From Apostichopus japonicus (lineage: Eukaryota; Echinodermata; Holothuroidea; Aspidochirotida; Stichopodidae): DNA of 64,000 nucleotides. The stretch is taken from NCBI RefSeq assembly GCF_037975245.1, contig NC_092570.1, positions 16,657,418 through 16,721,417 on the forward strand, given 5' to 3'. The number at the start of each line of letters is the position of its first letter. The first letter of the stretch is position 1. This document shows positions 1-64,000 of this stretch, in pieces. Both the position numbers and the translations under genes were made by a program. The notes under the pieces are model-generated. The model was not told the origin of the DNA, did not search any database, and was given only the letters and a program-made list of their open reading frames with translations.

Positions 1-2590
<2,590 letters not shown>

Positions 2591-2911
2591 ATATTATATA
2601 TTTAAATACCATAACCAAATTAAAATGGGAGGTCCACAGGCTCAACCTTAGAAAGCAGAATATGTAGGAATTTATTTCGAATGCAACTTCACGAAAGAAA
2701 TCATAGGTGCAGGAAAAGGCTTCAATCAAGTGGGGTTGGAGGAAGGGGAAGGGTGGCTGTCAAACATCAAGACGTTATGGAGACATGTGAATGTTTTTTT
2801 TAAATAGTGGTTTAGTACTTTAGTAAAATGTCACACGAGAGGGACCTGTCCGATCCCCTCCCCCCTCCAGTCCCCGCCCCTCTCCCGCCTTAGATCAGCC
2901 CCTCAACTTAC

Positions 2912-3230
2912 TCAGCACATCGACGATAAAAATTATTCTGGGTGAAGGAGAGATTGACGATTGGTTCGTTTAAACTTATACCCAGGGCTTGAGCTTCCAC
3001 ACTGTCCTCGTATATTGGGCCTCCAATATTTTCTATCTCATTGATTATTTGAGGGTTGGCGGCAATTTGTTGCATCTGTTCGGCGGTTATTCCCGGATTT
3101 CCGCAAACCATATTCGTTGGTAACGTTATACATTGTTCAAACACGTCGAAGAAGTCACATCGTTGAGCAGCACCGTAATGGAGCACGCCGACAAAGATGA
3201 AAGTCACAAATGAGGTGGCAAAAGAAATTC
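2912..3230 (-). CDS. Candidate exon of a small, possibly secreted protein
   Basis: A 319-nt open exon on the minus strand. It is preceded by a CAG acceptor (3233-3231) after a T-rich tract and followed by a consensus donor GTAAGT (2911-2906). It encodes about 105 residues. The first 20 are hydrophobic (around FVTFIFVGVLHYGAAQ), resembling a signal peptide or signal anchor. An acidic and Asn-rich stretch follows, with four cysteines. Both ends are split codons, so it is internal and neighbouring exons are missing. I recognise no family. The alternative is a chance open stretch between cryptic splice sites, but the composition and the consensus donor argue for a real exon. Confidence 0.5.
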
Positions 3231-5856
3231 CTGGTACAAATGGTTTGAGAAACTTTAATTAAAAAAACATTTATTTTCATTTTTTTATGATTATTATCAA
3301 GGAACCCTCTCTGGCAGGGAGCATTTTTGCTACAAAATAACATTTTGCACCATTAGGGCCAGAAGTGGAGATACTCCAACCGAAATTCCCTCTCAAAGTA
3401 AGTACAGTTCAAATGTTCATGGCACTTTGGAACGCTAGAAATGCAAATATCAGAGAGATTTAATTCCACGATGAGAAAACAGGTTGCCAGCTTAAAAGTC
3501 AGGTGCGTCGTATTTGGAACCACCTGCAAACCATATGGTACCAAACAAAATTCGTTTTGATCGACGTATCGAATAACTTGACCTTGGCCTTTCATGGAAA
3601 TCTATTTTGGAAGCCTTTATCAGCGATTTCATGTTGAATAATAATGATGATAATAAGAATAGTAATAGCGTGTATATATGTTGTGGTTTGTATACAGAAA
3701 GGCCAACCAACAATACCTTTTAGTCTATGGGGTGTGAAGAAAACAACAACGTTAGTTTTGTTACCACAAATTGGCAAGTAGTGCCTATACAGCAGAATAA
3801 TATTTGCTCACGCTATATAGACTTTATAGATTTTGCAAGAGTGCGAAATAGTTCTAATATATCACTCCTTTTTGATTTTTTGTTTGTTGTGGCAGTTTAA
3901 TTGTTGTGTTTTTTTTTCTTTCTTTCTTTTTAAGAAAAAAAAGACAAAGCGTATTTTGGACCATTTCAGAACAATATGTGCAAAATAAAGCAAAAAAGAA
4001 AAAAAGAATAAACACTGCTATGAGTAAGTAGACTGTGGAGGTCTATACCTACACATGAAAACCATCTGCTGATATGGTTTTGACCATCGAGGTCACCCCC
4101 AATGAAGGGAACGGGAGTAAGTGTAGAGGGGTGGGTGGACAGTGGCGTATTAGCCTACCAGATTAAAGGCACTGAAGACTCCCCCCAAACCGCTTGCGGC
4201 CATCTAAAAAAGTTAACTTTCTGTTGCTTGCAAGTGACGTTTGGTCTTGTCGCTACAAAATGCAGACAGTAATGAAACGTGATACCTTGTTTTCTTTAGC
4301 TGGACCTGAGATGTCCATCGCTGTATCGTTTACACTGTGCTGTGGTCATTGACCGCAGCTGTAGGCTATGCACTGACTGTACACTAGTGTTAATTACCGA
4401 CGGTAGCAAGCTGTGTGTGTATTTTCTGGGATCGATGGTGGTGTCTAACTCTTCTGTTACACCTCATTCGAAACTAGGTCAGGTTACCGGCATTAGACGT
4501 TTCTTTTTGCGCGAGTCTTCACACCCTTTAATGGATCGGAATTACCGGTGCCCCGGTAGGTCCGAGGCAGGTGCTAGTTTTGTCTTAGGCGCCAAAAGCG
4601 TCGTCGCTTAAATAAGGGTCCAGAGACGCCAACCGAGTAACTGAGCCGCCAAGGTAACAATTTGTGCCCACTCCGCCCTAGGGTATATGTAGAGATAGGC
4701 GACAGTACTCTGAAGCTGTAATGTGCGATGCCAGCCTATAGTCTTAACCTCGATTTGACCAAGCTTATTTATGGCAAAAAAATATCCACAATCTATACCG
4801 CTACAAGAGATAAATTTGGTTAAAAACCATCCAATGTTATCCTGCATAATCAGTATCCTGATTTAAGAGGTGTTAAGCGTTTAATCCAATACAAAACATT
4901 TTTATTGTTCCACAAAATTAAACGTACTTATATTTTTATCGGTACATTTTTCAAACCTTTGAAATATATGCTTTATTTCATCATTCTAAGTGCGATTTTG
5001 TAATACCAAAACAGTAAAGGAACTGACGTTTTCTTTTACAAAATGTATTTAAAAAAAAGGGAAATCAGAATAAAAAGAATACTTTACTTAGAAATTAATT
5101 TTTAATATATATTTTGTAGACATTTATAAATCACTGCTGTTAGTCAAGCTTGTACTATTATACTAGTTTTGTTTCAACAATGCCAATACAAATTTTGCAC
5201 AGAACATTCGCATTTCATATGTGTAAAAGATTTTGGTTTCATTTTCCGCTTTCGAAATTATACAACACTTGGATATATGCATGGCGTCCAGAAAATTACA
5301 AAGATATTTATTTGGTCTTGTCAACAAATATTCCTATCTCACATATTTAATTTTGTTTTTGTTTCTCCCAGGCTTTATTATGAAAAAAGGGGGTGAGGGG
5401 AGGGGGAAGAAGGAAACGATAGTTTAACTTACGCGACATATTTGACGTTATTCACAGGCAGATATGTTCCTTTCCTTGGTCACCGTTGTGTATATACAGT
5501 CAGAGTTTAGAGACAACTGCTAACCAATATTACCTGATCCTGCATGAAATGATCTTGTGTAAAGACGGGCATTTGACCGTTAAAGTAACTGAAGCTGAAA
5601 TCAGCAGTCCAAGCACAAAAATTTGTAAATACGTTTACAAAGAAAGAAAGGAAAGGAAATGAAAAGAAAAGAAACCAAGGTATTTCTCACTGAAAAAAAA
5701 ACACAAAAACAACACAAAAACCATAAACCCAGAGACAATACAAGGTGATAATATGAACGGGTCTTTAGAAATTGTAAAAAAAGCGAAAACAACGAAATAC
5801 TTGAAAACCCTTGGGAGTCGCTATATGTTCAGGTTCACTGGATTCCGAGTCTCCTT
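3231..5856. other. Non-coding stretch left of the palindromic element
   Basis: No exon with both credible splice borders and protein-like composition was found. Poly-A/T runs dominate. A lone CAGTGGCG at about 4141 resembles a hAT terminus, but no partner end was found. Confidence 0.5.
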
Positions 5857-5862
5857 CAGTTC
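5857..5862. repeat. Left target-site duplication, CAGTTC
   Basis: CAGTTC directly precedes the first base of the palindromic element and recurs at 19986-19991 directly after its last base. Six-bp duplications are characteristic of Polinton/Maverick integration by their retroviral-type integrase. Confidence 0.9.
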
Positions 5863-6813
5863 AGTAGTATAGTATGCCCTTTTCGCACCCCTTTTGGAGG
5901 CGGAGGCGGAGGCGGGATGAGGTGGAAAATTTGGGGGCGTCCTTCATGTAGGGTTTCGGTGCTGACGCCCCATGAGAGGGGCGAACAATGCACTCATTGC
6001 TTTTATTATAGTTTTTATTTTTAACTTTGCTTTATCCTATTTAAGTATTAAAAAAATAATATAATAACAATAATAATAATAGCTTATTAAACTTCATGAT
6101 TGTTAAAACAAAACAAACGCAAACAAAACAGATGAAACAAAATGTTGGGATATTTTAAACATTTATTTTCTTTTTAAAGAGTACTTTCAAGAAATTATTG
6201 AACATACAAAGTTCCAGTTATGTTTCAGAACAATTATTTTACAATGTGTCTGAAAGTTATACATTAACAGGGAGAAAAATACCAGGCAACAGTGAAATGT
6301 ATTACGCCAATACATTTTCGATTACAAAGTAAATGTGTCTTACAAGTAAAGTACCCGATATAGGTTAAAATCGTTGATATTCTATTGGTTTATACTTCCT
6401 AACCCGTTATCATACTTTATAAAATAGGTTTCCAGATAAAATTCAAAAGAGTACAGGATGAGAAAACATTGGTTAATATTAAAAATCAAGGAGGAAAGTC
6501 ACAAAATGGGGTAAATCATTTAAAATTTAAAACAAAACGTTTTTCAATCAACTATTAATTATAATCACCATACATTAGCCATATAAAAGAGAAAATGTAC
6601 ACTAAGTTCATGTAAAAAATAATAATAAAAAAAAAATAAATAAAAAAAAACAAACTTATAACTGTATATATAGGAGTATTCTTAACATATAGATCGGTGA
6701 ATAAATTTTCTTTGCAGCTATAGTGACACTATATGTAGAGTTATACAAAACACGCACAAGCACACGAGACAGGAGAAAACAGTAAAATATTATTCCATAC
6801 TGCATAATGTTCA

Positions 6814-9800
6814 CTAAATATCAAGATATGTAGTCGTAACACCGTCTTCTTGGACTTTTCTCTTCGGGTAAAAGTAAGTGAAGGCATCCTTTCTGAGCCT
6901 GTATGTATAAACGTGATTGTCTCTCACTCGAAAACCTTTATTTTCTCCAGTTTTTGGTTGTTTTGTTGTAAGAACCTCTTTATATATTTTCTCATCGATG
7001 CTATTTCTTTTTTTATTTACCCCTTTACAACTAAATTTATCTCCCTTGACCCCACCGAAACAGTAATACATTTTGCTGGATAAAGCAACAATACCATCAC
7101 CTTGCCATTCTACTTTAAACAATCCAGGGGTTCGTTTATCAAACATTTTATTTTCTTCAGTATCATCACGTGGAAACCATAAATGTTTTTCTTTGCGAAA
7201 TGTTTCATTCATGTTCGGTTTCAAAATCTCCTCTAGACTGTTACCAGCGATGGAAATATACGCCGAATCAGTGTCCATTTCCACGTACTCCCATTTACTT
7301 ACATCAAAAAATTTACAGAGACAGTCGTAATAAAACTGTAACATGCGTAATTTGGCATACTGGTAGACAAACAAGCCAATTTGAATTGGAAGATCCATCT
7401 TAATACTACTTTTGGCTAGTTCTACTTCGTAACAATCATCAACGATGAAATTCAAATCTCGAAAAGCAGGTGAGTTGACCATTTTGGATGATGAACTAGC
7501 ATCAGCCATTTTAACGTTTGTATGCCTTTCCCTGTTGGTAATAGTTTTACCGTAAGAAGAGTTGCCGATCAATTTCATGGTATCTGCTATAATAGCCTTT
7601 GATGGATCGCGGTCACCTGCTCGCCGAGCATTCGACACAGATTCACCAAAAGTACGAAAGCATGCTTGAGGGGTATATTCAATGACTTGGTAAATACGAG
7701 TAATTATTAAACCATGTTGAAGATACCACTTGATAAGAGGAGTTGCCAAAAGTATTTTGTTACCAAACATGCTACCTATAAGACTTCGTCTAGGTTTTTG
7801 CATTATTTTATTTTCCTCCGCAAATTGTTTCATATGTTCACCGATGTTTTCTCGGGAGATATTTGTGTTTTTGAAAATAGGACACATTTCGGCAAATATA
7901 GGTTTCAACTTATCAGGAACGTGAATGTCGCACTCAACAAACCCAAATAGTTGGTTATCCTGAATAGCACGAATAATTTGATCTTCAGTCAATTTATTCT
8001 TAAACTCTAACGGACGATAAAGCGTACTCAAAAAATGCCTCAAATTTTGGTTATGTTTCTTCATTTCACGAAATTGACATTCCCATACTTCTTCATAGTT
8101 GTATCCTTGGTCTATTACATATTGTCGAATCTCTCTAGTATTTTCAAAGAGTGTCTTCATTGGCACCCCAGTCTTTTCATTTACAGCCTTTCCTCTAGTC
8201 AGATGACAATTATGTCCATGGTAATAACACCCATGAAACTGTAAAACGGTGTTTGTTTCTGCACAGTAACCGTCTAAGGGAATTCGACGCAAGCCTATTC
8301 GCTTCTCAGAACAATTCATTGCGTGACGTATTTTTACGTCACTTACATAGGCCTTCCATTCTAACCACTCGAAACTTATTGGTCTAGTTCGTGAGAGCTT
8401 AAACCCGTTATCTGATTTGCGTCTTGTAAAACTTCCAGTGGGCATATCCTGCATGATCGCCCAAAGATACAGTGCATTAGCATCATAACCGACAATTTTT
8501 TGGCAGACATGACTTGGGTTGTTACGAATAAATGTTTTTCCCTTTTCTTGATGTCTGTTAAAGATGATTGAAGGTCCACCAACTAAACTTTCACGAAACG
8601 TGTAATACAAATCCTTATTTTGTTCATTAATTAATTGAAACGTTGGGTTGTTTGAAACCTTAAATAAATGTTTCATTGTTAGCCCAGGAACTGATATCCC
8701 GTCCTTAAAGGTATCAATGCCCCTTTCTTTGTAGAACTCCGTCATCTTTTCTAATGCTTCAACGAAGGGTTCTACATCACGGTTATTGTACCATACAAGA
8801 AACTCTCGCATGGTTTTCATGTTTTCTCTTTTCCACACATTTTTACAAACTGTATAATCCTCCACCGAGATATTACTTTGTTTTAAATCGCTGTAGAAAG
8901 TTTCATACGGTGGAAGCTGAGGGTAATCAAGTTTCTCTAAAGAAAACCATTCAAATGGGAAGAATCCTTTTGTTTGTGAACATTCAAACGCTTTTAAGAA
9001 AGCATCATAACTAAACCCAGGAGCGAGATAATTTGTAATGTCGAGAAACATAAGATTATCTGTGCGCAGACACATGTAGTTATTGTTTCGCTTAATGACA
9101 CAATTAATAGGATCATTTTTGATGAGATAAGGAAAGAAGAATTCTTTAATCAGGTTAATATCATAACTACCGGAATTGAATCCTAACACGGGAATTTCTG
9201 ATATCCAAGACGTTAACGAATCAAGAAGAATTTTAAGGTGATGTTGTTTGGGTCGGCCCTTACTCTTATATTTATCTTGAATTAAGTACCATTCATCTTG
9301 ATCCTGCTTAATTTTATCTTCTACTGAGCGAATCAAATCACCAAAGGTTTCCTCTAACAATGCCTGACTATTTTCTGCAATTCGGGATAGATACTCAACT
9401 ACATTCTGAATCAAATCATGTGGCCCTTCATTTGAAATAAAACAACGCGGTCGAAGAAACCCAGGAACATTGCTACAAACACTTGCACTTAAAGGAACAT
9501 GTTTAGCCTCCCATGTCAACTTATCAGTTGCTCTAAAACCCTCCACCTGAGATTCAAAGTAACACTCGAAATCGAACACAGCTCTGTATGGATGGTAACG
9601 TAATTTCTCTGGTACAGCGAAACCTTCGTCTTCTAACTGCTCAAAAACGGTTCTCTGTAATTGGAAAACTCCACCAGGGAACTTATGCTTTGAACCTTTA
9701 CCCTCACATTTTGTTTCATGTCTGATAAGAGCCTTGCTCTCTTTCCATAATTTTTGACATTTACGACACATATACGTTTTAGAATACATATTGATATCAG

Positions 9801-11193
9801 AAATATACGAAAAATGATTACCAATTAAGTTAACATACATTGTATCCTTAAATTTCTCCAAGGAACGCCTTACCAATTGTGCTACATGAAGAATACTGGA
9901 GTTAACAAGGAGATCTGCCGTTGAATCACCATTTTCTGTTTCCTGTTTGTTTAATTCATAAACAACGATGTTCACGTTGAAGCTGTCTTCGAACCGAGTG
10001 AGTTCTTTCATCCGTACCCCGTCGAAGCTTCTCGGATCCTGTCCGTGTGAGTAAAGACGATACATTCTATGGGTTTCTTTTTCCAGGGATTTTGGATTAG
10101 ATCCACGAAATAGCGCCAGACATCTGAACAAACACATGTTATCATTGTATGGTTCACCGGTATGAAGATTCTTCTCGAGGGTAACGATAGCTTTGTTGTC
10201 CTTTACATAGTCCGGAACTTCAACTGTAACACATCCGATCGGGTGGTCAAGTACCTTATAGACAAAGTAAGTTACGTTAGTAACTGTTTCTATCACCCAT
10301 TTCGAATTTGGTCTTTGTAACCGTGCATGTTCGAGTAGATCCTGTGCAAGAAGAGCTTCGGTGAAATGTTCAAGTGTCAGCTTGTTTGTGATCTGGAAGG
10401 GTTCTTTGAACAGCTTAGAATTATTCGAAGCGTAGTAATAACGAAGTTCACACGTTTCGACATTACGAAGAAAGAACCCCAATCCAACATTAATCTTGAA
10501 AACATATTTTTGATCATCAAAAATCATATCTGTGTGATGGATCAACTCTTCTCGAGAAGTTTTGCTCAATCGATAGTTGTACACATCCCTTAGTTTATTT
10601 TGCCTGCGAAATTTAGTGCGGATATCGTTCCAATGTTTCTTGTACAACCGCAGAACGTCTTCATGTGAACAATCAGTCCTTTCTGGAATATGGAAAGTAG
10701 AGACAAATTCGTCAACGTTGGCTGGTACTTCGACTAGATCTTCACATGACACAGAGTTAGATACTTCTGATGTTTTCATTCGTTTTAAAGATAGTGATCT
10801 AACTTGATCATCACTTTCAGCTATTCGTTTACCGCTAGTTTCCTGGATTGAAGTATATGTTCCGTTTGCATCTCTCCCCGTTACCGAGGTAGACGGGGTT
10901 TGCGCTGGAGCAATATCCTTTTGTGTAGAAACTGTTCTAGTAACATCTGTTGTTACGGTGTTCTGACCATATCTTGCCTCCGTAGCATGATATTTCAAGT
11001 GGCGAAGGAGGTTATCCTTTCGAGAATATTGTTTAAAACAAATTCTGCATTGTAAGTTTGCCCCTTTGATATGGACAGTTTCAACATGACGTTTTAAAAT
11101 ATCTTGACGAGCGAAAACCTTTCCGCATGTTTTACACTGATATGACATTGTGCTACCTAACATGTAAGCTGACCTTTCTCTTTCAAGTTTCAA
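6814..11193 (-). CDS. Protein-primed-type DNA polymerase B, left copy
   Basis: A 1,459-residue intronless protein that would replicate the element. Domains in order: two C2H2 zinc fingers (C20,C23,H36,H41 and C49,C52,H65,H69); an OTU-like module (D351,C354...H460); a C2HC-type finger (C476,C479,H492,C496); a 3'-5' exonuclease with ExoI D541/E543, ExoII N673/D678 and ExoIII Y802/D806; and the polymerase with motif A around YDANALY (903-909), motif B KLIGNSSYG (1207-1215), motif C DTDS (1307-1310) and a KMY motif near 1374-1376. A nuclease-like insertion (about 944-1060, with LDGYC and FHGCYYHGH) lies between motifs A and B. All signature residues are present, so the protein looks functional. 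M16, directly before the first finger, is an alternative start. It differs from the right copy only at residue 973 (Leu here). The assignment to Polinton-type pPolB is by motifs and element structure; the OTU and nuclease labels are weaker. Confidence 0.92.
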   Translation of the reverse strand: MKLERERSAYMLGSTMSYQCKTCGKVFARQDILKRHVETVHIKGANLQCRICFKQYSRKDNLLRHLKYHATEARYGQNTVTTDVTRTVSTQKDIAPAQTPSTSVTGRDANGTYTSIQETSGKRIAESDDQVRSLSLKRMKTSEVSNSVSCEDLVEVPANVDEFVSTFHIPERTDCSHEDVLRLYKKHWNDIRTKFRRQNKLRDVYNYRLSKTSREELIHHTDMIFDDQKYVFKINVGLGFFLRNVETCELRYYYASNNSKLFKEPFQITNKLTLEHFTEALLAQDLLEHARLQRPNSKWVIETVTNVTYFVYKVLDHPIGCVTVEVPDYVKDNKAIVTLEKNLHTGEPYNDNMCLFRCLALFRGSNPKSLEKETHRMYRLYSHGQDPRSFDGVRMKELTRFEDSFNVNIVVYELNKQETENGDSTADLLVNSSILHVAQLVRRSLEKFKDTMYVNLIGNHFSYISDINMYSKTYMCRKCQKLWKESKALIRHETKCEGKGSKHKFPGGVFQLQRTVFEQLEDEGFAVPEKLRYHPYRAVFDFECYFESQVEGFRATDKLTWEAKHVPLSASVCSNVPGFLRPRCFISNEGPHDLIQNVVEYLSRIAENSQALLEETFGDLIRSVEDKIKQDQDEWYLIQDKYKSKGRPKQHHLKILLDSLTSWISEIPVLGFNSGSYDINLIKEFFFPYLIKNDPINCVIKRNNNYMCLRTDNLMFLDITNYLAPGFSYDAFLKAFECSQTKGFFPFEWFSLEKLDYPQLPPYETFYSDLKQSNISVEDYTVCKNVWKRENMKTMREFLVWYNNRDVEPFVEALEKMTEFYKERGIDTFKDGISVPGLTMKHLFKVSNNPTFQLINEQNKDLYYTFRESLVGGPSIIFNRHQEKGKTFIRNNPSHVCQKIVGYDANALYLWAIMQDMPTGSFTRRKSDNGFKLSRTRPISFEWLEWKAYVSDVKIRHAMNCSEKRIGLRRIPLDGYCAETNTVLQFHGCYYHGHNCHLTRGKAVNEKTGVPMKTLFENTREIRQYVIDQGYNYEEVWECQFREMKKHNQNLRHFLSTLYRPLEFKNKLTEDQIIRAIQDNQLFGFVECDIHVPDKLKPIFAEMCPIFKNTNISRENIGEHMKQFAEENKIMQKPRRSLIGSMFGNKILLATPLIKWYLQHGLIITRIYQVIEYTPQACFRTFGESVSNARRAGDRDPSKAIIADTMKLIGNSSYGKTITNRERHTNVKMADASSSSKMVNSPAFRDLNFIVDDCYEVELAKSSIKMDLPIQIGLFVYQYAKLRMLQFYYDCLCKFFDVSKWEYVEMDTDSAYISIAGNSLEEILKPNMNETFRKEKHLWFPRDDTEENKMFDKRTPGLFKVEWQGDGIVALSSKMYYCFGGVKGDKFSCKGVNKKRNSIDEKIYKEVLTTKQPKTGENKGFRVRDNHVYTYRLRKDAFTYFYPKRKVQEDGVTTTYLDI

Positions 11194-12473
11194 ATAGTAA
11201 ATGAGAAACCTTGGCTCAATACAAAGACTATAAGAGCTTGAATCAAGCGTAACGGTTCATTGAGCAGCAGTGACGGTTACGTAACACCCTCCTTGATAAA
11301 CAAGTCTGAACATGTTAACTTCTAAGGGGGTCGGTGATTCAGAGTACCCTCATAAATTTCACAAGTTGGGGAGACTATAAATACTCACAATGCCGATGTA
11401 AGGAACAACGTATTAATCTCTTTATATATATTGTTTCCTTCGTCTGCATTATTCAACAAGGTAACGAAATAAGTAGATTAAGCTAGAGAGCGTTTAAAAC
11501 ATTTCGAAATAAGAAAAACTTCATTTGAGGTTGTAGAAAATATATGAAATAACATTTTCGGACACAAACACCGCTACAGTTAGTATAGTATATATATATA
11601 TCACTTCGTAAGGTTCCCCACATAACTGTCGTTTTATCACAAGAAGTGATTTCGACAAAGACAATACAGTAACTGAGGTTGTTGGACCATAAAACGTTAA
11701 CAATGATTTTATTTCTGTCCCCACGATAGACCCATGTGTCTTACAACAGTGTGTTATCAACTTCTACACATATACTTACCTGTAACCAAAGTCACCTAAT
11801 AAGTTTGTAGTAAAGTATCAGGTATCGATATACTTTAAACTCCACAATCTATATTCCTTTTTAATTTTATAGGAATTCTCGTCCCAACGTTAAAAGAAAA
11901 GAAATAACCTTATCTACCACAATTTTACAATCGTTGTACTTAAAAGTAGGTCTACTTATTATCATTCTGTAAGCTAACTTACACAAAACAAGTACGATAG
12001 CCTGCCGCGCCGTGCTAGTAACGCTGAATACCGAAGGAGTTGTTTCTTTACTAGAGAGATTATATCCCAGCAAGGGTACACAATAGATGACTATTGATTG
12101 AAGGCCTTAATCTACTGACTGGTTGTATTGTTCATCTGTCCATGATACAGTACACCTACAGTACTAGGAAGGGTGAAGGTTTAACTTTTCTTGCTGCCGA
12201 GACAACTGAGTAGGAAAACTCAGGCTAAGTTATCAGACCTAAAATTCAAGAAAATATGTTAACGGATAAAACGAACTTATATATAAATATATATATATAG
12301 TCATTCGAAAGTAAACTAAATTTTACATGCATAATCGGGAAACGGAGGACTGATTCACCGCACCATAATAAAACATATACTATAGTTGTAGCGGAGAGGT
12401 AAATAATATCCAAAAACAACAGGTTTTCTGGTGGTTATGGTAAGACTGCTACATCCTTATCATTCTTGATGAA
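11194..12473. other. Upstream region of the left polymerase gene
   Basis: About 1.3 kb without a supported gene, mirrored at 13375-14654. A TATA-like TATTTATAG lies about 190 bp before the polymerase start (right-arm copy near 14464-14472), so this segment probably holds the outward-firing promoter. A short (TA)n tract also occurs at 12280-12300. Confidence 0.4.
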
Positions 12474-12755
12474 TTAATGAGTGAAAAAGCAAAGATTGAT
12501 GACGTAATGGGATTTTGCAGAGAATAGAATACTGTAAATTGCACTTGTTTCTTGTGATGAGCCTGTGAACACAAACGAGTGACTCAAAGAGTAAATGAGC
12601 ACACTGTGAACAAAGTAGAGAGCCAGTGCACATATTGTGAACACGTTTATTGAGTAGAATGAGAACGTACTCACTGCTTTAAGGGAATAAACAATACATG
12701 AAGATAGACTCGTACAAATCAAACCAGGCCCACATTTAGGCTGAATTTGATCCAT
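12474..12755 (-). CDS. Small hydrophobic ORF, left copy
   Basis: A 93-residue ATG-initiated frame near the palindrome centre, transcribed in the same direction as the left polymerase. The middle (about residues 18-60) is rich in hydrophobic and Ser residues and could form one or two membrane segments. The start follows MDQIQPKCG. I recognise no family. Its only support is an intact frame in both arms, which is weak evidence because the arms are nearly identical. It could be a chance frame. Confidence 0.25.
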   Translation of the reverse strand: MDQIQPKCGPGLICTSLSSCIVYSLKAVSTFSFYSINVFTICALALYFVHSVLIYSLSHSFVFTGSSQETSAIYSILFSAKSHYVINLCFFTH

Positions 12756-12786
12756 TTGAAAATGCCTTCAGGTGGGGGTAGGTCTA

Positions 12787-12806
12787 ACCGGTATAAATTT
12801 ACCGGT
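12787..12806. other. Short perfect-armed palindrome near the centre
   Basis: ACCGGTATAAATTTACCGGT has 7-bp perfect arms and is followed by ATCAATTGAT (12811-12820). Both recur in mirror image at 13042-13061 and 13029-13038. Dyads clustered by a T-run near the inner ends of the arms could bind a protein or be hairpin-prone. Their role is inference. Confidence 0.6.
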
Positions 12807-12910
12807 AGACAATCAATTGATGATTTTTTTTTTTCGTGGTAAGCAATGTATCATTTCCATTCCACGGGGTAACGATGAACTTTGTTGCGCTCGAGCTCTA
12901 GTGACAGCCC

Positions 12911-12937
12911 TTGCTTACCACGAAAAAAAAAGAAAAA
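12911..12937. other. Palindrome spacer with a copied arm fragment
   Basis: The 27-bp non-palindromic centre reads TTGCTTACCACG, nine A, G, five A. Its first 21 bases repeat 13002-13022 of the right arm in direct orientation and are inverted relative to 12826-12846 of the left arm. The spacer is therefore not random filler but a third copy of an internal arm segment, pointing to template switching or a snap-back primer when the palindrome formed. Confidence 0.85.
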
Positions 12938-13092
12938 GGGCTGTCACTAGAGCTCGAGCGCAACAAAGTTCATCGTTACCCCGTGGAATGGAAATGATAC
13001 ATTGCTTACCACGAAAAAAAAAAATCATCAATTGATTGTCTACCGGTAAATTTATACCGGTTAGACCTACCCCCACCTGAAGGCATTTTCAA

Positions 13093-13374
13093 ATGGATCA
13101 AATTCAGCCTAAATGTGGGCCTGGTTTGATTTGTACGAGTCTATCTTCATGTATTGTTTATTCCCTTAAAGCAGTGAGTACGTTCTCATTCTACTCAATA
13201 AACGTGTTCACAATATGTGCACTGGCTCTCTACTTTGTTCACAGTGTGCTCATTTACTCTTTGAGTCACTCGTTTGTGTTCACAGGCTCATCACAAGAAA
13301 CAAGTGCAATTTACAGTATTCTATTCTCTGCAAAATCCCATTACGTCATCAATCTTTGCTTTTTCACTCATTAA
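13093..13374 (+). CDS. Small hydrophobic ORF, right copy
   Basis: Mirror copy of the 93-residue frame at 12474-12755, with an identical translation. It lies between the palindrome centre and the right polymerase, on the same strand. Function unknown; it may not be a gene. Confidence 0.25.
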   Translation: MDQIQPKCGPGLICTSLSSCIVYSLKAVSTFSFYSINVFTICALALYFVHSVLIYSLSHSFVFTGSSQETSAIYSILFSAKSHYVINLCFFTH

Positions 13375-14654
13375 TTCATCAAGAATGATAAGGATGTAGC
13401 AGTCTTACCATAACCACCAGAAAACCTGTTGTTTTTGGATATTATTTACCTCTCCGCTACAACTATAGTATATGTTTTATTATGGTGCGGTGAATCAGTC
13501 CTCCGTTTCCCGATTATGCATGTAAAATTTAGTTTACTTTCGAATGACTATATATATATATTTATATATAAGTTCGTTTTATCCGTTAACATATTTTCTT
13601 GAATTTTAGGTCTGATAACTTAGCCTGAGTTTTCCTACTCAGTTGTCTCGGCAGCAAGAAAAGTTAAACCTTCACCCTTCCTAGTACTGTAGGTGTACTG
13701 TATCATGGACAGATGAACAATACAACCAGTCAGTAGATTAAGGCCTTCAATCAATAGTCATCTATTGTGTACCCTTGCTGGGATATAATCTCTCTAGTAA
13801 AGAAACAACTCCTTCGGTATTCAGCGTTACTAGCACGGCGCGGCAGGCTATCGTACTTGTTTTGTGTAAGTTAGCTTACAGAATGATAATAAGTAGACCT
13901 ACTTTTAAGTACAACGATTGTAAAATTGTGGTAGATAAGGTTATTTCTTTTCTTTTAACGTTGGGACGAGAATTCCTATAAAATTAAAAAGGAATATAGA
14001 TTGTGGAGTTTAAAGTATATCGATACCTGATACTTTACTACAAACTTATTAGGTGACTTTGGTTACAGGTAAGTATATGTGTAGAAGTTGATAACACACT
14101 GTTGTAAGACACATGGGTCTATCGTGGGGACAGAAATAAAATCATTGTTAACGTTTTATGGTCCAACAACCTCAGTTACTGTATTGTCTTTGTCGAAATC
14201 ACTTCTTGTGATAAAACGACAGTTATGTGGGGAACCTTACGAAGTGATATATATATATACTATACTAACTGTAGCGGTGTTTGTGTCCGAAAATGTTATT
14301 TCATATATTTTCTACAACCTCAAATGAAGTTTTTCTTATTTCGAAATGTTTTAAACGCTCTCTAGCTTAATCTACTTATTTCGTTACCTTGTTGAATAAT
14401 GCAGACGAAGGAAACAATATATATAAAGAGATTAATACGTTGTTCCTTACATCGGCATTGTGAGTATTTATAGTCTCCCCAACTTGTGAAATTTATGAGG
14501 GTACTCTGAATCACCGACCCCCTTAGAAGTTAACATGTTCAGACTTGTTTATCAAGGAGGGTGTTACGTAACCGTCACTGCTGCTCAATGAACCGTTACG
14601 CTTGATTCAAGCTCTTATAGTCTTTGTATTGAGCCAAGGTTTCTCATTTACTAT

Positions 14655-17600
14655 TTGAAACTTGAAAGAGAAAGGTCAGCTTACATGTTAGGTAGCACAA
14701 TGTCATATCAGTGTAAAACATGCGGAAAGGTTTTCGCTCGTCAAGATATTTTAAAACGTCATGTTGAAACTGTCCATATCAAAGGGGCAAACTTACAATG
14801 CAGAATTTGTTTTAAACAATATTCTCGAAAGGATAACCTCCTTCGCCACTTGAAATATCATGCTACGGAGGCAAGATATGGTCAGAACACCGTAACAACA
14901 GATGTTACTAGAACAGTTTCTACACAAAAGGATATTGCTCCAGCGCAAACCCCGTCTACCTCGGTAACGGGGAGAGATGCAAACGGAACATATACTTCAA
15001 TCCAGGAAACTAGCGGTAAACGAATAGCTGAAAGTGATGATCAAGTTAGATCACTATCTTTAAAACGAATGAAAACATCAGAAGTATCTAACTCTGTGTC
15101 ATGTGAAGATCTAGTCGAAGTACCAGCCAACGTTGACGAATTTGTCTCTACTTTCCATATTCCAGAAAGGACTGATTGTTCACATGAAGACGTTCTGCGG
15201 TTGTACAAGAAACATTGGAACGATATCCGCACTAAATTTCGCAGGCAAAATAAACTAAGGGATGTGTACAACTATCGATTGAGCAAAACTTCTCGAGAAG
15301 AGTTGATCCATCACACAGATATGATTTTTGATGATCAAAAATATGTTTTCAAGATTAATGTTGGATTGGGGTTCTTTCTTCGTAATGTCGAAACGTGTGA
15401 ACTTCGTTATTACTACGCTTCGAATAATTCTAAGCTGTTCAAAGAACCCTTCCAGATCACAAACAAGCTGACACTTGAACATTTCACCGAAGCTCTTCTT
15501 GCACAGGATCTACTCGAACATGCACGGTTACAAAGACCAAATTCGAAATGGGTGATAGAAACAGTTACTAACGTAACTTACTTTGTCTATAAGGTACTTG
15601 ACCACCCGATCGGATGTGTTACAGTTGAAGTTCCGGACTATGTAAAGGACAACAAAGCTATCGTTACCCTCGAGAAGAATCTTCATACCGGTGAACCATA
15701 CAATGATAACATGTGTTTGTTCAGATGTCTGGCGCTATTTCGTGGATCTAATCCAAAATCCCTGGAAAAAGAAACCCATAGAATGTATCGTCTTTACTCA
15801 CACGGACAGGATCCGAGAAGCTTCGACGGGGTACGGATGAAAGAACTCACTCGGTTCGAAGACAGCTTCAACGTGAACATCGTTGTTTATGAATTAAACA
15901 AACAGGAAACAGAAAATGGTGATTCAACGGCAGATCTCCTTGTTAACTCCAGTATTCTTCATGTAGCACAATTGGTAAGGCGTTCCTTGGAGAAATTTAA
16001 GGATACAATGTATGTTAACTTAATTGGTAATCATTTTTCGTATATTTCTGATATCAATATGTATTCTAAAACGTATATGTGTCGTAAATGTCAAAAATTA
16101 TGGAAAGAGAGCAAGGCTCTTATCAGACATGAAACAAAATGTGAGGGTAAAGGTTCAAAGCATAAGTTCCCTGGTGGAGTTTTCCAATTACAGAGAACCG
16201 TTTTTGAGCAGTTAGAAGACGAAGGTTTCGCTGTACCAGAGAAATTACGTTACCATCCATACAGAGCTGTGTTCGATTTCGAGTGTTACTTTGAATCTCA
16301 GGTGGAGGGTTTTAGAGCAACTGATAAGTTGACATGGGAGGCTAAACATGTTCCTTTAAGTGCAAGTGTTTGTAGCAATGTTCCTGGGTTTCTTCGACCG
16401 CGTTGTTTTATTTCAAATGAAGGGCCACATGATTTGATTCAGAATGTAGTTGAGTATCTATCCCGAATTGCAGAAAATAGTCAGGCATTGTTAGAGGAAA
16501 CCTTTGGTGATTTGATTCGCTCAGTAGAAGATAAAATTAAGCAGGATCAAGATGAATGGTACTTAATTCAAGATAAATATAAGAGTAAGGGCCGACCCAA
16601 ACAACATCACCTTAAAATTCTTCTTGATTCGTTAACGTCTTGGATATCAGAAATTCCCGTGTTAGGATTCAATTCCGGTAGTTATGATATTAACCTGATT
16701 AAAGAATTCTTCTTTCCTTATCTCATCAAAAATGATCCTATTAATTGTGTCATTAAGCGAAACAATAACTACATGTGTCTGCGCACAGATAATCTTATGT
16801 TTCTCGACATTACAAATTATCTCGCTCCTGGGTTTAGTTATGATGCTTTCTTAAAAGCGTTTGAATGTTCACAAACAAAAGGATTCTTCCCATTTGAATG
16901 GTTTTCTTTAGAGAAACTTGATTACCCTCAGCTTCCACCGTATGAAACTTTCTACAGCGATTTAAAACAAAGTAATATCTCGGTGGAGGATTATACAGTT
17001 TGTAAAAATGTGTGGAAAAGAGAAAACATGAAAACCATGCGAGAGTTTCTTGTATGGTACAATAACCGTGATGTAGAACCCTTCGTTGAAGCATTAGAAA
17101 AGATGACGGAGTTCTACAAAGAAAGGGGCATTGATACCTTTAAGGACGGGATATCAGTTCCTGGGCTAACAATGAAACATTTATTTAAGGTTTCAAACAA
17201 CCCAACGTTTCAATTAATTAATGAACAAAATAAGGATTTGTATTACACGTTTCGTGAAAGTTTAGTTGGTGGACCTTCAATCATCTTTAACAGACATCAA
17301 GAAAAGGGAAAAACATTTATTCGTAACAACCCAAGTCATGTCTGCCAAAAAATTGTCGGTTATGATGCTAATGCACTGTATCTTTGGGCGATCATGCAGG
17401 ATATGCCCACTGGAAGTTTTACAAGACGCAAATCAGATAACGGGTTTAAGCTCTCACGAACTAGACCAATAAGTTTCGAGTGGTTAGAATGGAAGGCCTA
17501 TGTAAGTGACGTAAAAATACGTCACGCAATGAATTGTTCTGAGAAGCGAATAGGCTTGCGTCGAATTCCCGTAGACGGTTACTGTGCAGAAACAAACACC

Positions 17601-19034
17601 GTTTTACAGTTTCATGGGTGTTATTACCATGGACATAATTGTCATCTGACTAGAGGAAAGGCTGTAAATGAAAAGACTGGGGTGCCAATGAAGACACTCT
17701 TTGAAAATACTAGAGAGATTCGACAATATGTAATAGACCAAGGATACAACTATGAAGAAGTATGGGAATGTCAATTTCGTGAAATGAAGAAACATAACCA
17801 AAATTTGAGGCATTTTTTGAGTACGCTTTATCGTCCGTTAGAGTTTAAGAATAAATTGACTGAAGATCAAATTATTCGTGCTATTCAGGATAACCAACTA
17901 TTTGGGTTTGTTGAGTGCGACATTCACGTTCCTGATAAGTTGAAACCTATATTTGCCGAAATGTGTCCTATTTTCAAAAACACAAATATCTCCCGAGAAA
18001 ACATCGGTGAACATATGAAACAATTTGCGGAGGAAAATAAAATAATGCAAAAACCTAGACGAAGTCTTATAGGTAGCATGTTTGGTAACAAAATACTTTT
18101 GGCAACTCCTCTTATCAAGTGGTATCTTCAACATGGTTTAATAATTACTCGTATTTACCAAGTCATTGAATATACCCCTCAAGCATGCTTTCGTACTTTT
18201 GGTGAATCTGTGTCGAATGCTCGGCGAGCAGGTGACCGCGATCCATCAAAGGCTATTATAGCAGATACCATGAAATTGATCGGCAACTCTTCTTACGGTA
18301 AAACTATTACCAACAGGGAAAGGCATACAAACGTTAAAATGGCTGATGCTAGTTCATCATCCAAAATGGTCAACTCACCTGCTTTTCGAGATTTGAATTT
18401 CATCGTTGATGATTGTTACGAAGTAGAACTAGCCAAAAGTAGTATTAAGATGGATCTTCCAATTCAAATTGGCTTGTTTGTCTACCAGTATGCCAAATTA
18501 CGCATGTTACAGTTTTATTACGACTGTCTCTGTAAATTTTTTGATGTAAGTAAATGGGAGTACGTGGAAATGGACACTGATTCGGCGTATATTTCCATCG
18601 CTGGTAACAGTCTAGAGGAGATTTTGAAACCGAACATGAATGAAACATTTCGCAAAGAAAAACATTTATGGTTTCCACGTGATGATACTGAAGAAAATAA
18701 AATGTTTGATAAACGAACCCCTGGATTGTTTAAAGTAGAATGGCAAGGTGATGGTATTGTTGCTTTATCCAGCAAAATGTATTACTGTTTCGGTGGGGTC
18801 AAGGGAGATAAATTTAGTTGTAAAGGGGTAAATAAAAAAAGAAATAGCATCGATGAGAAAATATATAAAGAGGTTCTTACAACAAAACAACCAAAAACTG
18901 GAGAAAATAAAGGTTTTCGAGTGAGAGACAATCACGTTTATACATACAGGCTCAGAAAGGATGCCTTCACTTACTTTTACCCGAAGAGAAAAGTCCAAGA
19001 AGACGGTGTTACGACTACATATCTTGATATTTAG
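14655..19034 (+). CDS. Protein-primed-type DNA polymerase B, right copy
   Basis: Mirror of the left polymerase gene and also 1,459 residues. It has the same zinc fingers, OTU-like module, exonuclease motifs (D541/E543, N673/D678, Y802/D806) and polymerase motifs (A near 903-909, B near 1207-1215, C at 1307-1310). The single difference is Val instead of Leu at residue 973 (GTA at 17571-17573), directly before the Asp of the nuclease-like insertion. Starts of the two copies lie 3.46 kb apart and the genes diverge. Both frames are intact over 4.4 kb, which means the insertion is young, the arms are being homogenised, or the genes are under selection. Confidence 0.92.
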   Translation: MKLERERSAYMLGSTMSYQCKTCGKVFARQDILKRHVETVHIKGANLQCRICFKQYSRKDNLLRHLKYHATEARYGQNTVTTDVTRTVSTQKDIAPAQTPSTSVTGRDANGTYTSIQETSGKRIAESDDQVRSLSLKRMKTSEVSNSVSCEDLVEVPANVDEFVSTFHIPERTDCSHEDVLRLYKKHWNDIRTKFRRQNKLRDVYNYRLSKTSREELIHHTDMIFDDQKYVFKINVGLGFFLRNVETCELRYYYASNNSKLFKEPFQITNKLTLEHFTEALLAQDLLEHARLQRPNSKWVIETVTNVTYFVYKVLDHPIGCVTVEVPDYVKDNKAIVTLEKNLHTGEPYNDNMCLFRCLALFRGSNPKSLEKETHRMYRLYSHGQDPRSFDGVRMKELTRFEDSFNVNIVVYELNKQETENGDSTADLLVNSSILHVAQLVRRSLEKFKDTMYVNLIGNHFSYISDINMYSKTYMCRKCQKLWKESKALIRHETKCEGKGSKHKFPGGVFQLQRTVFEQLEDEGFAVPEKLRYHPYRAVFDFECYFESQVEGFRATDKLTWEAKHVPLSASVCSNVPGFLRPRCFISNEGPHDLIQNVVEYLSRIAENSQALLEETFGDLIRSVEDKIKQDQDEWYLIQDKYKSKGRPKQHHLKILLDSLTSWISEIPVLGFNSGSYDINLIKEFFFPYLIKNDPINCVIKRNNNYMCLRTDNLMFLDITNYLAPGFSYDAFLKAFECSQTKGFFPFEWFSLEKLDYPQLPPYETFYSDLKQSNISVEDYTVCKNVWKRENMKTMREFLVWYNNRDVEPFVEALEKMTEFYKERGIDTFKDGISVPGLTMKHLFKVSNNPTFQLINEQNKDLYYTFRESLVGGPSIIFNRHQEKGKTFIRNNPSHVCQKIVGYDANALYLWAIMQDMPTGSFTRRKSDNGFKLSRTRPISFEWLEWKAYVSDVKIRHAMNCSEKRIGLRRIPVDGYCAETNTVLQFHGCYYHGHNCHLTRGKAVNEKTGVPMKTLFENTREIRQYVIDQGYNYEEVWECQFREMKKHNQNLRHFLSTLYRPLEFKNKLTEDQIIRAIQDNQLFGFVECDIHVPDKLKPIFAEMCPIFKNTNISRENIGEHMKQFAEENKIMQKPRRSLIGSMFGNKILLATPLIKWYLQHGLIITRIYQVIEYTPQACFRTFGESVSNARRAGDRDPSKAIIADTMKLIGNSSYGKTITNRERHTNVKMADASSSSKMVNSPAFRDLNFIVDDCYEVELAKSSIKMDLPIQIGLFVYQYAKLRMLQFYYDCLCKFFDVSKWEYVEMDTDSAYISIAGNSLEEILKPNMNETFRKEKHLWFPRDDTEENKMFDKRTPGLFKVEWQGDGIVALSSKMYYCFGGVKGDKFSCKGVNKKRNSIDEKIYKEVLTTKQPKTGENKGFRVRDNHVYTYRLRKDAFTYFYPKRKVQEDGVTTTYLDI

Positions 19035-19985
19035 TGAACATTATGCAGTATGGAATAATATTTTACTGTTTTCTCCTGTCTCGTGTGCTTGTGCGTGTTT
19101 TGTATAACTCTACATATAGTGTCACTATAGCTGCAAAGAAAATTTATTCACCGATCTATATGTTAAGAATACTCCTATATATACAGTTATAAGTTTTTTT
19201 TTTTTTATTTATTTTTTTTTTATTATTATTTTTTACATGAACTTAGTGTACATTTTCTCTTTTATATGGCTAATGTATGGTGATTATAATTAATAGTTGA
19301 TTGAAAAACGTTTTGTTTTAAATTTTAAATGATTTACCCCATTTTGTGACTTTCCTCCTTGATTTTTAATATTAACCAATGTTTTCTCATCCTGTACTCT
19401 TTTGAATTTTATCTGGAAACCTATTTTATAAAGTATGATAACGGGTTAGGAAGTATAAACCAATAGAATATCAACGATTTTAACCTATATCGGGTACTTT
19501 ACTTGTAAGACACATTTACTTTGTAATCGAAAATGTATTGGCGTAATACATTTCACTGTTGCCTGGTATTTTTCTCCCTGTTAATGTATAACTTTCAGAC
19601 ACATTGTAAAATAATTGTTCTGAAACATAACTGGAACTTTGTATGTTCAATAATTTCTTGAAAGTACTCTTTAAAAAGAAAATAAATGTTTAAAATATCC
19701 CAACATTTTGTTTCATCTGTTTTGTTTGCGTTTGTTTTGTTTTAACAATCATGAAGTTTAATAAGCTATTATTATTATTGTTATTATATTATTTTTTTAA
19801 TACTTAAATAGGATAAAGCAAAGTTAAAAATAAAAACTATAATAAAAGCAATGAGTGCATTGTTCGCCCCTCTCATGGGGCGTCAGCACCGAAACCCTAC
19901 ATGAAGGACGCCCCCAAATTTTCCACCTCATCCCGCCTCCGCCTCCGCCTCCAAAAGGGGTGCGAAAAGGGCATACTATACTACT

Positions 19986-19991
19986 CAGTTC
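19986..19991. repeat. Right target-site duplication, CAGTTC
   Basis: Identical to 5857-5862 and directly abuts the last base of the element. Confidence 0.9.
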
Positions 19992-20813
19992 ATTTGTTTC
20001 CAATGGCTTTAGAGACCTGGCAAAATAGCTGGGCAAAATACAGTACTTTTGATATTTTCTATTGTTTCAAACTTTCTATATTAAAAATTGTGAAATAATC
20101 GCCTGATCTAGAAGGTCGCCCGCGGAATATCAAGTTCATATATACAGACTGCTCAGTGAACTTACAATTTAGTTAATTTTTTAAGCTTTACTATACAAGA
20201 GACTTTGTTCAACTTAACCACTTACAACAAAACGTGCTGAGTACGTTGGGGACCGGGAAGAGGACTTGAGGAATGTGTGGGTGCGGATGGGGAGGGGGTT
20301 GATGCCATTGTGTTAGGTCGTTCTTCATCGTGTCATAGTATCACACGGGCTTCGTTGACATTCCGGCTAAACTGACAGTCCATTTATCCAAAAGAGCAAA
20401 TAATATTTACACCCCGATGAATTTAGGTTGCTATATATTAGCATGTTCGAATACTTGACGGCAATATCATACGCCAAGGATAAAGAGACTCACCTGCACT
20501 CCTTACCTGACATACCTGTTACCTGCCCTCCACGCCTGCTGTATGAAAAGAGAAACCAGCAAGGAAAGGGGATGAAGAAAAGGGGAGGGGGGGGGGGGGA
20601 GAACAATCTGTATTAACAAAATCAGTCAAGTTTAGTTATAAAACCACTTAGCATATTAAAACGCGGTCAGTGAATAATTGTTTTTCTTCCTTGTTTCGTA
20701 CTACGCCGATTCACCTGAGTCGTTGCACCTGTGGTGATTATCGTCGCATCTTTAGGCAAATTTTCTCCAAATACTGAATGGATTTTTGCTTTGTGTGTTT
20801 GTTTTTGTACTGT

Positions 20814-21640
20814 CAGGGGCGTAGCCAGTATGAAGCACTTGGCCTACACTTTTTTTGGTCAAGTTATCTTTTTTTTTTTAAAAACCCACAATTCAAATCC
20901 ATATGCTTGCTGGACGAGTTTAAGAGTCTATAGACAGGAAAAACTATTGAAATGAACGTAGCAAGAATATGGCTAAATTAGGTGACCTATTCTTCTGTCA
21001 TCTACTTTAGGCTGTCATTTCAAACATATTCGTTGCACTGACAGTGCTATTAACCATGCCAATATCTTCGGCAACTGCTGAAAGGTCTTTCAGCGCAATG
21101 CGCAGAATCAAAACTACATGCGTTCTACAATGAATGAAGAGAGACTCAGCGGTTTTGCTCTCATGCACATCCACAGAGACTTTGCAATTGACGTTGATGC
21201 TGTGCTGAAAAAATTGCATCAGATGGCAATCGCCGGATAGCTCTCGCCTTTACTTATCTTATTAGGCTTACTTAAACATTTACTAGCTATACATGTGTAT
21301 CAAAGACAATTACTGGCTGTAGTTGTATCAAAGACATTTCTGGCCTATCTTTGTATCTACAAGTATCAGAAGTTGAAAAGTAAGACTAGTCTAGCTGTGC
21401 ATGTACCGGTACCTTGCTAATTTTAAAAACATTATGTAGTATTGAATTACGTACTATTTTAACTCGTTTGTTTTTTGGGGTTTAAAGATGATATTGAATG
21501 AGGTGTCCCAAGTATAAGCAAGAGGCCAGGGAACCAGAATAAACACTCGGAAGGGCCGTTTCCGGCCATCTGGGGCCGGGGGGGGGGGGGGGGTTGTAAA
21601 ACCAAAACTTTTCTTCTACGCTCCGCGCCAACTATATATC
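20814..21640 (+). mobile_element. Truncated hAT transposon relic
   Basis: It begins with the hAT-type terminus CAGGGGCGTAGCCAG. A hAT transposase C-terminus follows at 21011-21240, and then a tail with TTTCCGGCCATCTGGGG and ACGCTCCGCGCCAAC. The same tail recurs, with its terminal end, in the MITEs at 26775-27142 and (inverted) 32262-32922, so this is a relic of their parent family. The 3' terminal repeat is missing. Confidence 0.6.
21011..21240 (+). pseudogene. hAT transposase C-terminal (hATC) fragment
   Basis: Frames here read a typical hAT dimerisation region, with PISSATAERSFSAMRRIK early and MNEERLSGFALMHIHRD later, ending at a TAG (21238-21240). The two halves are in different frames because one base is missing near 21112-21116, so the copy is inactive. 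It would encode the dimerisation end of a cut-and-paste transposase. No DDE-bearing part was found upstream. Confidence 0.8.
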
Positions 21641-21817
21641 TATAAACATATATTATTAGAGAAAACCAGAGAAATAAGATATGACTCATAATTGACAAAT
21701 AAGGAGTAACGTTTTAGAAAATATATTGGGATTTTCAGTCCCCCTTGGACCTAAGTCATCAATACTTGGCAGTCGAATGTAAAGTACAAAATGCTCATCA
21801 ATCCACTTACTGTATAG

Positions 21818-22182
21818 CAGTGGCGTAGGAAGGTACTTTTGAGTGGGGGGGCTGAAGACTGATGGCCGGCCTGGGGGAGGGGTCTAAGGGGAGGGGTGTC
21901 CCCCTCCCCTTTGGAATTTTTTGCATTTCCAGGTGGCCTCAGATACAATTTGGTGCAATATAGCACACTTCAACACCCACTCCATTTTGTAACCTTAATT
22001 TTGTATTTTCACCTGGCCTTAGATGCAATTTGGTGCTCCAAATGAGATTTTTTTCTCATTTGGAAATGAAAAAGGGGTTTTCTGACTTGCGGAGCGGGGG
22101 GGCGGAATGATACTTCCGCCCCTCCACATTTTTCACTGGGGGGGCTGGCGCCCCCCCAGCCCCCCCGGTTCCTACGCCCTTG
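21818..22182. mobile_element. hAT-type MITE with 8-bp TSD
   Basis: 365 bp beginning CAGTGGCGTAGGAA and ending TTCCTACGCCCTTG, which are inverted repeats apart from two mismatches. It is flanked by a perfect 8-bp duplication, CTGTATAG (21810-21817 and 22183-22190). The interior holds GGGGAGGGG/CCCCTCCCC hairpin segments. No coding capacity. Confidence 0.88.
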
Positions 22183-22601
22183 CTGTATAGTCATGGTTTA
22201 TTTGGTTCTAATTCCATCAAAACTTTACATGAAGAAGATATATGAGGAGAATCTACACACACAAAAAAAGGAGAAAAAAAACAGGCCTATACTGTCATAC
22301 GTCCCGAATAGTAACCAAAAGGTTATTTACACCTATCTAGGGTAACCTACCTTTTCAACATTACCTTGTAGAATTTGTTATTTCGGTATCTTTCTTAGCA
22401 TTCAAACTATATAGACAAAAAACCAAACAAAGAGCACAGATCTATTGAACTATATTACTGCACTTTCCAGTTATACAACGGCCGCATTCAAACTTGATTA
22501 TGTGTAGTAAGCATTTCCTCGGGAATGATCACACTTGGGTGCCTTTTATAAACTAAAACTTAAATTGAACTATTTACCATCAGTGGTGTATAGCCAGAGG
22601 C

Positions 22602-26025
<3,424 letters not shown>

Positions 26026-26031
26026 TTTATT
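26026..26031 (-). terminator. Probable PCCB polyadenylation signal
   Basis: TTTATT on the plus strand, AATAAA on the minus strand, 44 nt beyond the PCCB stop codon. The hexamer is exact; use as the signal is inferred from position. Confidence 0.5.
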
Positions 26032-26074
26032 TTTCTTATTGTACTCAGGTACCATTGACAGGCCCGGCCGACCA

Positions 26075-29000
26075 TTATAAAGGCATATTAGCATGTTTCT
26101 TGGTTGGGTTTTCTTTCTTTTTGGTACTGAGGAGATCCAGATCTCTGCAGAGCCTTACCCTGGTTGTGCTTGGTTGTATGATGTCATCGACGAAACCTGA
26201 GGAGAGATCCCAAACAATTATAACGAGTTTATAAAGTAATTTATTATAAAATACGAAAGATGGTTAATTGTTTAAGAGCAGCAGATGTTGGCAAAAATTT
26301 AATCGCATTCTCTTAGATGCTTGAGGGAGTTGTTGATTCAATAGACAAGTAACAACTTATTGGCTTTGGTTCCCCTCCCTTCCCCCCCCCTGGTCACCCC
26401 CTTTTTTGATAAGTTGAAACACCAGTAACAGAAATGAACACATTATTTCAATGCAGTATATAAACACCTCACCCACACACACACCGATAGGTTTTACAGT
26501 TTGCTCTCACTATGGGAAAACCAAACACCCAAGTAGACATTTCTAAGAGGGGGAAAATTCCTTTACAACAGCATTTTTCAAAAGAAACAGTACAATATAT
26601 AACGACATTGTCTGATGGGTAAGAATGAAACCAGTTCAAAGCTCCAACTAATATGTTTTCGTAGAAACACCATAATGGGAGTGAGTCAGACCCAATTCAT
26701 CATTTTTGCTTATCTAGGGGGATTCTTTTAGTTACAATGCAATCTTAATTTCATGCCTGACAGACCACCTATACCAGTGGCGGAGCGTCCATACAGTCAG
26801 AGGGGACGGACTGCTGGCGCCCTTTTCAGCTCTTTACCACTTTTTACTTATTCGCGATTATTGACATTTTTAGTGCGCTCTCAAAATACCTATTGAGATT
26901 TGTCACATTTTGTTGGTGTAATTTTCTGACAAAATGGCGATGACACCTATTTATTCTTCGTTTATCTGCAAATGAGCAAGGCCCGGAAAGGGTCATTTCC
27001 GGCGATCTAGGGAGTATGTTTACTCAAAGAATTTCTGTACGCTCCGCGCCAACCTGTGGTGGCGCTCCGCTTAGATAGTGTCGAAAGCGCCCTTACAGAC
27101 CATTCTCGCCCCCCTTGACCAATACCCGTAGCTGCGCCACTGACCTACACAACTAGTTTTGGGTCATCCCGTACAACCGCACCACCACTAAAAGATTTGT
27201 CCCAAGTGATGCGTGCAATGAAATATTATTATATTTGAACACAATGGGCATTTCATATTCAAATGAATGGTTACTAAGAGCCACCAAGACAGGCTGTTCA
27301 CCTTTTCAACAACAACATGTACATAGAGCTTAGGCCTACAATACTATCATGATAGCAGATGTGCCTATATCATGTAATCTGTCCATTTAGTAACAGGTAA
27401 ATCCTTGCTTGTTTTAACCTGTAGTACGTTCTTCAACCACTGCGACTGAACTTATTTGACGATAAAAGTAAACAGGAAAACTTGCTCCTTGTCCTGACAG
27501 GGTAGTTATTTCCCATCACAGGATTAAAGTTCTGCCATTCCTACAAAGTTAAGAAAGAGGGGGGGAGGGGGGGGGAGGGGGAACCCCTCTAGCTTGCTGT
27601 AGATAAATGAAGTTACACAATTTATTATTACTAGAGTAATACTATAAAATTTAAAAACCCTAGGTGGTAAGAACTGCTAATGTGTTTCAAGCCAAATCTT
27701 TGCATCTGCTAGACAAGATTTTCCAGCCAATGTATCAAACGTTTAATTATCTTCCCTTTCTTTTTCTGGCTTTTAATTACCTCGAACAGCTGCTGGAAAA
27801 GGGTTGGCAAACTTTTCAATGTACTCCTGCTCGGCCTGAGCAATGTCACTCTCACCCCTGAAAATGATTTTCACAGCTCCCTGGAGATCAGAACAAAATG
27901 CAAACAAGATTGTAAGGTGACAGAACACTCAACAGGCCTTGACATGTGGATTTCTATATTGAAAATCTCCACCATTTGAACACCCCAGGATTGGCAGGCA
28001 AAAATCCATACCGTTAGCCGATAACCCTCATCTCATTATATTGTATCCTACTACCTAACTTGAGATATGGTGGATGGAATGTTTACCCTATTTTGATGGG
28101 CCAAAAATTCCTTTACTCCAGCAAATTGTGAAGTCGTTGTTCTGGCAGATGTCCATTGAAAAATAAATTACTTAGGCTATGATAGTCTTCTTGAAAATTC
28201 ATGCCTAATGGTCAATGTTCTCTGTAGTTTAGAATTACATCAAAATGCAACAGAGTTTATTTGAATATTATTTCCTTCGGTGGATAAATGATCGAAATAT
28301 TATAGAAACAAAAGGAAAGTCAAAAAGCAAAAAATTTGGCAGTCCAGTTGCCATGGCGACCTGAATCACTCTGAGCTGTTGCCGGATGCAATCACAAACT
28401 TTGGGCAAATATTTTATCTGAGATACAAACTCCTAATGAGGATGTGGTTTTGACATGAAATATTGTTATCTGTGAATGAAGAATTTTGATCATTTCTGCT
28501 CATAAATAGGGCATCCACCAAAAACCACGTAATCTGGAGAATTTCATTTTTTGCCGGGATATCAATTTACGTGATACCTTGTCATAAGCAAAAAGTAGGT
28601 GTGAACCGGGACACGACTCTGGTAACCTCCATCGCCGATTGGAAGTCACCAAAAATGAAACTGAAAAATTGCGCAGAAAGAAAATAATAATGATAATCAG
28701 CCTGGAGGGCAGTTGGTTTACTATCTAAGCAGCCACTTAATTTATAGCTTAGAATTTACAGTGCTTTTACACTGAAAAACGGTGGATGGATGAAAAGCCC
28801 AGCTTACTTTAGCTGACCATGGCTCGAACCCACTGACCCCTACCCCCCCTCGATGCTAGGTTTGGTTTTCATATTGCTTTCAATGCCACAGCCTTTTTCC
28901 ATGTGGACCATAGCACTGGCAGATGTAAAAAAGGTGGATTTCAAGTGGATGTAAAGCCCAGCTTACTTTAGCTGACCAGGGCTCGAATCCACTGACCCCT

Positions 29001-32000
29001 CCCCCCCCCCCCTCTATGCTAGGTTTGGTTTTCATATTGCTTTCAATGCCAGACTTTTTCCATGTGGACCATAGCACTAGCAGTTGATTTATCAGAAGAG
29101 ATTTATCAATCTCTACGAGCTTCTCACGGTTCGACTTCATATTGTCATGATTTATCGGGCATTTAGATTCCACCTACCTGTGCTCCCATCACTGCTACCT
29201 CTGCTGTCGGCCACGTGTAGTTAATATCACCTCCTATGTGTTTAGAACTCATCACATCGTATGCACCACCGTAGGCCTGAGAGAGAGAGAGATATAACGA
29301 GCTATATTCAGGTAAGACACGAGAACAACAACAAGGTAAGACACTAAAACAACACAACAACAAGGTAAGACAACAACAAGAAGGTAAGACACTTCAACAA
29401 CAACAAGAAGGTAAGACACTACAACAACAAAAACTAGCCTTTTGAATGGTGGTCTAGAAGGAGGGGGGGTGAACGTAAGTTCCATTGTCAGGAGGGGTGT
29501 GTGGTGGGGGGAGGGGGATGGGAAGGTGTACAAGAGCATGGGTTGGTTGGATTTGGCTAGTTTGACTCTAACAGCTGAACATCTGGCTCTGTCTCTCCAC
29601 TCCAGGATCACCTACATGGCACCTCCACTGATTACATTATGAAAAACCTTTCCCTCCCTACCCAAGGTCAAAACCATTTCCTCCCCTCCCTCCCCAAGGC
29701 CACATCAAACTCATGACACACACATGATTAGTATCCCGAACTAGGAAACGTTTGGTGTCGCTCTGCCACAAAGCTTCTACGTGAGTCACAGCCATATATG
29801 TATTCATGCCTCATGAATCACAGAGCTGGTGTCGATGTTGATTTACAAATTGTGCGTAGCAGGTCTGTCAGGCCATGGGGTCGTGGTAGAGCCACTGTGA
29901 GACACAGGCTGAAGTTGTGGTTTTTTAACAGATGACTGTTTTAACCTGATTACTTAATGTATACATGATGACAGAATGACTTTTTGACATCTGGCCGGGT
30001 AGCGTCAAAAGGCCGGGTTCGGGTCCTGGGGACAAAATTCTTTCAGCGGGTTCCTCATTCCTCATGAAGCAGATAATACATTATCCTCTGTCCCATATGG
30101 CCCGGGTGGGGTGGCGAGTAGGGTCTGTAGCCCCTAAATCCCCACCAGCACTCCCACTGGCAATGTGTGACATGGTCATGATAGTCACTCAAATGGTAGT
30201 GTAAAATGTAATCCTAATGTTTGGTTACAAACTTCATTTTCAGCGATTTTTTTGGGCATGTTCTTCTCGGACAGGTTGCCAAGGAAACTTAGTGAGTTAC
30301 TTTCTCTGCAAAGATCTGACAGATTGAATTGATGGTACAGAATTTCTACTGTGGCTTTAGCAATACTTAAAATTTACCATGATTTTTGTCAGAAGACATC
30401 TCCACAAACAGTTAAGGATTCGGCAGACATGGTTTTCATGTTTGGGAAACAAAGAATAGAACGATAACAGTTGGATACTTTTCTTTACCTTTCTTGTAAT
30501 CACAGTTATTTTCAGGACAGTTGCTTCGCTATAAGCGTAGAGCAGCTTAGCACCATGTCTGATGATGCCGCCATACTCTTGACTTGTACCTGCAAAAGAT
30601 AGGGACAGCAAAAAACAACATTTTACAGAGAATTTGGAGAGGACATTTTTTTGTTTTTTTTGTCTATCTGGAAAGTCTGTGTGACAAATGAATTTGATAA
30701 GCTTTCCTTCTTGAAGAGTTGAAATTTTTGAAAAGCAGCTCAAGATATCTCCTTTAAAGGTCAACATTTTGAGAGAACAGTCCAACTGATGAGATGCATC
30801 TGCTATAAACCCTAGGAGTGCTTCATCGATTAAGATAGTTGGTCAAAATTGCAAATAATTCAATCGCAGGAGAGGTGAAATTTTTCAATCTATTCAGTCT
30901 TCAGTTATTTCAATCTGTTTTTCAAAAGAAGATTCAATTGATTCAAAAGATAATTTCAATATATATATAATATTAGACTATTAAGAGATGACTTGAATGG
31001 GTAAAACGTGATTATTTCTCCTACCAGGTAGAAATCCAGGCACGTCCACAAAGGTGATGAGGGGTATATTGAATGCATCGCAGAAACGAACAAATCGGGC
31101 GCCTTTCACTGATGAGTTAATGTCCAGACAGCCTAAAACAAACAGAACCGAAGATGGGCGGGGGAAAAAAATCATGAAGGCAAGTTGGTGTTGATGTCAT
31201 GAGACCTTGTAACAGAAGTCTCAAGGGTAAAAAATATAGCTGATAGTAAAACATAGAAACATTATAAAGAAGTACCAAATGTGATGGCATGAATGTTGAT
31301 GGTGAGGGGGTGGGTAGGGGGGGACTGGGTGGGTGTGCTGGCAGCAAAGAAATTGTAATTGAAAAGTGCAGCTTTGTTGTAAAACTAAATACTGGAATAT
31401 GCGGTAATACACAATGCACAGGAGGATGCAGTTTGTTAATCTGAGGTGAATTTTGTTTGGGAGGGGGGAGGGAGGGAGGGAGGGAGGGAGGAGGGGCGGG
31501 TTGCTCGGACAAGTACTGCTCTATTTAATATCCTTTCCTTCACCCTCTATGGTCTAGTTTTATCACCGCATAGAGAATAGGATGACATACCTGATGCAAC
31601 CTTTGGTTGGTTACCCACTATGCCCACTGTCCTGCCATTCATGCGAGCAAATCCGATGACAATGTTCTTAGCATAAGCCGGCATGATTTCAAAGAAGCTC
31701 CTATTATCGACAATCTGTCGGGGAATGAAACACATACAAGAGACAGATAACTGCACGGGGGACATAGGCAAACCGGACTGCGATTGAGCCATAAAGAATC
31801 GCTAAATTGTTGTTTATCGATTGGCACACTGAATAATTAGAATGAAACACTTGACTAAAATATGGTCAACGGAAAAAGGGGAAAGTTAGTCAGCTTGGTC
31901 TCGCCAGTACACTGGACAGTCCTGAATAAATCATGATTCTCGCCACCACCGCAACGAAAAACTTGAACCCCAAAACTAAATCTTCCAAATTTCCTAAAGA

Positions 32001-35000
32001 TTTTTTGTGACATTACAAAATATCGTTATTTTAGTTACGATGTGCAAACCGAAAGAAAGTGACCATGTAGTAGGGGATCCCTATACGTGACCGTGTTGAA
32101 AGAATGATATGGCGGTTTTCAACACTCAACATGCAGTGGCGTCACCAGACTTTTCAGTCTGGGGGGGCACAGGGGGGGCACCAGCATTTGATGGGGGGGC
32201 ACTTAGGTGGATACGGATCGCCGTCCTGGGGGAGGGGTCTAAGGGGAGGGGGTGCCCCCTCCAGGCGCGGCGGAACGGGAAAATTATTTGGGGGGCTAAT
32301 GTGCAGAGACTATCTAAGCGGAGCGCCACCATCAGTTGGCGCGGAGCGTACAAGAAAATTTTGGGTTTTTTCAAACCCCCAGATGGCCGGAAACGGCACT
32401 TCCCGAGCATTTTATGCTGCGAATACCTAGCCCTAAAATATGGGTCTCAAGCCTGCAATTTCTCAGATTGCATGTAAAAGTCTGTAAAAACATTGTAATT
32501 TGTATATTCGATGGTGTTTTAATTAAGAGAGTAGCTATTACTCGTAGTGTACTCGCAAAGACGTTTTTGAGTGTAGTAAGGGGATGAAGCAAGTCATTGG
32601 CCTAAGACGAATTTGTGTTGCGCTTACCGGTACTCACACTCACTGCTTCCACTTTTCACGGGGCGTGAAGACGCGGTTGGGTGACAATGTGGTCTATAGC
32701 CAGGGGACGGGCCGAGGGTCCCCCCAGCATTTACTAAAATTATTACACCTATATAGTATACGTGTGCATCGGACAGATCGACAAGTATGCATTGAAAAAT
32801 GGGCAGATGCACGTTTCGGAGCCTTGGTAAATATTGGGGGGGGGGGCTTATCATGCATTTGCCCCCTCAACTTTTTCATTGAGGGGGCTTAGCCCCCAAG
32901 CCCCCCGGTTCCGCCGCCACTTCCCCCCTCCCCTTTGGAAAATTTTCGCATACGGAGGATGGGCTAGATGCAAAATGCTGCCACATTTGATGCTAAATTC
33001 GATCTGAAGATATCTCCAGAAATTGCTATTTTTGAGGTAATGATTTTAACAAGGCGCAGAATTTTGCAGAGGATATGAACCACATGCTGTCGATATTATG
33101 CCTAACCCTATATCAATAGAACCTACATTTGTTGAATTAATGTGTGCATGACCCCCGACTCCTTTCTTGTCCTTCTCGTTTTCGCCCATTATCTATTACG
33201 ATGTAACAGGTTCCAGCGTCGTTATTGGCTCCTATCAGGGATCTCACCACGCAATCCAAAGTTTGATCACACATCGAGTATGGCTCAGTATGCAGGTGTG
33301 AACATTCGCCATTTGTTCCTACAAGCATCTGACCTCAAATGACCTCTGCACCCCCTACACAACAGGGTTAAGTATGGTGCCTGCGGACCCTCACATTCTC
33401 ACATTTCGTCAGCTCCTAACCTGTCAACCTCAGACCAAGGCAACATATTGCAGTACCCTCCCTTCTCACAGTCATGTAGCTCGCGAAGCGGACGTGTATA
33501 TCCGCTGGTATGGCGTGAGCACTGACACATTCAATGTAAATATCGACACCTGTTGTGATGGCGCGGGTTACGACTTCGATACCCGACGTTCAAGGATAAA
33601 CTTTTTCATTTTTTCGCAGCTCATTTGAAGAAAATACGAATTACTGTGCTTCTTTGTCCTTATGAAAAACCAACTCAGATGATGGGAGTTGAATATAACA
33701 AAATATATATATATTTTTTTACCAACCCAAATCTCAGATGGGGGGCACTCGGGGGGGCACTAGGTTTTCCAGGGGGGCACGTGCCCCCCTGGCCCCCCCT
33801 TGGCGACGCCACTGTCAACATGGTCGACGGCCGAACATCAGCCCCTCAAGCTAGACGGAAAACAACTGTACAAACGTGGTCTACATACTTGCAACAAGTA
33901 CGAACCCTAAAGGCTAATGTCATTCGTTTCATGATATCAGTGCTTTTGTAACGTCGGGCATTTAAGACGACGCTTTGGACAGTACTAAGAGCTAAACTTA
34001 AATTATTATTATGATTGGAATATCCTGGTACCCTTTATAGTGCCCATTTTGAAAGCTGAGAAAACGGCTCTGGTCGACTGCCACTTCAATGAACATCATT
34101 CGAGGCAGTTTCTAATTTGCTCTCTTAAGAGTTGTCATGATGCTAGTTTCGAGCCCCGATGTGAGGTCTCTTTATTGTACTTTCTCGTTTATTAAGTGTA
34201 CTTACAGCGTGGATAACATCCAGCATATCGTACGGCTTGATGGATTCAAATGGAACTATATGATCCAACACAGGAACGAGTCTATTGCTGTAAAAAAAAA
34301 AAAAAAAAAATTGAAGGAGAAGAAGATGAACTAGGAGGATTAACATGTCTTATTTACTTCATTCTACAACTACTAGATGAACAAAGTCCAAGTTAGCTGT
34401 CTACTTCAGATCTAAAAAACAATATCTGCCCGATCGGAGTCATCTACAAAATGTGAGACTATGCGAGTCTACATCAGAGCCAACGTCGTAGGTATTAAAA
34501 TTTCAGCTCAGCTTCGTCGCTGAAGGTGAACCGGTAAGGATGGTACATACCCAGTTGTAATAACTTGACTGGCTGGGATATCCTTGTATACATTCTATTG
34601 CCACTTGCTCAAGAGAAAATGTTCAACAAAGATATTTTCCCCAAAAAGGTAGGATAACTGTTTAAGTAATCAACAACCGACTTTGTCAGGCATCCAGTGG
34701 GAATTTTGCCCTACAACGTTCCTCAAATAAGTGACTGAGTTGTGATGTTACTTTATATAGACTGTTTGTTTGTCTAATCCTTCAAATACTGAAATGCCAC
34801 AAATAGAATCATTATTCTGAAATGGCCTGTCAACAGGGCGGCCCATGGGTCAGAGACGGCCTGTGAGAGATTTCAACTTGGTACACTAACAAATCCTACC
34901 GCCTCCTCCCCCCCTCCCCCCCTCTCCATGTTGCATCTCTCGTGTATGTGGTAATAGAATCATTATTCTGAAATGGCTTGCTTGTCAACAGGGCGGCCTA

Positions 35001-38000
35001 TGGGTCAGAGACGGCCTGTGAGAGATTTCAACTTGATACACTAACAAATCATACCGCCGCCTCGCCCCCCCCCCCCCCCCCCCCGCTCCATGTTGCATCT
35101 CTCGTGTATGTGGTAACTTATGACCTTGGGCATAACCTGTATCTTGCTCAATCTAGGTATAGGAAGGTATTTATTCTATCTGATGCTTAGGTACAAAGTT
35201 GTTCATCTTTACATCTTAAATTTGATACCCATTGTTTTTTAATTAAATGAATGCAGTCACTTACGCAGGGTCATCTGACTGTACGATTGGGGCTGGATCT
35301 CTGTTACTCAAGGGAAGGTAACTGAAGAGTTCCCGGAGTTTAGTCAGACCGTCGATATCATTTTCAAACGCTCCATGTGCGACTCCTGTAAAAAAGCAAC
35401 AACAGACCAAAGGGCATAAGGACTACCACGTTGGTTTATTTGATTAAAGCGAAAGTCGGGTCTCCAAAGGGGGGAGGTGGTGCAGTCACAAGTCACATCA
35501 AACAAGGTTAACCATGTTTGGTAAACTTTTATAAGTTACATCATAATTGATAATAAATCCCATTTCTTCTCCCTACCCTCACTATCCTCTTCCCCAAATA
35601 AAAAAAATTGTGATTGTAAAGCTTTCTTGTATGATCCAGCTATAATTCAACACATTCTTTTGTTCAGTATTACCTGAGACAGACGTGTGCGTTTTAGCTC
35701 CCCCCAACTGTTCGTGGGTGACGTCTTCTTGAGTTACAGCCTGCAAAGACAAACCACCCAACAACAAAAAACAATCAAATTCCACGTTCAATGTAATGTT
35801 TATGACATTATTTAGGAAAGCTTGAAAAAACAAAATTGTCAAGAATTGTAGCTTTATTATGAATCATAAACAAACAAAATACATCAGGCTGAATAATATT
35901 TTGAATAATATAATGTTTATATTCATTATGTCTGAGATGGGTAGAATGTTGCAGGATAAGTGGTGGAGGGGGGGGGAGGTGAGGTAATACTTCCTGTGGC
36001 TTCCTTCTGAGCAGTACTGTGACTCTCATAAAAAAAAAAAAAACTTTCACAACAACATAACTATAGTGTGTAAAAGTAAGAGGGCCTGACGTTATTAAGG
36101 TAACAATAGCACAGTTTTAAGTACATTGTTCAATGTCCATAATATAAGTATATTTTGCTGTTGCTTTTAAGAAATGAAAAATAAAAAAGAGGCCATGAAA
36201 CTAGACATTTATTTAGCAATAGCTTCACTGCTGCATCATGTGAGAAATTTAACAGAATAATGGCTCTGTTTGCACAAATGCATGCTTCCCTTGTCTGTTT
36301 AAGTGGTACCAATGCAGGTGGGGGGGGGGAGAAGTGTGGTCATGAAAGAGTTGATTCCACATATTTTAGGATGTCACATTCTTTGTCAATAGTACTAGCG
36401 ACTCCTGCATGGAAAAAAAGTGCATGCTTAGGCTGGCCACGATAATCCTTAGCGCAGTTGTTCGTACATTATACTGATCTAATTCAGTTTTGAAATATAT
36501 GAATATTTGGATGAAATAATAAACCTTAACAACATCTGGTCCGGTGATGAACAGGTAAGAGGTATCCTGTAGAAAGGGAAATAGGAATAGCACTTTATTA
36601 TTATATTTATTATTATTATTACATAAACTGGGCAAAACTTTAAAAAACAAAAATCTCTGTTTTGGTATTGCTCAGCCTTAGATATAACCCCCAAAAAAAC
36701 TGAATATCTGTTAAGAAGTATATAATATATATTTTTTCTTTCTTGTGATATAATTTCTCCTATATCTTACTGATTCCTCACACTACGTTACTGTGTACTC
36801 TAAATGAGCACTGAACTTCTGAAGCTCTGCCAATCTATGAAATCACAAAGTTTGTGTCGCATTATCATCCAACCTTGCTTTATACTACGCATTTATTTGT
36901 AAAACAGAAGCTGGAAGTGTCATGTTTATGCTAAAAGAAGGATGCAACTCTTGTTTACTTAGCCACAAATCTGGTCATTTCATTTGATTTATTATATTTG
37001 TTTAATTATATTTTGCAGCTGGTGAGTGCATTTTGTTTCCAACCAACTTTTCACCACAAAAGAAAGACAGGTTAAATCAGCTTGTAAATGAGCCAGCTCA
37101 AGTGACGACAAAGACACTGTTCTCTCAATATAATATGATCATCGTGGTCTATGGTTCATCTGCCGTGAATGTGTACTAACGAAAGCTTAGCTTTAATGAA
37201 TTGTTTTCAAAAGATTTCAAAAACAAACTGAATGAACTTTCTCAAAGATAATAAATTTAAGAATTTATTGTCACAAATAATACAAACAAAGTCTTTGGTC
37301 TATAGTTCATCTGCAGTGAATGTGTACTAACGAAAGCTTAGCTTTAATGAATTGTTTTCAAAAGATTTCAAGAACAAACTGAATGAACTTCCTCAAAAAT
37401 AATAATTTTAAGCATTTATTGTCACAAATAATACAAACATAATACACCGCAAGTATTTTCTTCAAAAGTTATGGGGATTACCTTGATCATGAAGGTGAAA
37501 TCTGTTAAAGCTGGGGAGTAAACAGCTCCGCCTGGTAAAAGGAAAAATAAAATTATCTGATACACTTTAAACGTTTCAGACAGACCAAAAGTCAAAAGAA
37601 AATAAAATATAAAAGAAGCAAACATGGTCATTGAGAAAGATAGTAACCTAAATCTGTAAAATTGAGATGTTTTGGATAATATTCCAATGATGGTCATCTC
37701 CAACCCCCCCCCACCCCAAGTACTTCCCATGTAGCCCCCTTACACCCCTGAGACCATTTTATTAACTACAGTCTACCACTGTTTGATACAATTTCATTTC
37801 TCAAAGTATATCATAAACCACAGACAAAAACGCCAGAATAATTATGTGCAACCTTGTCGTTCAATGTTACATGGCAGTTCTTTACACCGACAAGAAAATA
37901 CAAAACATACAAGCTGAAAACTACTGGTACTTTCCAAACCATTCTTGACTGCATTTGCAGATCCAAATTCCACATTCTTCTCACATTTTGAATCAATGAG

Positions 38001-41000
38001 TGTTCACTTAGTTAACTTAAAAGAAATACTTAGCGTTCACTTAGTGAACACGAGTGTTCGCTTGTATGGAATCAAGACGTCAAGGAGTGTTCACTTAGTT
38101 CTTTTATGTAAAACTGTCTCGGAGATGGATGTTGAGATTGGTGACAGAGTTTAATATTTGAAGTGACAATTTTTGGGAATTTTTTGCACAAATGCGTGAC
38201 CAAATATTAGACTTTGTGTCAATTCCACACAAAGTGCAGCTGTTTCAGGGCAGGTCCAAGCTATTTGCACTGTGACGTACGGGACATTTCAGAGACTGAA
38301 ATGTGTCTAAAAGTTATAAAAAATCTATTTTCCAGAAACTTTTTCAGGTTTTCATATTTGTTATTGCTGCTACTTTATTACAAACTCATGAAGATTTCCT
38401 ACACTTGCTTTAATTAGGTCCCATCTTAATTAATGTACAGTGTGACGTACGGGACCAGAGAATTTTGTGTTTTTTTTGCTAAAGAGCAATGCTGAAATCC
38501 CTCTGAAATTAGGAGGGCAGTGATCAAGCTGTTATAACTAGTGAATAGCCTAACCTTCCAAGGGCTAAGCCGTAACATATTAGAAAAAAATATGAAGCCA
38601 TTCCAGTTCAGTGATTACACAAATGAAAATTGTCCTGTGACGTACGGGACATGTGACGTACGGGACAATTTGTCCAAATAAAAATTGACTATGAAAACTC
38701 ATATTTTTATTCCTGAATATACCATAACAAGCTGATTTCTACATAAAAACATTAATTTGGATATGCCAGAACAATGTCATCGGTAATTTAATGCCATATT
38801 TCCTTCTTTCGGGGATCGAAAAGAGCAGTGACTGTACTTGTGAGATCATTCCACTACATAAAACATGGAATGCGTAAAGTATAAATCTACTCTACACATT
38901 CATCAAATACTCATAACATCAATTTTAGCTTTGTTAGACCACAAATGATCCAAGATGCAAGTTTTGGTGCAAAACTGTCTCGGTATATACTGTACAACAC
39001 TGTATCATACTCCCCACTATTGACCCTCAAGTTGAAATATGATCCATCCCATTCAAAACATACCAAAATGTCCACAGTAACATCCACATAATGTCCATCT
39101 ATGAAACTAATACAACAAAGAAAACTCTATAGACCTAATACTGGTTACCAGACCAAATACTCATAACATCAATTCTAGCTTTGTTAGACCACAAATGATT
39201 CAAGATGCAAAGTTTTTTTGATGCAAAACTGTTTCGGTATATATACTGTACAACACTGTATCATACTCCACACTATTGACCCTGAAGTTAAAATATGATC
39301 CATCATATTCATTACATACCAAAATGTCCACAGTAACATCCACATAATGTCCATCTATGAAACTAGTACAACAAAGAAAACTCTATAGACCTAATACTGG
39401 TTACCAGACCAAATATATACTCATCATAACATCAATTCTAGCTTTGTTAGACCACAAATGATTCAAGATGCAAGTTTTGGTGCAAAACTGTTTCCAGTAT
39501 ATACTGTACAACACTGTATCGTACTCCCCACTATTGACCCTGAAGTTGAAATATGATCCATATCCCATTCAAAACATACCAAAATGTCTGAGGTAACGTC
39601 CACGTAATGTCCATCTATGAAACTAGTACAACAAAGAAAACTCTATAGAACTAATACTGGTTACCAGACCAAATAGTCATAACATCAATTCTAGCTTTGT
39701 TAGACCACAAATGATTCAAGATGCAAAGTTTTGGTGCAAAACTGTTTTGGTATTTACTGTACAACACTGTATCATACTCCCCACTATTGACCCTCAAGTT
39801 GAAATATGATCCATCCCATTCAAAACATATCCAAATGTCCACAGTAACGTCCACATAATGTCCATCTATGAAACTAGTACAACAAAGAAAACTCTATAGA
39901 CCTAATACTGATTATTGAACAAACTCATGAGTGATTGTCCTCTGCAAAAATTGGGCGAGCAAAACTCTACACTTGTAACTAAAAATCTCAATGTCTACTA
40001 TCTAAGTTCAGGACACAAGAACATTGTTGCACAGTCATGATAGTCACACTTCACAATAGGCCTACGAAATGTTGAAATGCAAACTCAACATTCTTGAAGT
40101 CGTCCTCATTCAACGTCAATGTTGAATAGCATTGTAGATGATTCTGTATCACACACACACACACACACACACACACAATTGGCTTCCCGATAGTATATTG
40201 AACAACACCTGGGCTGTTGGTGGTCATCAGTCAATGGTTTATTTGAAGCCATGTTGTGCTCTTCAGGCATGCAGGGATTATAAGTTGCAACTACCATCTT
40301 TCAACAAAATAAATTGGTAAGCATTGGAAGGTTTCCAGTAGAGGTCCCCATTGGAGCCCATGCATGTTTATTATGTATAAATACAGGGTTTCCCCCAAAC
40401 TATGTCCCGTACGTCACATTTTGTCCCGTACGTCACATTTTGAATTTTGATAATTAGATTTGCTGTGAATATTTTTTCAATTTTTTTGGGATGGATTTTG
40501 TTGAACAATGTTCTTAATTAGAACTTTACAGAATATCACCAAAAAAAAATTGTTCGTCCATATCAAAACTTGAAAAAAAGTGCTGAAAATTGTGACGTAC
40601 GGGACATCAGTATTTGGACAGTAGCTAATTAGCATATTTAATTGATGAACCCCCAAACATAATATGTCAAAATTATTGGAAGGAAGGGTGTATCATGTCC
40701 CACATAACTTATATTCAATAAGTTCATATTGCTGGCAGCGAAATAGGATTCCAAATGTCCCGTACGTCACACTGCAACTTGAATTTATGCAAATTAGCTG
40801 GCTGTAATTGTTCGAATAGGCAAACAAATTTTAAAAAATTATGAAAATCTGAAACTTCAATAATTCAGCTTTAACATGACACCACATTTAGGGTGCTTCA
40901 GTAAAGTTTGAAATTTGGCTTCTAGGGATACAATAGCTTGGACCTGCCCTTCAGTGTCTCAAGGTGGATAGAATTACATACCAGCACAAGGTCCCATGAT

Positions 41001-44000
41001 GAGTGAAATCTGGGGTATAACTCCAGATGCCATCACATTCCTCTGGCAGGGCAAAAAAAAAAGAAAAAAGAAGTGAAGTGAAGGTAAAATAACAGACTTG
41101 AAAAGATATGAATGAAAACAGAAAACTTACTCCATAAGACTGCTAAAAACAAAGAAGACAAACTGGGGCGCTTCAATATCATGCAGAAGCAATGTTCTCA
41201 TAGATGTTTATCCGGTAGATACATCTGGGTTCATGACAGTGACATGCACAGGATTTCAAAGTTTTTTTTTGGGAGGGGGGGAGGGGGGAACTGATTAAAG
41301 TAGGAGACTGATCTTTTGTGGTAAGGTCAGAGGGCAATCATTGGAGGGTTACCACTCTTCCCTTTAAATTAAGGAAATTTGGTAAAATGGCAGTTGAGGG
41401 AGATGCAAATTTTGTGCAACTTTCAGGGTTCATGGGCCATATAGTTTAAACTTGGTTAATCTTGGAGGCCTGTATTGACATTGAGCACTATAGCCATTCA
41501 AACAGTCACCAGTCTACACATGCAACAAATGATTTTTACAAAACTACATCACTTTATAAGAGCTCACATGGAAAATATCAGCATAACCAGCGAGGGACTC
41601 AACCCCTTCCTGTATCCGAGCCCCTCCTGAATCATTGAGGCCAATCACCGGAGCGCCAGTATTGAGGGCGTGGTCCATAATCTTACAAATCTTCTTGGCA
41701 TGAGCACTAGACAGGGTTCCACCATGTACAGTAAAGTCCTTGGGGGAAAAAAAAGGAAACATTTGTACAGTATATGTATCGATGACAGAAATTTTGTAAA
41801 GTCAGACAGGTAAACAGATCTATGCAATTTTGGTAATATTTCCGAGTAGGATTAAAAACTGTAAACTACGAATTTCAGCTTTTTTTCCATTTTTTTTTAC
41901 AATAACTTTATGAACTATACTGAAGGCAGCTTGTGAGCTTGACTTATCAAGTTTTTATGCCAAAACATTTGAGAATTTTGAAATTTTTTGACACTTGCAT
42001 CAGATTACTAAAATATGAGAAAGTGTCTGGACAAACCAAATTAAATCAATTAGAATTGATTGGAATTCTTCATAATTTTACAAAATGTAACCCTAACAAA
42101 AACAAAAAACAAAACAAGCTGGTGCTCAAATTTTCTTAAAAAAATAGAGATAAAACACACCTGACTGAAGACATAGGTGACCCTTCCATTGATAAGTCCA
42201 TGGCCAGTAACAACTCCATCCCCAGGATGCTGGAAAGAGAAAAAAAACAATGGGAAAAAATATTGTCTGGGATGAAACCCTATAGCTTTTAGAAACCTGA
42301 GATATAATTAAACACCATCTGATCACAATAAATTTAATTTTGCTCTTATCTTTGTGAATGTATAGATTCTGACTGGTTTTCTAGGAATAACTTTGCTAAA
42401 TTTGTTACAACTTTTGTGGCTTTCATGATTCATAGGCAGAACCACATTGTTCTACTTAACTGAGGCACTTTCTGCAAGAAAAGAAACATTGGCCTGATCA
42501 TCAATTAAAAAAAATGCTTCAACAGTAGCATACATGAATTTCTATTTCTGTAGCTGATAGTAACCTTGATAAATCTGAAAAATTCCGTCGTACATGGATT
42601 TTAATTCGTCCATCCCAATGAAAATAGGATTTGGCAGGGTTGAAATTTGACTGAGAAACACTTTCACACTTGGTCTGGCCAAGGGAAGCTTGAAATAGTT
42701 TCAGAATGACTTTATGAACAATGAGTTAATTATTGCACTATCGGCCCCTCATAAAGTAAAGGCTGTTTCATCGATCACAGCCTCTGGATTATATATGCAA
42801 TAGACTTATGGAAATCAGTGGCTCTCTTCTGACATGACAGATTTCAAGGTTCTAGTAACAATGCTACTTCATTCATCCCTTTTATCTCACTTACTCTTTT
42901 TTCATCTGAATCCATTCCAAAATCTGAACAACGGTGTTCAGCAAACATATCAAACTCGACAAAGGATCCTGGATCTACCAAAAGGTTTATCCTCTCTCTT
43001 GCTGTGAGTTTGCCCTGTGAAGAAAGGCATTCCATGGTATATCATTAGTATATGAATGTAAATTCCTTAGGTTATTCTTAGGATAGCTTTAATTTGTGCA
43101 CAAAATAATACCCAAAAAATCTATGATGTAACAAAGTTCATTTATTTACTACAAAATAGTCACTTCAAACTTTTCAATAAAAACAAAACCATGTGGAAGG
43201 ATGTACAGTAGTTATAATTGATGCACCTTCGTAATTAATGCACCTTCAGATATTACTAGCAAGGATACAGTAGGCAACCTAACCTTTTTGCAGCGAAGCA
43301 GAGTTACATATTTCAGGAATCCATTTCAGCTATGTGCTGATAAAATTGTGGTTTTTTTTAAGCTTTTAACACAAAAAGATACCCTTGCAACAATCAATGA
43401 TGTAACAAAGTTCATTTATTTACTACAAAACAGTCACTTCAAACTTTTCAATATAAAGAAAACCATGTGGAAGGATGTAGTTATCATTGATGCACCTTCT
43501 TAATTTATGCACCTTCAAATATTACTAGCAAGGATACAGTAGGCAACCTAACCTTTTTGCAGCGAAGCAGAGTTACATATTTCATGAATCCATTTCAGCT
43601 ATGTGCTGATAAAATTGTGGGTTTTTTTTTTTAAGCTTTTAACACCCTCCTCCCAGTTTTGCACATTTTTTGGTATTTGGAAAACTTACCCCCTAAAAAT
43701 AACACACATAGCTGAAATGGATTTAAATTTAAACTCATGAAATATGTAACTCCGCTTCCCTATAAAAGGTTTAGGTTGCATGCTGTTTCATTGCTAGTAA
43801 TTATTGAAGGTGCGTCAATTACGAAGGGGCATCAGTAATGAAGCCTTTACTATACTACTGCCTACATTAGAAATACAATATAAATACAATTATTATAACA
43901 TTGTATTATCGGCTAGAGCCAGTACTAGACGTAGGCTATAGCCTAGTTATGTTGCTTGGCAATGTAATAATTTCGCAAAACTAGGCCTTGTGGCCTTCAG

Positions 44001-44200
44001 TATACCCGAGCATGTTGAGCATCAGTACGTCGTTTACCACCTCCTTCTAGAGCACGAGTACGTTTAGAGTCAATCTTATCAAGGGTGTGTTGTATTGCAG
44101 TCGCAAAACATGTTCGAGTTTGAATGCGGCAGTTCTTCGAAGCATTATTTGCAAGACTTCTGGCAAGAAGTGTGGGTATCCTACGAAGTGTGTGAGCCAT
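26075..44200 (-). CDS. PCCB: Propionyl-CoA carboxylase beta chain, mitochondrial
   Basis: Complete gene. Sixteen exons: 44200-44006, 43014-42895, 42229-42161, 41738-41568, 41042-40982, 37531-37482, 36566-36525, 35740-35674, 35385-35265, 34287-34206, 31714-31591, 31132-31025, 30589-30489, 29276-29178, 27880-27781, 26196-26075. All introns are GT-AG and reading phase is continuous for 1,632 nt (543 aa; human 539). This is the carboxyltransferase half of the alpha6-beta6 biotin enzyme that makes methylmalonyl-CoA from propionyl-CoA in the mitochondrial matrix. The first 35 or so residues are Arg/Ser-rich without acids, as in a targeting peptide. Exon 4 carries [13 protein letters not shown] and exons 5-6 [16 protein letters not shown], the CoA/carboxyl-transfer loops. 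Exons 12-13 carry [15 protein letters not shown] and the second crotonase-like core, and the end is KKHANMPL. No disrupting change seen. Introns are loaded with MITEs and duplications. Confidence 0.97.
26775..27142. mobile_element. hAT MITE in PCCB intron 15
   Basis: 368 bp beginning CAGTGGCGGAGC and ending GCTGCGCCACTG, flanked by ACCTATAC (26767-26774) and ACCTACAC (27143-27150), a 7/8 target duplication. The right third has ACGCTCCGCGCC and GGCGCTCCGCTTAGATAGT, shared with the hAT relic at 21.5 kb and the nested copy at 32.3 kb. Confidence 0.82.
28781..29083. repeat. Tandem duplication in PCCB intron 14
   Basis: Two copies, about 152-160 bp apart, of a unit containing AAAGCCCAGCTTACTTTAGC, a poly-C run and CCATGTGGACCATAGCACT. 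Each unit has GGCTCGAAxCCACTGACC, which resembles a tRNA-type B box, so a SINE origin is possible but unproven. Confidence 0.8.
32134..33814. mobile_element. hAT-type element in PCCB intron 10
   Basis: 1,681 bp beginning CAGTGGCGTCACCA and ending TTGGCGACGCCACTG, with a perfect 8-bp duplication TCAACATG (32126-32133, 33815-33822). It is interrupted by a second hAT element at 32262-32922. G/C homopolymer hairpins mark both ends. No transposase frame survives. Confidence 0.88.
32262..32922. mobile_element. Nested hAT MITE inside the 32.1-kb element
   Basis: 661 bp with imperfect inverted ends sharing GGCGGAAC (left GCGCGGCGGAAC, right complement of GTTCCGCCGCC). Flanks are GCCCCCTC (32254-32261) and CCCCCCTC (32923-32930), a 7/8 duplication. 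Removing it rejoins the GTGCCCCCTC...CCCTTTGG block seen intact in related copies at 21.9 and 57.0 kb. It carries the hAT-family tail in inverted orientation. Confidence 0.75.
34805..35115. repeat. Tandem duplication in PCCB intron 9
   Basis: Two copies of an approximately 151-bp unit starting GAATCATTATTCTGAAATGG and including CAGGGCGGCC, GTCAGAGACGGCCTGTGAG and a poly-C tract. The second has a few-base insertion (CTTG) and a longer C run. Confidence 0.85.
37148..37440. repeat. Tandem duplication in PCCB intron 6
   Basis: Two units, period about 152 bp, each starting with TTCATCTGC and containing GAATGTGTACTAACGAAAGC and CACAAATAATACAAAC. They lie directly beside exon 6 (donor at 37481). 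Confidence 0.88.
38247..40950. mobile_element. Inverted-repeat element with repeated CGTACG motif
   Basis: Bounded by a perfect 19-bp inverted repeat, AGGGCAGGTCCAAGCTATT (38247-38265) and its complement (40932-40950), within PCCB intron 5. Near the ends it holds eight exact copies of TGTGACGTACGGGAC: plus strand at 38271, 38441, 38636, 38652 and 40591; minus strand at 40404, 40423 and 40757. A 250-bp tandem array fills the middle. No clear target duplication and no coding frame. It resembles a non-autonomous DNA transposon with subterminal transposase-binding motifs; the class is unknown. Confidence 0.65.
38909..39914. repeat. Four-unit tandem array, about 250 bp per unit
   Basis: Units start near 38909, 39159, 39419 and 39675 with ACTCATAACATCAATT and share blocks such as TTGTTAGACCACAAATGAT and CAAAGAAAACTCTATAGA. 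Spacing is 250-260 bp with few substitutions, so amplification is recent. It lies inside the inverted-repeat element of PCCB intron 5. Confidence 0.92.
43124..43850. repeat. Direct plus inverted triplication in PCCB intron 1
   Basis: A unit starting TGATGTAACAAAGTTCATTT at 43124 is repeated at 43398 (period 274). Part of it (GAAGCAGAGTTACATATTTC through GGATTCATTTCAGCT type sequence) reappears inverted at about 43700-43845. The inverted copy could pair with either direct copy. Confidence 0.8.
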
Positions 44201-44622
44201 CTTTTAGCGAACATCTACCTTATGACCTTTCACCCTTCGGGCAGTGTTGGCAACCGTTTTATTTGTTTCGTATGGTTATTATTTATAAAATCTACAAAGA
44301 AAAACTTTCAATGTATTTCGTATAACATAAATAAACACATTATAATATTTCAGAGACTACAATAATAGTATGGGAGCAATTATTTTATATAAATTGAACG
44401 AACCGACTGCATAACAAAATAATGGCTACCATTAATGACGTCAACGATGAACCTCGTAAAGGTAAACAATTGAATACTATCGTAGTCACTGAGTGGGCTG
44501 GTAATAGGCCTAGCTGTATGTTAAGCTCAGACAAGACTACTTCGATTTAAACGAAGAGCGATCGCTAAACCGCTTGGTTTTGTCATTGTACTGGCATTTC
44601 GTTGATCGAATTGCCCGGGGAA
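44201..44622. promoter_or_regulatory. Divergent PCCB-MSL2 promoter region
   Basis: Only 422 bp separate the two start codons, so both 5' UTRs and promoters must lie here or overlap. It contains a perfect CRE palindrome TGACGTCA at 44436-44443, AATAATGGCTACC (44419-44430; YY1-like) and a GCGATCGC palindrome near 44560. An upstream ATG at 44422 opens a 42-codon frame ending at 44550, which may be a uORF for MSL2. Factor binding is inferred from motif only. Confidence 0.65.
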
Positions 44623-45837
44623 ATGAACGCGATAACTCTTTACACATCAACTTGTCGTTATATATTACAGGCAGACCATGAAAACCCGGAAAGTTGGGCG
44701 GAATTGTACCGATTGCTGCCATATTTGCGACAGGCATTGGCGTGTTGTGTGTGTGCTAACCTGTTGTCAGAACCATGGGGACCTACGAACTCGATTTGTC
44801 AGCATCAAGTCTGTAGAACATGTATTGGAGGGAAAATGCGTCTTAAACCGTCGTGCAGTTGGTGTAAAGATTATAGCCAATTTACCGAGAGTAAGGAGTT
44901 ACGAATTGTTCTTGCATGTTATAAAAAGTTGTGTGAATATGTGTCCGCCACGCCCATTGCTCAAAATATTGAGAGTAGTGCAGATAACGGGGGGCCAAAT
45001 ACTACGATAGAGATTTTACGAGAAGGTATCGCAATTACAGATAGTTATGAGGGAAGCGATTTATCCAAGGAATCAAGTGCTTTGCAGTTTCTGCTACCGA
45101 CACTTTACACACATTTTAATCGGAAAGATGGCAGGCCCAAGGATTCCGGGGAGACGACCACTAATGCCAATGGTATGGCTGAAAGGGCCAACCCGGAAGT
45201 AGGGATTTTCCCATCTTCGTCTTTTCAATTTGTCCAGGGACCAAGCCATTCCAATTTACCATTAACGAACGGTTCATGTTACATAAAAAAGCGTAGAGCT
45301 AGTGAAGCGGGCAGCTCGGACGCAGCCCTCACCTTCAGAGGGTCTAGAAACAAAATGAAGCGAAAACGCAGATCTATGAAACATAAAAAGAAGAAGCACA
45401 AGAGCTCCCGTAGACATCGTGAAGAGAAAAGAAAAAAGTCGAAACGATCGCGAGAGGGAAATGCGGACGGCAGTAAGAAAGACAAACAGTCTGATGTCAA
45501 ACGGTTAGTTGTATCAGGGCATAGAGCAAAGATGTTAAAGGAGGGGAAAGCTGTTCCTGAACTAACGTTCTGTAGGTGTGGAACAAATGGTACTTCTCCT
45601 GGTACATTCCCATGTATAAGTCAAAGATGTCCTTGTTTTGTGTTAGAGAAATCCTGTGCAAATTGCAAGTGTAGAAGCTGCCATAACCCAATCTCTAAAC
45701 AAGAGCCATCAGCCAATGGTACCGAGGAAACAAAAGTACAGAACGATGCAGAGAAAGTCGAAGAAGTGAAACACAGAGACACGAATGCCAGCGACAGCGA
45801 TTCGTTTGTAGATGTAACAGGGACAACCAACAGCTGA
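44623..45837 (+). CDS. MSL2: MSL2-like E3 ubiquitin ligase
   Basis: A 404-residue single-exon frame. The ATG at 44623 is preferred because MNAITLYTST aligns with the vertebrate MSL2 start; an in-frame extension upstream lacks an ATG. The N-terminal RING has the spaced metal ligands C41/C44, C59, H61, C64/C67 and C78/C81, followed by CKDYSQF. Residues about 245-280 are extremely Lys/Arg-rich. The MSL2-type CXC domain (about 316-357, beginning FCRCGTN and ending CRSCHNP) binds DNA in known homologues. MSL2 works in the male-specific-lethal chromatin complex and ubiquitinates histone H2B in mammals. It is shorter than human MSL2 (577 aa), mainly in the linker. Divergent neighbour of PCCB. Confidence 0.93.
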   Translation: MNAITLYTSTCRYILQADHENPESWAELYRLLPYLRQALACCVCANLLSEPWGPTNSICQHQVCRTCIGGKMRLKPSCSWCKDYSQFTESKELRIVLACYKKLCEYVSATPIAQNIESSADNGGPNTTIEILREGIAITDSYEGSDLSKESSALQFLLPTLYTHFNRKDGRPKDSGETTTNANGMAERANPEVGIFPSSSFQFVQGPSHSNLPLTNGSCYIKKRRASEAGSSDAALTFRGSRNKMKRKRRSMKHKKKKHKSSRRHREEKRKKSKRSREGNADGSKKDKQSDVKRLVVSGHRAKMLKEGKAVPELTFCRCGTNGTSPGTFPCISQRCPCFVLEKSCANCKCRSCHNPISKQEPSANGTEETKVQNDAEKVEEVKHRDTNASDSDSFVDVTGTTNS

Positions 45838-46530
45838 CAGGGTCATCAAAAGATGAATTGTGGTAATAAGACCAGTATATCCAATCTTAGTTCAGTATCA
45901 TACATGTGTAAAACTTTTCGCTTCCATATCGTCACTGCTCCACAGTCTGCTTGATTACATTAGCCTACAGTGTTGTAGTATCTTTGAAAGTGTAGGCCTA
46001 GGCTATATCATATATGTTTAATTGCTGCCTATTATATAGAAGACATTGAATGTCTTGAGAAGGGGTATACATTCTATGGAGTTTATTTTTTGTTTGTTTA
46101 TGCTGCCAGTCATAGTTTTTGGTAGAAGTTGCAATGGTTTTTGGAGGTATTTGCTCTTTTCTAATGCTAAGTACCCTCTTGACTTTTTGACCGTACAGTA
46201 CTACTTGTATTTATATGTACATGTCTCCTTGAAAGGAAAGTTTCAGTTAGGGCACATGATGTGCTAGGAGCGAGTTAGACTGTTAATGTAATATTTCTTT
46301 TCATGAGCACCTTGACTTGTATTTTGTGTGCAGTATGTTTTATTTTTCTTCTTCGTTTGTTGTCGCTACCTGTAATACTAATCATGTTCAAGTTGGAAAT
46401 AGTGCTTTAATACTATATAGTTCACAAATTTGGAAACTTTGCTATCATGATGGTATAATTTTAACTCCCCCCCCCCCTGTCCCCTCCTCCCTTTCTCCAG
46501 AGATGCAATATTTATTCTGCTACTCTGCTT
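45838..46530 (+). other. Probable MSL2 3' UTR and downstream sequence
   Basis: No coding feature. The first AATAAA after the stop that I noticed is at 46532-46537, inside the TAATAAAG that was duplicated by a MITE insertion. The UTR end is not determined. Confidence 0.4.
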
Positions 46531-46538
46531 TAATAAAG

Positions 46539-47080
46539 GGTAACAGCCCAGGAGACCGAAGGTCCGCGAGACCGAAACTATAACAAGGCCTATAATAGTG
46601 GTAAGATAAATATTACTACCGGTAATATGACGTTGATAAAGCGCGTAATTAAAAATAATTTACAGCCATTTCTTTTTATAGTGGATACCAGTGACTTATA
46701 CGCAAGGCGGCTGGGGCGGCTTGCATTGATACTACTGTACGCCTCCACCAGTGGCGTAACCATAGGGGGTTGGAGGGGGCGCAAAACCCCGCTCTCAAAA
46801 GTCTCACTCCTCCCCCCCCCTTGCCCCCTGCTGCCCCAAATGAAATATGAGAATACAATATAACTTAATAATCAGATAAAGCGATATATACCCTATTTTA
46901 AACAATATTGCCCCCCTTGTCAACTCTTTGACCTGCTCTGAAGCCCCTCTAATGAAAAAGTCTAGTTACGCCTATCCATGGACTATGCATAGACCATCGG
47001 TCTCGCGGACCATATGTTCGTGGAAATTCGGTCTTGCGGACCTTCGGTCTCGCGGACCTTCTGTCTCGTGGAATTCCCCC
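46539..47080. mobile_element. MITE with GAAGGTCCGCGAGACC repeats, TSD TAATAAAG
   Basis: 542 bp flanked by a perfect 8-bp direct repeat TAATAAAG (46531-46538, 47081-47088). Both ends carry inverted GAAGGTCCGCGAGACCG. The right end has about five degenerate tandem 16-mers of this type (46992-47070), the left end fewer. The middle contains a possible hAT insertion. No coding frame. Family unknown to me. Confidence 0.75.
46750..46973. mobile_element. Possible decayed hAT MITE
   Basis: Begins CAGTGGCGTAACCATAGG and ends CTAGTTACGCCTATCC; the shared inverted core is GGCGTAAC. No target duplication can be recognised and the right end is degraded, so the borders are approximate. It sits inside the 542-bp MITE. 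Confidence 0.35.
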
Positions 47081-47088
47081 TAATAAAG

Positions 47089-50000
47089 TGCAGATGTAAG
47101 GTACAGTGTACAAAAGCCAAAAACTGCATGCTCCAATTAAAATTGAAAGTTGAAAGGCCCGATGAGTAAGGACACTGTGTACTCCCCAGAAGTGACACAC
47201 TGATCAAAGGCAATTGAAAATAGGTCTTTTGTGGCCTCAAATTCTCAGTCGATATAATTAATAATCCATAATTTACTAACATTAAACTATTTTGAAATTC
47301 ATCCATGGAATCACTTCTGCTTTTTAAAGAAACTTAACAAGAAGGTTGTGATAGATTTTATGATAGGAATTTACACGTCAGTTAATATTATTAACCGTAG
47401 AGCTAGAAATGAAGAGCTGATATACTGTAACCATGAATGATGCTGAAAAGATAATTCCAGACAAAACATATTTTTCAATAGAAATATCTCAAAGAATTTG
47501 TGACCATAGTTATGTAGAATGGCTTCGAATCATGCTTGAATTCTCAATTTTTGGTTAGCTGGTTTAGGTCAATGCACAGGCCACTGTTCACCTTTTACAT
47601 ACACCTGTTTCCATTTCCACATAACTGCTTGTTTTGCAGTTGGAAGTTGATAAAATGAGTTAAATTCCACATATAATCATCTACATTTTCCAACATCTAT
47701 TACCTAGGCTAATTAAGCAATTGTCATTATTGTAAAGGTCTACGGACACCTAGCCAATTTGCAGCATATTCACTACATTTGTTGCGTGTGATAATTTCAT
47801 TTAAAAAACAATTGTAGTTTGGAAAATTCTTGGGAAACTCATTAACTATGTGCAAACAATGACGTAGTGTTGTGCTCATCAACGTTTCTTATTTTAGCCC
47901 TTGATAAGTTAACAGCTACTTAGAAGCTCACATATAATATCGTTTGAAGAAAGTGATGTTCCTCTTTTCAAAGAAGACAATAAAATATATCAAGACCTGT
48001 GTTCAGTGTCATTGAAAAGAAGGTTGTAAAAACCAAAGGAATAACATAACAGAAAATGAGGCAGTCACTCCCTTTACATCATGTGCATTATAATTAGCTA
48101 ATGTTTATTCCTAAATGAAACTACAACTGAGAAAAGACTTGTAAAATGGTCAATCTTTGATGGATTTTGAGAGGAGGTACAGCTATTTTCATGATTTCTC
48201 ATGCCTATTACAGTGATAAGGACAATGTTGTTGTTAGGTGTCCATAGAACCTTTAACAATATCACAATTAGTTTACATTTGTTGAACTTGCAATATTATC
48301 TAAAGATATTGCACATGCTCATTACTGTAGGTGCAACTGTAACTACTTTAATTTTTTAGAAAAGACTTCCCTCCACCACCCCATATCCCCCACCCCCACC
48401 CAATGTCTTGTATTTTCCCAATGACTACTCTGTGATTCATAGTTGAATTTTGGTATTTGTAAATTGAACTGTTTGCTGGGAAATCAAAGAGTTAGAGCAA
48501 GTTTCAACTAAAGAGTAAAAGAGCTTTTAAAGAAATTGGTTTTCTTATACCGTAAATCTACTGTGTTAGATGATAGGAATAGACATTTTTTTTATTTTCT
48601 TTGCAAAATTTGAGAGAGTATTTAGACATCATCATACTTATAGCAATTTGGGATTTCATTATGTCGCATTTTTATCTCTTGGAAGTACAAAGGTCTGATC
48701 ACATAGCGATAGAAAATAGAAGCCATCTTTTAGGACTATAAAATATAGTTAACAACAACAAATGACTTGTATGCACTTGTCGTTATAATACTTACAGTCT
48801 CCCCCGCCTCTCATATTCTCGTACTGCCATATGCTCTCTCTTGAGTCAGGAGACAAAAAGTAACTTTTAACAGACTAGAGCATGTAGTGTCGCCTTGTGG
48901 TGATGGTGATTGGGGGGGGGGATAGGGTGGGAGGGGCATGGTGACAAATCTTTTTTTTGGGGGGGGGGTATAATGTTGATCAAAGTTTTATTATTTGATT
49001 GAGTATTGCTATTGAGCATTGTTACCATAGGGCCAGTAGAAAATACCTTTCATTGTTTTCTTTCACTTGGGTTTAACTTCATTATTTTAACTTTTTCTTA
49101 GAATATATATCGACGGATGGATGGGTAAGTCAGGTCTTCCTGATTATTATATTATTGTACGGTATGTGTTAGTCCCAGTGAAAATATTACATTACTGTTT
49201 CCCTGTCCCCCCCCCCCCTTTCAGTTTGCTATATGGTCCTGAATACAGTGCTAAAAATGTGATTGGAGGTTGGAAGGTGAGGATGGAGCCTGGATTGGAA
49301 GGTGAGGATGGAGGGGGAAGGAGATTGTGGAGTCGGTTGCTATGGTGGAGAGGGGATCCATCACCTTTGCTTGAATATGGCATATAAATTAAGTCAAGGT
49401 TGTGTTAAACTACCTTTTGTGTGTGTGAGGTTGAAAGAGGGAGTGGGAAAAATGGAGGCGGGGTTTGCGGGGGAGGGGGGTGGGTGGTTGTGCACCCCAT
49501 TGTATCCGCGCTTCGATATTATAGTTCATTGTCTGAATGTGAAAAGAGAAAAAGGAAAAAAAAAAACTCGGAAAATTACAGCATATGAGAAAATGCCCTC
49601 CATGAAGCTCAGAACAATACAAAATTGGATTGTTTGGTCAATGCTTGTTGTGGCCTATGCCGGTGTCATAAGAGATGATATACAGTAAATGTACTTATTA
49701 TTATTTTATTTTTTTTCGTCGTATAAGGGTCGGTATGTTCTCTTTACTGGTCGGATTGTATATCTGGACATCACCCAGTCCTTGATAATGCCATTTTCGA
49801 CCCCTTGTTTTTACGCCAAAATGAGAATTACTGACATTTTGTGAATGAGGTATTTACTTTGTTTCATTTGCTTTCAGGTTATTGAGAATGATAAAATCCT
49901 GAAACTAACTTTCTTTGCAAAAGCTGCATTGTGTAATAGTCTGTGACGTCACATGTTTATGACAGACTAGTAGTACAAGTACAATAGCATATTTTCGAGT

Positions 50001-52420
50001 CCAAATAGAGTACCTCTTGGTAATGGTACCAGTACAATGATCGGAGTGTCGATACGGGTTCTTAATCTTGTACTAGTATATCTGCAAAGTCACGAGGGCC
50101 AGTGCGAGAACAGGCAACCGTGCTAAAACGACGATTAAGGACTTCCCACAAGTCTTGGCCTAATGGTGTTTTCATTCACAACCAATTATTCACAGCCACG
50201 CTAGGATATAAACGAAGGAAGTGTGTTCTGTTGTTCGTCGAAATACACTTTCAGTCGAATATATCCTTGCAGTCTTGCAATCCTTGCAATATTCCTGAAA
50301 TCAGCTGTGATAGTAAGATGTTGTTCAGCACGTTAACATGGATATTCATTTTGTCTGTGTGTTTGTGTGCACGTGGGCACCCTGTTATCCACACCTGTTC
50401 TTGTTTGTGAAGGAAGGTTTTAATGGCGACGGAAGTGCGTTCTTTTGTTCCTGGAAATACACTCGGATATAGGCCTACCCTTACATTTATGGCCTAACTG
50501 TGATGATAATAATATGTGATGGGGTCATGGGGACATAGTTCGTTTGCGCGGGGAAAATTTCAACGGTTTCATTTTGTTTTAAAAATGTTCAATGATTGGA
50601 ACAGATCTAAATGGTATACCACTCTACGAAGTTTGCACACTAGATGTTCATTCATTGAAACAAGGAATCTGGTTCAAGTTGAAGTCAAGCAACAACAACA
50701 ACAAAAAAACACACTGGAGGTTGCCAAAAGATGAAGTCTTTTTTTTTCTCACTTTGTCGTATATATTGTAAAGATAATAAAAATGTATCATTTTTGTATA
50801 AACTTAAAATGTGTGACTCTGAATGTAAATACACAACTATGAATATTATTAGTTAGAAATGTTCACCTAAATACCTCAAATTCAGAATTGTATATAGTAC
50901 ATTGTCCGTCAAAATAAAATAAATTTCTAGAAAAAAATACTATTTCTATATTGGTATGCAGATGTTTTTTGTGGATTCTGCTCTTTTGTACGTTTCTATA
51001 TTTAACTTTTCCTTTTTTACCCTATATATCACCATGATTTTTGCGGCACACACTAGCCCTTCTTGCCCGTTCAATGCACCATCCAGCTACTCCCGCCCCC
51101 CCCCCCCCCCCTCCAAGAATTGGTTATACCAAATGCAAGTGATGTCCATTAAGAGATTTCACAGTTATGAAAATCACAAATCCACACCATGTCGAAGATG
51201 TCTTTCTTAACATGTTTTTCTGTGTGTGATACAATCGTAGATCACAAATCTAGATCTCATTACCAGGCCTCGAGGGTATAGGGGGTCATGGCCGGGGGGG
51301 GGGAGGGAGAATCCGTGTCCATGAACAAAAATTCAAAAGTTGCAAACGACTTACATTTAATGAAACAAGTTAAAAATGAACGCTTTTACTAAACAAATGC
51401 AATGAGTTCTCATCTAAGCCCTCCAACATTTCTCATATACCCTTCCCCGGGTACGGACACCCCATCTCCCCCACCCCATCCCTCAAAAAAAGAATCGAAC
51501 TCTTGCTATAGGACTGCTCATAACCAATATACAGAAACTTCACATGAAGAAATGTAAAATTTTCTCGTAACTAAAGACGTGACGATTTGGTATTTTGTAT
51601 TGTATATAGAATTCATATGTATTAAATACAACTAGAGACCTATGTTTATATTAGCATGTGAATTTTTGGAGACGACTGATTCATTCGCAGTGAAACTTTC
51701 ATTTTCTTTTCTTTTCTTTTTTGCACTTCTCAATTATCTACAGATTTTTAGCTTACAATAATAAAGAAACAACGTGCATGAAATTAGGTAAAACCCATAA
51801 ATTTAGGATAATTTGCACATAATTAAACCGGCTTCTTGCGATCTGTTCAATGACCATGGAATCAATTCAGTTTCGTTGTTGCAGTGGACTGTTCAGTAAA
51901 CACACCGACTGTGGAACGCCCCTTGTGAAGTTTCTTTCTGTACGCTTTGCGAACCTAAAGACGGAAAATATTTTTATCGTTACATTAATATGGTTGCATA
52001 TAAATGTACATTATAGAAACAAAGTTATGATAAGATGTATAATAAGGTGTTCTGATATTTATAAGTGTCTCCCATCTGTAATAATTGAATACAATTAAAA
52101 CTAAAAACTATTTCTTGCCAACTATGTCAAACGAGATTTGTTGAAAAAAAAGAGGTTATGAAATATTGCACGATAGTCGAACGGGTGATCTCTTGTATTC
52201 TACCACCGTATGCGCGCAACCCATTGCGCGCGAACATTTTGTGCGCAAATCATTATTATGCGCGTAACTCTTACAGTTGGTAAAGCCATCCCTATATATA
52301 ACCATTCTTTTTCTCGTGGTGCTCCGAAACCAGTTTATCTTGTATAACCGTGTATACCCTTCCTGTCGGAACACGTTCATTTCCTTCGGTACAACAAAAA
52401 CAACAACAAAACGGAAGAAA
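47089..52420. other. Gene-poor stretch between MSL2 and the receptor gene
   Basis: Over 5 kb with no frame of credible composition and splice borders. G- and C-runs at 48912-48968, 49208-49217, 51094-51110 and 51293-51306. The missing cytoplasmic-tail exons of the adhesion GPCR should lie here or just beyond, but I could not identify them. Confidence 0.5.
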
Positions 52421-52484
52421 TTCAGCTTGCAATTGGTAGAGCACATGCATGGTTACTAAAGACTAGCTTCGAATCCAGTAAAAC
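52421..52484 (+). repeat. tRNA-like sequence, probable SINE head
   Basis: AATTGGTAGAGCA (52431-52443) matches the D-arm/A-box region of tRNAs. About 25 bp on, AGCTTCGAATCCAG (52464-52477) matches the T-arm/B box. The acceptor stem does not pair convincingly, so a tRNA-derived SINE or pseudo-tRNA is more likely than a functional tRNA. A (TA)n tract follows and may be its tail. Confidence 0.45.
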
Positions 52485-52504
52485 AAACGTTTGTGCAGCT
52501 GTTT

Positions 52505-52707
<203 letters not shown>

Positions 52708-52731
52708 TTGTATTTCTTTTGTAAATCTTAC

Positions 52732-55700
52732 CTCGTTATTGCATAATCCGTGGAGTATGAAAATCAGAACACCCTGCAAAATAACAGTGAAAAAAAAAAA
52801 CATTTTCCGATTGATCAAGTATGAGTGTGTGTGTGTTTTTCTTTTAATATAGTCAACATTCTAGTACTTGTAACTATATATTTATCGATTTTAGTCTCAA
52901 TACTTAAATAAAACATATACAAAACAGTGTAGACATTGCCATGCGAAAGCTATAGTTAATTTGCGAAGTCAGTTGAGACGAAAATAATATTAGATATGGG
53001 AAGGCGTTAGTTCCTTGGCAATAGCAGAATTGTTGTCTGAGAACTTGTCTAATGATCGCTCAACGCGTGAATCTCTGAGTAACAACTACTAGTGTTGCAC
53101 TAGTCTCAACCATACACACACACATATATATATAAATATATATATATATATATTACATATAATATATATATATGATATATATGTAATATATATTATATAT
53201 ATAATGTTTACCTGGGATGAATTGAAAATAACAGCGAGATATGCAAATGTGGCGGTGGGATCCAAGTAAGCAAATATGTTGAATATCCAAGTAAAACCCA
53301 TAACTGGTTGTAGAAGAACCACTGCACGTAAACCAGCCCTGCAAACGTAAAACGAAATATAAATAAATAAACACTGAACCATCATCCATACCAATAATCA
53401 ACAAGATAATTAAGTGAATTAGTTTGTTTACGTTAATGCTCTCTCATGCTAAAGTTGTCGTCATGCCTTATATGATTGAAACGTTTGACCGTTCAATTTA
53501 ATCATATGAAAATAGAGCAATGTTACTTAAGTAAGTTTTAAAATGTGTATGGTTAATCGGATCACATATATTACGTCGGGCCCCAAAGTAGGGCCCCTAT
53601 AGAACCCTTGTAAAAGGGTCGGTGCCAAAATAGAAAAAGTTATCGAGCATTCGTTGGGATGTTGAGTCGAGTCCAGTTCTAACTGACGGTGATTTTCCTT
53701 TGGTTTCGATATACTTGCTGTGGCGGAACAGAGAGTGAGTTTCATACAAGATATATTTTAAGAATATTTTAATTTTTCCTTTGACATTTTATATTGATCA
53801 AAAAAAAAGTACAGCAAAAAGATATAGCCTTTATAGGAAACAGAAATATGGTATCAGCGAGGGAACCTGAGTGAATATTACCAGGCCAGAAGTGAGAGAA
53901 AGACAAGGTATAGGGGGGGGGGGGAGGTGGTTGCAGATACGAGGCCCGAGGATCAATTAGAGGGATCCTGAAAATATGGAGCAGAGCCTGGAAAGTATGG
54001 GATAAAGAATATAGGCTCATTTCAATACATGCACTTGTAATGCTCCCGACGCCTCTGTGTTGTTAATATTATATTAAGCTTACCGTATCCTTTGGTGTCC
54101 TGTTTTGTCACTGTTCGCTTTCAGTGACATGAAGACCTTGAGAACGATGATGATGATACAAGTGTTTATCTGTGAAATCAAAAGAAAAATTCTTTCTAAG
54201 TCTCATTTCTTTGATATAAATAGTTCATATTTTCAATTCTACATAAATACATTAAAAACTTTTCGTCTTTGTATACAATGTGAATTCTTATATGTAACGA
54301 AGGAAGCAGTATTTGGATTGAGTCAAAACTATAGGTTACAGGGCATCTAGCTTATGAAACACGTCATAAATATAGGTAACGATGAATATAGCATATAAAT
54401 CAAGTCATAACTATAGGAAATGATCGATGAATGTAGAATATAGATTATAGATTATGTCATAATATATACATAACTTGGCATCTATAGTATATGAAAACAC
54501 GTCATAGATATAGGTAACGATGAATTTACCTTATATCATATGGATTAATACATAAGGATAGGTAATAATCGATGAATGTAGCATATGGATTATGTCATAG
54601 TATATATATAGGTAACAGTGCATCTAGTATATGAAACACGTCATATTTATAGGTAACGATGAATATAGCATATAAATCACGTCATAACTATAGGAAATGA
54701 TCGATGAATGTAGAATATAGATTATAGATTATGTCATAATATATAGGTAACATGGGCATCTATAGTATATGAAAACACGTCATAGATATATGTAACGATG
54801 AAAGTACCTTATATCATATGAATTAATACATAAGGATAGGTAATAATCGATGAATGTAGCATATGGATTATGTCATAATATATAGGTAACAGTGTATCTA
54901 GTATGAAACACTTCATACATATAGGTAACGATGAATGTAGCATATGAATCACGTCATATCTCTAGGAAGTGATCGAGGAATGTAGGATATGGATTATGTC
55001 ATAATATATAGGTAACAGTGTATCTAGTATGAAACACTTCATACATATAGGTAACGATGAATGTAGCATATGAATCACGTCATATCTCTAGGAAACGATC
55101 GAGGAATGTAGGATATGGATTATGTCATAAAATATAGGTAACAGTGTATCTAGTATGAAACACTTTATACATATAGGTAACGATGAATGTAGCATATGAA
55201 TTACGTTATATCTCTAGGAAATGATCGATGAATGTAGGTTATGGAGTGTGTCATAAGATATGGGTAACAGTGAATAGAGCATTATGGCATATGTCACAAA
55301 TGAATGTAAGAATGAATACAACATCTATATACAGATCATGTCATAAATATAGGTAGCAATGAATGAATCATATTATGTCATACAAACAGGTAACAAACAA
55401 GTGGGAGTGTAATAAAATAGGTCCTTACCGCTACCACCAACAACACCGGCCCTGCGAATGCCCATATTAGTCCGCGAGTAGGCGACAACCAACATCTATG
55501 AATCAAAATATTCAGATTTATAGCTTTCTGATCAATTGATTGCTAATCTATGATCAATAACACATTAAATCAGTACCGGGAGTATAGTATGAGAGGTGAC
55601 ATGTCTTCTAAACAAACACAAAATCACAAAAATCTGACATCTTTCCTCAAGTTGGTTTTGACGTTTAGGTTTAGCGTGGGATACATGCATGGAAATTTCA

Positions 55701-58700
55701 ATCGGCCGTTATATAAGTTAGATTGAACCTTTCAATTTAGTACTCAAGTTAAAGATGAACGATAGTGATTTTTCACCATCGACGAAAAAATACGATTTTA
55801 TTCAAGAGTATTCTAGTTGGTTTCCATTTTACACATGTGAAAATTCAAGTCAATCCGATGTTGGGAAAGGCTTAAAAAAAATTCCTAAACTCGTTGATTT
55901 TTTAAACAAAAATTGGGCTTTTCGCGAAAAGCGATATGATGATCACGTGATCTATAGTGACATGTGACGTCATTATGATGATAACAACGTGAGCTCGGCG
56001 TAGTGTACTTCAGCAGTGTGCACTTAGTGTGTAAGTTTAGTTGCAACCTACTCTATATTGGACTCGACAAACAACGTAAACCACTAGCAAAATCCAAGAA
56101 ATTGCGTTGTAGGGGGATGCAACAGAACGAAAGTGGACTCTACAATAAGTTTTTTCAATTTTCCAAGCGGAAAAAGTAGTGAGAGATATCGGAAACTCTG
56201 GATACGATTTGTGAGGAGAACCAGGAAAGACTTCATCGCACCAGGAGTTTCTCATGGCAAGAATGTGAAAGTTTGTTCTGCCCACTTCACAGAAGATGAT
56301 TCGGGCCCAATTGAAATTTGCGTGTGGCAAGGTCACTAAAGTAATAAAAGTTTGAAAGATTGATGCTTTTATGCCGCATTATTTATATATATCCCGATAA
56401 ATGCAACAGTAAGTGTTGGAACTGGAAGACATGTCAGACGTGAACAACCTAATGACTATGTGAGGAGAGAATCCACGTGCAAATTTCGATTGGGGCATGG
56501 ACGTCGCTTAGGCAGAGTTTTTTGGGGCAGAGATGTGTTCATACCCTCCAAACCACTTTAAATGTAATACGAATAGGAAATGTGTGTATGCTCGAGCGAA
56601 ACAAAACATCGTGTAAGTATTACTTACGGTAGCGCACACTGTCACTTATGTTTGCACAGTGTGAAAGTACCGTTTGCGGACCTACGTGAAGTTGGGCTAG
56701 AATACGATTCCTCCTGAAGCCCAAACCACGAGGCATGCATGTGAATAAACGCAATAGGCATTGCATGTAGTGAGAAAATTGTTCGAGCTAGACTTACTAC
56801 TCGATTGAGTTCAAATGCGGTTGTATTTCAAGCTCAATGAAACCTTTCTGTTGGATTTAATGATGCACGGAACAAGGAACGTTTATGTTTTACAGTAGGC
56901 CTAGTCACTGGCGGATCCAGGGCCTTTGTTTGGGAGGGGCCAAAGTGGCATTAGAGTGACATGGGGGAGGGGTCTAAGGGGAGGGGGTGCCCCCCTCCCC
57001 TTTGGAAAATTTTCTATTGCTGAATGCCCTCAGATGCAATTTGGTGCGACAAAAGTGTACAATGGTGATGTTAAGTTACTTCTAAAAAAAATGTTTCCCA
57101 AGTGTAATTTTCTAAAATATTTATAAAACAAAGTTGGGATCATCTTTCTCAAGAAATTTTATTTCTCATAGGTTATAAATTTCTTACAACCAGCCTGTAC
57201 CTGCAAAATGGTGTTAAACTGTAAATCCTCATGCTCATACATTTACATAGCTCCCAACTCTTGAGAAGGCAAATGCTGGTCCATGCCACGAATCGCCGTC
57301 CTGGGGGAGGGGTATAAGGGGAAGGGGTGTCCCCCTCCCCTTTGAATTTTTTTGGAATCCTGGTGATGCCTACATGTAAAATGGTGGCACTTAGAAAGGC
57401 TTTTGTCACCCAAAATTTTCTGAGAAATATTCAGTTTTTTGTGTGTAACATCAATAAATTGAATATTAGGTGATAATTCATTCTTTCCCGTGGCATGAAA
57501 ATGTTCGCTGCTCGCCCCAATGAAAAGAAATATAGGCTAATTTGAGGTTCAAATGATGCTGTAAAGGAGGTTTTATACTCTATTATGCTAAATGCTAAAG
57601 AAATGATGGTTGCTAAGTCAAAATTTGATGCAAATTTTTTTATGTATACTTGACAATTACAATGCGGCATTTTCGGACGCTTGTGCGGGTCATCGGCTTT
57701 GGGTGTTAGAATGCGGGTCTAATTCCCGCGAATTGCGGGTCAGTTGGGAGCTCTGCATTTAATTTTAAACCAGAAAACGAAAAGGTTTAGACTAGTCTAC
57801 CACTGCTATTCCTCTCGATTTTTTTTAATTTCCAATCATATGATTTAGCGGATGCTCGGAAACACTTTTTGGCTCACCTTTGGGGGGGGGGGCCATGGCC
57901 CCCTTGGCCCCCCTTGGATCCGCCAGTGGGCCTAGTGCATGCAAGCGAATCTACTTTGTTTAGAACTTTGGATTTTCTTTCGGATGTTATGCTAATCTAC
58001 GTTTGAGACTATCATCACAATTGTTATTGTGCCAGTTTGACTGGTAAGTGAGCACATTCATACATCACTCTGTATAAAACCCGCCAAAAACGTGATCTTG
58101 AGATTTACGTTACTTTGGGTCAGCTTGCGAGTTACCTCTTCAGATATTGGGAAATCGTTGCGAAATCGCCGCAAATTTCGTAAAAAAAAACTTGTAAACA
58201 CGTGGTGAAGAAATCAAGAAACACTATGATATTCATTATCTATTTATATCTTGAACATTACGCCGGAAAATAACAGTTATGCTGACACGAAATGCACGCA
58301 CAGCTCCGTACTGAACAGTTCACAACAGAAAAGATCATCACAGTGACGTCATTCACTGACCTGAGGGCTGTTCAAGGTCATTGCAGTGTTTGCAAATTCC
58401 TAAATTACGGAGGCGAAAAAACGATGTTTTAATTCCCTTTTTAATAACTTTCCGGTGTGCTATTTGGAAAATTAAAAAAATATGTTGCTTGGTAACATAT
58501 AAACTACATTATATATGAAAATGAGAGATTTTTTTTCTGTCACTATCGTTCTACTTTAAGCGTATGAAAAATACATTGTGTTATGCAATATGGAAAATTA
58601 ACATGTAAATAGATACTGCAGGCTAAGGCTAATCACCTTACACACGTGATCTGAAGATAAGCCAATCATCGATAAGAAAACAAACAAAAAATACAAATGT

Positions 58701-59523
58701 TGAAATTTATAATGTCATGCAAATTCCTGACAGAGTAAGGAGGGAAGAAAATAATCATATTTTGATAAGTATGAAGAAAACATTATAACATGTCAACTGT
58801 ATATGAAGTATTTATACAGAAAGAAAGCCCAGAGGGAAACTCACGGTTCGCTAGTTCCGTAGTCATGGTAACGGATACCGAATGAAATGGAAGCGATGAA
58901 TGCAGGAATACCTTGCGAAAATAATAGAAACACGAATGAAACACAGGTGTTTTACATGATAGTTTATATTCATTTATTCATATTTTTATTCCCCCCCGCC
59001 CCGCCCCACGCACACATGCAGAACTCAAATTTATGAACATAACATAAGTTAAACTCAGGAAATTATCAAATAGCGTGAGAAACCGATTACCTTCGAAAAA
59101 TTTATCAGCCACGCCCCCCCCCCCCCCCCACGGATAACTTTGAATTTCCTGTTTATGCCACTGCAAATGATAACGAAGATAACGATTGTAAAATAAAGCA
59201 TTTCAAATTTCTTTTTGCGTAATTTTACTTACCCCAGCCAATTAGTAGGAATACATAAGATTTGATATTTTTCTTGGCGCTTGGCAGAGTAGAGAGAAGA
59301 AGATGGACTCCCTCTATCAGCATCCAGGAGAATGAACATGTAAATAGATACTGTAGGCTGAGGCTTACCATCTTACACGTGATCTGAAGATAAGCCAATG
59401 ATAGATAAGAACCAAAAACAGAAATTACAAATGTTGAAATTTATAATTCTATATTGCTAATAGCTTGAAAATTATAGGAGCTATTTTGTTGTTGTCCTTG
59501 TAAATGATTGTGTTTTAGTTACC

Positions 59524-59592
<69 letters not shown>

Positions 59593-62500
59593 CATCTAAC
59601 ATTTCATTTGATGATATGCTATCTAGCATATCGGCCATATCTTAGTGAGTCCAGATTATACTACAGGTCGATCGGTCTAGTTCCTAATCCTATGTAGGGT
59701 TCCATGCAGGCAAGACATATCATCTTTTTAGGGGGGTATGGTGTGGGGGATGGTGTTGCGTCAAAGCTAATAAAGTGGACAGCATGTGGTGGAAAAGGTC
59801 TGCATATGGTATTCATCCTGAGAGTCATAGATCTTTGTTAAACATAATTAATAAAATCGTCGGTCATTGTGGGGACTTTCTTTCCTCTCGTTAGGTCCAT
59901 ATATTATGAATGAATTAGGAATTCAAAGTTTGAAGATCCCTTTAAGCATCGGTGGTTTATTTCACTGATATTGACATTCATTATTTTAGATTCGGGCCTT
60001 AAGTAACTAAATGCTTAAAAATGACATTCCAACACCGAGGCGTGACTGCAGTATTCACTTACCAAATTCTGCGTAGCATCTATTCCTGTCATAAATATTA
60101 GCTGGCCTAGTGCCAACGATAAACAAAGGTTAATGTGGATGAAAATGCGTTGCATCTTTTGAAGCCTGCAAGAAAATATATGAAGGCAAAATATAAAATG
60201 TTTAACTTTACAAGGACGTACTCCCTACCCCCTACCCGTCTCTCTCTCTCCACCTCCACCTCTCTCTCTCTCTCTCTCTTAACAAAATGAACAGGCAATC
60301 TATGGCGTGAAAGTGACCAAAAAAGCGTGTTTTGCGCTAATGTTCGATACAAATCGATGCTGTGGGGAGGGAGGAGGGGAGGACCGGATAAAAACGTGGC
60401 TGACCGACACTTAAAAGCATTGAACATGAACAGAATCATGACAATGACATAATGTTCTTTTATTGGTCATCACATTTCTGTAAATAACAAAAGGAAAACA
60501 TTTTCATTACCAAAAATATGGAAAATAAAGGCACTTTTCATTAACAAAAAGGGGCACTTTTCATTTACGAAATGAGGCACTTTTGAGATTTTTCACAAAA
60601 GTTGACGTGGAATGGGGCGGGGGGGGCGGGGGTATACGTGCCCCAGCACTTCGCGATGCCTGGCACATACAAACCTGAGCACAAAGAAGATGGTTATTGT
60701 GATGACCAGGCAGAGAACGGAGAGAGTACACCCAACATAGGTCAATATATCCAAGGCTTTCACGTGACCATCGCTAAGCTGTTTAGTAAAAAAACAAACA
60801 CACAGACAGATAAATTCATAGGAATAATGGGGAATGAAAACAGAAATTTTCATTTGATAAAGATATCCACCTTGATAAGACAGGTCTTAGTGCCAAAATA
60901 ATTCAGAAATATTCATCAAAATTTTGGTCAAGTCTACAAGAAGATTTAATTGAAATATAAAAGTCAATGCGCATATTCATTTTTTATTTTATAGATAGTT
61001 TCTTCCGATGGCCAAGTTTTATTCATTTGTTTCTATAAATTATTCATGAAAGTACATGACATTTTGGTTTTGGGAAAAAAAGAGAGGAAAATCTTTCCAA
61101 TATTGTACCGTAAATATGACGTCATCGGTTAACCGTAGCAGAACTGCAAAATTCGTCAGATGAGAGCATCGGCAAATGATTTTCTGTGTTTTGGTGTTCG
61201 ATGTCACTTGACATCCATCGGTTGACCAAAAACTTGTATTCGTACTAAAAGAATAAAAATAATAATAATAATAAAATTGTGAAATCATTAATCTATTGAT
61301 ATTTAAGTGATCTTCAAAATTAATTCATTGATCAGAGTAACCAGTGACGTCACAATAAGGGTCATAGGAACCCACACTATGCACGTACACAAGACCGAAC
61401 ATAGCTCCGTCCGTTTGGTATGTACAATTCGGGAAAGAACCGCTATATGCCTATGCCCTATGATATAATATTAGAGCTGATTTTCAGGGCAGGTTTTCCC
61501 CTCATATGTAGATGTGAAACGGATTATGGAAATTCATTAAAAAAAAAGATAAAATGTACCGTAGGTACAGAAGGCTATAAAAATCAAAGTAAAACAATAT
61601 TAGTGACCATTTGTAAGCAATGTACTGATAAAATGAAAACAAATAAATAAATAAATTAACGATTTATATAACAATGATATATGGAAGCAAAGTTGGTGAG
61701 ATGGTACTTACGAAGAGGAATAATTCCAGAAAGCACAAACAGGCGTTTCTTTGCTGTCAGGAAGCTATACAGAAGTGGGAGAATCATTTTATTTTCATTT
61801 ATACCTATTTTAAATATTCATTTTCGGAATCTTCACGGAATCTTCACGGAATTTTCTGAATCGAAAGAATTATGCATTATACCCCAAATTTCATTCAATT
61901 AGTCACGATTTTATAAAAGATTGTCTCAGTTCGATCAGTAATATTTCATGTTGATTTTTTTTTTAAAGTAATTACTTATTGAAAATGGACGTCATAAATA
62001 TCCGACCAAATCTGCCTTATATATATTAACTATATTACTCTACTTAGAATGGATAGTTGAGCCTCTATAATACAAATAAGTTAAGACCAACGTATACAGA
62101 ACGTATAGTTACGTTCTTTCCATGTATATAGCATTATTGAGGGCTCCCCTGGAAAGCAGTGCTTATGCATTGAGCAGGAATACCCTGATTTAAAGATGAC
62201 AATAATTAAAAAAAATAATAAAATATAAAATACCTGAACCGTGTTAATGGAAAACTCCACAGGAGCATCTTCACTAAAGAATGACTCCGTATTGTTTGAA
62301 CTGTTCGTGACGATTGTCAACCCAATGACCTTTGACCCAATATTCACGTCAGAATTATTCTCCCCCGTCGATAAGAGGTCCTGAATATTTTCGTAACGAA
62401 CGGTTACGACCTTAACTACATAAAAAAAAAAATAGAAAAAATAACGACAATATAATAGTTTTTATATAATAGACAGCATTGTTTTTGTATTTTATTTTAT

Positions 62501-63750
62501 ATAATTGTTATTCTTTTGTTGTAGTGCATGCGCATCAATGATTATCTCAAAATAAAACAATTTTCAGTTTTACACTTAGCCAAAGCAACGAAAATATGTT
62601 TTAATATTTGTTTGGAATTCGTTCAGTTAATTTTTCTTTTGTGATCAACAAGGATTGTTCACAAAATCTGCTCCTCGTATATTTTAATCGTACACTTTAT
62701 TTTACTCTAAAAGTTTGTGTCATCCAGACCCCCCCCCCATCCAGAGAGGGGGTCAATGGGATACAGTCCCGGTTGCGAGTTTTCCAATCATGCATTTCTG
62801 TTCATTATAGTCAATGGGAACCAATCATTTGCAAGTATTTACTGTGACGTAATGTATTGCATATTCATTGAAATTTCAAAATACTTATTTTCATAATATA
62901 CTGGAGGGAAAGGGGAATCAGTGACATCATTGATCTCATGGATCTGTCAGGCTCTCGAAATCCCTCCCCTCCCTTCCCCAACCCCACAATCAACACCAAC
63001 AAAAAATGGAATATACGTAGCATTCATAACTTATGTTCTTGGGTCTCATATATTTATTTTTGTGCAGTTTTTTAATAATTTTTTTTTTATGTGAGTGTCA
63101 AAGTACTGAAGCAATTAAAATATGCTTCCAAACGTTCATAAAAATCATTTCCAACAATTTATATTAAATTATATATTTGTATTTAAACTTTTACACGACA
63201 CGGGATAACCCGGTAGTATATATACTGGTAACTATCAAATAAATCGGTTTGGATGTCAAACGTAGGCCTAATATACGAGAGAACAACCATGGTTGCACAA
63301 GAGTGAGTATTGAGTTACAACCATCATGCAGGGTTGTATAACTCAATGATGACTAATGTAGGACCTACACCTCAGGTCAAAATTACCTTCTGTGCCATAA
63401 AATGAAGAACTGTTAAGGGTCACGTCGACTTCATCCGATAAATTGTTGAAGGAAAATGTTTCTCCTTGAGTCTGATTAACGACGTATGAATCTATGTGAA
63501 GGTCTGGTAAAGGAAAAGGGAGGGAGTATAAAAAATGTAATATTTTAAATAAAATAATAATCATTATAATAATAGTAATTGCAGAAAAGGTTTATTCAAG
63601 TGAAGAAAATAGCTTTAACTTACAAAAGTTTTCTGTTTGGTGCGTAAATTGTGAGACATTTTGAGTAACGCCGAAGGACGTTGCTAAGTCCATACTGAAC
63701 GTGTCCATAACCCCCAAAATCTCACTGGTATAGTAATTGTTACTGTCAGT
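52732..63750 (-). CDS. Adhesion G protein-coupled receptor, partial
   Basis: Thirteen exons in unbroken phase: 63750-63624, 63503-63387, 62415-62234, 61764-61712, 61244-61109, 60778-60675, 60165-60063, 59383-59233, 58911-58845, 55495-55429, 54169-54084, 53338-53212, 52773-52732 (1,362 nt, 454 codons). The first three hold Asn-glycosylation-rich GAIN sequence. The next two form the GPS motif: PVCAFWN, then W...GC and [13 protein letters not shown], with cleavage expected at HL/T. Then come TM1 ([20 protein letters not shown]), TM2 ([14 protein letters not shown]), TM3 ([12 protein letters not shown]...GVHLLL), TM4 ([18 protein letters not shown]), the ECL2 cysteine (PCWLSP), TM5, TM6 ([20 protein letters not shown]) and TM7 ([14 protein letters not shown]). 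Surface receptor of class B2. The 5' part lies beyond 64000, and the C-terminal tail after CNNE was not found. Subfamily undetermined. Confidence 0.93.
54340..55300. repeat. Complex satellite in receptor intron
   Basis: AT-rich tandem repeats built from sub-units such as AGGTAACGATGAATGTAGC, CACGTCATA and GATTATGTCATAATATA. A 277-bp period (54381 versus 54658) gives way to a period of about 125 bp (near 54884, 55009, 55135). It lies between the TM5 exons at 54169 and 55429. Confidence 0.9.
55498..56090. other. Receptor intron segment left of the THAP relic
   Basis: A 70-codon plus-strand frame (55755-55967) shows protein-like but unrecognised composition. It might be part of the same decayed transposon or THAP gene as 56091-56336; I do not call it a gene. 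Confidence 0.3.
56091..56336 (+). pseudogene. THAP-domain relic in the receptor intron
   Basis: The plus-strand frame reads a C2CH THAP zinc finger: [10 protein letters not shown] at the start, [15 protein letters not shown] and VCSAHF, the usual order and spacing. It lacks an ATG (an in-frame TAG lies just upstream at 56085-56087). The frame is lost soon after the domain, at TAA 56337-56339, with more THAP-gene-like sequence in another frame downstream. THAP fingers bind DNA and occur in host factors and in transposases such as P elements. It lies opposite to the receptor gene between its TM4 and TM5 exons, probably as a transposon remnant. An upstream exon cannot be excluded. Confidence 0.7.
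56906..57928. mobile_element. hAT MITE in receptor intron
   Basis: 1,023 bp beginning CACTGGCGGATCCA and ending TGGATCCGCCAGTG (perfect 14-bp inverted ends), flanked by a perfect 8-bp duplication GGCCTAGT (56898-56905, 57929-57936). It holds two copies (about 56964 and 57301) of the GGGGGAGGGGT...CCCCTCCCCTTTG hairpin block also seen at 21.9 and 32.2 kb. No coding frame. Confidence 0.92.
58600..58714 (-). pseudogene. Partial duplicate of the TM3 exon
   Basis: Matches 59335-59447 closely: the intron end, the AG acceptor and the first 49 nt or so of the TM3 exon. An inserted GT after ATCACGTGT and further substitutions destroy the reading frame, and the copy stops in mid-exon. It lies in the intron between the TM3 and TM4 exons, so it could compete for splicing but cannot encode a receptor. 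Confidence 0.82.
59528..59592. repeat. (TA)n microsatellite
   Basis: TA repeats with a central TACATACATA interruption, in the intron between the TM2 and TM3 exons. Confidence 0.95.
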
Positions 63751-64000
63751 CTAAAAGAAAAAGCAGAGACGCACATGCTTTTCTCATATCAAATATCATA
63801 TCAAATACAAATACAATGTCATAGAGATAGGCGTCGAAAGACAGGTCGTACCCAGAGGACATGATAATAAATTATTTTGACCCCGAACCCTGAGGCTGTA
63901 TAAAGCTCAACACCCCCACCCCCCGTCCCTGCTTGCTGTCATCTTGATTTTCTTTAAAATTCTCGATGACTGCTTCTCCTAACCCAGCAAACCCTCCATC

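What the first reader, a model, noticed from the sequence alone, without database searches (positions are those of the whole stretch)
5857..19991. A whole-element palindrome integrated like a Polinton: a snap-back, two-polymerase Maverick
Seen: 7,048-bp inverted arms, 27-bp spacer, 5'-AG...CT-3' ends and a perfect CAGTTC duplication on both sides. Each arm holds only a protein-primed-type polymerase B. Known: Polintons make 6-bp duplications and encode integrase, ATPase, protease and capsids. Defective adenovirus genomes, also protein-primed, can be inverted duplications of one end. Inference: a replicating linear Polinton folded back, duplicated its polymerase end into a molecule with two identical termini, and an integrase supplied in trans inserted it. 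This would be a defective-interfering-like class of eukaryotic mobile element.
Basis: partly seen in the sequence, partly recalled or inferred. Interest (0 to 1): 0.95.

Follow-up and report, generated by a model that had tools for sequence, protein, structure and literature searches.

The report
Snap-back palindromic Polinton, polymerase genes only
A 14-kb piece of an animal genome is a virus-like mobile element (a Polinton) that folded back and copied itself into a near-perfect mirror image with two polymerase genes and no integrase or capsid genes, and then inserted into the chromosome; a second copy with the same fold-back scar suggests such "defective" Polintons can persist as a lineage.

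Summary
In detail: 5863-19985 is a whole-element palindrome (7,050-bp arms, 2 mismatches, 23-bp spacer) with AGTAGT...ACTACT ends and a perfect CAGTTC duplication. Each arm carries one open 1,459-aa family-B polymerase and no match to 12 other Polinton proteins. The same genome holds complete 16-kb Polintons; one ("Q") shares the ten terminal bases and a 48%-identical polymerase. The palindrome's innermost 180 bp is a nearly identical piece of the polymerase gene of another Polinton ("P"). After it comes a fold-back scar: TTGCT primed on AGCAA 64 nt upstream. A second palindrome on another contig carries exactly that scar with its original loop. The window's centre is that scar folded back once more. 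So this is a chimeric copy-back Polinton, made once and found at two places, whose arms evolved in concert in both. That it formed as extrachromosomal linear DNA, and that integrase came in trans, are inferences. The second locus is rearranged (host flank also inverted, no duplication, possibly misassembled), so only the window copy is a clean insertion. No read data were available and the window's empty-site search never ran. New variant of a known kind, high interest.

The parts
5857..5862 (.). left target-site duplication CAGTTC
19986..19991 (.). right target-site duplication CAGTTC
5863..12912 (+). left arm of the palindrome (7,050 bp); begins AGTAGTATAG
12936..19985 (-). right arm, reverse complement of the left arm with 2 mismatches; ends CTATACTACT
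6814..11193 (-). family-B DNA polymerase ORF, 1,459 aa: two N-terminal C2H2 fingers, exonuclease and polymerase motifs (motif names recalled), Vsr-like insertion; C-terminal end faces the element's terminus
14655..19034 (+). second copy of the same polymerase ORF in the right arm
12736..12912 (+). piece of the polymerase gene of a different Polinton family (P): with the next 3 bases, 180 bp at 97% (1 substitution plus a 4-bp poly-T length difference) to C23 and C21; C3 and C2 match at 97% too
12936..13112 (-). mirror copy of the Polinton-P piece in the right arm
   Evidence: mirror coordinates
12842..12846 (+). AGCAA, partner on which the nascent TTGCT end (12911-12915) primed in the founding fold-back
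12911..12931 (+). founding snap-back scar TTGCT|TACCACGAAAAAAAAA: native Polinton P reads TTGCT|ATAAAAGAC; the C14 palindrome has the same scar
12913..12935 (+). 23-bp unpaired spacer; its right border (GAAA|AAGGG on CCCTT) is the second fold-back

Best explanation
The locus is an inserted, recombinant copy-back (snap-back) derivative of a Polinton. Inferred: on a Polinton molecule replicating from its protein-primed terminus, the nascent strand ran through the polymerase module of family A. Shown in sequence: the arm then continues for about 180 bp of the polymerase gene of a second Polinton (P), after which TTGCT was primed on AGCAA 64 nt upstream and the arm was copied back. The result was a molecule with two identical termini and two polymerase genes. 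Shown: the window's centre contains that scar and then a second, tighter fold-back on CCCTT that copied the old loop into both arms. Shown: the element sits between two perfect CAGTTC copies, as in a Polinton integration. Inferred: because the element has no integrase or capsid gene, another Polinton supplied integrase (and perhaps packaging) in trans while the element supplied its own polymerase. Inferred: repeated snap-back from a single arm keeps the arms identical.
For: Palindrome, 6-bp duplication, ends. Polymerase only. Polinton Q, C17:18277571-18294075: integrase (rve 2.1e-14), A32-type ATPase (1.8e-6), weak adenain-type protease match (0.015, below cut-off), polymerase 48% identical, AGTAGTATAG ends, TSD TACATT; its capsid ORF gave no Pfam match and is named by recall. 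Polinton P on C23, TSD ATTGAT. P piece and scar. Same scar in the C14 palindrome with the single-copy 64-nt loop. Concerted arms: 16 of 3,754 gap-free columns separate both C14 arms from both window arms, against 2 window-private and 7 C14-private changes; with the C7 fragment as outgroup, 10 can be placed, 4 window-derived and 6 C14-derived. Polymerase open in both window arms and the C14 right arm; 10 synonymous and 12 nonsynonymous differences on 892 and 3,485 sites, Fisher p 0.007. Elements on C15 and C1 with the same outer ends, 6-bp duplications, no ORF of 150 aa in the pieces read and no match to the 13 proteins suggest that gene-poor elements with these ends were mobilised.
Against: No direct parent of family A was found: copies at 98% or more are the two palindromes and one fragment on C7 (5 of 42 matches; 32 of 539 candidates were scored), so a missed parent is possible. 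The C14 locus has no duplication; its host flank is an inverted copy too (1,981 bp, 100%), and a 97-98% direct copy with the empty site lies next to it, so it may be a chromosomal inverted duplication or a haplotype-joining misassembly. Non-coding divergence between the two palindromes (9 of 2,528 columns) is no higher than nonsynonymous divergence and lower than synonymous (p 0.015), so selection on the polymerase is not proven. In Q and P the polymerase N-terminus lies about 2.4 kb from a terminus, whereas here the C-terminus faces the terminus; four older family-A copies share that order, so the palindrome is not simply 'the polymerase end' of a Q- or P-type genome.
Confidence: 0.64

Rival explanations
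1. The palindrome was first made inside a chromosome: a break or stalled fork in an integrated element folded back and duplicated the arm together with host DNA, as C14 looks today, and Polinton integrase later moved the now two-ended element to the window site.
For: At C14 the host flank is itself inverted and 100% identical over 1,981 bp, and the scar is shared.
Against: The inverted host DNA at C14 could equally follow from an already palindromic insertion (exchange between inverted arms). The junction with P fits co-replicating elements better. At C14 one flank has lost the 297-bp segment X and the other carries an extra 869-bp terminal fragment, so the locus is secondary.
Confidence: 0.2
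2. Arms are kept identical by ordinary chromosomal gene conversion between palindrome arms after insertion, not by renewed snap-back replication; the element is a dead one-off made and moved once or twice. (This concerns upkeep and can hold together with the best explanation of origin.)
For: Palindrome arms on chromosomes are known to convert (recalled). Non-coding and nonsynonymous divergence are about equal.
Against: The window centre shows that a second fold-back did happen after the first. dN/dS is about 0.3.
Confidence: 0.35
3. Assembly artefact: a single-arm element was assembled as a mirror image.
For: Palindromic chimeras occur in long-read data (recalled), and C14 has an artefact-like neighbourhood.
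Against: A mirrored read would return to the left flank, but the window has two different flanks with a matching 6-bp duplication. The arms differ at two bases. The two centres differ but share one scar.
Confidence: 0.07
4. It is an ordinary non-autonomous Polinton relative with unusually long terminal inverted repeats that grew gradually, like the C15 and C1 elements.
For: C15 and C1 elements have inverted arms of about 2-3 kb around a centre that is not repeated.
Against: Here the repeat covers all but 23 bp, carries an open polymerase in each arm and has a fold-back scar at its centre; the pieces of C15 and C1 have no ORF of 150 aa or more.
Confidence: 0.05

Closest known systems
Polinton/Maverick (elements P and Q of the same genome; vertebrate Mavericks, PMC8097293, passages read)
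   Same: (AGT)2...(ACT)2 ends, 6-bp target-site duplication, family-B polymerase of a clade found in Q, roughly similar size (14.1 against 16.3 and 16.5 kb here)
   Different: no integrase, ATPase, protease or capsid genes found; the two halves are mirror images; two polymerase genes; chimeric centre; shorter than the about 17 kb with 10% variation given for vertebrate Mavericks
AAV snapback genomes (PMC8235507, abstract and passages read)
   Same: self-complementary subgenomic molecule holding one terminus and one moiety, with symmetric and asymmetric (looped) forms; helper-dependent
   Different: parvovirus DNA known from virions; here a protein-primed-type element fixed in a chromosome and carrying open polymerase genes
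Adenovirus defective genomes with inverted duplication of one end (recalled; the listings showed none)
   Same: protein-primed linear DNA, fold-back near one end giving two identical termini
   Different: known as particle populations, not as inserted elements with a target-site duplication
C15 and C1 long-TIR elements of this genome without long ORFs
   Same: up to the outer 457 bp of the arm at 84-91%, AGTAGTATAG ends, 6-bp duplications CACCTT (C15) and TAAGAT (C1b)
   Different: non-repeated centre, no long ORF, next 290 bp inverted relative to the palindrome

Membership tests
Polinton/Maverick | 6-bp target-site duplication | tested here: met
   CAGTTC; 8-bp reading set aside by family ends
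Polinton/Maverick | (AGT)2 / (ACT)2 end motif and terminal inverted repeats | tested here: met
   motif as described in PMC8097293
Polinton/Maverick | family-B DNA polymerase of Polinton type | tested here: met
   PF03175 3.4e-8 for a piece; 48% identical to the polymerase of Polinton Q
Polinton/Maverick | polymerase is protein-primed (terminal protein) | not testable with these tools
   by relationship only
Polinton/Maverick | retroviral-type integrase gene | tested here: not met
   tblastn with the Q integrase and a 224-aa piece of the P integrase, no match in the arm
Polinton/Maverick | packaging ATPase, adenain-type protease, capsid genes | tested here: not met
   (capsid ORFs of Q and P named by recall). 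Filed therefore as a Polinton derivative, not as an autonomous Polinton
Snap-back / copy-back defective genome | two identical termini from one end, mirror-image halves | tested here: met
Snap-back / copy-back defective genome | fold-back junction at microhomology | tested here: met
   TTGCT on AGCAA, 5 nt, 64-nt loop, against native Polinton P
Snap-back / copy-back defective genome | needs a helper and interferes with it | not testable with these tools
   candidate helpers exist in the genome; no functional data

The most novel reading that the evidence does not exclude
A self-renewing palindromic Polinton lineage: it keeps only its polymerase, uses integrase (and perhaps capsids) of complete Polintons in the same genome, and rebuilds itself from a single arm by snap-back at each round. 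Both arms therefore evolve as one gene, and the centre shifts by successive fold-backs.
Probability: 0.4. Interest if true: 0.88.

Novelty: new variant of a known kind. Interest (0 to 1): 0.74.

Why it matters
Polintons are thought to replicate as protein-primed linear molecules like adenoviruses, but direct traces of that replication are hard to find in genomes. This locus records a junction between two Polinton families and two successive fold-backs, fixed by an integration with a clean target-site duplication. It makes extrachromosomal Polinton replication, trans-mobilisation by a helper, and the existence of satellite-like "defective" Polintons directly testable in one genome that still holds candidate helpers with open genes. 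My searches of the held library (30 of 44 papers listed, 1 of 1, 20 of 23, 7 of 7, 15 of 30) listed no paper that, by title and start of abstract, describes a whole-element palindromic Polinton. The library lacks most subscription journals.

Tried and rejected
Pfam on the whole polymerase missed PF03175, as did two other pieces; one piece found it. The first codon comparison was out of frame by one codon and is discarded; one search replaces it. I first took the C14 palindrome as a clean second insertion. Searches showed inverted host flanks and an adjacent copy with the empty site, so that claim is withdrawn. I considered an 8-bp duplication (TCAGTTCA) and set it aside. I considered that the arm is the polymerase end of a Q- or P-type genome; the gene orientation contradicts it. 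A 'left terminus plus deletion of the rest' reading is possible but is not needed, since older family-A copies already have that order. An empty-site search for the window and a genome-wide count of AGTAGTATAGTATGCC ends were tried repeatedly and never answered.
Full report
Observation. The palindrome is real in the sequence: arms 5863-12912 and 12936-19985, 7,050 bp, two mismatches, 23-bp spacer, CAGTTC on both sides. Each arm has one long ORF of 1,459 aa and no other ORF of 100 aa or more from a start codon. The flanks are not mirror images of each other. The genome is an unnamed assembly of 671.6 Mb in 35 contigs, with the window at C10:16657418-16721417. An MSL2 homologue in the window (PF16685, PF16682) marks it as an animal (family knowledge).

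The polymerase. It has two N-terminal C2H2 fingers, a DNA_pol_B_2 match for one piece (PF03175, 3.4e-8) and a Vsr-endonuclease-like stretch (1odg, E 0.0039). Aligned with the polymerase of Polinton Q it keeps the exonuclease, DANALY, KLIGNSSYG and DTDS motifs (motif names recalled). Apart from decayed fragments of the same family at 77-89%, its nearest relatives are 48-53% identical. One of them, on C17, lies in a complete Polinton, Q (18277571-18294075, 16.5 kb).

Polintons in the same genome. Q has an integrase (rve 2.1e-14 and a chromodomain), an A32-type ATPase (1.8e-6), a weak adenain-type protease match (0.015, below the curated cut-off), AGTAGTATAG ends, a 577-bp inverted repeat and the duplication TACATT. 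Its polymerase is open over 1,135 aa; the N-terminal finger part lies in separate reading frames upstream, so it may be broken or spliced. Its capsid-type ORFs had no Pfam match (major capsid ORF) and are named by resemblance that I recall. P, on C23 (4373593-4389877), has AGTAGTAGTA ends and the duplication ATTGAT. In the pieces read, its ORFs are open: integrase C-terminal part with chromodomain (3.4e-10), an ATPase (Adeno_IVa2 1.1e-6), a weak adenain-type protease match (0.0067, below cut-off) and the polymerase (4.7e-22 and 2.7e-23); the start of the integrase was not examined. A 3.2-kb piece from C21 has the same polymerase reading frame; C3 and C2 are known only by the 180-bp match. Possible helpers are therefore present. 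Of 13 Q and P proteins searched, only the Q polymerase matches the arm.

Family ends. Of 15 further ends of this repeat family read, 11 begin AGTAGTATAG; C1a/C1b and C15/C17a are duplicated regions, so they are not all independent. C15 and C1b have their own 6-bp duplications, CACCTT and TAAGAT; in C1a, a duplicate of C1b, the two sides no longer match. Their pieces contain no ORF of 150 aa or more and no match to the 13 proteins. Gene-poor elements with these ends seem to have been mobilised in this genome.

The centre. The last 180 bp of the arm (12736-12915) match P's polymerase gene at 97%: one substitution and a 4-base difference in a poly-T run. Relatives of the preceding arm sequence diverge just before this piece (12721 and 12726), so it is a template-switch or recombination junction between two Polinton families, with nine bases (12727-12735) explained by neither side. 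Native P continues GACAGCCCTTGCT|ATAAAAGAC; the palindrome on C14 reads GACAGCCCTTGCT|TACCACGAAAAAAATCATC. The new sequence is the exact complement of what lies upstream from AGCAA, with a 64-nt loop between. That is the signature of a 3' end folding back on five matching bases. The window has the same scar and then folds back again: GCTTACCACGAAAAAAAAAGAAA is the spacer, and AAGGGCTGTC starts the copy of the old loop. The C14 type could also arise from the window type by deletion between the two copies of TTGCTTACCACG, but both carry the founding scar in either case.

The second locus. C14:8585818-8596668 is a palindrome of the same family whose left arm lacks arm positions 3764-6921 and whose right arm runs from position 3 to the loop with an open polymerase. 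It is followed by an extra 869-bp terminal fragment. It has no target-site duplication. Its host flank is also inverted: 1,981 bp at 100%. A direct copy of the neighbourhood at 97-98%, without the element, lies about 10 kb to the right, with no N in the pieces. This is either a chromosomal inverted duplication or two haplotypes joined through the palindrome. I therefore do not count it as a clean insertion. A third, partial copy on C7 (arm 2-2080, 98%) has one terminus only.

Concerted arms. Over 3,754 gap-free columns, 16 differences separate both C14 arms from both window arms, against 2 private to one window arm and 7 private to one C14 arm. With C7 as outgroup, 10 can be placed: 4 are window-derived and 6 C14-derived. 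Since the founding scar is shared, the arms must have been homogenised afterwards in both lineages. Snap-back from one arm does that automatically; chromosomal gene conversion can too. The polymerase differs at 10 synonymous and 12 nonsynonymous positions between window and C14 (892 and 3,485 sites; p 0.007), with one in-frame codon absent in C14. Non-coding sequence changed no faster than nonsynonymous sites (9 of 2,528 columns) and more slowly than synonymous sites (p 0.015), so I treat selection as suggested, not shown.

Orientation. In Q and P the polymerase's N-terminal end lies about 2.4 kb from a terminus. In the palindrome its C-terminal end faces the terminus, about 950 bp away. Four older, decayed family-A copies (C14:25.2 Mb, C17:19.3 Mb, C1:18.8 Mb and C14:5.79 Mb, the last without its first 43 bases) show the same order, so it predates the palindrome. 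What the full parent looked like is unknown.

Mechanism and limits. Shown: ends, duplication, gene content, chimeric centre, two fold-backs, shared scar. Inferred: extrachromosomal protein-primed replication as the setting, integrase in trans, packaging, interference. Repeated AGT ends suit the jump-back of protein-primed replication (PMC8097293, passages read). The same paper gives about 17 kb with 10% variation for vertebrate Mavericks; the palindrome's 14.1 kb lies below that.

Literature. By search listing only, (30 of 44, 1 of 1, 20 of 23, 7 of 7 and 15 of 30 papers listed) showed no whole-element palindromic Polinton. Passages were read of PMC6431247, PMC8235507, PMC8097293 and PMC12721341. 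Adenovirus inverted-duplication genomes are recalled, not read.

Noticed in passing
G000 C23:4373593-4389877 (L042, L040, L038, L041); 97% matches to a 180-bp piece on C21, C3, C2: Polinton family P with open integrase-chromodomain (part read), capsid-type (by recall), protease, ATPase and polymerase ORFs; the C21 piece has the same open polymerase frame, so P looks recently active.
   Followed up: partly
G000 C17:18277571-18294075 (L048, L046, L047): Complete Polinton Q, TSD TACATT; C2H2 fingers lie just upstream of its polymerase in separate reading frames.
   Followed up: partly
G000 C15:11391252-11402674, C1:2887909-2895996, C1:2818973-2826845: Elements without long ORFs that share the palindrome's outer 457 bp, with inverted arms of about 2-3 kb and (C15, C1b) 6-bp duplications; the next 290 bp are inverted relative to the palindrome.
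   Followed up: partly
window 12546-12622: A 77-bp stretch of the arm matches arrays with about 142-bp spacing that sit in inverted pairs at many places in the genome (C16, C19, C7, C3, C2, C21, C22), perhaps ends of another element family.
   Followed up: no
window 12727-12735: Nine bases (GGCCCACAT) at the junction of the arm with the P piece match neither side's relatives.
   Followed up: partly
G000 C14:8596667-8597532: Extra copy of the terminal 869 bp joined head-to-tail to the palindrome's right end, with a 6-base filler before the host DNA.
   Followed up: partly
window 44569-45837: MSL2-type ORF (RING and CXC domains), a conserved animal gene.
   Followed up: yes
window 2379-2678, 22532-22781, 52500-52705: Long AT-dinucleotide arrays.
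   Followed up: no
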